37,335 bases of DNA from Halanaerobium saccharolyticum (GTDB lineage Bacteria; Bacillota; Halanaerobiia; Halanaerobiales; Halanaerobiaceae). How positions within the stretch are numbered: the stretch's first letter is position 1; each line of letters begins with the position of its first letter. The translations under genes and the position numbers were made by a program. The notes beneath the pieces were generated by a model, which was not told the origin of the DNA, ran no database searches, and saw only the letters and a list, made by a program, of their open reading frames with translations. The stretch lies in the NCBI RefSeq assembly GCF_003053565.1, contig NZ_QAXS01000030.1, positions 1 through 37,335 of the forward strand. Direction: 5' to 3'. Shown here piece after piece: positions 1 to 37,335 of the stretch.

Positions 1-31
1 ATTCTTCTGTGTAAGTTCTTCTTTTTCCCAT
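1..31 (-). CDS. IS3-family transposase OrfA, N-terminal fragment (runs off window)
   Basis: The ATG at 29-31 on the minus strand is preceded by CAGGAGGTGCCCGAA, a strong ribosome binding site. The visible residues are MGKRRTYTEE, matching the usual start of IS3 OrfA helix-turn-helix proteins. Everything downstream lies outside the window. Confidence 0.6.
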   Translation of the reverse strand, partial: MGKRRTYTEE

Positions 32-95
32 TTCGGGCACCTCCTGATTATATTATATATCTTAACTCGGTGTCCTACAAATTGGGGGAGGGTCA
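1..95 (-). mobile_element. IS3-family insertion sequence, 5' end (partial)
   Basis: On the minus strand a terminal-repeat-like sequence starts at 95 (TGACCCTCCCCCAATTTG, continuing to GTAGGACA). It is followed by AGGAGG and an ATG at 31 opening MGKRRTYTEE, which then runs off the window. This opening is typical of IS3-family OrfA transposases, and the end sequence looks like an IS3-type inverted repeat. The element continues to the left of the window. Its left end coincides with the stop codon of the neighbouring recombinase, so it appears to have inserted into that gene. Only ten residues are visible, so the family call rests on the opening residues and the end sequence. Confidence 0.7.
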
Positions 96-605
96 ATTAG
101 AATCAGATAGACCTAAATTCTTTCTAACTTTCTTTAAATCTTCATTGGTATTATACAACTTAGCTCCATAGGTATGCCTTAAAGTATAAGGAGAAACACC
201 TTTACAAATGAAAGCTTTATCCGCATATCTAGAAATCATACTTCTCATATACCTGGCCTTAATTATATTTCCTTTTAAAGTAGTAAAAACAAAGCTGCAG
301 TTTCCTATTTCTTTCTGCTGCCTATATTTCCATTCTCTTAAAGCATCAACTGCATCTAATGTTATATATACCTTTCTATTTTGAGTTAAATTATCTGCTC
401 TTATCATTATACTGTAATCAATTAGATCAATATTTTTCCACTTAAGATTTAAAACTTCTTTCGGCCTTAAACCGGCTGTTAAAATTAATTTCATCAAAGT
501 ATAATTTCTTAAACCAGTAATACATCTTTTATTGGGCTTTTCTAAAATCGATTCTTCTTCATATTCATCCAGAATTTCAGGTAAATAATCTAAATAATTA
601 TTCAT
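93..605 (-). pseudogene. tyrosine recombinase, 3' end lost to an IS3 insertion
   Basis: This 170-residue reading frame is a phage-integrase-type tyrosine recombinase without an N-terminal core-binding domain. The first catalytic Arg lies in TAGLRPKEVLNL and the second-box Arg in SPYTLRHTYG. There the usual His before xxR is Tyr. The frame ends at KNLGLSDSN just after the LGHxx box, so the nucleophilic Tyr is missing. The stop TGA (93-95) is the first three bases of the adjacent IS end, so the truncation is by insertion. The start at 605 has AGGAGG eight bases upstream. It is clearly paralogous to the intact recombinase at 29427-30092 (shared RNxTxxxLxLxAGLR and FTTLxGN blocks). It is probably inactive. 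Confidence 0.8.
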
Positions 606-751
606 TTTTAATTCCTCCTGTGTTAGCTGCTATTAATGTTGTTGAAATAAGATAGGTATTATATTGAACGGGGCATAAAGGAGGGAAGGAAAGGTATATA
701 GGTAGGTTTCTGAATAATTTTTAGCTGAAACTAGAAATTATATTAACTAAC

Positions 752-786
752 AAAAAAAGAAGCTATCAACTTAATGACAACTTCTT
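752..786 (-). terminator. rho-independent terminator after the JAB-gene operon
   Basis: Read on the minus strand, AAGAAGTTGTCA and TGATAGCTTCTT form a 12-bp stem with two G-U pairs around a 6-base loop, followed at once by a run of T. It lies just downstream of the stop codon at 797 and would end the long minus-strand operon. Confidence 0.8.
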
Positions 787-796
787 AAATATAAGA

Positions 797-1216
797 TCAG
801 CTAATACTGATATAATCTCTTCCTGAAATTATTAGATTATCATGAATTTTAATTCTGAATTTATCAGCTTCCTCTATCAGAAATTCATTGAATTGATAAT
901 CTTCATTGCTTACTTTCAATCCATCAGCTTTACTCTGTGCTAATATAATTGAATCAGCATCCAGTCTTAAAGCCAGATAAAATAAATCATCTGTACCAAT
1001 CTTTTGAAAAGTATCACCTCCCCTCATTAATTCTACTACACCAATTAGTCTGTGATCATTATCTAAAGCAATCATTCCAACCACTTCTTCCTGACCATCC
1101 ATCTTCAGCAGATCAACAAATATCTCTACAGCATCTTCTGACTTTTTAATATAATTATTTAATCTGTCGTTATCCATCTTTTCATCATCAAATTTAATAC
1201 TATCAATTTTTAGCAT
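797..1216 (-). CDS. degenerate JAB/MPN-domain (RadC-type) protein
   Basis: This 139-residue protein resembles the JAB domain of RadC proteins in overall order: a strand near EEVVGMIALDNDHRLIGVVEL, then ADSIILAQSKADG, then a C-terminal IHDNLIISGRDYISI. The catalytic HNHPSG motif present in the next gene is replaced here by AQSKAD, so the metal site is absent and the protein is probably not a peptidase. The ATG at 1216 is favoured over the TTG at 1219 because GGAG lies eight bases ahead of it. It is the last gene of the operon, 15 bases after the intact JAB gene. A structural or partner-binding role is possible, but the function is unknown. Confidence 0.6.
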   Translation of the reverse strand: MLKIDSIKFDDEKMDNDRLNNYIKKSEDAVEIFVDLLKMDGQEEVVGMIALDNDHRLIGVVELMRGGDTFQKIGTDDLFYLALRLDADSIILAQSKADGLKVSNEDYQFNEFLIEEADKFRIKIHDNLIISGRDYISIS

Positions 1217-1231
1217 CAATTCAGCTCCTCT

Positions 1232-1684
1232 CTATATGTGATTTTCTTCTTTCATACTGCTGTAATTACCTTCATTACCAACTATAATATGATCTACTAC
1301 ATTAACTCCAAGTATCTTACCTGATTTAACCAGCTTCTGAGTAATATTAATATCATCACCACTCGCATCTACATTACCACTTGGGTGATTATGACCTAAG
1401 ACTATACCAGCTGCATTCTGTAGAATTGCTCTTTTAAATACTTCCCTCGGTGTAACAAGACTTGAATTTAAAGTGCCGGTTGAAACTTCAAATAATCCAG
1501 TCACCTTATTTCTGACATCTATAGTTGCCATGACAAATACTTCTTCTGATCTTTTATCTAATTCAGCTACTTCAATAAACAAGTTCCTTGCTGCTATAGG
1601 ATTATTAATAGTTTTATCAATATCATATCGACCACCATTTTCTTTAACTACTCTCAGTGAAAACTTCTGTATATTAACCATCAT
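1232..1684 (-). CDS. radC: RadC-type JAB domain protein
   Basis: This 150-residue protein consists of the JAB (RadC C-terminal) domain only, without the helix-hairpin-helix region of full-length RadC. The metal motif is intact in LGHNHPSGNVDASGDD (HxHPSGxxxxSxxD), followed by LGVNVVDHIIVG. Short RadC proteins of this kind are common on plasmids and mobile elements next to anti-restriction and recombination genes, where their role is unsettled. The start at 1684 has GGAG seven bases upstream. Its first 11 bases overlap the end of the small gene before it, which suggests translational coupling. Family assignment is firm; biochemical function is not. Confidence 0.88.
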   Translation of the reverse strand: MMVNIQKFSLRVVKENGGRYDIDKTINNPIAARNLFIEVAELDKRSEEVFVMATIDVRNKVTGLFEVSTGTLNSSLVTPREVFKRAILQNAAGIVLGHNHPSGNVDASGDDINITQKLVKSGKILGVNVVDHIIVGNEGNYSSMKEENHI

Positions 1685-1832
1685 TATCTTCTCCTTTATC
1701 TTTATTTTTCAATCTTTTAAGTTTGATTAACCTCTGTTCCTCCAGCAATTCCAATTCATCCATCGGCTCAGCATAAGGTCCCAAAGCTCTTTTAACTCTC
1801 CATTGATCACTGGGTACTCCGTTAACCGGCAT
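1674..1832 (-). CDS. small hypothetical protein (52 aa)
   Basis: An ATG at 1832 follows GAGGTGATAAAG and opens MPVNGVPSDQWRVKRALGPY. The frame ends at a TAA overlapping the first codons of the radC-type gene by 11 bases. The C-terminal half is rich in charged residues and probably helical (ELELLEEQRLIKLKRLKNK). I recognise no family. The ribosome binding site, the position between two co-directional genes and the stop-start overlap argue that it is real. Confidence 0.6.
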   Translation of the reverse strand: MPVNGVPSDQWRVKRALGPYAEPMDELELLEEQRLIKLKRLKNKDKGEDNDG

Positions 1833-1846
1833 CTTTATCACCTCAT

Positions 1847-2104
1847 TTAGCTTTTACAAACTTCTATTTCTCCAGCATCAATAATCAAATCCAGATCTCT
1901 ATCAGTATCAGCATCTCCCGGAATTAACTCAATATCACTTAAGCTCTCAAATGTTTCATTAGCATATTTATCAATCAGTAGTTCCAATAACCTATTCTGG
2001 TCTACCTGCAGCAGTTCAACTGCTTCCTCTTCATCTGCTGCTTCAACAATTAATTCACCGCTGTGAAATTCTCTCCAGCTGCAGTTAACTTTGAATTTAG
2101 GCAT
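1847..2104 (-). CDS. small acidic hypothetical protein (85 aa)
   Basis: This 85-residue acidic protein starts MPKFKVNCSWREFHSGELIV and contains an EAADEEEAVELLQ helix. The pattern resembles small phage and plasmid proteins with a beta-strand followed by an (E/D)AxxxAxxL helix, but I cannot name a family. It lies between the annealase gene and the 52-residue gene in the same operon, and AAAGG lies about 13 bases before the ATG. Confidence 0.65.
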   Translation of the reverse strand: MPKFKVNCSWREFHSGELIVEAADEEEAVELLQVDQNRLLELLIDKYANETFESLSDIELIPGDADTDRDLDLIIDAGEIEVCKS

Positions 2105-2123
2105 CTCTAATCAATCCTTTCTT

Positions 2124-2984
2124 TTAGGCCATCTTCTTGAAGGTATTTAAAATATTTTTAAGCTGTTTAAACTGACCATCACTTAAATCATCTATTGAGA
2201 TGTGCTTTTCTTTATCCAAACCTTCCTTTTCTTTTACTTCCCTCAGGTAGGTATATAGATCTTTTCTTAAATTTCTATTCTCACCAACTATCTCCTTAAT
2301 CTCTTTTTCTCTCCCAGACAGTTCTGCTTCTATTTCTATCGGTTCATTTTCATTATCTTGAGATTCCTTCATTTTCTTAGAATAAGGCCTTCTAGGATTC
2401 TTTTTATCTTTCTCATTTAAACGCTGAACATCCATTTCTTCAGCAGTTACCAGTCCAGAAACAGTAAAAGCTCTCTTTAAAGCCATTGATTCAGCTACTT
2501 TTAATATCATAGCTGACGGATACTGGCTCCAGACCCTGGTACCGGCAAAATACTCCTGAAAAGGAGCAAAGACATAGACTGGATATTCTCTATCCTTTCT
2601 GTAAACTAAGGCATAAGCTCCAATAATATCCCCACGATTGGTGCCGTACTCGTGATCTATACCCTGAGCTTTTCTTCTGAAATTGTCATTTTCTCTAACT
2701 ACATCTGATACCAGCCCATTGTATTCTTCGTGTCTGTCAGCTATTTTTAGATACCCATCTCTGGAAGTCATGATGGTTGGTTTGCCTTTTATCTTCCAGA
2801 AAAATATCTCTTTATTAAATGGATCCAGACCATAGGTTTTGGCAATATGCAGGAACATCCTTAGTTCATCAGTATTAGCATCACTGGCAACTGTTCTTTT
2901 TATAGTTTCAACTTCTTTTTGACTAAAGCTGATCAGTTCCTTATTCTTACTTTCAATATCGACAACTTTATTTTGAACACCCAT
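2124..2984 (-). CDS. bet: phage-type single-strand annealing protein, Bet/RecT family
   Basis: This 286-residue protein matches the Bet/RecT superfamily of annealases that pair complementary single strands during phage-style recombination. Visible family blocks are FLHIAKTYGLDPFNKEIFFW (about residues 45-64), then TIMTSRDGYLKIADRHEEYNG, then YPSAMILKVAESMALKRAF with the usual Met-Leu-Lys-x-Ala core. The C-terminal third is charged and probably flexible. The start at 2984 has AGGAGG upstream and abuts the stop of the ArdC-like gene with no gap. A Gam-like gene lies in the same cluster, but I found no Exo/YqaJ-type nuclease. Confident in family, less so in the exact subfamily. Confidence 0.92.
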   Translation of the reverse strand: MGVQNKVVDIESKNKELISFSQKEVETIKRTVASDANTDELRMFLHIAKTYGLDPFNKEIFFWKIKGKPTIMTSRDGYLKIADRHEEYNGLVSDVVRENDNFRRKAQGIDHEYGTNRGDIIGAYALVYRKDREYPVYVFAPFQEYFAGTRVWSQYPSAMILKVAESMALKRAFTVSGLVTAEEMDVQRLNEKDKKNPRRPYSKKMKESQDNENEPIEIEAELSGREKEIKEIVGENRNLRKDLYTYLREVKEKEGLDKEKHISIDDLSDGQFKQLKNILNTFKKMA

Positions 2985-3833
2985 TTAAACAACCTCCTTC
3001 AGCTTTTTATCGGCTTCATTGTTTTCAATTAGATAATCATCACAGTAATTAATAATCTCGGAAGCTAAATTGTCGATTCGTTTTAAGCTCTGCTTTAAAT
3101 CATAGGATTCTTTATATAAAGCTAAGTACTTATCTGATTTAATATCCACCCCATAGTGATCCATTACCACAAAAGCAGCAGCTTCAGCTTCCATTTCTTT
3201 AACTTCTTTACTTAATTCAGATTCATCCTTCTGATGAAGCAGTTCATGTCCTAATTCATGGACTAATACTCCAGATCTTTCAGTCTGGTTGAGTATTTTA
3301 TTGAGTACAATTTCTCCCCCTCTAGAATAGCCTTTGAGAGCTTCTGGCAGCAACTTTAGCTTCAGGATTATATCCTTAAATTCAGCATATTGAGCCAGTG
3401 GTTTGTATAGTCTGCTGTAATCATCAGCAACTGAGATATCTAGATTTGGCAGTGGGTCACCTTCAGTCTGACTGACATCAAAGACATTAACCGGCCTAAA
3501 ATACATTCTCTTAACTTCTTTTTCTACTTCTTTTAGCTTTCCACTAACTTTTTTCTCTTCCGTAACTTTCTTTTTATAGGTGAAGGGTGCAAGTATGGAA
3601 ATAGCTTTTTCACCTTTTTTGACATGACGGTTAAATTTCTTCTGCCACTGTTTGTATCCGGCAACATAACTTGCATCAGGTTTCTGCATCTGGATTAAAA
3701 TAGAGTTCTGATAGCTGTAGTTATGAAACTTACCTAAAAACTGGAGCATGCTCTTAAACTCGTCTGACTCCCTTACCGAATCAATCCTGCTATTCAGCTG
3801 CTCTAATAATTTTTTGGTTTTATTTTTATTCAT
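2985..3833 (-). CDS. ArdC-like anti-restriction protein with ImmA/IrrE-type metallopeptidase motif
   Basis: This 282-residue protein has an N-terminal ArdC-type single-strand-DNA-binding domain (FLGKFHNYSYQNSILIQMQK about residues 32-51, then GYKQWQKKFNRHVKKGEKA). It is followed by a zinc peptidase domain with VHELGHELLHQ, where His192, Glu193 and His196 form HExxH. ArdC-type proteins on conjugative plasmids protect incoming DNA from host restriction. That role is inferred here from the family. The gene follows a terminator hairpin and runs directly into the annealase gene. The start at 3833 has AGGGGG upstream. Confidence 0.88.
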   Translation of the reverse strand: MNKNKTKKLLEQLNSRIDSVRESDEFKSMLQFLGKFHNYSYQNSILIQMQKPDASYVAGYKQWQKKFNRHVKKGEKAISILAPFTYKKKVTEEKKVSGKLKEVEKEVKRMYFRPVNVFDVSQTEGDPLPNLDISVADDYSRLYKPLAQYAEFKDIILKLKLLPEALKGYSRGGEIVLNKILNQTERSGVLVHELGHELLHQKDESELSKEVKEMEAEAAAFVVMDHYGVDIKSDKYLALYKESYDLKQSLKRIDNLASEIINYCDDYLIENNEADKKLKEVV

Positions 3834-3844
3834 CTAATTACCCC

Positions 3845-3887
3845 CTAAAAAAGCCCAGCCGGTTAAGGCTGAGCTTTGATTTTTTTA
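3845..3887. terminator. bidirectional hairpin terminator
   Basis: AAAGCCCAGCC (3850-3860) pairs with GGCTGAGCTTT (3867-3877). There is a run of T after it on the plus strand and a run of A before it, which is T on the minus strand. It separates the Gam-like gene from the ArdC-like gene, so the downstream genes may have their own promoter or depend on readthrough. Confidence 0.75.
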
Positions 3888-3911
3888 TTCAAATTTTACT
3901 TATTGATCAGC

Positions 3912-4472
3912 TTAAACATCTGTCTTAACTTTAAACTTTTCACCTCTTTCTATGACTTTAATTCCTGCAATAACCTCACCGGTATCAGCTACTACCGCTT
4001 TATCACCAACTACCTTAATCTTCTGCTTCAGCTTCCTCTTATCAACTCTCTTTTTGACTTTAACAGCATCTTTTAAATTCTTTTCTGCAAACTCCAGCAG
4101 CTTATCATCTTCATATTCCCACTTATCCCTCTGTTTTCTAAACTGCAGCTGGCCGAAGGGCAGTTTATGTGTTTTAAGTTCCGGATCATCATCCTTTAAG
4201 TCCAGTGCGTAATATTTAAGCTTCATCTCTAAATATTCTATATCATTATTTAAGCTGCTGTTTTCAGATTCCAGCCAGCTGTTGACCTCATCAATCTCTT
4301 TTTGAATAGCTGCAATTTCTGTTTCAGCAAAATCATCATTTTCATTCTTTTTCTTTTTTAGGTGTCTAATCTTCCGTAACGCCCAGTTAGCTTTTTGGTC
4401 ATTATCAATTACAAAATAGTCATCTTGCTTTTTCTGAGTTTCTACTTCTGGTTTTAATTTAACAGCTTCCAT
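3912..4472 (-). CDS. host-nuclease inhibitor, Gam family
   Basis: This 186-residue protein has the Mu-Gam-like layout: NWALRKIRHL, then a long helical stretch with charged repeats (about residues 35-85), then the block KLPFGQLQFRKQRDKWEYED, and finally a KVVGDKAVV..TGEVIAGIKVIERG tail. These proteins bind DNA ends and block host exonucleases. I place the start at 4472 because AAGGAGG lies seven bases upstream. The extra 14 upstream codons overlap the zinc-ribbon gene and lack a binding site. Gam beside a Bet/RecT annealase is the arrangement of phage recombination cassettes. Confidence 0.88.
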   Translation of the reverse strand: MEAVKLKPEVETQKKQDDYFVIDNDQKANWALRKIRHLKKKKNENDDFAETEIAAIQKEIDEVNSWLESENSSLNNDIEYLEMKLKYYALDLKDDDPELKTHKLPFGQLQFRKQRDKWEYEDDKLLEFAEKNLKDAVKVKKRVDKRKLKQKIKVVGDKAVVADTGEVIAGIKVIERGEKFKVKTDV

Positions 4473-4482
4473 GACTGCCTCC

Positions 4483-4605
4483 TTAATTTTCCGGTTGTTT
4501 TGCTTCAACATCATTTAAATCTTCACCACAGTAGGGACAGATCCAATTCTTTTTACTTGAACTATAGCTTTTACCTTTGCACTCCGGACATTCCTTTACA
4601 TACAT
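4483..4605 (-). CDS. zinc-ribbon microprotein (40 aa)
   Basis: An ATG at 4605 follows GGAGGGGTTAAATAG and opens MYVKECPECKGKSY. A second pair, ICPYCGED, follows. Two CPxC knuckles spaced about 15 residues apart form a minimal zinc ribbon. The gene ends 10 bases before the Gam-like start, so the two are probably co-translated. Function is unknown; similar tiny zinc ribbons occur in phage early regions. Confidence 0.65.
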   Translation of the reverse strand: MYVKECPECKGKSYSSSKKNWICPYCGEDLNDVEAKQPEN

Positions 4606-4619
4606 CTATTTAACCCCTC

Positions 4620-5186
4620 CTACGCTGATTTAATCTTTAGGTAGTTATCTTTAGTCAAGTCCTTGAGCATCTCTTTAATCGGCTTCTCACCCTTATCAAG
4701 CACCGGCATAATAACAGCTTTAACATCATCCTGATTATCTAAAATGAAGATAGGATTTTTATTGTCTTTTGCCTTATATTTAACCCCATATTGAAGCAAG
4801 AATTCATAATCTCGGTTGAACATTCCAATTTCATTACCTGCCTTAAAGAGTCGAACCTCGTCACCTGAATCATTTTTCTTGTAGAAGTCAGTAATTACTG
4901 CCTCATACTTGGCATTACCAATCTGACTGGTAACAGTTTTAGTGTTCAGCTTATTTTCTGCAAATACATTACCCCCAGCAGAAGAGATAGTTCCCTCAAA
5001 GTTAAAGGGTATATCTGCAGTTACCTTGTAACTGTTGTACTTAGCAAAAAACTTACCGAATTCAGCCTCGTTAAGCTTTACCATGACATAGGTATCAGTC
5101 ACGTTATATGACCCATCCTCGAACTTCTCAATAATTACATTATTTCTGGTTCTAATAAGCTTTGCAATTTCTTTACCATCAATCAT
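4620..5186 (-). CDS. hypothetical protein (188 aa)
   Basis: I do not recognise this protein. It begins MIDGKEIAKLIRTRNNVI and looks like a soluble mixed alpha/beta protein without membrane segments or cysteines. The C-terminal part contains DVKAVIMPVLDKGEKPI, faintly reminiscent of the end of sliding-clamp domains, but nothing else supports that. The ATG at 5186 is chosen over a GTG at 5195 because GGAGAG sits too close to the GTG. It is the first gene of the group leading into the zinc ribbon (14-base gap) and Gam, so a role in the recombination module is plausible. Confidence 0.65.
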   Translation of the reverse strand: MIDGKEIAKLIRTRNNVIIEKFEDGSYNVTDTYVMVKLNEAEFGKFFAKYNSYKVTADIPFNFEGTISSAGGNVFAENKLNTKTVTSQIGNAKYEAVITDFYKKNDSGDEVRLFKAGNEIGMFNRDYEFLLQYGVKYKAKDNKNPIFILDNQDDVKAVIMPVLDKGEKPIKEMLKDLTKDNYLKIKSA

Positions 5187-5204
5187 TTTATCCACTCTCC
5201 TTTT

Positions 5205-5555
5205 TTAGTTTATTGTGATAATCGGATATATTTTTTTTATTCGACTAAGATTATTCTTTTTAAAACAGCTTGAGAGGTTGATATAAAACCCATCATAAGC
5301 ATCATTTAAGTTTATGTTAAATAACAGGAAATCATTTGTGGATCTATTGTAAATAGCAAATTTATCTTTAGCCGCAATTGCTGCATCTCCCAACTTCCAT
5401 AAGATATTTTCTATATCTTCTTCATCAGTTTCTAAGGTGTCAAAATAATCTATTACCTTATTGGGAATCGAAAGAGTATATCTTTCCGGAAAGTCCAGAT
5501 CACCACCAAATAAATTAAAGCCGAAACTTCTTCCTTTTTCTGAAACTCTGCACAT
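5205..5555 (-). CDS. hypothetical protein (116 aa)
   Basis: This 116-residue protein starts MCRVSEKGRSFGFNLFGGDL and carries an acidic central stretch (LETDEEDIENILWKLGDAA). No family is recognised. AAAGGAG lies about eight bases before the ATG at 5555. It is 18 bases upstream of the next minus-strand gene, so it probably heads the operon running through the Gam-like gene. A terminator hairpin lies just upstream. Confidence 0.6.
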   Translation of the reverse strand: MCRVSEKGRSFGFNLFGGDLDFPERYTLSIPNKVIDYFDTLETDEEDIENILWKLGDAAIAAKDKFAIYNRSTNDFLLFNINLNDAYDGFYINLSSCFKKNNLSRIKKIYPIITIN

Positions 5556-5575
5556 CTAAAATTCTCCTTTCAAAA

Positions 5576-5620
5576 TAAAGAGAGCCGCTAGAGATTAATG
5601 TTCTGATCTCTAACAGCTCC
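5576..5620 (-). terminator. rho-independent terminator after the DUF1232 gene
   Basis: GAGCCGCTAGAGAT (5582-5595) and ATCTCTAACAGCTC (5606-5619) form a 14-bp stem with two wobble positions. Read on the minus strand it is followed by a T-rich stretch. It ends transcripts of the gene that stops at 5630. Confidence 0.75.
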
Positions 5621-5629
5621 ACATTGTTA

Positions 5630-5977
5630 TTATGTTTTATAGTCCTTGACAACTGGATAAAAGAGCGAAATGACTAGCATGTCATCAGCATAGCCAGCAA
5701 CTGTAATGTAGTCTGGTATTAAATCTTGGGGATTGATTATATATAGCAAAACTGCAGCACTAATGGCTGCAGCTCCCCAGGAGACATTTTCTTTATTACT
5801 TAAAAAATCTACAATTGTGTTATAGAAAAATTTGAAATAGAATACTAGATTGGATAGTAACTCTTTGCCTTTATTTTTGCTCTGCCATCGTTCAGACTCC
5901 TTTTTGATTGATTCAAGATCATCATTATCAATAGTTTTGGCTAATTCCTTTATAAATTTTTCCAGTTTCTTCTTCAT
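5630..5977 (-). CDS. DUF1232 (YkvA-like) small membrane protein
   Basis: This 115-residue protein has a charged N-terminal helix region and the DUF1232 signature WGAAAISAAVLLYIINPQDL followed by IPDYITVAGYADDMLVI. One or two hydrophobic segments (about residues 66-108) suggest membrane association. YkvA-type proteins are widespread in bacteria and plasmids but have no settled function. The start at 5977 has AAAGGAAG upstream. It is a single-gene unit bounded by hairpins. Confidence 0.8.
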   Translation of the reverse strand: MKKKLEKFIKELAKTIDNDDLESIKKESERWQSKNKGKELLSNLVFYFKFFYNTIVDFLSNKENVSWGAAAISAAVLLYIINPQDLIPDYITVAGYADDMLVISLFYPVVKDYKT

Positions 5978-6060
5978 AAACCACTTCCTTTCTTCAAATT
6001 AGAGTTTAGCTAATTAATCCCTCTATTATACTTATACTAAATTTGCCTCTATTCTTTCAC

Positions 6061-6104
6061 CATAAAAAAATGACCCTGAACCATTTTACTGGAACAGGGT
6101 TTGA
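6061..6104 (-). terminator. rho-independent terminator after the CHC2-like pair
   Basis: On the minus strand ACCCTG and CAGGGT flank an imperfect stem-loop and are followed by CATTTTTTTA. It lies just downstream of the stop at 6144. Confidence 0.7.
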
Positions 6105-6143
6105 TTATATATTAAAGAGAAAAATATTAATGGTTTTCTCTAA

Positions 6144-6575
6144 TTAACATATTCTTTTATTTGAACCTTCTTCAATATACGACTCATTCATTTCTCGAAT
6201 AGCAAAGATAACCTCATATTTATCAGAGTCATCTAGACTATCAATATCAAATAAATCTAAGCCATCGCACGATTTATCAATAAACTTTACTGTATCAGCT
6301 ATAGATAAATCCATAAATCGACTACACCAATCAATTATAGTCCATTCCTTTCTACAAAGGCTACATTGAAATGTGTTTCTTTTAGTGTCTATTTTCATGG
6401 GACGATAGCGAGTCAAATAATCATCACCACCTACTCTGATAAAGCAGCAAGCCAATCTATCAGGATATCTATCTATACATTCATTTATGACTCCCTTTAT
6501 GTCAACATTATCTATTATATTGTTGAAAATTTTCCGACCTATTTTGGTACAATTGGTATACTTGGTTTTAGTCAT
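6144..6575 (-). CDS. CHC2-like zinc-finger protein, copy B
   Basis: This 143-residue protein has the layout of a DnaG-type CHC2 zinc finger standing alone. It shows LACCFIRVGGDDYLTRYRPM, then FQCSLCRKEWTIIDWCSRFM, then LSIADTVKFIDKSCDG. DnaG has CxxH and CxxC pairs followed by an IDF helix and an EAV-type helix. Here the first pair is replaced by a CC doublet near residue 44. There is no catalytic primase domain. It overlaps the upstream paralogue by eight bases, so the two are probably co-translated. A DNA-template-recognition role with the nearby primase-helicase is inferred only. Confidence 0.6.
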   Translation of the reverse strand: MTKTKYTNCTKIGRKIFNNIIDNVDIKGVINECIDRYPDRLACCFIRVGGDDYLTRYRPMKIDTKRNTFQCSLCRKEWTIIDWCSRFMDLSIADTVKFIDKSCDGLDLFDIDSLDDSDKYEVIFAIREMNESYIEEGSNKRIC

Positions 6576-7089
6576 TTTTTATTCCTCCTAATTTATTATA
6601 TTCGAATGGACTTTCATCACAAAACACATCTAATTCTTCTTCATCTTTTTCAAAAATATCAGGACACTTATTGGAAAGATATTCCTTATTCATCCTTCTT
6701 ATGCTGGTCAATATTATTGCCCTATTATCTGGATCCTCTAACTCTCTTAAGCATAAATCTAATTGAAAATAATCATCGATAAGCTTTATTGAATTAACCA
6801 TAGATAAATCAAAGAAGTTTATGCAAAAGTCAATTATGGTACCTTTAGAATAATTACAGCCTCCACATTGATAGTATTTCTTATTCTTACTAATTTGATC
6901 TAAATTATAGCGATGGTAAAATAGCTCATCACTATCTTCGTATTCAATATCCACAAAACAACATGCTGTATTATAGGGATGACTCTCTTGATAATTATTT
7001 GCTAATTCGAATAGATCAGTTTTTTCTATTATCTTAGTGTAAATTTCCTCGGCTTGCTTTTCGGCTAAATTCATTTTAATTTTGTTCAT
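6568..7089 (-). CDS. CHC2-like zinc-finger protein, copy A
   Basis: This 173-residue protein is paralogous to the next gene. It has TACCFVDIEYEDSDELFYHR, then YYQCGGCNYSKGTIIDFCIN, then LSMVNSIKLIDDYFQLDLCL. The CxxC followed by a Gly-Thr-Ile-Ile-Asp-Phe helix closely mimics DnaG CHC2 domains. The C-terminal 40 residues are acidic and probably flexible. The start at 7089 has AAAGGTG nine bases upstream. It lies between the inverted-repeat region 7214-7330 and copy B. No primase catalytic domain is attached. Confidence 0.6.
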   Translation of the reverse strand: MNKIKMNLAEKQAEEIYTKIIEKTDLFELANNYQESHPYNTACCFVDIEYEDSDELFYHRYNLDQISKNKKYYQCGGCNYSKGTIIDFCINFFDLSMVNSIKLIDDYFQLDLCLRELEDPDNRAIILTSIRRMNKEYLSNKCPDIFEKDEEELDVFCDESPFEYNKLGGIKND

Positions 7090-7213
7090 TATTTGTCACC
7101 TTTCTTTTTTTAGATATTGATCTAATTTTTTTCAGTTTACAATAAATATACGGTGTTTAATTAGAAGTGTTCCCCCTTTCCTTGCCTTCACATCAACTAA
7201 TAACAGATAATCA

Positions 7214-7330
7214 GTAACGATGTTAACGGTCACTCTAGTCTTATAATATATTTTAATATCTACTAGTATTTATTGATTAAACAATACTAAGATATTTGCA
7301 TGGGTTTATATTGTGTGTTAACATCGTTAC
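7214..7330. repeat. nested inverted repeats in a 300-bp intergenic region
   Basis: GTAACGATGTTAAC (7214-7227) and its exact reverse complement (7317-7330) form a 14-bp inverted repeat. A second inverted pair, TAGTATT (7264-7270) and AATACTA (7283-7289), lies inside with almost the same centre. A third GTAACGAT occurs at 7370-7377. The region 7090-7392 has no gene. It lies between the primase-helicase gene and the CHC2-like pair and is AT-rich inside the dyad. It could be an origin or an operator for the downstream pair. Confidence 0.6.
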
Positions 7331-7392
7331 CGAACACTTATCATCCTTGTTCTATCAGACTTTATAATAGTAACGATATGTTTTCCAAAGCG

Positions 7393-9795
7393 TTATTGAT
7401 CGTATCTCGACTTCACTTCCTCATTTAGGTCAATTCCAATATAGAATCTTGCTTTTTTCCCTTTCCAAGTGCGATGTCCAACCTTTATCCCCTCCCTCTT
7501 TAGACTAGTTGTGAATTTTCTCCTAGTAACGTAATTTTTCATGCCATTTTGACTACAAAAGAACTTATACTCTTCATAGAAAATTTTCCCATATACTTGT
7601 TTGTCTTGACCAATAACTGCTCTATCTCTAACAAATGCTTTAACTGAATCATTTTCATCCATATAATCTGCCATGGCCTGCTTCATCGGATCAGAACGTG
7701 TAAACTGTCCTTGTTTTTTAAGCCTTTTCAATCCTTCTAATGCCCAATTGAAAATCCCTGGTATTTCTTTAAATAGTTTTTCTTTCAGTTTGGGATCAAA
7801 GCCTGGATCACTACTATTAAATGTATTTGGGAAATCAACTATTTCAAATCTTCGATACCAGCCTGCTGTCTTATCTCTAGATGATGGCACCTCGTTAGCT
7901 GAGAATAAGAGCCTAACGACCGGTGTAAAGTCAAATGATTCTCCGAATTTATGCTCTCCTCTTAAAGCTTCACCAGCAATCATCGTTTTTAATACTCCAG
8001 TTTCATTTAAATATTTGGGATCAATATCTGAACATATATTTACCAGCTTATCCTGAATATAGGCAGTCTCAAATCGATTAGAAAGACGATGCATAGGTAT
8101 ATTAGATAAATTTTCTTCTCCAAATAATTTAGCGATTACCTCAAGCAACGTGCTCTTACCGTTACTTCCTGACCCAGTAAGTATTAATGCCTTATGGTAA
8201 TTTGTATCAGGAATTAAGCAGTATCCGATAAATTCTTGAATAAAGTCTCTAGTTTTTTGATCCGGAAGCCATTCTTTTAACGTTTTCGTCCATTTAAAGC
8301 ATCTTGAATTTTTAATATATTCTATTGGCAATTGAAATTGACTATAGTATTCCTTATCATGTTCTTTTAAAGTCATGTTCTTCCAATCTAACATGCCATT
8401 CTGAAGGTTAATAAAACTTTTATTCGGATCAATTCCTACATTAAACCTTTTTTCATTTTTGAAATCCATGTGTAGATTCTTAAATTCTTCCTTAACCTCA
8501 CGAACTTTATTGATCTTAACCCATTTGGGGTTCATAAGAGATAAAACCTCTCTAATCGAACTTTCTAGATACTTTAGATTCAATTTACGCCAATAACCCT
8601 TGCTGATTTGATAGGAAAACATCACATCCTGTTCTGCACAGTAGGCCCAACTTCTTCCATAATTGTTAGCTTCATAAGCTCTTATAATCTCTGCTATTTG
8701 ACGTGGTAAAAAATCATCTAAATCAGGTATTTCATTTTCTTTATTTTCCTGATCCTCGCTTATGTTATTTTTTGCTGAATTTAAAGCCTTTTCAATGGTC
8801 TTTTGATAATAATCTTGTCTTAACTTTAAATCACATTTATTCTTTCTTCTACAGGCGATTAATAAATCACAAATTTCTTGCGGCTTCCAATTCTTCCTAG
8901 CTGCTATATTAGCCAAAGCGAAATCATAACCAGAAGGAGAATTATCTTTAAGATTATCTCTATTGTGGTTCCACGTGTCTTTTACAAAGTCATTATCTAA
9001 CAGTTTTTTTAACTTATCTTCTGGTGGACTAGCTTCTGGATCTAGTTTGAAATTAAATTCTCCTATTGCTTCTTTTTCAGAACCTGAATTAAAATTCATA
9101 TCATATTCTTCAGGATCAATAAGATATTGTTCAAAATCATCAACAGAATACCTCAAATCTTCATTTGTTTCTACTATTTTTACAGGTTTTGGAGCTCCTT
9201 TATTATTAGATGTTCCGGGTAGCCTCATCAGCCTGTCTAAATTAAAAACCATGTCAATCGTCCAGCCTTTTCTTTTAGCAATTACTTCTGCAGTTTTATT
9301 CCAACTTTTTAACAATTGTTGTGCTTCTTTTCGTTCTTCCTCATCTTCAAACTGCCAAGGTTCTTTAAATAAATAAAAAACCTGATAACCATGACCACTG
9401 TCTGTTATTATTGTTGGTTTTAAAGGAAATTTCTTAATAAGATCCATTGCTTCTTCTTTAGTTGGCGGTAGGTTATCTTTACCACGATGTGGGGCTTGAA
9501 CATCTATGTCAAGCCAAAGTCCAACAATAGAACTGATATTTTCTTGTTTGCATCGAGTGTAATTTTTATTTCCCAGACTATTAATATATTTTTTAGGGGC
9601 TAAACCTCCGCCAAAATACACATTATTACTTTTATCTATATTCATAACAAATTTAACAGCTTGATCAATAGTATCACACCAATAACTTCTCTTTGTTTCT
9701 AGGACCCAAATTAAAAAAGACTCTTCAGGATCTTTATATTCAAATAGTGCTTTTAGAAAAGCATATAGATATTCAATAAGTTTATTAGTTTCCAT
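7393..9795 (-). CDS. primase-polymerase / SF3 (D5-type) helicase fusion
   Basis: This 800-residue replication protein has an N-terminal archaeo-eukaryotic-primase-type domain: LWLDIDV with Asp96 and Asp98, DSGHGYQVF near 132-140, and RLMRLPGT near 188-195. The C-terminal part is a D5/SF3 helicase with Walker A GSGSNGKST (541-549), Walker B LVNICSDID, motif C LLFSANEVP (629-637) and a winged-helix tail. Such proteins prime and unwind phage and plasmid origins. The ATG at 9795 is chosen because AGGAGG lies seven bases ahead of it; the longer frame to 9819 has no site. It lacks its own zinc finger, and two CHC2-like proteins lie just downstream. Confidence 0.92.
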   Translation of the reverse strand: METNKLIEYLYAFLKALFEYKDPEESFLIWVLETKRSYWCDTIDQAVKFVMNIDKSNNVYFGGGLAPKKYINSLGNKNYTRCKQENISSIVGLWLDIDVQAPHRGKDNLPPTKEEAMDLIKKFPLKPTIITDSGHGYQVFYLFKEPWQFEDEEERKEAQQLLKSWNKTAEVIAKRKGWTIDMVFNLDRLMRLPGTSNNKGAPKPVKIVETNEDLRYSVDDFEQYLIDPEEYDMNFNSGSEKEAIGEFNFKLDPEASPPEDKLKKLLDNDFVKDTWNHNRDNLKDNSPSGYDFALANIAARKNWKPQEICDLLIACRRKNKCDLKLRQDYYQKTIEKALNSAKNNISEDQENKENEIPDLDDFLPRQIAEIIRAYEANNYGRSWAYCAEQDVMFSYQISKGYWRKLNLKYLESSIREVLSLMNPKWVKINKVREVKEEFKNLHMDFKNEKRFNVGIDPNKSFINLQNGMLDWKNMTLKEHDKEYYSQFQLPIEYIKNSRCFKWTKTLKEWLPDQKTRDFIQEFIGYCLIPDTNYHKALILTGSGSNGKSTLLEVIAKLFGEENLSNIPMHRLSNRFETAYIQDKLVNICSDIDPKYLNETGVLKTMIAGEALRGEHKFGESFDFTPVVRLLFSANEVPSSRDKTAGWYRRFEIVDFPNTFNSSDPGFDPKLKEKLFKEIPGIFNWALEGLKRLKKQGQFTRSDPMKQAMADYMDENDSVKAFVRDRAVIGQDKQVYGKIFYEEYKFFCSQNGMKNYVTRRKFTTSLKREGIKVGHRTWKGKKARFYIGIDLNEEVKSRYDQ

Positions 9796-9899
9796 AAAAT
9801 TCCTCCTTGCTGTTTTCAAATTTTATTTAATCATGATATAATTAACTTAATAAATCGTTTTGTTTGGGGCTACCTCTACCGAAGGTGGCTCCAAGATTT

Positions 9900-10097
9900 T
9901 TATTCCTCAATCTTTGGAAAAAGTTTCTCTTCTTTAACTTCCAAGGCTTCTGCCAACTTTTCTCTCCACTTTGGATGAGGAAAAACTTTATTCCTCTCCA
10001 TTTTAGATATATCAGGTGGAGATATTCTAGTTTCATAACTCAATTCCAACTGCGATAAGCCTTTTTGTTTTCTAACTTTCCTTAAATTATTTTTCAT
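9900..10097 (-). CDS. XRE-family helix-turn-helix regulator
   Basis: This 65-residue protein is a bare Cro/C1-type domain: LRKVRKQKGLSQLELSYETR followed by ISPPDISKMERNKVFPHP. It has no effector or dimerisation extension beyond a short C-terminal helix. The start at 10097 has GGGAGG upstream. Two near-identical promoter units (10142-10265) lie directly upstream and are the obvious candidates for autoregulation. It probably controls the primase-helicase gene that follows on the same strand. A smaller overlapping frame on the same strand is not used. Confidence 0.88.
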   Translation of the reverse strand: MKNNLRKVRKQKGLSQLELSYETRISPPDISKMERNKVFPHPKWREKLAEALEVKEEKLFPKIEE

Positions 10098-10141
10098 TAA
10101 TTTCGCCTCCCTTCTTTTGTCCTTTGACCTTTCTGGAATTA

Positions 10142-10267
10142 ATTATAAAGCACATTAAAACAATTAAGAACGACATCCAACTTTTTCATGTCATCTTTTT
10201 TTGTCTTTTGTCCATTTCTTAAATTAAGTATAAATGAAAAGTGATAATTTAAGAACGACATCCAATT
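10142..10267 (-). promoter_or_regulatory. duplicated promoter/operator units upstream of the XRE gene
   Basis: On the minus strand TTCTTA and TATAAT are separated by 17 bases (10165-10170 and 10142-10147). The same arrangement recurs 85 bases upstream with TTCTTA and TATACT (10250-10255 and 10227-10232), also with 17 bases. Both -35 elements are embedded in the conserved TTGGATGTCGTTCTTAA (plus strand 10164-10180 and 10249-10265). Each unit is also followed by GACAAAAG-like sequences. The conserved block over the -35 is a likely operator for the XRE protein. Confidence 0.6.
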
Positions 10268-10294
10268 TTTCCTCTTTAAAAAAATTGTTTTATC

Positions 10295-10328
10295 AAATAA
10301 AAAACCCCCACTAAATTTCAGTGGAGGT
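10295..10328 (-). terminator. rho-independent terminator
   Basis: On the minus strand CCTCCACT and AGTGGGGG form a stem followed by TTTTTTATTTG. It lies 27 bases after the stop of the gene at 10355-11209 and insulates it from the XRE promoter region. Confidence 0.8.
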
Positions 10329-10354
10329 CTAAAAAAGATATTTATTTGTGTCTT

Positions 10355-11209
10355 TTATATTTGTGTGCGTCTTTTTATTCCAATCCTTTCAGCTAGTCTT
10401 TCAACAGATTTTTGAATTGTTTTTTCATCATTTTTATCAGTATATGGATTTTCTTCAAAAAAATTATCAATAATATCTGGAAAAGTCATCTCCTTTACCT
10501 GATATAAAACTAATCTTTTATACATGTCTTTTTTAGGGCCTAATTTCTTACAACCTAATTCTTCCATATAATCACATATTCTATCCATATCTTTATCTAT
10601 TTTGTCCTGCTCGTTATCTTTGAGTTTTTTATAATTAATCTCTCTTTTTTTAGCTGCTCTACTTTTGAGAATAGGATTCCAAAATAAAGATTCGTCACCT
10701 ATATCAATTCTGAATTTCTCTTTATTATTTTTTTGTAAAAAATATGCTGAAAGATCTTCATGTTCAATTGTTATTTGAAATGGAGTATATTCAACTTCAT
10801 TCTTTTTTATTTTCTTATTATCCTTGTTCTCTTTATATTGTCCTGTTTTCAATAATCTATCAGCTTCTTCTAAAACTAATATTGATATCCAATCTTTTTT
10901 GCAGTTGTCAGCTTCAATTAAATTATATTTGTTCTTTAAATTAATTATTGCTTTTTTTAAATCTATAAAAAATTCGTCTTTCTTGATATTAGACCAATTT
11001 ATTGCTTTAAATTCATCTTCTTTTTGCTCCTCATAAACTTTATTTAATTCTGATGCAATATTATTTAAAATATCTTCATGTACCTCAGGAACTATGTCAG
11101 AAACTACATTTAAGAAATAATTTCTTTCTGGAAAATATACTTCTTTAAATTCACTTTTTTTAGGAAATGTATACTCCCCAGGTTCTCTTTTCTTGCTTTT
11201 ACCTTCCAT
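10355..11209 (-). CDS. hypothetical protein (284 aa)
   Basis: I do not recognise this Lys/Glu-rich 284-residue protein. It starts MEGKSKKREPGEYTFPKKSE. The middle is probably helical (ELNKVYEEQKEDEFK). The C-terminal 50 residues (EMTFPDIIDNFFEENPY.. TIQKSVERLAERIGIKRRTQ) resemble a helix-turn-helix of the kind found in phage regulators, but this is weak. The start at 11209 has AAGGAG upstream and a terminator follows. It is a single-gene unit. A 16-bp perfect palindrome at 11310-11325 lies about 100 bases upstream. Confidence 0.65.
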   Translation of the reverse strand: MEGKSKKREPGEYTFPKKSEFKEVYFPERNYFLNVVSDIVPEVHEDILNNIASELNKVYEEQKEDEFKAINWSNIKKDEFFIDLKKAIINLKNKYNLIEADNCKKDWISILVLEEADRLLKTGQYKENKDNKKIKKNEVEYTPFQITIEHEDLSAYFLQKNNKEKFRIDIGDESLFWNPILKSRAAKKREINYKKLKDNEQDKIDKDMDRICDYMEELGCKKLGPKKDMYKRLVLYQVKEMTFPDIIDNFFEENPYTDKNDEKTIQKSVERLAERIGIKRRTQI

Positions 11210-12448
11210 TTTCTCACTCCTTAAATCAAATTGTTATTAATCAAAAACTCAACCTTCTCTCATTAGTATTAAGACATTAACACTTATCTTTCACATCAGG
11301 AATAATAGAATCTAAAATTTTAGATGATAAAATAGATTTTACAGAAAACGCTCAATAAGATTTTACGGATATTGCTAGATAATGTAAAAATACAAATTTT
11401 GAGATGACAAATATGTTAAATTAACCCAGTACCATAATCTGCTCTTTTAGGATATAATATTCTTTTAAATATCCTAAGAGGAAGCAAAAATATTGAAAAA
11501 AGAAGATGGATATAAAGTGCATATAGAAATTCCACAATTAAAAGAACTGGGCTTAAATAAATCTAAGATTGCAAGAAAGCTTGAAATTAGTCGGCCAACA
11601 CTTAACAATATGAAATTCTACTTGAATTAGACAAAGATGAAATCAACAGAGTAGATTACTATAATGCATTCTATGAGGTCTTTGAATCCCGTAGCAGGCA
11701 AAAAGCCAGTTAAATATTCATATTGGCCTATGCGCCGGCAGGTTATTAGTAAATTTACAGAATTAACGTTCATAAATATCAAGCACAAACTGGATTAATT
11801 CCAGCTTAAAATAAACTGTATGGATTAATGAAACCACAATCGGGGCTGATAAGGTGGTCTATAACGAAAATTTTGAGCCTTATTAGCCCTGCTATTCTAT
11901 TTTATGTAGTTTTGTATATCTATCTGCTAAAACCTCTTAAAATCGATTCTAAAGCTTCCTGGGCTATATGTTATATAGTAGATTTTTTTATTTAGAGTTG
12001 CTGGTTCAAAATACGGAAAGTGTGCGGGTAAATAAGTGACATCCTTAGTCTGACTTCTGCAGCAATTGGCAAGATTATATAAGCTGCATTCTGGATCTGA
12101 TCATAAAACTAACTAAGATAAATACCGATTTGCTGTAATAGCTAAGAAAATCTAGAAAACTTCAACCTGACTCATTTTCTGTATCCAATGGAGATTATCT
12201 GCCTTAATTTTCATAAGCTATACCTGGTTTTCCGCCGTAAAGAAAGTGAATGACCATTCATTGCTATACCTCGATTTCATCTAAAAACAGCTATTTAAAG
12301 CAATACACTTTTTAATTTTTCTCAGAGTTTAACAGACAAGTAATTTAGCAGCTTAATCAAAGTAATACATACTCATATTAATAATAACTAATGTAAATCA
12401 TAAGTAAATAAAACAAAAACCCTATATAATAATACTTTATTTATTAGT
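11210..12448. other. 1.2-kb gene-free region with transposase debris
   Basis: No intact gene is present on either strand. It contains a perfect palindrome ATCTAAAATTTTAGAT (11310-11325), two copies of AGATTTTAC(A/G)GA near 11334-11373, an imperfect inverted repeat at 11447-11477, and the decayed transposase start at 11493-11714. The rest, 11715-12448, holds many stops in all frames and nothing I can name. It reads as decayed mobile DNA. Confidence 0.6.
11493..11714 (+). pseudogene. IS21-type transposase (IstA-like) N-terminal remnant, frameshifted
   Basis: A TTG-initiated frame at 11493 gives VHIEIPQLKELGLNKSKIAR followed by KLEISRPTLNNM. This is a helix-turn-helix typical of IS21-family IstA starts. 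It stops at 11628-11630. In another frame the sequence continues as ELDKDEINRVDYYNAFYEVF, again transposase-like, before a TAA at 11712-11714. No catalytic domain is recognisable afterwards. The remnant is too short for certain family assignment, and other HTH-type transposases are possible. Confidence 0.45.
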
Positions 12449-12601
12449 GTCGAAAATTCTAACACCCTACCCTGATGCGCCCCGTCATAATAGGATTTAA
12501 TTCTCGAAACCACCCGTCGAAAATTCTAACAACCCCCCCGTCGAAAATTCTAACACCCTACCCTGATGCGCCCCGTCATAATAGGATTTAATTCTCGAAA
12601 C
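12449..12601. repeat. pair of 62-bp direct repeats plus a third partial copy
   Basis: A 62-bp unit at 12449-12510 recurs without mismatch at 12540-12601. It opens GTCGAAAATTCTAACA and ends AATTCTCGAAAC. The 16-base opening occurs a third time at 12516-12531. The core (CCTGATGCGCCCCGTC) is strikingly GC-rich against the AT-rich surroundings. The block ends five bases before the stop codon of the Rep gene. It may be terminal repeats of a mobile element, a recombination site, or replication iterons. Confidence 0.8.
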
Positions 12602-12606
12602 GAGGT

Positions 12607-14121
12607 TTAGACCAATAATATGCAGGTTAGAGTCTCTGCTCCCTGTTCATTATAGTCATATCTGCGCTTTAAATATCTGCTCTCTTCTAATGCTTTAATG
12701 TGATCACTAATAGTTTGTCTTTTAACCCCTAGCTTTTCAGATAAAGTAAGTGTACTGGGAAATGCTGTTCCTTTGTTAAATGAGTATTTTAGTATCAATA
12801 TGTATACCTTAAGCTGAGTTGGTGAAATGGCCTGATAAATAGCTCCGTTAATTACACCATTGTTAATCAATGTGTATCCAGTACCATAACTACTTTGCTT
12901 CTCAGCTTTACAGAATGTTGGACATCCTCTTCTCTTTCTAGCTTCTATTAAACCAAGACTAGCCAAATTATCAATAGCTGTGGATATCCTTTGTCGACTC
13001 ATACACATTTCACCTTTATGGGTTATTTCTTTTTTTATCTGGGTTGAATTAAGGCCGTTCTCAGCAGCCAAAAGCACACCATATACTATCAGTTCATACC
13101 CTGAAATCTCTCTATAATTGTTGAATATACGGTTGTTGAGCTTAATATGATTATCAAGTACCAGGTTATCTATACTGCCTTTAATAGGACAGTTATAGCG
13201 GTCACAGTGGTGGCTGAGCAACTCCTGGAGCTCTGCATCAGGTATGGAACATCCTAGCAGTTTGTATTCTTCATCCCAGTAGGCATAAAAGTCATTTTTG
13301 ACTTTCCCTTTCTTCTCCGGCGGCTGATTTAATTCATTCCATGCCATCACTATATCATAGGCTCTTCTTTTGGAATAACCCATCATCTGCAGCCACTTAG
13401 TCAACCTGCCCTGAGCCCAGTTCCTTTCACCTGCTTCTACACCTTTTAAGATTGAGTTAATACAGGGCCTTTCCGCCTCTGGTAGTTTTATTCCTTTGAT
13501 TCTATCAGACCCGAAATCAGGTGATTTTGCCGGCCTGATACCCATCAAATTAGATAGATACTTTATGCTGTATTTTTTAGAGGGATCCAGCTCAATAACT
13601 TTACACTCTACTTTTTCTAATTTGTTATTATAACTGCCGGGCAGCCTCATAATTCGAGCGGCTTCAGCAGCTCTTGAATCAGATCCAGTTTCATTGGAAA
13701 TATATTTAACAAAAGAGATCACTTTATTGGCATCAAACGGATCATCAAGCAGCCAGTAACTATGTATTCCATGACCAGAGCTCAAATATATGCTTGCTTC
13801 AGGCAGTCCTGCCTTTTTGATGCTCTTCTTGACCTCTTTTAGGTTCACATCATCATAGTCCGCCCATAGGGCATTTACTTTAGTTAGATTGCTGGCTTTA
13901 CCTGAAGTGGTATCTTTGCGGCCAGAAACTCCAAAATAAATGTCCTTATCCTTTGGCGGCTTATATTCTAATAATTCATCTGTATCTTTAAACCACACTT
14001 TCTTGACTTGGCCTTTTCTGTTAAATTCTCTGATCTCAATAAATCCAGGTAGGTCCGATAAAATGTGATTGATGAATTTAGCATTATTCACTTCTTTGTT
14101 TATTTCTTTTATCGAAGTCAT
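12607..14121 (-). CDS. plasmid Rep-type primase with C-terminal winged helix
   Basis: This 504-residue replication protein has an archaeo-eukaryotic-primase-type N-terminal domain: VNALWADYDDVN with Asp88 and Asp90, LSSGHGIHSYWL at 114-124, and ARIMRLPGSYNN at 155-166. A Cys/His stretch (CDRYNCPI) and two winged-helix segments follow; the last is TLSEKLGVKRQTISDHIKAL near residues 463-482. Unlike the 7393-9795 protein it has no helicase domain. The layout fits a plasmid initiator that primes at its own origin. The start at 14121 has GGGGAG upstream. It lies 34 bases after the ribbon-helix-helix gene in the par operon. Confidence 0.82.
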   Translation of the reverse strand: MTSIKEINKEVNNAKFINHILSDLPGFIEIREFNRKGQVKKVWFKDTDELLEYKPPKDKDIYFGVSGRKDTTSGKASNLTKVNALWADYDDVNLKEVKKSIKKAGLPEASIYLSSGHGIHSYWLLDDPFDANKVISFVKYISNETGSDSRAAEAARIMRLPGSYNNKLEKVECKVIELDPSKKYSIKYLSNLMGIRPAKSPDFGSDRIKGIKLPEAERPCINSILKGVEAGERNWAQGRLTKWLQMMGYSKRRAYDIVMAWNELNQPPEKKGKVKNDFYAYWDEEYKLLGCSIPDAELQELLSHHCDRYNCPIKGSIDNLVLDNHIKLNNRIFNNYREISGYELIVYGVLLAAENGLNSTQIKKEITHKGEMCMSRQRISTAIDNLASLGLIEARKRRGCPTFCKAEKQSSYGTGYTLINNGVINGAIYQAISPTQLKVYILILKYSFNKGTAFPSTLTLSEKLGVKRQTISDHIKALEESRYLKRRYDYNEQGAETLTCILLV

Positions 14122-14155
14122 AACAACTTACTCCCCTCGGCCATAAACAATTAAA

Positions 14156-14647
14156 TTAATTTATTTCCGCATTATTATATAAAAAGTCAATAGCTAACCT
14201 TATCAGATTAGATTTATCTCTGTCACTCTTTCTTGCCATTTCGTTCAGTTTTTTATCCTGATCTTCGTAAATATAGTAAGTCCTTTTAATCTTTTTAGGT
14301 TCACTTTTATCTATAGAAATACTTATAGATGGATTTTTTTTCGCAATAATATCGGATTCAGGCTTGACTTCAGATTCATCACCAACACTATCAGAGCTGC
14401 TATTAGAGGAATCAGCGTCTTTAGAATTATCATCGTCAGCAGCATTGCTGGTATTATTACCATTATTATTGCTGTCACCATTACCATCAATGTTACTGTC
14501 AATGGTACCATCAACATTACCATCACCATTGACATCATCTTTTTTCGCTTCTTTATCTTTAGACTTACTCTTTTCTTTTTTCTCTTTGACATCATTTAAA
14601 AGATCGCCAAATTTTTCATCATTTTTTTCTTCTGCATTTTTAGACAA
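14156..14647 (-). CDS. ribbon-helix-helix partition protein with acidic low-complexity region (ParB/ParG-like)
   Basis: This 163-residue protein has a charged N-terminus, a low-complexity D/N/G/S region (about residues 37-90) built from hexanucleotide-repeat DNA, and a C-terminal ribbon-helix-helix-like domain: KRTYYIYEDQDKKLNEMARK followed by DKSNLIRLAIDFL. The start overlaps the stop of parA by eight bases. A ribbon-helix-helix partner directly after parA is the arrangement of type Ib (ParA-ParG or delta-omega) plasmid partition systems, where it binds the centromere and represses the operon. That role is inferred from position and fold. Confidence 0.75.
   Translation of the reverse strand: MSKNAEEKNDEKFGDLLNDVKEKKEKSKSKDKEAKKDDVNGDGNVDGTIDSNIDGNGDSNNNGNNTSNAADDDNSKDADSSNSSSDSVGDESEVKPESDIIAKKNPSISISIDKSEPKKIKRTYYIYEDQDKKLNEMARKSDRDKSNLIRLAIDFLYNNAEIN
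14443..14538. repeat. phased hexanucleotide repeat inside the ribbon-helix-helix gene (16 units)
   Basis: Ninety-six bases divide into 16 hexamers of the type CATTAC, CATCAA, TGTTAC and TGGTAC without loss of phase. On the minus strand they encode the Asp/Asn/Gly/Ser-rich part of the protein. The same hexamer vocabulary forms the long array at 15771-16142. Confidence 0.75.
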
Positions 14648-15401
14648 TTTTCTCCACCACCCGCTTCAAAACTTTAAAAAACTGATCTGCTGCTTCTTCA
14701 TCATATTCAAATACTGTTTTCCCCGCTCTACCAGCTTCAGTTATTTTAACCCTTCTGTTAATCGGTTCTGTTAAAATATCTGGTTCATCGGAGAATATAT
14801 CTTTTAGAAGCTCTAGATTAGCCTTTGATTCATTTGTTCTTGCATCAAACATATTAGGTATAATCAGAGTAATAAGGTCGCTGCTCAATCTCAGTTCGTC
14901 TAAGTACTCATATATATTACCAACAGCTCTTACACTGGCTGACTCAACCTGAACCGGCATAATAATATGATCTATATAACATAATACTGCATCATTAACT
15001 TTTGTTCTTTGCGGTCCACAGTCAAACATAACAAAATCATAATCCATATCTTCTAGGTCCGATAATATTTCTTCCATGATTATATCTATCCTGGAATTTC
15101 GATGTAATTCTGAGTTAATCTTTTCAATATTATCATTAGGCAAAAGATCTAAATTTTCTCTAGCATTGATTATGCACTCACTTAATTTAGCAGGATAACG
15201 AGGATCCATTAAATCAAAAAAGGTATTCTCATAATCTTTTTCAGTAAATCCTAAAAATAAGCTGGAATCATTTTGCCCGTCTAAGTCAATCAATAAAACA
15301 TTAAAATCTAATTTAGCTAGTCCATGAGCTAATTGAACTGAAGTAGTGCTTTTTCCTACTCCACCTTTATTATTGATCACTGCTATTTTTTTTGGTCCCA
15401 C
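14640..15401 (-). CDS. parA: ParA-family partition ATPase
   Basis: This 253-residue ATPase has the deviant Walker A motif NNKGGVGKSTTS (signature Lys12, Lys17), the switch block LLIDLDGQNDSS, and Walker B DFVMFDCGPQ. It drives plasmid segregation with a centromere-binding partner. The GTG at 15401 is preferred because AAAGGGGG lies seven bases upstream and the product then starts MGPKKIAVINNK, as usual for short ParA proteins. A longer TTG-initiated form to 15473 would overlap the upstream HTH gene by 35 bases. It has no N-terminal HTH of its own, which fits the type Ib class. Confidence 0.92.
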   Translation of the reverse strand: MGPKKIAVINNKGGVGKSTTSVQLAHGLAKLDFNVLLIDLDGQNDSSLFLGFTEKDYENTFFDLMDPRYPAKLSECIINARENLDLLPNDNIEKINSELHRNSRIDIIMEEILSDLEDMDYDFVMFDCGPQRTKVNDAVLCYIDHIIMPVQVESASVRAVGNIYEYLDELRLSSDLITLIIPNMFDARTNESKANLELLKDIFSDEPDILTEPINRRVKITEAGRAGKTVFEYDEEAADQFFKVLKRVVEKIV

Positions 15402-15438
15402 TTCAATCCCCCTTTTTGAGAGAAAATTATCCACTCTT

Positions 15439-15621
15439 CTATTTTTCTTTATTCGATGATGATCTTTCTTCAATAAAATCTAAAAAACTCTTTTCTGTTA
15501 TACGCCAAGTATTACCAAGCTTAAACCCTTCTAACTTTTTTTCTCTTAAATATCTGCGTATAGTTTGTTCGCTTACTTTAAGTTTTTGTGCTATTTCATC
15601 AGGTGTATATATCTCAGGCAT
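15439..15621 (-). CDS. excisionase-type helix-turn-helix protein (60 aa)
   Basis: This 60-residue protein is an excisionase/MerR-like winged helix: YTPDEIAQKLKVSEQTIRRY followed by KLEGFKLGNTWRITEKSFLD. AGGAGGAGG lies six bases before the ATG at 15621. It is the first gene of the par operon, 37 bases ahead of the preferred parA start. In this position it is probably an operon regulator or accessory architectural protein rather than an excisionase. Direct repeats ATAATCTAKTAT in the promoter are candidate binding sites. Confidence 0.85.
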   Translation of the reverse strand: MPEIYTPDEIAQKLKVSEQTIRRYLREKKLEGFKLGNTWRITEKSFLDFIEERSSSNKEK

Positions 15622-15676
15622 ACTGATCCTCCTCCTAAAAATATAGTTTTAAAATCTCTTGATGCTTATTCATGTT

Positions 15677-15712
15677 ATAATCTAGTATAATACATAATCT
15701 ATTATATATCAA
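15677..15712 (-). promoter_or_regulatory. par operon promoter with overlapping 12-bp direct repeats
   Basis: On the minus strand TTGATA (15707-15712) and TATACT (15684-15689) are separated by exactly 17 bases. ATAATCTAGTAT (15677-15688) and ATAATCTATTAT (15694-15705) are direct repeats 17 bp apart covering the -10 and the spacer. They are a likely operator. The hexamer array begins 59 bases upstream of the -35. Confidence 0.65.
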
Positions 15713-15770
15713 CAATTAAATTACTTACTGAAGATTGCATTTTATGTGTCTGTGTAGTAATTACTGTCAA

Positions 15771-16142
15771 CATTAACATTAACTCTACCATTAATGGTGA
15801 CATTAACATTGACATCAATGTTACCATCAATGGTAATGGTAACATCACCATCAATTTTACCATTGACATTACCATTAATGTTAACATCAAAATTAATGGT
15901 AATGCTGGTACTAGTTTTAGTAGCGGTATTAATGTTGGTTTTAATACTAATATTGGTGTCAGTACTAAATTCAACACTAAAATTAGTTTCAACTAAAATA
16001 CTGGATATAATGTTAATTCTAAGATTACTGTTAACATTGACATCACCATTAACAACAATTCTAACATCAATGGTGACATTGACATTAATTCTACCATTAA
16101 CATTAATGGTGATGGTAACATTGACAGTAAAATTAATGGTAA
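15771..16142. repeat. 62-unit phased hexanucleotide array (candidate centromere)
   Basis: All 372 bases divide into 62 hexamers in one unbroken phase. The pattern is roughly YRTYRR-like: CATTAA, CATTGA, CATCAA, TGGTAA, TGTTAA, TACTAA. Both ends are the most regular (units 1-22 and 41-62), and the middle has drifted. In-phase reading is open for long stretches on both strands, but there is no start codon with a ribosome binding site and a TAA interrupts the plus-strand frame, so I do not call it a gene. It lies directly upstream of the par promoter, where ParG/omega-type ribbon-helix-helix proteins bind tandem short repeats in other plasmids. Confidence 0.8.
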
Positions 16143-16265
16143 GTTCTATCTGGATAACGTGCTGATCATGCTGAAATGAAAAAATAGAGATGATTTATTT
16201 TCCTGAGTGTTTTATAATGTTCTGAATATTTATCAGGTTTGTTGATAGTTTATCTTTTAATTACG

Positions 16266-16301
16266 TATCTGTATTCGCATACGGTTACGTATACGGATAC
16301 G
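16266..16301. repeat. three tandem 12-bp iterons
   Basis: TATCTGTATTCG, CATACGGTTACG and TATACGGATACG follow one another without gap; the preceding bases end ATTACG like a fourth degenerate unit. The TACG-rich sequence stands out from the AT-rich surroundings. It lies in the gene-free region between the hexamer array and the gene at 16498. Confidence 0.6.
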
Positions 16302-16310
16302 TTGCAAATT

Positions 16311-16339
16311 AAAAAACCCACCCTGCTAAAAGGATGGGA
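16311..16339 (-). terminator. rho-independent terminator
   Basis: On the minus strand CCCATCCT and AGGGTGGG form a stem followed by TTTTTT. It is placed downstream of the two-gene unit ending at 16498, although about 160 bases away. Confidence 0.65.
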
Positions 16340-16363
16340 TAAAAATGAGGAGGAAATATTCGA

Positions 16364-16474
16364 GTGCAAAAAATCTATATGATAGCTGTCTCTGGCGCAG
16401 CTTCAAAAAAGGGAATCAATTTTATTCATTTTTCTATTCATAATGATATCAGCAGGCTATTAAAACTCCTTTAA
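16364..16474 (+). CDS. possible small protein (36 aa)
   Basis: A GTG at 16364 is preceded by GAGGAGGAAATATTCGA, an excellent ribosome binding site. It opens a 36-residue frame containing MIAVSGAASKKGINFIHFSI. No family is recognised and there is no clear promoter. The binding site is the only support. Confidence 0.25.
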   Translation: MQKIYMIAVSGAASKKGINFIHFSIHNDISRLLKLL

Positions 16475-16497
16475 AGTCAAATTAAAAGATAATTAGA

Positions 16498-16710
16498 TTA
16501 ATAATCATCCAGGGAGTCTTTATTTTCTTCAGTAACTTCTATGATTTTTCTGATATATACATTGCTTGAGTCAACAGTCCCTGGTTTTACAAACTGCTTA
16601 TAGAATTCGTCATAAGCCTGGTCCTTGTTTTCCGCCCAGACCATCTTTCTTAACTGGTTATTGCCATGCTTAACAGCTGAATTATATGCTTTAATATAAA
16701 ACTGTTTCAC
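16498..16710 (-). CDS. small hypothetical protein (70 aa)
   Basis: This 70-residue protein starts (GTG) MKQFYIKAYNSAVKHGNNQL and is acidic at the C-terminus. No family is recognised. GGGGA lies eight bases before the GTG at 16710. The stop of the upstream coiled-coil gene ends one base before, so the two are translated together. A plasmid maintenance role is suggested by position only. Confidence 0.6.
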   Translation of the reverse strand: MKQFYIKAYNSAVKHGNNQLRKMVWAENKDQAYDEFYKQFVKPGTVDSSNVYIRKIIEVTEENKDSLDDY

Positions 16711-16711
16711 A

Positions 16712-17536
16712 TTAATTATCCCCTTTTTCTTGCCGATCTAAAAGAACCTGGACCTTCTCATTATATTCATCTCTAACTTCCTGCAGCTGTTTCTGGAATT
16801 CTTTTTCCTGTTCTAAAAGCGCCCGTTCTTTTTCATTAGTTAGTTTTTCCTTCATATTATCCATAGCAGTATCCTTATCATTAAGCTGCTTATTAAGTGA
16901 TTTTATCTTGCTTTCCAGCTGGTCATTTTCTTTCTGCTGTTTTTCAAGCTCTGATCCCAGCTCTTTTAAACGGTCCTTCATTTTAGGCAGCTCTTCCAAC
17001 TGATCATTCTTACGGTGAATCTCATATTTTAATTCTTGTTTTTGATCCTTAAGATTAAATATCAGATCATCTTTAGTTTCTGCAGAATTTTTCAGCTGTT
17101 CATTGTCCTTTTCGAGTTTCTCTAACTCATCTTCAAGAGAAGAGACCCTTTCTGACAACAAATTCTTTTCTTCTTTAGAATCCTTTTTTAGTTCTTGATG
17201 CTTTTCTTCTAAATCTTTAAATTCATTCTTCAATTCTTTTATTCTTTCATCTTTCTCTTGCAGCTGCTTCAGATAATTATTATCTTTCTCCCTTAATGCA
17301 ACAGCCATTTTTTCTCCCATACCGGTAAAGATATTGGTGATTTCTTTGGTAATAGTTTGAAGAGAGGCCAGATCACCACTTAACTCAGGCATCTCATCCT
17401 TAACAGTATTGATATTATAAAGTCCCAATAAGTGCTCTACAAAGTCACCACGATTTTCAAAGTCACTCATATCAGCCAGCTCATTAATCTTTTCTTTAGT
17501 TTCCTTGCTTACTTTAGCACTCCAGGTTTCTGACAT
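16712..17536 (-). CDS. ribbon-helix-helix protein with long coiled coil (KfrA/filament-like plasmid protein)
   Basis: This 274-residue protein has an N-terminal ribbon-helix-helix-like segment (WSAKVSKETKEKINELADMS, then FVEHLLGLYNI, residues 4-45). A continuous, highly charged coiled coil follows (about residues 85-270) with heptad-like Leu spacing. This layout resembles plasmid DNA-binding coiled-coil proteins such as KfrA that stabilise or organise plasmids, but the DNA-binding fold differs. The start at 17536 has GAGGAGG upstream. Four AGTTTAC sites in a 10-bp register cover its promoter and suggest autoregulation. Confidence 0.75.
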   Translation of the reverse strand: MSETWSAKVSKETKEKINELADMSDFENRGDFVEHLLGLYNINTVKDEMPELSGDLASLQTITKEITNIFTGMGEKMAVALREKDNNYLKQLQEKDERIKELKNEFKDLEEKHQELKKDSKEEKNLLSERVSSLEDELEKLEKDNEQLKNSAETKDDLIFNLKDQKQELKYEIHRKNDQLEELPKMKDRLKELGSELEKQQKENDQLESKIKSLNKQLNDKDTAMDNMKEKLTNEKERALLEQEKEFQKQLQEVRDEYNEKVQVLLDRQEKGDN

Positions 17537-17616
17537 AATAATACCTCCTCATGTTATTTAATGATATTCTATATAAACTAAATCTTTGTAATCAAAACTT
17601 TTAATTTATAAATATA

Positions 17617-17670
17617 CTATAGTTTACTTAAGTTTACTTTGTAAACTAAGTTATAATATAAGTTTACTAA
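17617..17670 (-). promoter_or_regulatory. promoter covered by four AGTTTAC operator sites
   Basis: On the minus strand TTTACA (17641-17646) and TATAGT (17617-17622) are 18 bases apart. AGTTTAC occurs at 17622, 17632 and 17662, and inverted at 17642-17648, so all sites lie on a 10-bp grid over the -35 and spacer. Binding on one DNA face by the ribbon-helix-helix protein encoded downstream is likely. Confidence 0.6.
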
Positions 17671-17745
17671 ATATTTTTACAATAGTCAATGAAAATATGG
17701 AATGAGGTGGAATTAACCCAAAAATGATATTATAACATAGAAAAT

Positions 17746-17761
17746 CGAACACATGTATGAT
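17746..17761 (+). promoter_or_regulatory. possible LexA (SOS) box overlapping a -10 element
   Basis: CGAACACATGTATG (17746-17759) resembles the Firmicutes LexA box GAACNNNNGTTC in its left half and partly in its right. It overlaps TATGAT (17756-17761). The next gene is YolD-like, a family often under SOS control. The right half-site is imperfect. Confidence 0.4.
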
Positions 17762-17792
17762 AAAATAAAGGGGAGAAAGGAGCTGATCATTT

Positions 17793-18125
17793 ATGAACCT
17801 GAAGGATAGAGGTAACAAGAAATGGACTGCTATGATGCTGATCGAGCACAGGAAGCGGTTAAAAGAATTGAAGGAAAGTGAAAAGGACAGAAAAAAGCCA
17901 ATTTTAGATGATCAGGAAAAAGAAGAAATAAACTATAAACTGCAGCAGGCTGTTCAGCATAATCTGGCAGTAGAAATAAAGTATTATGAAAATAAGAGAT
18001 TTAAAACTTCTTCAGGGGTAATCAAAAAAGTTGATTCAAATCGAAAAGAAGTAATTATTTCAGAGGAAGTTGGTGAGCAGCATAAAATATCTCTTAATAA
18101 TCTATTAGATTTAAGATTGAAATAG
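17793..18125 (+). CDS. YolD-like family protein
   Basis: This 110-residue protein has the YolD signature LKDRGNKKWTAMMLIEHRKR at the start, a lysine-rich linker, and a C-terminal beta-rich part (TSSGVIKKVDSNRKEVII). YolD-like proteins are usually encoded beside a Y-family (UvrX/YqjW) translesion polymerase and are SOS-controlled; no polymerase is encoded here. AAAGGAG lies ten bases before the ATG. A possible LexA box lies about 35 bases upstream. It starts a plus-strand pair with the following hypothetical gene. Confidence 0.82.
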   Translation: MNLKDRGNKKWTAMMLIEHRKRLKELKESEKDRKKPILDDQEKEEINYKLQQAVQHNLAVEIKYYENKRFKTSSGVIKKVDSNRKEVIISEEVGEQHKISLNNLLDLRLK

Positions 18126-18188
18126 AGGATTAGATAAATTAACAGAGAAGAAGTAAATTGAAATATCATTTATAGGAGGAATAGGTTA

Positions 18189-18629
18189 ATGAGTGATTAC
18201 ATTTTTATTTCTGACGAAAAAGATAACGAATTTCTTGTAAAAGTTTCAGCTGAAAATATTGAAAAGGCTAAAACAAAATATGTTGAAAAACTATGGGAAA
18301 TAGACAATTTCGAACAGAAACAATTTAAAAGCAAAGTTATAGACGTTACTTTTTGGAGAAAATATAGTTTAGACTTAGTCTCAAATAAAGATGGAAGTTG
18401 GATTCATGAAATTGATGAAACTAAAAAATTATTTAAAGCAAATTTAGAAAAAGATTTCTCACCACAAATAGCAGAAGAATTGCATAACTATTTTTTTAAT
18501 AGAGAAGAAAGTATAGAAGAGCTTACTGATAAAGCCAAGCTTGATATAGCTAAAGTCCAGGTCCAAAAGCTATTGGATGATAATTTCCTTAGAATTTATT
18601 CCCTGGATGAAATGAGATCTATATATTAA
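18189..18629 (+). CDS. hypothetical protein (146 aa)
   Basis: This 146-residue acidic protein starts MSDYIFISDEKDNEFLVKVS. It has the look of a small soluble protein with a beta N-terminus and helical C-terminus (DKAKLDIAKVQVQKLLDDNF). No family is recognised. AGGAGG lies nine bases before the ATG. It follows the YolD-like gene by 63 bases and is ended by a strong hairpin. The opening resembles the small protein at 16498-16710 only in being a stand-alone strand-helix form. Confidence 0.6.
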   Translation: MSDYIFISDEKDNEFLVKVSAENIEKAKTKYVEKLWEIDNFEQKQFKSKVIDVTFWRKYSLDLVSNKDGSWIHEIDETKKLFKANLEKDFSPQIAEELHNYFFNREESIEELTDKAKLDIAKVQVQKLLDDNFLRIYSLDEMRSIY

Positions 18630-18644
18630 TATTTTATCAAATAT

Positions 18645-18680
18645 AAACCCCACCAATGCCTAAAGCTACTGGTGGGGTTT
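18645..18680. terminator. strong hairpin terminator between convergent genes
   Basis: AAACCCCACCA (18645-18655) and TGGTGGGGTTT (18670-18680) form an 11-bp perfect stem. It follows the stop at 18629 by 15 bases. The T run is short on both strands, so it may act for both converging units or for RNA stability. Confidence 0.7.
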
Positions 18681-18706
18681 ATTGGTCAATAAATCTATTT
18701 ATTTAA

Positions 18707-18790
18707 AAGGGTGTATATAATACTTACACCCTTCATTATATTTTAAACTTAACTTTTAAACTCAAAGGGGGCGATTAGTATTCGCCCCTT
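18707..18790. repeat. two further hairpins in series
   Basis: AAGGGTGTA (18707-18715) pairs with TACACCCTT (18725-18733). AAGGGG-GCGA (18765-18774) pairs with TTCGCCCCTT (18781-18790). Together with the hairpin at 18645-18680 they make three different stem-loops within 150 bases of gene-free DNA. Confidence 0.6.
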
Positions 18791-18880
18791 AACAAGATGG
18801 GCTTAAATCGCGAAAAGTTTTATTTAGCCTTAGGATTACATCAGCTTTTCATTTGCAGAAGCCGCTTATTCTTCATATTT

Positions 18881-19093
18881 TTAATATTCATCAAGTTTTA
18901 CCCCAACATCAGGCTTATCTATGCTGCAGTTAGGGCAAAACCATTTCAGTTCTTTAATATCTGGAGCATCAGGGTTATCATAAGTAGTCTGGATCGGAAT
19001 AAAGTCTCTATTCTCGGGTATATGTCTTCTTGTAGCTATATTCCACTCCATAGCAGAAAAAGATGAACCACATGCTTTACATTGAAATTTCAT
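18881..19093 (-). CDS. zinc-ribbon hypothetical protein (70 aa)
   Basis: This 70-residue protein has two CxxC knuckles: FQCKACGSSFSAMEWN near the start and WFCPNCSIDKP near residue 51. It is probably a zinc ribbon that binds nucleic acid or protein. AGGAG lies about ten bases before the ATG at 19093. It is monocistronic, convergent with the upstream plus-strand pair. No specific family is recognised. Confidence 0.65.
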   Translation of the reverse strand: MKFQCKACGSSFSAMEWNIATRRHIPENRDFIPIQTTYDNPDAPDIKELKWFCPNCSIDKPDVGVKLDEY

Positions 19094-19169
19094 ATTCTAA
19101 AAACTCCTGTCATTGTAGATTATTTTAATTATAAATTTATTATGATGACAATTATTAGAATATCAATTT

Positions 19170-19514
19170 TCACTGAGCTTTACAATGGTTTCTTTTAATA
19201 TCTTCAACTATAGATTCAGCTTTATCCCAACCTTTTTTAGTTAGAAGAAAACTATTTCCACACCATTCATCAACAAATCCTTTTCTAATTGTCTCAGCTA
19301 AACCTGATCGGTAATTAGCTTTAACTCTTGCATCAGAATTATAATGCTGGTTACCAATGCTCACATAAGGTGTTTCTAGATAATAATTAGTCTCAATTCT
19401 TATTTCACCATCAGCATAAAAAGCAAAACCTAATATTTCTCCTTCACAATATCCTAGTTCACCATCTGAAACAGTATCAAATTCTTCTACAGCTTTAGCC
19501 AGTTCATGCAACAT
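19170..19514 (-). CDS. hypothetical protein (114 aa)
   Basis: This 114-residue acidic protein starts MLHELAKAVEEFDTVSDGEL and contains two cysteines without an obvious metal motif (GYCEGE, DEWCGN). A possible winged-helix-like end (FLLTKKGWDKAESIVEDI) is seen. No family is recognised. The ATG at 19514 is preferred to a GTG at 19523 because GGAGTGG sits six bases upstream. It stands alone, with the res-like region upstream. Confidence 0.55.
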   Translation of the reverse strand: MLHELAKAVEEFDTVSDGELGYCEGEILGFAFYADGEIRIETNYYLETPYVSIGNQHYNSDARVKANYRSGLAETIRKGFVDEWCGNSFLLTKKGWDKAESIVEDIKRNHCKAQ

Positions 19515-19765
19515 TATAACCACTCCATTCGAATATTTTTTGTTAATTTAATTATATCATTCACAAAGTATGATTATAAGTCGCTTTTGTTATTTTTTTA
19601 AATAGAATGATTTTATCATAAGAAGTATTTTCAAGTCGTTCCAATATGACACGAGCTCAAATAATTGCAGCTTGCCAAAAATCTAAAGCAGAACTATTTT
19701 CAGGTGATATCGTTTTGATGTCACCTTAATTACATTTTTAATCTGATTAGCTATTATTTTGTTAT

Positions 19766-19934
19766 CTCAAAAGGTATACCTTTAGACACTCTTTTATTAG
19801 TAGATCTATAAACCACTAGTAAAGCCAGTGATAGCAGTGAATCTGAACTGCTATTTTCTTTTTATTAAATTCGTATCAAAAGGTGCCAAATTTAATTTTG
19901 AACTATCCCATAATAAACATGTACCTTTTGAAAC
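19766..19934. promoter_or_regulatory. res-like region upstream of the serine recombinase
   Basis: The 467-bp gene-free gap 19515-19981 contains a perfect 14-bp palindrome AAAGGTATACCTTT (19770-19783). It also holds TATCAAAAGGTGCC (19874-19887), TTTTGAAC (19895-19902) and the inverted TGTACCTTTTGAAAC (19920-19934). The shared element is TCAAAAGGT with its inverse. Several such half-sites directly ahead of a small serine recombinase are the layout of resolvase res subsites. The last copy lies where the gene's promoter should be, suggesting autoregulation. Confidence 0.55.
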
Positions 19935-19981
19935 TTTTATGATATACTATACCTAATAATTGGAAATAGAGGTGGAATAAT

Positions 19982-20584
19982 ATGAGTGGTAGAAAATATG
20001 GTTATATAAGAGTTTCCAGTAAAGAACAAAATCCGGCCAGACAGGAAGATGCACTTTTAAAAGCTGGTGTTGAAAAAGATTATATTTTTATGGATAAAAT
20101 GAGTGGTAAAGATTTTGATAGGCCTGAGTATCAATTAATAAAAAGATTGCTTAAGGAAGATGATGTTTTATTTATTAAAGATTTAGATCGCCTGGGAAGA
20201 AACTATAGAATGATTAAAGAAGAGTGGAAAGAGATCACCATGGATATTGGAGCAGATATAGCAGTTTTAGATATGGATCTTCTAGATACCAGAAAATTTA
20301 AAAACGGAATGGAAGAATTAATTTCTAATATAATTTTAGAGTTATTATCTTATATGGCTGAAAAAGAAAGAGAAAAAATCAATAAAAGACAAGCTGAAGG
20401 CATTAAAAAAGCCCGCCAAAATGGAGTGCATCTCGGCAGGCCTAAAATCGAAGTTGATGATTTTGAGTATTACTATGATCAGGTTTACAATAAAGAAAAC
20501 ATGACTGCTGTTGAGGCTATGGAAGAACTAGATATTAGTAAGAGTACATTTTATAGAAGAAAAGAAGAGTATGAAAAAAATTAA
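19982..20584 (+). CDS. small serine recombinase (resolvase/invertase family)
   Basis: This 200-residue protein has the catalytic start YGYIRVSSKEQNPARQ (Ser12 the likely nucleophile), DKMSGKDFDRPEY, and KDLDRLGRN. The E-helix region is followed by GVHLGRPKIE and a C-terminal helix-turn-helix (MTAVEAMEELDISKSTFYRR). Such proteins resolve plasmid multimers or invert DNA segments. GAGGTGG lies upstream of the ATG. A cluster of half-sites lies directly ahead of it, so a multimer-resolution role on a plasmid is the simplest reading. Confidence 0.92.
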   Translation: MSGRKYGYIRVSSKEQNPARQEDALLKAGVEKDYIFMDKMSGKDFDRPEYQLIKRLLKEDDVLFIKDLDRLGRNYRMIKEEWKEITMDIGADIAVLDMDLLDTRKFKNGMEELISNIILELLSYMAEKEREKINKRQAEGIKKARQNGVHLGRPKIEVDDFEYYYDQVYNKENMTAVEAMEELDISKSTFYRRKEEYEKN

Positions 20585-20637
20585 ATCCAATAAAATAATC
20601 ACTAGAATATATTATTCTTGTCTTCTGATTTAAGGAA

Positions 20638-21765
20638 TTAAATTAGAATTGACCTAATTATTTGCTCACTCAAATCAGATAAAAGTTTTGGGCTTTTCTC
20701 TATAATTTCTTTTAGTTCAGCTGGTCTATCTATAATTGAAAAATAGGCATTAATACCGTGGTCTAAAACTTTTTCAACACCTTTACCCAAAGTTCCTGTA
20801 ACTGCAATTACTGGTATATTCTTTTGAGCAGCAATTCGAGATACTCCGACTGGACTTTTACCGTATATACTCTGACCATCAAGCATTCCTTCTCCTGTAA
20901 TAACTAAATCAACGTCTTCTAAATAGCTTTTAAAATCAATAATATCAAGCACAATATCTACTCCTGCTTTTAATTCTGCATCCAAAAAGGCTACCAGACC
21001 TGCACCCAGTCCTCCTGCTGCTCCTGCTCCGGGAATTTTATTTGTATCTTTACCCAGTTCTTTGATGGTAGTTTGATTGAAGTGTCGCAGATTCTGATCA
21101 AGTATTTCTACGGTCTTTGTGTCTGCTCCTTTTTGAGGAGCATAGACATAAGCTGCACCATTTTTACCATAAAGAGGATTATCTACATCACAGGCAACTA
21201 AAATTTCAACATTCTTTAGTCTATAATCTATATTATCTAAATTAATTTTTTCTATCTGATTTAAACTACCTCCACCATAAGCTACTTGTTCTTCTTTTTT
21301 ATCTAAAATTTCTGCTCCAAGAGCCTGAACCATCCCTATTCCAGCATCATTAGTTGCGCTGCCGCCAATGCCAATAAGAATTTTTTCTACTCCATGTTCC
21401 AATGCTGAAGCAATTAGTTCTCCTGTACCATAGGTCGTAGTTTTAAGTGGATTTCTTTTATTTTCCGGCACCAGTGGTAGTCCAGAAGCAGCTGCCATTT
21501 CTATTACAGCAGTTTTATCATCACCTAAAATACCATAAAAAGCATTAACTTTATCTCCCAGAGGACCTGTTACTTCTTTTCCAATAATTTCACCAGCAGT
21601 AGCATCAACTAGGGACTGAACTGTTCCCTCACCACCATCAGCAATGGGTAGCAGCTCTACTTTAATTTCGTGATCAACCCTATTGATACCTGCTTTTATA
21701 TTTGTTGCAGCTTCCATAGCTGTTAATGATCCTTTAAATGAATCAGGGGCTACCAGTATTTTCAT
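20638..21765 (-). CDS. glycerate kinase
   Basis: This 375-residue protein is a GarK/GlxK-type glycerate kinase that phosphorylates glycerate with ATP, normally to 2-phosphoglycerate. Visible blocks are MKILVAPDSFKGSLTAMEAA at the start, LPIADGGEGTVQSL, then IGIGGSATNDAGIGMVQALG and LVITGEGMLDGQSIYGKSP. Length is usual for the family. AAAGGAG lies upstream of the ATG at 21765. It is the last gene of the transporter-mannosidase operon, 14 bases after the GH38 gene. That context points to glycerate released from a mannosyl-glycerate compound. Confidence 0.95.
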   Translation of the reverse strand: MKILVAPDSFKGSLTAMEAATNIKAGINRVDHEIKVELLPIADGGEGTVQSLVDATAGEIIGKEVTGPLGDKVNAFYGILGDDKTAVIEMAAASGLPLVPENKRNPLKTTTYGTGELIASALEHGVEKILIGIGGSATNDAGIGMVQALGAEILDKKEEQVAYGGGSLNQIEKINLDNIDYRLKNVEILVACDVDNPLYGKNGAAYVYAPQKGADTKTVEILDQNLRHFNQTTIKELGKDTNKIPGAGAAGGLGAGLVAFLDAELKAGVDIVLDIIDFKSYLEDVDLVITGEGMLDGQSIYGKSPVGVSRIAAQKNIPVIAVTGTLGKGVEKVLDHGINAYFSIIDRPAELKEIIEKSPKLLSDLSEQIIRSILI

Positions 21766-21779
21766 ATTCTACTCCTTTT

Positions 21780-24700
21780 TTATAAATCAGTTAGTTGATG
21801 CTTGTAATATTCAACTATATATTCATATACTCTTTTATTAACTCTTGCCTGGTTTAATTTATTACCAATTTTTCTAATTCTTGATTCAAATTCTTTAGAT
21901 GATCTTTCATCTTCTTTTAACGCGTTTTTATCTTCTAGTAATTTTTTCTTCGACAAAATATAAGATAGTTCTGCCTCTAAAGATGCTCTTTCATCAGAAT
22001 AGATGTCACCAATTAATTTATGATATTTATATTCTAATTCTTTTTTTAGAGAATCCTCAGTATTATTTTTATTATTTAAAACTTCTTTTAATTCTTGTGC
22101 CTTCTCTTTCTTTTTTTCTATGTCATTTTTTAAAGATTCCCATCTTTCTTTTTCCTGTTGAATATCTTTTTCCTCTATTAGTGGTTCCGATTCATAGGAA
22201 GTAAACTTTTTATAATCTTGGTTTTTTAATAATTTTGTATTATAAATTTTTTGACTACCAACTTCCTGTTTTAAACGATCAACTTCTAGTTTAATAGTTT
22301 TGATTTTTTTCGGTTTTAAATCTAAATTGAAACTATGCTTATTATTTATAATTATTTCCTGTTTTTCATTTTCTTCCATATCCAATTCAAATACTTTATT
22401 AAGTTTAAAATCTACTTTGATTTTTTCTTTAACTCTAGTAGTATAAGGATTAAAAATACGTAAAACTATTCCTTTTTTGTCTTCCGATAATTTTACTGCT
22501 GACAAGTTTGATCCATTCTCTAATTCGATTAATTCCTTCTTATCATCTAAAATGCCATCATGTAGATCAGTTTTTACAAGCTGAAGATCATTATTATAGG
22601 ATAATGCCTCATTATACACTTTTGCTTTTTCATGATTGTCTGAATGGAAATATAGAGCAAATTGGAAATCCATTTCTCTCAAACATTGAGCATCAGGTGT
22701 GTTTATTATCGGCCCGGCATCACCGACTCTGGTTAAAAGATCACCTCTTGCTAACCACCCAACTGACCTAAATAATGTTAAGGCAATACTGTTTTTTGAA
22801 GGTAATATCTCATATTCAGGTAATCCTTTATTTAACACAGCTAATCCATAATCATCATTATTTATATCAACAAAATATTTTTGAGGAAATATGGTTATTG
22901 GTTCAGATTCTCTTGCTCCAATTATTATTCTTTTTAAATTTTCATCAATATCTTCATTGTTGAATTTTTCTGGAATTATATCATGTTTCGTAATATCAAA
23001 TTGAGTTCCTGCATATGATTGTTGTGTTTCTATTTCAGTGGGAAATAATACTCTAAGTCTGTGATCTTTGACAGTGTTTTTTAAATATGTTTTAAATTCA
23101 ATTTTACTTGAATTAGCATTTAATTCAATATAGGTTGTAATTGGTAAATCTCTTCTATCTTGTGAGCGATACTTTCTATCTTTTGTTAAACTTTTTGGGA
23201 TAGACATAACATAATCAACTTTAACTTTAGCTTTCAAAGGACCTACCTCAATAAGTTCTATAGTTGCTTTAGAGTTTTTTGAAGATATAATTTCATCATT
23301 TTCAGGATAAGAATAGTTATATTCATCTCCTGCATCAGCACTATCAACAAACTCTCCTAATCCTTTATAATTTTTGTTATTAACTTTGTCAAAAACATCT
23401 ATCGTTCCATTTTTATTAATATTAACCTTTAACTTATTATTCTCAATAATATTTCCATCCACTTTTACCTTGCCTAATAATTCATCTAGAGACTCGGATT
23501 CTTTTTCTGGTATGGTATATAGAGTTTCATATCCTAACCCTGGAGTTTTATCGAGTTTTACATGTAGCTTATCTTCTTCATTTTGTACTGGTAATCTTAC
23601 TCCTTCAGAATTTAAAATATTGATATCTTTATTCATATTTTCCAGAGTTATTATTGCACTTTTATCTTCAAAATGAGAATTGAACGCTATAATAGCATCA
23701 TCAGCATTATGAAATTTATTTGTTTTAATAAGTTTAGCTAGCTTACTTAATTTTTCATTTTTAATTTTTTTTGAACCATTATAAACTTTACTAAATCGTT
23801 CTTCCATATCTGTGTGCACATCATCAATACTTACTCCACAAATACTGTCATGCGGGTGATTTTTAAGCAGTTCTTTCCATAGATTATTTATTTTTTGACT
23901 CTGATACTTTTCTCCATATAGCCATGCAAACGAAGAAAAGACTTCAGTATGATTACTTAATTCTCTTTCACATTTATCATTCATTGTTTTTAAGTACATT
24001 CTGGCAGACAGAATTCCAGGGAAGACAGATATATATCTTCCGCTATAAAGTTCATTTTCTAGAGTTTGCAGTTCAGGACTTTCAGATTTCACAGCATCTA
24101 AATATTCATTGGGAATACTCTGAGTTACTCTGATATTTTCTAAATCTAGCTCTCTTAATTTGGGTAAAATATCATCAGGTACCATTTCCTGATCATAACC
24201 ATTCATCAAAAGGACATTAGAAGTAGTTGCATAAGGAAAAATCTTTTCAACTTCATTTACAATTCTATCTTCAAACATTTCTTCATATTCTGCTAATCTC
24301 ATAGCATTACGGTAGCTGCTTAAAAAATAGATAGAAGTTAGTTCAGATCCATCTGGACCTTTCCACTTAAATTCTGACTGAACTTCATCAGGATCCATTT
24401 CTACTCCTCGCCATAAAAATAGACCCTCCATATTAAATTCTTTATGGATTTGCACAGTCTGAGATATTTGGCCAAAATTATCTAATAACCAGCCAGCTTT
24501 CATAACATTTCCCAGTTCTTTAGCCATTTGATGACCTATTAACATATTTCTTACTATTGATTCTTCTGATATTAACTGCCAATCTGGCTGCAAATAATAT
24601 GGTCCTAATATTAATCTATTTTCTTTACCATATTTTTTTATAAGGGATTTATATTTCTCAACATCTTTATTTTGTTTTTTCAGTTCATTAAAATAATCTT

Positions 24701-24866
24701 CAATCATTAATGTTTGACCATCTAATACAAACCTATAATTTTGTTCTTTTTCCAGCATCTCAAATAAAGAATCGAAAAAAGGTACTAACCATTCGGTTGT
24801 ATATTTACTGTTTAAAAACCATTCTCTATCCCAATGAGTATGTGATATTATGTGTGCATTTATCAT
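21780..24866 (-). CDS. GH38 alpha-mannosidase, probable mannosylglycerate hydrolase
   Basis: This 1028-residue glycoside hydrolase begins MINAHIISHTHWDREWFLNS. His11 and Asp13 are likely zinc ligands, Asp129 in AGWLLDNFGQISQ is the nucleophile, and a later NHPHDSICG supplies another ligand. Beta-rich C-terminal mannosidase domains follow. The last 160 residues form a charged helical region longer than in MngB-type relatives of about 880 residues. There is no signal peptide, so it acts in the cytoplasm on imported substrate. The neighbouring glycerate kinase favours mannosylglycerate, by analogy with E. coli MngB; other alpha-mannosides remain possible. GAGGAGG lies nine bases before the ATG. 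Confidence 0.9.
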   Translation of the reverse strand: MINAHIISHTHWDREWFLNSKYTTEWLVPFFDSLFEMLEKEQNYRFVLDGQTLMIEDYFNELKKQNKDVEKYKSLIKKYGKENRLILGPYYLQPDWQLISEESIVRNMLIGHQMAKELGNVMKAGWLLDNFGQISQTVQIHKEFNMEGLFLWRGVEMDPDEVQSEFKWKGPDGSELTSIYFLSSYRNAMRLAEYEEMFEDRIVNEVEKIFPYATTSNVLLMNGYDQEMVPDDILPKLRELDLENIRVTQSIPNEYLDAVKSESPELQTLENELYSGRYISVFPGILSARMYLKTMNDKCERELSNHTEVFSSFAWLYGEKYQSQKINNLWKELLKNHPHDSICGVSIDDVHTDMEERFSKVYNGSKKIKNEKLSKLAKLIKTNKFHNADDAIIAFNSHFEDKSAIITLENMNKDINILNSEGVRLPVQNEEDKLHVKLDKTPGLGYETLYTIPEKESESLDELLGKVKVDGNIIENNKLKVNINKNGTIDVFDKVNNKNYKGLGEFVDSADAGDEYNYSYPENDEIISSKNSKATIELIEVGPLKAKVKVDYVMSIPKSLTKDRKYRSQDRRDLPITTYIELNANSSKIEFKTYLKNTVKDHRLRVLFPTEIETQQSYAGTQFDITKHDIIPEKFNNEDIDENLKRIIIGARESEPITIFPQKYFVDINNDDYGLAVLNKGLPEYEILPSKNSIALTLFRSVGWLARGDLLTRVGDAGPIINTPDAQCLREMDFQFALYFHSDNHEKAKVYNEALSYNNDLQLVKTDLHDGILDDKKELIELENGSNLSAVKLSEDKKGIVLRIFNPYTTRVKEKIKVDFKLNKVFELDMEENEKQEIIINNKHSFNLDLKPKKIKTIKLEVDRLKQEVGSQKIYNTKLLKNQDYKKFTSYESEPLIEEKDIQQEKERWESLKNDIEKKKEKAQELKEVLNNKNNTEDSLKKELEYKYHKLIGDIYSDERASLEAELSYILSKKKLLEDKNALKEDERSSKEFESRIRKIGNKLNQARVNKRVYEYIVEYYKHQLTDL

Positions 24867-24888
24867 GAGTGATTTCCTCCTCTATTGA

Positions 24889-25722
24889 TTATCCTTTAAC
24901 AGCACCAGCTGTTAAAGCGCTAACAATGAATCTTTGTAATAAAATAAACATTATAATAGTCGGTATTGTTGCAAAAATACTGGCTGCAGCGGTCAAATGA
25001 ATTGTAATAGCTTCTCCACTTGCCTGATAATTATATATTCCCAAGGATACAGGAAATAAGTTTAAATTATCCAGCAGTATAAAAGGAATTATAAATTGAG
25101 CCCAACTCTGTATCGCATTAAATATTATTGCTGTACTGATTCCCGGCAAGATTATAGGTATTAAAACCCTGGTTAAAAGTTGAAAATTGCTGCACCCATC
25201 AATTCTAGCAGCATCATCTATGCTGGCAGGAACAGAATCAATTGATCCCTTAAGAAGCCAGGTAGTAAATGGAATTTGAATTGCAACATATACAAAAATA
25301 ATTCCGAGATGTGTATCTAACAAACCAATCATATTAAAATAGTTATAAAGTGGTATTGCTATTATTAGTGGTGACATCATTTGGAAAATTAGCAATCCAA
25401 ATAATATCGGTTTCTTAAATTTAAATCTGAATCTAGAAAAAGCAAAAGCCCCCGGTATTGTAACTGCTAGGGTCCCTACTACTGTAAAAAAGGATATTTT
25501 TATTGAATTATAAATAAAAGTTAATATTTTACTGTTGTTTATAATCTGTACATAATTATCTAATTTAAAAGTTTCTGGCAGTAATTTAGGTGGATAACTG
25601 AAAATTTCACTAATTTCTTTCAGTGAAATTGAAAGAGTCCATAGTAATGGGAATAAAAATAGCATTGAAATTACTGCATAACTCAGATATAGAATATAAT
25701 CTTTCAATTTATCTCGAACCAT
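24889..25722 (-). CDS. ABC sugar permease, MalG type
   Basis: This 277-residue membrane protein has six predicted transmembrane segments and the cytoplasmic EAA loop as SIDDAARIDGCSNFQLLTRV. It is the MalG-type partner of the following gene and forms the channel for an oligosaccharide or glycoside importer. It ends RFIVSALTAGAVKG, usual for the family. It lies 21 bases after the MalF-type gene and 22 bases before GH38. No ATP-binding subunit is encoded in the window, so a shared ATPase elsewhere (MsmX/UgpC-like) is likely. Confidence 0.93.
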   Translation of the reverse strand: MVRDKLKDYILYLSYAVISMLFLFPLLWTLSISLKEISEIFSYPPKLLPETFKLDNYVQIINNSKILTFIYNSIKISFFTVVGTLAVTIPGAFAFSRFRFKFKKPILFGLLIFQMMSPLIIAIPLYNYFNMIGLLDTHLGIIFVYVAIQIPFTTWLLKGSIDSVPASIDDAARIDGCSNFQLLTRVLIPIILPGISTAIIFNAIQSWAQFIIPFILLDNLNLFPVSLGIYNYQASGEAITIHLTAAASIFATIPTIIMFILLQRFIVSALTAGAVKG

Positions 25723-25743
25723 AATAATTAACCCCCTTTTTAT

Positions 25744-26610
25744 TTATTCTTCACTGATTACAAAATTATAATAAAATAAAGTAATGGAAAGGTTTATGAA
25801 AAATAATATAACTGCCAGCACACTACCTCTGCCAAGTTCTAAATGTCCAAATACGGTATTATAGATGTTTAAAGAAATTACCTCAGTTGATCTACCTGGA
25901 CCGCCTCCTGTCAAAGCCATAATCATATCAAATGTATTAAAAGTATAAATTGTTATTAAAACCATGTTTATAAAAATTACAGGCTTTAATTGGGGTATAG
26001 TGATTTTAAAGAATTTATCCAAAGTGGACGCACCATCAATACTGGCTGCTTCATATAACTCTTCTGATATTTGCTTCAGACCACCATATAAAATTATCAT
26101 GGAAAATGCAGTTCCCCTCCAAACATTTGCAATAATTACTGAATATAGAGCTAAGTCCTGACTTGATAAAAATGATATCTTTGTATTAAATAACAATTGA
26201 ATAAAATAATTTAAAATACCATAATTGGCTTCTGATAAAAACAAGTTCCAGATAACACCAATAATAACCCCTGGTATTACCCAGGCCATAAGCACAATCA
26301 ATCTAACTACCAATGTTCCTTTAAGATTTCTTCTTTCCCCTTCATCAATTAGAGTAGCTATTATCAAACCAAAAAATAATTGCAAAAACATACTTGCAAA
26401 TACAAAAATTATAGTGATTTTTAACATTTCCCAAAAATTGGGATTAGATAATACATATTGATATGCTGAAATTCCATAAGAATAAATTTCTTTATCTAAT
26501 CTAATATCTGTTAAACTATATCTAAAGACTTCTACAATCGGAAATAGGTAAAAAAGTATTAACATTAATAATAAAGGAGTTATGTATTTATAAAAGTTTC
26601 TTTCTTTCAT
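25744..26610 (-). CDS. ABC sugar permease, MalF type
   Basis: This 288-residue protein has six predicted transmembrane segments. The EAA loop is ELYEAASIDGASTLDKFFKI and is followed by MALTGGGPGRSTEVISLNIY, a hallmark of MalF-like permeases in the CUT1 family. It would pair with the MalG-type protein. An inverted repeat in the gap to the binding-protein gene (26632-26656) may tune expression between the two. Confidence 0.93.
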   Translation of the reverse strand: MKERNFYKYITPLLLMLILFYLFPIVEVFRYSLTDIRLDKEIYSYGISAYQYVLSNPNFWEMLKITIIFVFASMFLQLFFGLIIATLIDEGERRNLKGTLVVRLIVLMAWVIPGVIIGVIWNLFLSEANYGILNYFIQLLFNTKISFLSSQDLALYSVIIANVWRGTAFSMIILYGGLKQISEELYEAASIDGASTLDKFFKITIPQLKPVIFINMVLITIYTFNTFDMIMALTGGGPGRSTEVISLNIYNTVFGHLELGRGSVLAVILFFINLSITLFYYNFVISEE

Positions 26611-26628
26611 CTAATTTCACCCCAAGTT

Positions 26629-26660
26629 TTATAATAGCCCCGATCTCTCAGGGCTATTAT
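26629..26660 (-). promoter_or_regulatory. intercistronic hairpin between binding-protein and permease genes
   Basis: On the minus strand ATAGCCC and GGGCTAT flank a ten-base loop with only a weak T-rich tail. Hairpins after binding-protein genes in ABC operons commonly stabilise the upstream message or cause partial termination, which raises the binding protein above the permeases. That role is inferred. Confidence 0.55.
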
Positions 26661-26677
26661 ATTATTTGATAAGCTTT

Positions 26678-27997
26678 CTAATTCATCTCTTCATATTCAG
26701 CCATAACATTATTCCACATTGAATCTACTGCTTCTTCTGGAGTTTTATTTCCATCAATTACATCAGCAAGAGCAACCTGGAATTCAGTTGACAGATTAGT
26801 ATAAATGGGATAACCAGGTCTTACATGGCCATTTTCCATAATACTTTGAATTTTGTCCATCCAGGGATTATCGGAATAATAAGTATATTCATTGTAAATA
26901 CTGTTTCGAGTAGGTAAGTATCCTCCAACTTTGGTCCATTCTTTCATTCCTTCTTTACCAAAATACATTTCATCAAGGAATCTCATTGCAGCAGCTTTTT
27001 TATCAGGATCTTCTGTAGTTATCCCCCATGTCCAGCCACCAACAGCAGTTGCCTCTAAATCACTACTGATCTGAGGTATAGGAGCAATATCCCATTTTTT
27101 ATTAAATTCTTCTCTTCCCATATTTTCCGCTAACTGATTTATCTGCCAGTTACCCCCAATAAACATTGCGACATTATTACCAATTACATCACCATTAATA
27201 TCAGCTTCTAAAGTAATATTTGTTACCCTTCTAGGTGTAACTCCTGAGTCAACTAATCTTTTAATATATTCAAATACATTGATCATATATTCTCTGTTTT
27301 CACCTTCATTAAAAACAGGTTTTCCGTTTTCGTTTATTAACTTACCTCCTTGAGCCCAGAAATATGGTAAGTTACAAATTGTTGTCGCTTCACCTCTTCC
27401 AGCTGAAAAAAGGAAGCCTTCCATATTGTTATCAGCTGTCACTTCTTTAGCTACTTCAATTAACTCATCCCAATTATTAGGTGGTGTATCAATAAGATCC
27501 TTTCTATAATATAACATTCTAACATCAGTAGTAAACCATAATGCTTTAACATTACCGTCATTATCTAACATGCCCTCTTTAGCAAAGGGAACAAGATCAT
27601 TAATTTCTTTTTCAGTCAAAAATTCATTTAGTGGTTCTAGTTTATCTTTAAAAATAGGTAAGTAAAATGAGTCAATTTGAGCAACATCAGGGATATTACC
27701 AGCTGACTCTTGCTGTAGTAGTTTTAACATCTGTCCTGAAATATCTCCAGTTAATACTTGAGGATTAATTTTGACATCTGGATTTCTTTTAGCAAAACGT
27801 AAAGCTGAATCTTTTAACACATTTTCTCTATCTTCATAAGGATTGGATAAAGAATAGTAAGGTAAAGCAGCCCAGCTTAATTCAATAGAGGCCTCATTAT
27901 CTCCGATTTGTTCAGATGTAACTAAATTATCTTGTGCATAAACTCCAAAAGAAAACATCAACATTAATGATAAAGTTATGATTAATATTTTACGCAT
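26678..27997 (-). CDS. extracellular solute-binding protein (family 1)
   Basis: This 439-residue protein has a signal peptide MRKILIITLSLMLMFSFGVY with cleavage near AQDN and no lipobox Cys. The mature part has family 1 sugar-binding features: DVAQIDSFYLPIFKDKLEPL, then WFTTDVRMLYYRKDLIDTPP with NWDEL, then NVAMFIGGNWQINQL. It would deliver a sugar or glycoside to the two permeases. GGGGG lies before the ATG at 27997. It is the first gene of the operon and follows a LacI-type operator. The ligand is inferred from the downstream mannosidase and glycerate kinase. Confidence 0.93.
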   Translation of the reverse strand: MRKILIITLSLMLMFSFGVYAQDNLVTSEQIGDNEASIELSWAALPYYSLSNPYEDRENVLKDSALRFAKRNPDVKINPQVLTGDISGQMLKLLQQESAGNIPDVAQIDSFYLPIFKDKLEPLNEFLTEKEINDLVPFAKEGMLDNDGNVKALWFTTDVRMLYYRKDLIDTPPNNWDELIEVAKEVTADNNMEGFLFSAGRGEATTICNLPYFWAQGGKLINENGKPVFNEGENREYMINVFEYIKRLVDSGVTPRRVTNITLEADINGDVIGNNVAMFIGGNWQINQLAENMGREEFNKKWDIAPIPQISSDLEATAVGGWTWGITTEDPDKKAAAMRFLDEMYFGKEGMKEWTKVGGYLPTRNSIYNEYTYYSDNPWMDKIQSIMENGHVRPGYPIYTNLSTEFQVALADVIDGNKTPEEAVDSMWNNVMAEYEEMN

Positions 27998-28024
27998 TTT
28001 AATTCCCCCTAATTTTTTAAAATC

Positions 28025-28053
28025 ATTATAATAAGCAAACTAATAAAACCCAA
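28025..28053 (-). promoter_or_regulatory. promoter of the mannosylglycerate-type operon
   Basis: On the minus strand TTGGGT (28048-28053) and TATAAT (28025-28030) are 17 bases apart, ahead of the binding-protein gene starting at 27997. A second TATAAT lies at 28071-28076 with a weak -35. Confidence 0.5.
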
Positions 28054-28110
28054 AATACTAAATCTTAATTATTATACATTTATCACCACCTCAAAATATT
28101 ATTTCAAAAT

Positions 28111-28130
28111 TTGCGGTATCGTTCCCGCAA
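28111..28130. promoter_or_regulatory. LacI-type operator ahead of the transport operon
   Basis: TTGCGGTATCGTTCCCGCAA is a near-perfect 20-bp palindrome with a central CG, typical of LacI/GalR operators. It lies between the stop of the regulator gene and the promoter of the binding-protein gene. A matching site lies before the regulator gene itself. Confidence 0.75.
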
Positions 28131-28136
28131 ATAAAA

Positions 28137-29147
<1,011 letters not shown>

Positions 29148-29157
29148 TCACTCCAAT

Positions 29158-29177
29158 CTGCGGTAACGTTCCCTCAA
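29158..29177. promoter_or_regulatory. LacI-type operator ahead of the regulator gene
   Basis: CTGCGGTAACGTTCCCTCAA matches the operator at 28111-28130 at most positions (TGCGGTANCGTTCCC). It lies 17 bases upstream of the regulator's start codon, in its leader, consistent with autoregulation. Confidence 0.7.
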
Positions 29178-29309
29178 AGCTCTATTAACTTATTTCTATA
29201 CTGATTAAAAAAATCCTTCTTTTATTTTAGAAAAATTCAAAATAAATTTAAAGTAAATTACTATTTTATGAAAATAAGTTTTATCTCCTACACCTAACCC
29301 TAAACATTC

Positions 29310-29383
29310 TGTGAATATAACACGAATTTCTTGCCAATCTGAGTTAAAGGTGATAAACTAAAATCAAGGTGTGAATATAACAC
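29310..29383. repeat. 14-bp direct repeats ahead of the tyrosine recombinase
   Basis: TGTGAATATAACAC occurs at 29310-29323 and again at 29370-29383, exactly 60 bp apart. Each copy has GTG and CAC ends. A small inverted repeat CTATTTT/AAAATAG follows (29384-29400). They lie just before the recombinase gene and may be recombinase binding sites or a recombination junction. Confidence 0.55.
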
Positions 29384-29426
29384 TATTTTATACAAAATAG
29401 AGTGAAAAGGAGTTGAAACTTTAAAA

Positions 29427-30092
29427 ATGCCAAAAAGAGGAAGAAGAATACCTGAAGTGCTGAGCGAGGAAGAACAGAAAAAATTATTAGGAATTTTCAA
29501 TGAAAGATATCCAACTGCATTGAGAAATAAAACTATGATCAGGTTAATGCTGAAAGCTGGATTAAGATTAGCAGAAACTTTAAATCTAAAATGGAGTAAT
29601 ATAAATTTTCCTGCTGCTAAATTATCAGTTGTCGAAGGTAAGGGAAGAAAAGATAGAAATCTCTGGCTGGGAGAAAAAACTTTGAACCAATTGGGGAAGT
29701 GGAGAGAAAGACAACAAAAAATTTTAACTGAAAAGAATTTGAGGAATGAAAGCAATTTAGTTTTTACTACTTTAACAGGAAATCAACTAAATGAAGCTAA
29801 TGTAAGAAAAATGGTTTATAGATATGCCAAAAAAGCTAGTATTCAGGAAGAAGTTGAAAAAAAGTATAGAGATGAGGAAGGAAATGAATTAGAGGAAACT
29901 TATCTACAGAAGAAGGTAAGCCCTCATGTGTTAAGACATACCTTTGCTACGGAATTATATAGGATGACTAATGATTTACGGAAGGTACAGAAAACTTTAG
30001 GGCACAGCAGTATTCAAACGACTATGATCTATACCCATCTGGTTGATGAGGAGCTGGAGAATGATATGAAGAAGCTGGATGAAAAATATTAA
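29427..30092 (+). CDS. tyrosine recombinase / XerC-like integrase (no core-binding domain)
   Basis: This 221-residue enzyme contains the full catalytic set: Arg in KAGLRLAETLNLKW, Lys in GKGRKDR, HVLRHTFATELY (HxxR), KTLGHSSIQTT and the nucleophile Tyr in MIYTHL. It lacks most of the N-terminal SAM-like domain, so it is shorter than XerC/D (about 300 residues). It could integrate or rearrange DNA or catalyse cassette exchange. It is an intact paralogue of the IS-truncated gene at 93-605. GGAG lies upstream at longer than normal spacing. Two direct repeats lie in front. Confidence 0.92.
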   Translation: MPKRGRRIPEVLSEEEQKKLLGIFNERYPTALRNKTMIRLMLKAGLRLAETLNLKWSNINFPAAKLSVVEGKGRKDRNLWLGEKTLNQLGKWRERQQKILTEKNLRNESNLVFTTLTGNQLNEANVRKMVYRYAKKASIQEEVEKKYRDEEGNELEETYLQKKVSPHVLRHTFATELYRMTNDLRKVQKTLGHSSIQTTMIYTHLVDEELENDMKKLDEKY

Positions 30093-30111
30093 TTTAGAAA
30101 GGATATTTAAA

Positions 30112-30492
30112 ATGAACACAATCAAAATTGGAAATAAAACTTTTGAAGAGTGGCAAGAACAATGGATTGAAATTGGTGAATATAAAAATATCGACTTTTC
30201 TAAATACAATAAAAATATTGGTATATATAAGATTATTTTAGATAAAAAAGTTGTTTATATTGGTAGAGCTACAGAGTATGATAATGGAGGATTTAGAAAA
30301 AGATTAAGTGATTATACAAGAAAATCAGAAAGTGCTAGAAGTTATAATTCAGGGAAAAAATTAAAACAAAATATTAAAAACGCAGATATTGAAATTATAA
30401 TAGTTGGTAATGATTTAGCTGCTGTAGAAATAACAAAAAGATTAGAACATTTAATGATTGCAATACATTGGCCGAAATGGAATAGAAATTAA
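30112..30492 (+). CDS. GIY-YIG nuclease-domain protein
   Basis: This 126-residue protein has the GIY-YIG core as IGIYKIILDKKVVYIGRATE, followed by GGFRKRLSDYTR (Arg of the active site) and, later, a Glu in AAVEITKRLEHLMIAIHWPK. It probably cleaves DNA or acts as a small nuclease of uncertain role. The ATG at 30112 is preferred to 30079 because GAAAGG lies upstream and the longer form overlaps the recombinase stop. It follows the recombinase by 19 bases on the same strand. Confidence 0.82.
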   Translation: MNTIKIGNKTFEEWQEQWIEIGEYKNIDFSKYNKNIGIYKIILDKKVVYIGRATEYDNGGFRKRLSDYTRKSESARSYNSGKKLKQNIKNADIEIIIVGNDLAAVEITKRLEHLMIAIHWPKWNRN

Positions 30493-30568
30493 CTAAATAA
30501 CTATAGGTTTATTTAAAATATTGGGATTAAAAGGTTGGATCATAATTTACAGTTAATATAAGAGTAAT

Positions 30569-30602
30569 TTGCCAGACTAAGTATTAAAGAAAGTCTGGCA
30601 TT
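30569..30602 (+). terminator. hairpin terminator after the GIY-YIG gene
   Basis: TGCCAGACT and AGTCTGGCA form a 9-bp perfect stem (30570-30578 and 30592-30600) around a 13-base loop. It is T-rich only before the stem on this strand, so efficiency may be modest. It lies between the convergent genes. Confidence 0.6.
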
Positions 30603-30639
30603 AATCAAATAACTTTATATTATTAACCTCATTTTAATT

Positions 30640-30939
30640 CTATAGTTCTTCATAACATTCCTTGCATAACTGACCTACTCCTGTTACATAATGTTCTCTG
30701 TTATCCACTTTTTCACTTACTTTAACATCAGTTTTTTTGCCGCACAAAACACACTTCTCATATTCACCTGAAGTCGATTTGACTTCACCTTTCGGCTTAA
30801 TATCATAAATTTTTATTCCCAGATCAGATAATACTTTTTTTACTAAATCATAGCTGATTCCATTATTTTTAGCATATTCTTTTAACTGATCTCTGGTTAA
30901 ATATCCTTGTTCTTGAAACTTATCTTTTAAATATCTCAT
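30640..30939 (-). CDS. zinc-finger hypothetical protein (99 aa)
   Basis: This 99-residue protein has an N-terminal helical region resembling a small helix-turn-helix (LTRDQLKEYAKNNGISYDLV) and a C-terminal zinc-binding pair KCVLCGKKTD and QLCKECYEEL. I recognise no family. The ATG at 30939 is preferred to 30945 because of spacing from GGAAG. It is the last gene of the minus-strand polysaccharide cluster, 13 bases after the epimerase, but its product does not look like a polysaccharide enzyme. Confidence 0.6.
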   Translation of the reverse strand: MRYLKDKFQEQGYLTRDQLKEYAKNNGISYDLVKKVLSDLGIKIYDIKPKGEVKSTSGEYEKCVLCGKKTDVKVSEKVDNREHYVTGVGQLCKECYEEL

Positions 30940-30952
30940 TATCATACTTCCT

Positions 30953-31864
30953 TTATTTTGAGTAATACTCTACTGTTTGTTCCAACCCTGCTTTAAAATC
31001 ATAATCAGGAGTCCAATCTAAAAGTTCTTTAGCTTTTCCGTTGGCCAGGGAAGAATGCAATATATCCCCTTTGCGTGCCTCTTCATAAATAGCTTTTAAA
31101 TTATATGGTAGAATTAAATTTAAATATTCTACTAGATCATTAACACTATCTCTGCTTTCAGTACTGATATTAACCAGGGTATTATCTCCTGTTTCCAAAG
31201 CAAGAAGGTTAGCTTTTACTATATCATAGACATGAATAAAATCTCTAGTTTGTTGACCATCTCCAAAAATAACTGGTCTATCTTTAGCCAACATCTTATC
31301 GACAAAGATAGAAACAACTCCACCTTCACCTTTAGGATCCTGACGAGGTCCATAAACATTGGCGTAGCGGAAGATAGTATATTTCAGATCATAAAGCTCA
31401 TTGTACATCTTTATGTAATGTTCTGGTGTATGTTTACTAATTCCATATGGTGACATCGCTTTTATCGGGTGTTCTTCATCTATAGGTAAATAATCAGGTT
31501 CTCCATAAACAGCAGCAGAAGAGGCATAAACAATTTTCTCAACTTCGTATTCTCTAGACATCTCTAAAACTTTAATTGTTCCTAAAATATTATTTTGAGC
31601 ATCAAAGAGAGGATCTTTGATTGAATGCTGGACATCTATCTGAGCTGCATGATGAATTACATGTGTAATATTATTTTCCTCAAAAACTTTCTCCAATTCC
31701 TGATCACTAATATCCAGCTGATAAAATTCAGCCTTTTCATTTAAATTCTCTTTTTTACCTGAGCTTAGATTATCAACCACTATTACTTTATGGCCTTCTT
31801 CAATTAAGCCATCTACTATATTGGAGCCAATAAACCCCGCTCCACCTGTTACTAATACTTCCAT
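30953..31864 (-). CDS. galE: NAD-dependent sugar epimerase (UDP-glucose/UDP-GlcNAc 4-epimerase type)
   Basis: This 303-residue short-chain dehydrogenase-type enzyme begins MEVLVTGGAGFIGSNIVDGL (NAD-binding GxxGxxG). It has the catalytic YxxxK in SPYGISKHTPEHY with the Ser in YASSAAVYG, and YANVYGPRQDP near the middle. It would supply an epimerised UDP-sugar for polysaccharide synthesis. The exact substrate is not visible; 4-epimerase is the closest fit. The ATG at 31864 gives the standard start, though 31870 also has a plausible GGGAG. Confidence 0.88.
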   Translation of the reverse strand: MEVLVTGGAGFIGSNIVDGLIEEGHKVIVVDNLSSGKKENLNEKAEFYQLDISDQELEKVFEENNITHVIHHAAQIDVQHSIKDPLFDAQNNILGTIKVLEMSREYEVEKIVYASSAAVYGEPDYLPIDEEHPIKAMSPYGISKHTPEHYIKMYNELYDLKYTIFRYANVYGPRQDPKGEGGVVSIFVDKMLAKDRPVIFGDGQQTRDFIHVYDIVKANLLALETGDNTLVNISTESRDSVNDLVEYLNLILPYNLKAIYEEARKGDILHSSLANGKAKELLDWTPDYDFKAGLEQTVEYYSK

Positions 31865-31895
31865 GAACATTCAACTCCCTTTATCCGAATAATAA

Positions 31896-31930
31896 AACAC
31901 CCGCTGTTGCAAAATAATAGCACCGGGTAA
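31896..31930 (-). terminator. hairpin between sugar transferase and epimerase
   Basis: On the minus strand ACCCGGTGC and GCAACAGCGGGT form an imperfect stem followed by GTTTTATT. It may be a terminator or attenuator inside the cluster. Confidence 0.4.
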
Positions 31931-31956
31931 TTAATATCTGATTTAATTATTTCTTC

Positions 31957-33324
31957 TTAATTTGCTTTATGCCCCATAAAAATAACCTTTAAGGTTTCCA
32001 ATAATATCTTTAAGTCAAAGACAAAAGACCGCTTATTGGCATATAACAGATCCATTCTTAGTTTATCTTCAGCATCAGTATCATAGAAACCATATACCTG
32101 GGCTAAGCCAGTAATACCAGTTTTAATAAAATGACGGTATTTGTAATGGGGTATTTCTTTTTCAAACTGACCTACAAAGTGTGGCCGTTCTGGCCTGGGA
32201 CCCACTATGCTCATATCACCTTTTAAAACATTAATAAGCTGTGGTATTTCATCTATTCTGGTCTTCCTTAAAATTTTACCTACCTTAGTTACCCTGCTAT
32301 CATTTTTTTTTGCCAGTACAGGTCCTGTCTTTTTTTCTGCATTATTAACCATTGTTCTGAATTTATAGACATCAAATTCTTCTCCCATGCGGCTTACCCG
32401 CTCCTGAGTGAAGAATAAAGGGCCTCTACTTTCGAGCTTTATAGCGATAGCAGCTGGAAGAGTTAAAGGCAGACTTAAAAGAAGACCAATTGAAGCTAAT
32501 AATATATCTGTTAATCTTTTAAAGAAAAAGCCAATAGAATTGTGAGGTGGTACTATCTCAAATACAGGCATTTCTCCAATTTGTTCCAACCTGGAACCAG
32601 AAAGCATAATCTCATAGAATTCAGGTACTAGAGAAACCTCCCAGTCTTTCTCTAACGCAGCATAAAAGGCACCCTTTTTTTCTTCTCCATTTAAATTTGA
32701 GGCGACAAATACTATGTCTGCATCCATTCCCATTAATTTTTCTTCTAAATTATTAAAATCAGTATATAAATTAAATTCTACATGATCAAGATCTTTAAGA
32801 TAATCTGGATTATCAATTATTACATCTTTTATATTATAGCTCTTATGCATGGTATGAACTATATTTTTTATCAACTTAGCTGTGTTTTCTCCCCGGCCAA
32901 CAATAATAATTTCTTCCTTTTTAGAAATAAGGCGCTCCAAGGCTATAGTTAAATAACGCCAGGCAATCATTGTCAAAAAAAGTGTAGGAAAAGAAATCAA
33001 ATAAACAGAGCGCGGAAAGGCCAAAGAATGAGTTAGATATGTTACTGTACCTGTAAAGAGGACTATAATAAATGTTGCTGGGATAAAAGTATAGAAAACC
33101 TCATCTATCCTTCTTTTTAACTGATTGCTGTAAAGGTTATACATTTGAAATAGGAGAACAGAAAAGATAGAGACATATGGGATTATATTTAAAAAAGCAT
33201 TATAATTTTGAGATGGTATTCCCCCAGTAAAACGCAACTTAAATGCTAGCAAAAAAGCTAGATTAACAAAAATGACATCACCTATCAATCTTGCTATAAT
33301 AAAAATTGTTTGTTTTAATTTCAT
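31957..33324 (-). CDS. undecaprenyl-phosphate sugar phosphotransferase
   Basis: This 455-residue membrane enzyme starts polysaccharide synthesis by moving a sugar-1-phosphate onto the lipid carrier. It has four or five transmembrane segments in the first 130 residues, a nucleotide-binding-like domain (EEIIIVGRGENTAKLIKNIV), and another segment (LTDILLASIGLLLSLPLTL). The catalytic domain has FTQERVSRMGEEFDVYKFRT, then LRKTRIDEIPQLINVLKGDM, then SIVGPRPERP. Length and order match WbaP/EpsL-type transferases with an N-terminal extension. GAGGTGGGAA precedes the ATG. Confidence 0.93.
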   Translation of the reverse strand: MKLKQTIFIIARLIGDVIFVNLAFLLAFKLRFTGGIPSQNYNAFLNIIPYVSIFSVLLFQMYNLYSNQLKRRIDEVFYTFIPATFIIVLFTGTVTYLTHSLAFPRSVYLISFPTLFLTMIAWRYLTIALERLISKKEEIIIVGRGENTAKLIKNIVHTMHKSYNIKDVIIDNPDYLKDLDHVEFNLYTDFNNLEEKLMGMDADIVFVASNLNGEEKKGAFYAALEKDWEVSLVPEFYEIMLSGSRLEQIGEMPVFEIVPPHNSIGFFFKRLTDILLASIGLLLSLPLTLPAAIAIKLESRGPLFFTQERVSRMGEEFDVYKFRTMVNNAEKKTGPVLAKKNDSRVTKVGKILRKTRIDEIPQLINVLKGDMSIVGPRPERPHFVGQFEKEIPHYKYRHFIKTGITGLAQVYGFYDTDAEDKLRMDLLYANKRSFVFDLKILLETLKVIFMGHKAN

Positions 33325-33349
33325 ATTATTCCCACCTCAAATTATTAAT

Positions 33350-34450
33350 CTAAGAATTTTCTTTGTAAATCTTTACCATTTCTTTCAGAGTGTTTTTTAT
33401 ATCATATTTTTTAATCTTTTCTATATTGCAAGAACCAATTTTCTTAAGACTATTTCTATCTTTTTTGAGTAAATCATTAATAATAGAACTAATTTCTTCA
33501 ATGTTAGATGGATTTATCAAATAATCATCCTCTTCAATTAAATCTATATTACCTCGAATTTCTGAAGCTATAACAGGCAAGCCGGAGGCCATAGCTTCCA
33601 TTACTGAAACCGGTAGACCTTCTCTAAAAGATGGGTGTATATATATATCACTAATTTGTAAAATTTCATTAATATCATTTCTATAACCTAACAATTTAAC
33701 TTTATCCTTTAGATTAAGTTCTTTTATTAAATTTAATAAATAATTTTTTAATTTTCCTTTTCCACAAATAATATAGTAAAAATCATTATTATCTATATTA
33801 CTGAGAGCCTTAATAACACTTGCATGATTCTTATTTTTGTTAAGTTCACCTATAGACAAAAGAATTCTTTTTCTCTCAGGAATTTTTAATTCGTCCATTT
33901 TCAATTTTTTATTAACTTTAGTTTCTTTAAAAAATTCTGTATTTAATCCAATTCCATTTATATATTCTATTTTATCTGCTTTAAAATTTTCTTTTGCTAA
34001 ATGATAATCTTCTTTATTTATGGTTATTAAAACATCAGTGAAATTAGATAAAATTTTCTCTATTGGATAATATAATAGCCAATTTTTAAGAGGGGAGCCT
34101 TTAAAGAAATGAAATCCATGAGCGGTATAAATTATTTTTGTATCCCTTTCTTTGTTTTTTATAGCCACTAGTCTTGTTAAAACTGATGCCATTGGTGTGT
34201 GACAATGTATTATATCGTAGTTATTAGTATTAATTATTTCTTTTAGTTCATAAAAAGCCTTCAAATTTTTTAACCTATAAGGAGATCGAGTTATAGAAAG
34301 TTTGTATACCTTATGAATATTCGTTAGTTTCTCAGCTCTACTACATGCCACATCAACTTTATAATTATTTTTAGATAACCAATTTATATACGGTATATGA
34401 AATGCTTTAATATGATCCATAACTGTCGCCGTAAAAAGGACTTTTTTCAT
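33350..34450 (-). CDS. glycosyltransferase family 4
   Basis: This 366-residue GT4 enzyme (GT-B fold) starts MKKVLFTATVMDHIKAFHIP and includes YDIIHCHTPMASVLTRLVAI, TKIIYTAHGFHFFKG, RKRILLSIGELNKNKNH and the donor-site block FREGLPVSVMEAMASGLPVI. It is probably the second transferase in building the repeat unit. The start at 34450 has GAGGATTAATAAA upstream; the 19 upstream codons are not included. It lies 25 bases from the sugar transferase. Confidence 0.93.
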   Translation of the reverse strand: MKKVLFTATVMDHIKAFHIPYINWLSKNNYKVDVACSRAEKLTNIHKVYKLSITRSPYRLKNLKAFYELKEIINTNNYDIIHCHTPMASVLTRLVAIKNKERDTKIIYTAHGFHFFKGSPLKNWLLYYPIEKILSNFTDVLITINKEDYHLAKENFKADKIEYINGIGLNTEFFKETKVNKKLKMDELKIPERKRILLSIGELNKNKNHASVIKALSNIDNNDFYYIICGKGKLKNYLLNLIKELNLKDKVKLLGYRNDINEILQISDIYIHPSFREGLPVSVMEAMASGLPVIASEIRGNIDLIEEDDYLINPSNIEEISSIINDLLKKDRNSLKKIGSCNIEKIKKYDIKNTLKEMVKIYKENS

Positions 34451-34628
34451 TTTATTAATCCTCTTTTCATTTTGGACTAGAATTAAATGAAGTTCTATAA
34501 AAACCAATTTGATTTTCTATCATTTTTTAATCTAGTAAAATATTTTATATTTTTAGTGTAAAATTCTTAAATTAACCCCCTAATCTTAGACAATTATTAT
34601 TAAGATTTTGTAACGCCTCCTAAGAATA
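34451..34628. other. gene-free stretch before the IS3 remnant
   Basis: This 178-base AT-rich stretch lies upstream of the glycosyltransferase. I see no coding region. It probably holds the promoter for genes 34450-30640 now that the IS3 remnant separates them from the upstream transferase. Confidence 0.4.
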
Positions 34629-35021
34629 TTGGACAGATACCAATTTAACATTTTATAATAATTATAAGGGGTAAAAGCAAATGCCTAAACGATATGACCC
34701 TGATGAATGTGGTGTCATCTACATCTCCATCTACCTTTTGAAAAAAGAATTTTTAGATAGTGATATGATTAAGCTCAGTGGTGATTCTGTTACTGATCAG
34801 GAAGCCAAAATTAAAGAAAAAGAAGAATAAATCAAAGAGATGGACATGGTCCAGACGTACATAGATAATATTGGTCAGTAGGTATATATGTTTGAATCAT
34901 TGATGTATTTACCAGAGAAATTGTAGGTCATCACTAAGCCCTAAGATACTGAATAACTTAGTTTCAGGAATTAAATTTACTGCTAATTTGTGTTAAACAA
35001 ATCATATTAAAGCCTGTCCAA
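34629..35021 (+). mobile_element. internally deleted IS3-family remnant
   Basis: Inverted ends TTGGACAG (34629-34636) and CTGTCCAA (35014-35021) bound 393 bases. Inside is an OrfA-like frame at 34681-34830 with the usual start of IS3 OrfA (MPKRYDPDE) joined to a typical OrfA tail (GDSVTDQEAKIKEKEE), so the middle is deleted. The rest has no coding content. The element can only move, if at all, with help from an intact relative. Confidence 0.6.
34681..34830 (+). pseudogene. IS3 OrfA remnant with internal deletion (49 aa)
   Basis: The frame starts MPKRYDPDECGVIYISIYLL and ends VTDQEAKIKEKEE. AAGGGG precedes the ATG. IS3 OrfA proteins of this type normally run about 90-100 residues and share both ends, so about 40-50 central residues including the helix-turn-helix are missing. 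Confidence 0.55.
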
Positions 35022-35032
35022 GATTAGTGAGG

Positions 35033-35953
35033 CTACCTCAATTTTTTATTAATTAAACTTAATATTTTATTTTTAATATTAGAATTCTCGATCAAATTAT
35101 CCCAAAAATAATCTTGTGGATTAAAATTTGAGACAAATTCATGCTTTTCTATATTTTCTTTGTTAAACTTTAAATTATTATAATCTAATTTATAGAAAGA
35201 ACTTTTATGTTTTTCTTCAAAATCCCTTATCCACTTGTAATCTGTAGTTACAACTTTTAATCCCAAAGCTAAATATTCTAAAATTTTGGTAGAAGTTTGT
35301 ATATTAAACGGATACTTATCCGGTATATAATTAATACCATATCTTGCTTTAGAGGCAATTTGGGGTACTTTTAAATATGGAACTTTTCCAGTGAAAATTA
35401 AGTTATCATTTTTTTTATACTTATTATAAATTTTTGTATCTAAATTACCTATTAAGCATAACTTCCCATTATTTTTTTTAGTAAATACTTTCAAAAACTT
35501 ATCAATTTCTCTTTCTTTAGAAATTGAACCCATATAAACAAAATCATATTCTTTATCATTCTTAATTTGTGATGTAAATAAATCATCAATTCCCATATCT
35601 CTATAACAAAATTCTATTCCATCATTAAAATTAAATCCTTCTCTTACAGTTTTATTCAAAAATATTCTAATATCAGGTTTAGGATTAATTTTCGATTTAA
35701 TATAATTTTTAAGTTTTGGAAATTTGCCTGTTGATAAAGATGGATATTCGTGAACCAATATTTGATTTTTATTTGTCCTAACTCCTCCCAAGCCTTTAAA
35801 TTCCCATATTACATCAAAAGTTTCTAATTTAACTTTTTTCAACTTTGAAGAGTCATAAGCTTTGAATCTTTTAAATTTATTAAAATAATCTATATAAGCA
35901 TCAATTTCTGGAAGAAAAGCATTTTTACTTCTCATAAATATTATTTTAATCAT
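35033..35953 (-). CDS. glycosyltransferase (GT-B, family 4-like)
   Basis: This 306-residue protein lacks a classical GT4 N-terminus but has GT-B features: EYDFVYMGSISKEREIDKFL, then KLCLIGNLDTKIYNKYKKND with NLIFTGKVPYLKVPQI, and the donor-side block TSTKILEYLALGLKVVTTDY. It probably transfers a sugar during repeat-unit assembly. GGTGGAG precedes the ATG at 35953. It is followed by the IS3 remnant, which separates it from the other transferase gene. Confidence 0.8.
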   Translation of the reverse strand: MIKIIFMRSKNAFLPEIDAYIDYFNKFKRFKAYDSSKLKKVKLETFDVIWEFKGLGGVRTNKNQILVHEYPSLSTGKFPKLKNYIKSKINPKPDIRIFLNKTVREGFNFNDGIEFCYRDMGIDDLFTSQIKNDKEYDFVYMGSISKEREIDKFLKVFTKKNNGKLCLIGNLDTKIYNKYKKNDNLIFTGKVPYLKVPQIASKARYGINYIPDKYPFNIQTSTKILEYLALGLKVVTTDYKWIRDFEEKHKSSFYKLDYNNLKFNKENIEKHEFVSNFNPQDYFWDNLIENSNIKNKILSLINKKLR

Positions 35954-35969
35954 AACTCCACCTTTTATT

Positions 35970-37154
35970 CTAACAGTTTTTTTGTTTTTTTATATTAAGT
36001 TCATAGGCATCTCTATAAGACGATATATTACTTAGTCCTAAAAATAAGGTCAATAATAAAGACAATGCTCCTAAACCACCTAGGTTTATAGATATTGAGT
36101 TAGCAACAATTAACAGAAATATTATAGACTCAGTTATTTCTTTAGGTATTTTATTCTTAATTCCCAAAAGGGTAGCTTTGAAAATTATCAACATGTAAAT
36201 AATCCAAGTCGGTATACCATACATTGTTATATAATCTAAATAAGAATTATGAAAACTAGCCCATTGAAACCCATATGAATTAAGTAATTTTGTTAGTGTA
36301 CCATAACCATATCCCCATATTGGTTCGTTACTTATCATTTTAAATGAAGCTATCCACAATTTATCTCTTGAATTCAAACCTTGATATATTCTAAAAAAGT
36401 CCTTATTCCATAAAAATAATATTAAAAAGACAATACTTAACACCAATAGTAAGAGTTTTAAAATAACCTTAAAATTTATTTTTTGGTTGTATAAAAAGAA
36501 AGTTAACATAACAAAAAATAACGCAATCATTGCTGCACGAGATCCACTAAAATATAGAGCTAACAAATTAATCAATGCATAGATTTTATATTTGCCTCTA
36601 TGATTAATTGATAAAATAAATCCAATAGAAGCAATTGTACCGAAATAATTTGGATCAAAAAAAATTGAAGCACTCCTTTGATAACGTAGTGTATAACCCA
36701 AAAAATCACCTTTAATAGCTATAAAAATTGCTATTAAAGAAAAAAAAGTTGTAATATTAACCAATTTTTTTATTTTATTATCTAAGTCGTTATATATTAT
36801 TATGGGTATAAAAAGATAAAATATATATAAACTAAGTATTGTACCAAGCACTTTAACTAATCCTGGGAATGTAACCATTCCATATTTTATTGATGATATT
36901 AAAGTTACAAAAACTAATGTTATCGATAAAATATTAACTTCAATACTTTTTTTAAAATTTCTAACATATAAACTAAATATTTTATTATCATTTAAATTAA
37001 TCAATAATAAGATAACTCCTAAGAACATAATACTTACAAGCATTAGTTGGTAATAATTAGTTTTTAAACCGTGTTCATACGAAAAAAAACTAATTATTAA
37101 TAATAAATATATAAATAAAGTATTTAAATCTGTTTTTTTAAGATATAAACTCAT
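35970..37154 (-). CDS. O-antigen ligase / polymerase-family membrane protein
   Basis: This 394-residue protein has about ten to twelve transmembrane segments, a YFSGSRAAMIALFFVMLTFF block and a large loop holding NSRDKLWIASFKMISNEPIW and SFHNSYLDYITMYGIP. These loop motifs mark the O-antigen ligase/Wzy-like family, which polymerises or attaches surface polysaccharide repeats outside the membrane. Which of the two it does cannot be told from sequence. AAGGTG precedes the ATG at 37154. It is the first gene of the cluster inside the window. Confidence 0.85.
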   Translation of the reverse strand: MSLYLKKTDLNTLFIYLLLIISFFSYEHGLKTNYYQLMLVSIMFLGVILLLINLNDNKIFSLYVRNFKKSIEVNILSITLVFVTLISSIKYGMVTFPGLVKVLGTILSLYIFYLFIPIIIYNDLDNKIKKLVNITTFFSLIAIFIAIKGDFLGYTLRYQRSASIFFDPNYFGTIASIGFILSINHRGKYKIYALINLLALYFSGSRAAMIALFFVMLTFFLYNQKINFKVILKLLLLVLSIVFLILFLWNKDFFRIYQGLNSRDKLWIASFKMISNEPIWGYGYGTLTKLLNSYGFQWASFHNSYLDYITMYGIPTWIIYMLIIFKATLLGIKNKIPKEITESIIFLLIVANSISINLGGLGALSLLLTLFLGLSNISSYRDAYELNIKKQKNC

Positions 37155-37258
37155 TTAAACACCTTGTATAATGCATATAAACAAACCCATTATACTCTTC
37201 CTTTCTTTTTAAAATTTAATTGATTATAAAAAACAAAAATTATTTGTTGTATACTAAA

Positions 37259-37327
37259 ATTACCGGGAATTGCAAAGTAGTATTCCCGAAAGTTGCAAAC
37301 TAAAATTCCCTATTATTGCAGAATAAA
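37259..37327. repeat. three 23-bp tandem repeats, possibly IS21-type terminal repeats
   Basis: Units at 37259-37281, 37282-37304 and 37305-37327 each contain TGCA(A/G)A at the same position and begin ATTACC or ATTCCC. A fourth degenerate unit seems to lie just left. Multiple terminal repeats of this kind are characteristic of IS21-family ends. The transposase would lie to the right, outside the window. Alternatively it is an operator array for the polysaccharide cluster starting at 37154. Confidence 0.5.
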
Positions 37328-37335
37328 AAAGTCAT

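Follow-up and report, generated by a model that had tools for sequence, protein, structure and literature searches.

Classical iterons are arranged as several tandem units of about 20 bp in front of rep. The locus described here resembles iteron-type theta origins in that direct repeats lie beside an A+T-rich tract at the rep gene, and differs from them in having two 62-bp units plus one 15-bp box, located 3′ of rep. The crenarchaeal plasmid pRN1 sets a precedent for origins located just 3′ of the gene for a primase-type replication protein. According to PMC4234260, its minimal replicon requires as much as 166 bp downstream of orf904, its origin is an iteron-free stem-loop of about 100 nt, and recognition of this origin by a winged-helix domain is proposed. 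The locus shares with pRN1 a primase-type replication protein with an origin (putative in our case) just 3′ of its gene; it differs in that it possesses direct repeats, folds no better than shuffled sequences do, and has its SF3-type helicase encoded by a separate gene.

The second system for comparison is the replicon of Clostridioides difficile plasmid pCD6, which is in standard use as a module of shuttle vectors for clostridia (PMC5058259). Its RepA is a full-length, distant homologue of the Rep discussed below (25% identity, E = 1e-12), and a pair of direct repeats likewise follows shortly after the rep stop codon; pCD6 differs in the sequence of these repeats, in seven extra tandem 35-bp repeats downstream, and in having no par genes in its annotation. 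As far as the excerpts returned by the literature search go, we found no account of repeats or iterons in pCD6, or of iterons downstream of repA; the one match to direct repeats concerns CRISPR vectors, and the original description of pCD6 lay outside the search results. That description is reportedly the work of Purdy et al. in 2002. The terms iteron, 35 bp and RepA are absent from the examined portion of PMC6807378.

The repeat block and its gene neighborhood

The window, by which we mean the whole stretch of DNA analyzed, is contig C30 (37,335 bp) of a 94-contig, 3.2-Mb draft genome. We infer that it represents a plasmid; no overlap was found between the contig ends. At the very end of the contig (37246–37310) there is a degenerate 23-bp tandem repeat (GTTGCAAACTAAAATTCCCGAAA) in 2.8 copies.

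Immediately 3′ of the rep gene (12607–14121, minus strand), which encodes a putative replication initiator of 504 aa, lie two perfectly identical 62-bp direct repeats, copy 1 (12449–12510) distal and copy 2 (12540–12601) proximal to rep, with a start-to-start distance of 91 bp. Five bases separate the end of copy 2 from the end of the rep ORF. The 29-bp spacer between the copies (12511–12539) holds a third, partial box of 15 bp, GTCGAAAATTCTAAC (12516–12530), which corresponds to the first part of the 62-bp unit, is offset by 67 bp from the copy 1 box and by 24 bp from the copy 2 box, and matches the unit at 22/24 bp when its CACCC/CCCCC flank is included. A first-pass annotation had described two perfect copies, a partial third and an end five bases from the rep stop, all of which is borne out. 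Its term “GC-rich” holds relative to the surroundings, the copies having 44% G+C each and the spacer 55% versus approximately 23–40% in 1-kb windows of the contig, and does not hold otherwise. Adjoining copy 1 is a 78-bp tract (12371–12448) of 85% A+T (15% G+C), by its sequence a candidate DNA-unwinding element, beyond which some 660 bp contain no listed ORF of at least 80 aa.

About 6e-26 perfect 62-bp pairs are expected at random in a sequence of this size and composition, and the observed repeat score of 62 compares with a best score of 14 in 100 dinucleotide shuffles of the region; a chance origin of the pair is excluded. Relative to shuffled sequences, neither the 167-nt block (z = −0.39) nor one 62-bp unit (z = −0.04) shows unusual folding, and a stem-loop origin of the pRN1 type was rejected since there is no large stable fold 3′ of rep. 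No known RNA family was recognized in 11200–12700 at E values up to 1.

Just upstream of rep, and on the same strand, are the genes for a ribbon-helix-helix (RHH) protein (14156–14647, minus strand; RHH_1, 1.5e-5), a candidate ParB or centromere binder, and for the partition ATPase ParA (14640–15473, minus strand; AAA_31, 1.2e-35). Centromeres of RHH systems are repeat arrays, and the repeats could be a partition site bound by the RHH protein of this parA-RHH-rep cluster. We regard this as unlikely, because a separate and much denser short-period array upstream of parA (15762–16142) is the better candidate, and because a repeat pair also follows rep in pCD6 and Sarcina p10, which have four and three annotated genes without parA (according to annotation only, the PLSDB tables being incomplete).

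The array at 15762–16142 consists of densely packed ACATTAACATTAATGGTAAC-type repeats with periods of 6 and 12 bp and is a candidate centromere for ParA and the RHH protein; a 96-aa ORF predicted over a portion of the array is unlikely to be a real gene. Repeats of 12/24 bp (ATTACCATCAATATTACTGTCACC) also occur inside the RHH gene (14456–14537), where they encode an Asn/Gly/Asp-rich linker. The motif is the one seen in the array at 15762–16142 and may point to a partition site within the gene.

A P4-type primase/helicase is encoded at 7393–9819 (minus strand), as indicated by TIGR01613 (primase_Cterm; 221 bits vs. a cut-off of 108.7) and by Pfam matches (D5_N, DUF5906, Pox_D5). It is a candidate for the helicase recruited at the origin.

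On the far side of the non-coding region, 11609–11710 (plus strand) encodes the C-terminus of an HUH replication protein (68% identical to a relative over 34 residues, 6.7e-7). The first-pass annotation had placed a decayed transposase start at 11493, and the 43 codons concerned (11493–11624) do resemble the N-terminus of IstA. Contig C22 of this genome bears a second truncated copy, to which they are 65% identical over 37 residues and which scores below cut-off against the IS21 transposase model NF033546. The frame at 11493 runs straight into the HUH C-terminus. The region 11493–11710, an IstA-like N-terminal stump fused to an HUH C-terminal stump, is the scar of an insertion and a deletion by which the greater part of the HUH gene was lost.

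The block had been suggested to be the terminus of an IS21-like element; in favor of this are the real IstA-like N-terminus and the occurrence of repeated boxes at some IS21 ends. It is nonetheless extremely unlikely. The IstA remnant is joined to the HUH C-terminus, and between that point and the repeats lie approximately 740 bp of plasmid DNA that aligns to related plasmid-like contigs with an intact HUH gene (in genomes G005 and G027, see below). The four IS21-model matches in the genome are all below the family cut-off, and the 3.2-Mb draft contains neither another exact copy of the 15-mer box nor another significant copy of the 167-bp block. Within the limits of the draft assembly, the absence of further copies and the shared plasmid DNA lead us to reject an IS21 terminus.

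The block in related genomes

Strong matches to the block occur in two of 100 related genomes: G027, a Halanaerobiales MAG from another family of the order (contig C80, JAIPEX010000108.1), and G005, which belongs to the same genus as the window. The window itself is probably from Halanaerobiales, the G027 MAG being its closest named match and being placed in the same order by the kinship table. G027 C80 carries the full 167-bp block at 97% identity, with both 62-bp copies, and the rep gene adjoining it specifies a protein 94% identical to ours over 216 residues. Copy 1 matches at 57/62 columns in G027 and 61/62 in G005, copy 2 at 60/62 in G027, and the spacer is identical there at 29/29 columns; the A+T tract is identical at 77/78 columns in G005 and 71/88 in G027. 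Expressed as identity between the window and G027, the copies stand at 92% and 97%, the spacer at 100%, the A+T tract at 81% and the non-coding segments beyond that tract at 54–87%. The end of the rep gene is 89% identical, and the block is thus at least as conserved as coding sequence. Neither the block nor its motif had a match in the plasmid collection (E of 10) or in phages (E of 1), and a 24-mer had no exact match in viral contigs.

One substitution is present in both G027 copies and absent from both window copies and from G005. It points to concerted change, as far as one site can, and concerted maintenance, by copy-to-copy conversion or repeated duplication, is the best explanation for two perfectly identical copies. 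The first-pass annotation had offered recent duplication or active maintenance as the cause; the presence of both copies in G027, with their shared substitution, favors maintenance over a single recent duplication.

In G005 the match extends for 71 bp and stops with the final base of the first copy, precisely where the contig itself ends. No Rep homologue was found in this assembly, though the HUH gene and one repeat copy are present. We take the missing rep as an assembly gap; it could also mean that a further module is served or joined by the block. A site-specific recombination or integration site that exchanges plasmid modules, also among the earlier suggestions, would suit the position of this contig end with no rep found beyond it, as well as the imperfect inverted pair TCGAAAATT / TCGAGAATT near the ends of each 62-bp unit. 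We nevertheless consider such a site very unlikely: an exact repeat of 62 bp is a place where assemblies ordinarily break, G027 retains both the 29-bp spacer and the rep side intact, the window's own genome has a copy at no other locus, and the inverted pair has no unusual fold (z = −0.04). Positive evidence for a recombination target was not obtained, and the end of the G005 contig at the last base of the repeat leaves some room for one.

The HUH gene (Pfam REP_ORF2-G2P) is intact in both G027 and G005, where it faces the block across approximately 740–800 conserved non-coding bp, and is reduced to its C-terminal stump in the window. This arrangement, together with the occurrence in G005 of an HUH gene and a repeat copy in an assembly where no Rep homologue was found, would be compatible with the repeats belonging to the HUH protein, as its rolling-circle origin or control sites. 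That assignment seems quite improbable to us, since the window has lost the HUH gene and yet both copies stay perfect, no HUH genes were seen in the annotation of the other repeat-bearing rep plasmids, and seven distant HUH-homologue loci (L062–L068) are without a comparable repeat pair in their flanks. In the latter comparison a fixed 1500-bp cut missed the gene end in L060 and L061 and partly in L067; L060 and L061 were therefore left out (except for the known L061 repeat) and L067 was counted in part. The single hit, of 41 bp in L066, comes from a 35-bp tandem that forms part of the HUH match, at its 3′-end. The HUH protein had no match in plasmid records.

Locus L066 (2600–2715), on contig C5 of the window's genome, is an HUH homologue in which the 35-bp tandem duplication near the 3′-end seemingly disrupts the frame. 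In the window, the stretch 11801–11960, which has no listed ORF, is 87% identical to G027 and 88% to G005, its neighbors being 54–73% identical to G027; it contains an inverted pair (11843–11854/11878–11889) and is a candidate terminator of the lost HUH gene or a candidate site for the HUH protein. G005 and G027 also have in common a larger module (L031, 2855–8307, and L030, 1557–7258), which is seen in the window as the HUH C-terminal stump only. It comprises a RecD-like helicase with a GreA/GreB-like C-terminal match, the HUH protein (REP_ORF2-G2P), and repeated small ORFs that are BRO-like in appearance.

Rep and the repeats that follow its gene

Rep is predicted from sequence profiles to combine an AEP-type, primase-like N-terminus with a winged-helix C-terminus. 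The N-terminus matches PHROG 10514 (annotated as DNA primase; 7.8e-10 at residues 15–171) and PHROG 3123 (a family without annotation; 2.8e-11), and the primase matches in Pfam and PDB are weak. The C-terminus matches HTH_36 (5.4e-15 at 432–484) and PHROG 270 (replication initiation protein; 1.1e-14 at 415–494). A single-sequence structure prediction had a mean pLDDT of 37 and was not used.

Besides pCD6 RepA, full-length distant homologues are found in Sarcina p10, Terrisporobacter pTPDSL2, P. sordellii C128 and as the product of a second rep in G027 (contig C142); the Rep of C. difficile pAR1090-2 is a homologue reached via pCD6 RepA. Among whole genomes, family members occur in 3/398 of the phylum sample, namely the window and two primase-domain matches, and in 2/59 of the class. 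Three phage records contain matches, all partial, and four single-protein queries yielded no confirmed relative in viral contigs.

The sequence past the stop codon is legible at eight rep loci representing seven lineages, i.e. the window, G027 C80, G027 C142, pCD6, Sarcina p10, Terrisporobacter pTPDSL2, P. sordellii C128 and C. difficile pAR1090-2, ten near-identical pCD6 records being represented by pCD6 alone. At all eight, the strongest direct repeat with an offset of less than 120 bp in the fetched sequence is located just after the rep stop, the pair starting at +1 to +102. The offset is 91 bp in the window and in G027 C80, 68 in G027 C142, 79 in pCD6, 81 in Sarcina p10, 69 in pTPDSL2, 67 in P. 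sordellii C128 and 68 in pAR1090-2, and the scores of these repeats are 22–115 versus shuffle maxima of 12–15. As the criterion, set in this analysis, we used a direct-repeat pair within 125 bp 3′ of rep with an offset of 67–91 bp. The target repeat score was reached by 0/1454 control windows, which were overlapping 250-bp windows of the same fetched sequences, minus those overlapping the 600 bp after the stop. Five primase-only relatives, hand-picked from 40 records and more distant than the eight loci, all lack a repeat above shuffles after the stop.

The repeat sequences differ between lineages; it is the layout which recurs. In pCD6 a perfect 30-bp direct-repeat pair, 79 bp apart, starts 61 bp after the repA stop, and seven tandem 35-bp repeats are located 201 bp after that stop. 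Sarcina p10 has an extra tandem array of 27 bp further downstream. The lengths of the pCD6-like records differ by multiples of 35 bp in nine of ten cases and not in the remaining one, steps that are typical of iteron arrays, the array having been examined in pCD6 alone. The offsets in the window (24, 67 and 91 bp) were also considered for helical phase; seven pair offsets give a Rayleigh p of approximately 0.013 at 10.5 bp, which is a weak clustering found post hoc at a chosen period.

A putative origin of replication

The most satisfactory reading of the block, and in our judgment a probable one, is that it represents iterons, the putative Rep-recognition part of a plasmid replication origin, together with an unwinding region; Rep iterons were among the options listed in the first-pass annotation, and comparative anatomy supports them. 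Initiator-binding sites at an origin would be expected to look like this: a repeat pair next to an A+T-rich tract, altered in sequence from one homologous initiator to the next but preserved in position and spacing. As in iteron origins, the direct repeats are non-coding, lie beside rep, adjoin a tract of 85% A+T, and are conserved in G027 C80 together with that tract and with their cognate rep. The iteron reading draws further on the full-length, distant homology of Rep to pCD6 RepA and to the Reps of small clostridial plasmids, on the repeat pair after the rep stop in 8/8 loci and its lack in 5/5 primase-only relatives, on the additional array of seven 35-bp repeats in pCD6, and on the retention of the repeats where the HUH gene has been lost. 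Counted against it are the dissimilarity of the repeat sequences between distant plasmids, the greater length (62 bp) and smaller number (two plus a 15-bp box) of the units compared to classical iterons, the G005 repeat copy at a contig end by the HUH gene, with no Rep homologue found there, the absence of an overlap between the ends of the window contig, and an AEP assignment of Rep drawn from sequence profiles.

We infer a mechanism in which the direct repeats would be bound by Rep via the winged-helix domain at its C-terminus. Occupancy of two sites 67–91 bp apart might then melt the 78-bp A+T-rich tract, after which priming and unwinding could be carried out by the primase-like N-terminus of Rep, by the P4-type primase/helicase, or by both, the assignment of enzymes to these steps being provisional.

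As a system the block is a variant of iteron origins, and the new part is the family-wide layout. A long direct-repeat pair, 67–91 bp apart and directly 3′ of the rep stop, may be the common origin signature of the whole family of pCD6-type primase/winged-helix Reps, from halophilic Halanaerobiales to gut clostridia, its sequence changing with each Rep, its layout being kept, and its copies being kept alike by conversion; for this broader proposal we see the chances as evenly balanced.

The block is predicted to be the replication start in a family of plasmids, pCD6 among them, that has been poorly characterized, one in which a primase-type Rep would be paired with direct repeats, as opposed to the stem-loop known for pRN1. 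If this is true, the origins of such plasmids could be located from sequence alone, just after rep, and a short fragment consisting of rep plus the block could serve as the basis of vectors for Halanaerobiales.

Follow-up and report, generated by a model that had tools for sequence, protein, structure and literature searches.

What role does a run of 62 hexanucleotides play directly upstream of a partition operon in Halanaerobium saccharolyticum, and which protein recognizes it? The DNA analysed here (the window, 37,335 bases) is the entire contig C30 within a 3.2-Mb genome; no terminal overlap of the contig ends was found. Alongside sugar-uptake and polysaccharide genes it encodes a P4-type primase (7393-9819), a resolvase, a probable replication initiator and the par operon, a gene content that makes the contig most likely a plasmid. 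Comparison with related loci makes it probable that the array serves a type Ib system of this Halanaerobium plasmid, consisting of ParA and a ribbon-helix-helix (RHH) protein, as its partition centromere and probably as its operator too.

The upstream array and its promoter

The upstream array (15769-16142) is a proposed centromere and operator of contiguous units. The preliminary description of this DNA had reported 62 hexamers in a single phase with zero slips, which our analysis reproduced; the phase may begin at 15769, and it ends at 16142. In the phase of that description, position 4 is a pyrimidine in 61 of the 62 units and position 5 is a purine in all 62. The array matched itself at distances of 6, 12, 18 and 24 bases with fractions of 0.505, 0.542, 0.548 and 0.537, where first-order Markov simulation gave 0.30 (z 8.0 to 9.5); not one of 5000 simulated sequences reached the observed values. 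At periods of 7, 8 and 10 bases the self-match was below expectation, and contiguity of the 7-bp kind found in pSM19035 is absent from the array (0.258 at 7 versus 0.505 at 6).

Counted from 15769, the grammar of the array is R-N-Y-R-N-Y, mostly RAYRTY, and RNY makes up 0.86 of all triplets. The flanks are indeed more regular than the middle, with RNY fractions of 0.93 (15771-15900), 0.75 (15901-16010) and 0.88 (16011-16142), and weak units such as AACTAA and GGATAT lie in the middle. RAYRTY is its own reverse complement, so the alphabet of the array is self-complementary; the single hexamers are asymmetric, of orientation F (RMCATY, such as AACATT and ACCATC) or orientation R (RATGKY, such as AATGGT and AATGTT), and both orientations are mixed along the array. 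Their order starts FF-FRFFFRFRRFF and is nearly unchanged in Halanaerobium kushneri. A strict 12-bp alternation of orientations was rejected for the window array, as the parity is inconsistent between the two flanks.

The self-complementary unit accounts for three properties of the array at once, namely the same phase on both strands, frames that are open both ways and a single strand that folds on itself. Two other readings draw on these properties. One takes the array to be, or to have been, coding, either as a gene of low complexity or as a piece of an RHH linker that was duplicated. RNY triplets are a coding signature, and on the minus strand their frame stays open through 150 amino acids in the window and 125 in H. 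kushneri; in the latter the plus-strand frame is open for 151. However, the plus frame of the window contains TAA, the minus frame lacks any of the usual start codons, a self-complementary alphabet by itself leaves frames open on both strands, and a relative described below (G010) holds the grammar in clusters of 24-45 bp that are unable to encode such a protein. A coding origin is therefore very unlikely, and we rejected it. Extremely unlikely is a structured single strand or cruciform serving as a transfer or single-stranded DNA site: the single strand folds much better than shuffled sequences (z -8.4), but such folding is expected once F and R units of a self-complementary alphabet are mixed, the proteins scanned included no recognisable relaxase, and an Rfam search of the array matched no family.

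As described previously, the array ends 59 bases before the -35 element of the par operon. The operon lies on the minus strand, and its array-facing side has a sigma-70-like promoter, TTGATA-17-TATACT (15684-15712, minus strand, 10 of 12 positions matched), with the -35-like TTGATA at 15712 and TATACT 17 bases further; promoter-like sites are no more frequent across the region than in shuffled sequences. On the far side of the array, two coiled-coil proteins of 70 and 274 amino acids are encoded (16498-17536, minus strand) that are about 90% conserved in H. kushneri and in a second relative, G003.

The par proteins and the likely binder

Domain matches confirmed the gene order of HTH, ParA and RHH in the operon. 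The ParA ATPase (14640-15473, minus strand) matched AAA_31/CbiA over residues 28-254 (AAA_31 with E 1.2e-35) and no HTH family, and is thus a small ParA without an N-terminal HTH domain; its PDB matches include Soj, ParA and delta' of pSM19035 (2oze, E 1.4e-14). Relatives align to the annotated protein from residue 17-28. Translation probably begins at a GTG near 15400 that follows a GGGGG site, which would give a protein of about 250 amino acids.

The RHH protein (14156-14647, minus strand) contains RHH_1 (PF01402) at residues 128-157 with an E-value of 1.5e-5, above the Pfam cut-off. Its AlphaFold2 model has an N-terminal helix (residues 10-27) followed by a disordered linker, and RHH helices with pLDDT above 90. 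Type Ib RHH proteins have an unstructured N-terminal part in which an arginine activates ParA; the N-terminal segment here is lysine-rich and has no clear arginine finger. Foldseek matches of the model were weak and to RHH proteins (among them CdbA, CopG and ParG, the last being 1p94 with E 1.8), and a PDB sequence search with the protein gave no match up to E 1, hence no close solved relative.

The first gene of the operon encodes a small, excisionase-like HTH_17 protein (15439-15621, minus strand). Its position, with the array adjoining its promoter, would suit an array that is an operator for this protein and has no partition role. Yet arrays are present in the viral locus L060 and, in AT-rich form, in G053, L049 and L050, all of which are without the HTH gene, and 62 sites far exceed the needs of an operator, so that we regard such an operator as quite unlikely. 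Among the loci compared, the gene occurs in only three, all of Halanaerobium, and array-bearing loci outside Halanaerobium are without it; the HTH protein was rejected as the general binder on this ground.

The probable replication initiator (12607-14121, minus strand) adjoins the par operon, and tandem repeats are frequent in plasmid origins, which together would fit an array of iterons in a replication origin. We consider an origin of this kind unlikely, since no homologue of the initiator was found near the par genes and arrays of G010, G053, L060 and the other relatives compared, while ParA and RHH genes are there. Iterons of the initiator were rejected because the initiator does not travel with the arrays. 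A better iteron candidate is a set of 24-bp repeats (12508-12563) beside the initiator gene, which we list as candidate origin iterons. The window also has tandem 23-bp repeats at 37246-37310.

ParA and RHH are thus common to the array-bearing loci, whereas the HTH gene is confined to Halanaerobium and the initiator is not near the other arrays. This makes the RHH protein the likely, still putative, binder of the hexamers.

Hexamer sites in related par loci

ParA homologues were collected from 59 genomes of the class, from genome contigs and from viral contigs, and further from 207 genomes of the Clostridium frigidicarnis family and 58 genomes of the Acetivibrio order. A scan of 151 genomes for the RNY pattern matched many GC-rich coding repeats in distant members of the phylum, and the pattern is therefore informative only within the class. 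The preliminary description had suggested a search for the same grammar upstream of parA homologues; it was found in H. kushneri (G005), G010 and L060.

H. kushneri belongs to the same genus as the window, and its DNA from parA to the HTH gene is 95.3% identical. The two are close relatives and were counted as one case; the start of the H. kushneri contig is missing. Both arrays of the window, the upstream one (1309-1614 in H. kushneri) and the one in the RHH gene described below, are kept. The upstream arrays differ by gaps of 24, 18, 6, 18 and 18 bases and two of 4 bases in the poorly alignable middle, so that every gap in the regular flanks is divisible by six; the in-gene arrays differ by two gaps of 12 bases each.

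The strongest single result came from G010, the ParA of which is 74-75% identical. Here the contiguous array is lost and eight short hexamer clusters remain, mostly FFRR, for example ACCATT AACACT AGTATT AGTGTT AATGGT and GCCATT GACATT AGTGTC AATGGT. When 20 kb of G010 were scanned with a profile of four hexamers trained only on the window array, at a threshold where about one peak would arise by chance, 8 peaks emerged, all within the stretch (4568-5132) that immediately precedes the par operon. Unit, phase and place are thus kept in G010, and the array architecture is not. No in-gene array was found in the RHH gene of G010. The RHH proteins of L044 (G010), L049 and L050 have two RHH-like segments in tandem; in G010 these accompany the short clusters instead of a contiguous array.

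Other relatives carry hexamers of another vocabulary. The viral contig locus L060 (ParA 60% identical) has about 450 bases of hexamers directly upstream of parA, with some phase slips, and the scan of its 8.8 kb gave five matches upstream of parA, two inside the RHH gene and one elsewhere. In G003 (L051, G003:C58) there are three separate arrays (85-198, 379-534 and 673-810) with words such as GGTACT and AGTACT. These adjoin genes 93-94% identical to the flanking genes of the window array, and the par genes of G003 are off the contig; the pattern looks as if a partition cassette had been exchanged. G053, L049 and L050 have AT-rich arrays upstream, of period 6 or 12. Upstream of another ParA-RHH operon of G053 lies a short repeat of a different kind, ACACAACACATAGCATAACAC (L045, 2340-2420).

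In Acetivibrio, L059, L081 and L082, periods of 12 or 24 bp appear only in the RHH gene, as repeated TGTAAACA, and in C. mediterraneense and C. frigidicarnis 11-bp repeats lie upstream. No hexamer array was found, upstream or in the gene, in the RHH-partnered loci of C. mediterraneense, L077 and L078. Nine ParA genes of the same subfamily in Clostridia (L083-L085 and L088-L093) have a CheW-like partner instead of RHH, and no arrays were found with them.

The recurrence of the array beside the ParA-RHH genes of relatives supports a partition site for this protein pair. Related par genes that lack any hexamer array had been named in advance as evidence against this, and the survey returned them in part: G010 has no contiguous array, although it keeps the grammar as eight clusters, and on the Clostridium side several relatives have no hexamer array upstream.

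A second array inside the RHH gene

The grammar also occurs within the RHH gene, which the preliminary description overlooked. Across the window, its RNY density (0.83 over the 180 bases from 14378) ranks second only to that of the upstream array, with 38 unbroken RNY triplets at 14426-14539; outside the two arrays the maximum is 0.58. Searched by BLAST with the upstream array, the 3.2-Mb genome yielded no match other than the array itself and the RHH gene, and all 8 exact occurrences of eight consecutive RVYRBY units in the genome fall within one or the other. This second array (14396-14560, minus strand) encodes a linker rich in D, N and G, predicted by AlphaFold2 to be disordered, between the N-terminal helix and the RHH domain.

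The amino acids alone are insufficient to account for the in-gene array. In codon tests the linker was recoded or shuffled synonymously, with local codon usage taken from limited sequence. The period-12 signal was reached by 2 of 1000 recodings for the window, 5 of 1000 for H. kushneri and none of 1000 for L060 or L059; the in-gene 12-bp arrays of the Clostridia L056, L081 and L082 were not above the amino-acid expectation, while that of L059 was. The linker codons of the window have 84 8-mers in common with the sequence upstream of parA, compared with 47 +/- 9 for synonymous shuffles, none of 500 reaching the observed number (0/500 in H. kushneri, 1/500 in L060 and 11/500 in G053). The choice of linker codons thus fits the array beyond the needs of the protein. 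When upstream profiles were compared with all in-gene profiles, the own gene gave the closest fit in the window (0.87), in H. kushneri (0.85) and in L060 (0.81), but the upstream array of G053 was fitted better by another gene than by its own. In L060 the words GCAAGT, GCTGGT and AATGGT recur in the RHH gene, where they encode a linker rich in S and D; its vocabulary differs from that of the window and is altered alike upstream and within the gene.

In L056 (Acetivibrio alkalicellulosi, a record flagged as unverified contamination) the in-gene array is kept while the RHH domain breaks into a membrane-like tail, and the genome has truncated parA copies elsewhere.

The in-gene sites may have a function, or repeat exchange may have left them as a by-product. 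We put at a little short of an even chance that the RHH gene is dual-use DNA, in which the linker codons are centromere sites and the sites dictate amino acids of the protein that binds them; the composition of the linker (rich in D/N/G, in S/D or in N/T) would then shift whenever the site vocabulary of a lineage shifts. A passive origin, with the upstream array as the partition site and repeat DNA copied or gene-converted into a tolerant linker, is a tentative possibility that stays below even odds, and it competes only with the in-gene part of our explanation. The predicted disorder of the linker, the G010 gene without an in-gene array, and the gain and loss of units in multiples of six at both arrays all fit such copying, and copying between the two places could explain their match beyond the amino acids. 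On the other hand, the upstream and in-gene vocabularies agree within loci as distant as the window and L060. One old copying event would not maintain this agreement; repeated conversion could.

Searches of the literature for hexamer centromeres, or for sites within the gene of the binding protein, found no precedent. Single parS sites within parB genes are known, as in Bacillus subtilis, where one chromosomal parS of 16 bp, bound by an HTH-type ParB, lies inside spo0J/parB. Here, too, a site of a partition protein would lie within its own gene; the difference is that about 20 hexamers in a row determine the amino-acid composition of the linker. Should the in-gene sites be functional, the linker would clearly exemplify a protein segment whose sequence is set by DNA sites instead of by what the protein does.

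Relation to known partition systems and a proposed mechanism

In its anatomy the locus resembles type Ib partition systems, with a small ParA without an N-terminal HTH, a small RHH gene downstream of it, and direct and inverted repeats upstream, and it is predicted to hold a centromere of this type, although one of unusual form. Its closest counterpart is pSM19035, the parS of which consists of contiguous heptads in mixed orientation upstream of a ParA-RHH operon, in sets of 9, 7 and 10 (PMC5016525). At least four contiguous heptads are required there for ParA activation, and their order can be, for example, right-right-left-right-right-left-left (PMC9499535). The two systems share ParA and RHH, contiguous short direct and inverted sites overlapping or near the par promoters, mixed orientation with at least four contiguous sites (the F/R strings here, and the clusters of about four hexamers in G010), and a ParA that matches delta' (2oze). 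The eight G010 clusters, mostly of 4-5 hexamers, are consistent with the four-site rule of pSM19035. In contrast to pSM19035, the sites here are of 6 and not 7 bp, number 62 in one block instead of 7-10, use a degenerate alphabet and have an additional array in the RHH gene, and the RHH protein has a long low-complexity linker.

Of the original proposal of a centromere of a new type, a partition site for the RHH protein remains the best reading, with strong support from relatives, and the novelty was overstated: type Ib centromeres such as that of pSM19035 are already defined by contiguous short sites, in both orientations, ahead of a ParA-RHH operon. The statement that known repeats are of 7-8 bp and far fewer holds as a difference in period (6 versus 7) and number (62 versus 7-10). 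The period, the unit number and the array within the gene of the binding protein are new features. It had also been argued that a hexamer period sets the array apart by wrapping protein around the DNA. This does not separate it from known systems, since the omega protein, bound to 7-bp sites, already winds around the DNA as a left-handed helix (PMC5016525), and some relatives here have periods of 11 or 12 bp, near one helical turn.

Other systems are less similar. ParF-ParG/parH of TP228 likewise combines ParA with an RHH protein that has a flexible N-terminal part and with upstream repeats (PMC5016525), and ParG is among the weak Foldseek matches (1p94), with no sequence match; the parH repeats, however, are split by AT-rich spacers and form no gapless array this large. 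Type II ParR-parC and type III TubR-tubC also place a small protein on tandem repeats upstream of the operon, and ParR is an RHH protein as well (PMC5016525), but the motor here is a ParA ATPase and not an actin or tubulin relative, and ParR repeats are about 10 bp or longer.

By analogy with pSM19035, we propose that RHH dimers would bind contiguous RAYRTY hexamers in either orientation and coat the array as a cooperative filament, and that the N-terminal segment of the RHH protein would stimulate the ParA ATPase, so that the plasmid is moved over the nucleoid. The same coat could repress the adjacent operon promoter. One working unit seems to be at least four adjacent hexamers, judging from G010. 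Sites would extend into the linker part of the RHH gene, and as a disordered linker would tolerate any amino acids that they spell, the gene probably carries extra centromere sites. At a spacing of 6 bp, adjacent dimers would be about 206 degrees apart, which would allow two interleaved rows with 12-bp spacing or the filling of only alternate hexamers; we infer from the 11- and 12-bp periods in relatives that filling of every second hexamer is an attractive arrangement.

Partition sites must be plasmid-specific, and few natural series show the site alphabet and the binding protein changing together. The ParA-RHH family described here has a gapless hexamer array, four-hexamer clusters and, in another lineage, a different vocabulary, and several members hold the same vocabulary also inside the gene of their own binding protein.

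Two further observations concern the surroundings of these loci. One 171-kb viral contig (IMGVR_UViG_3300035034_002798) carries two copies of the par locus, L060 and L061, in opposite orientation. Beyond the array, repeats rich in TACGTA and GTATACG (16255-16305 in the window and 1625-1790 in L043, and shared with H. kushneri and G003) form a second set of sites unrelated to the hexamers.
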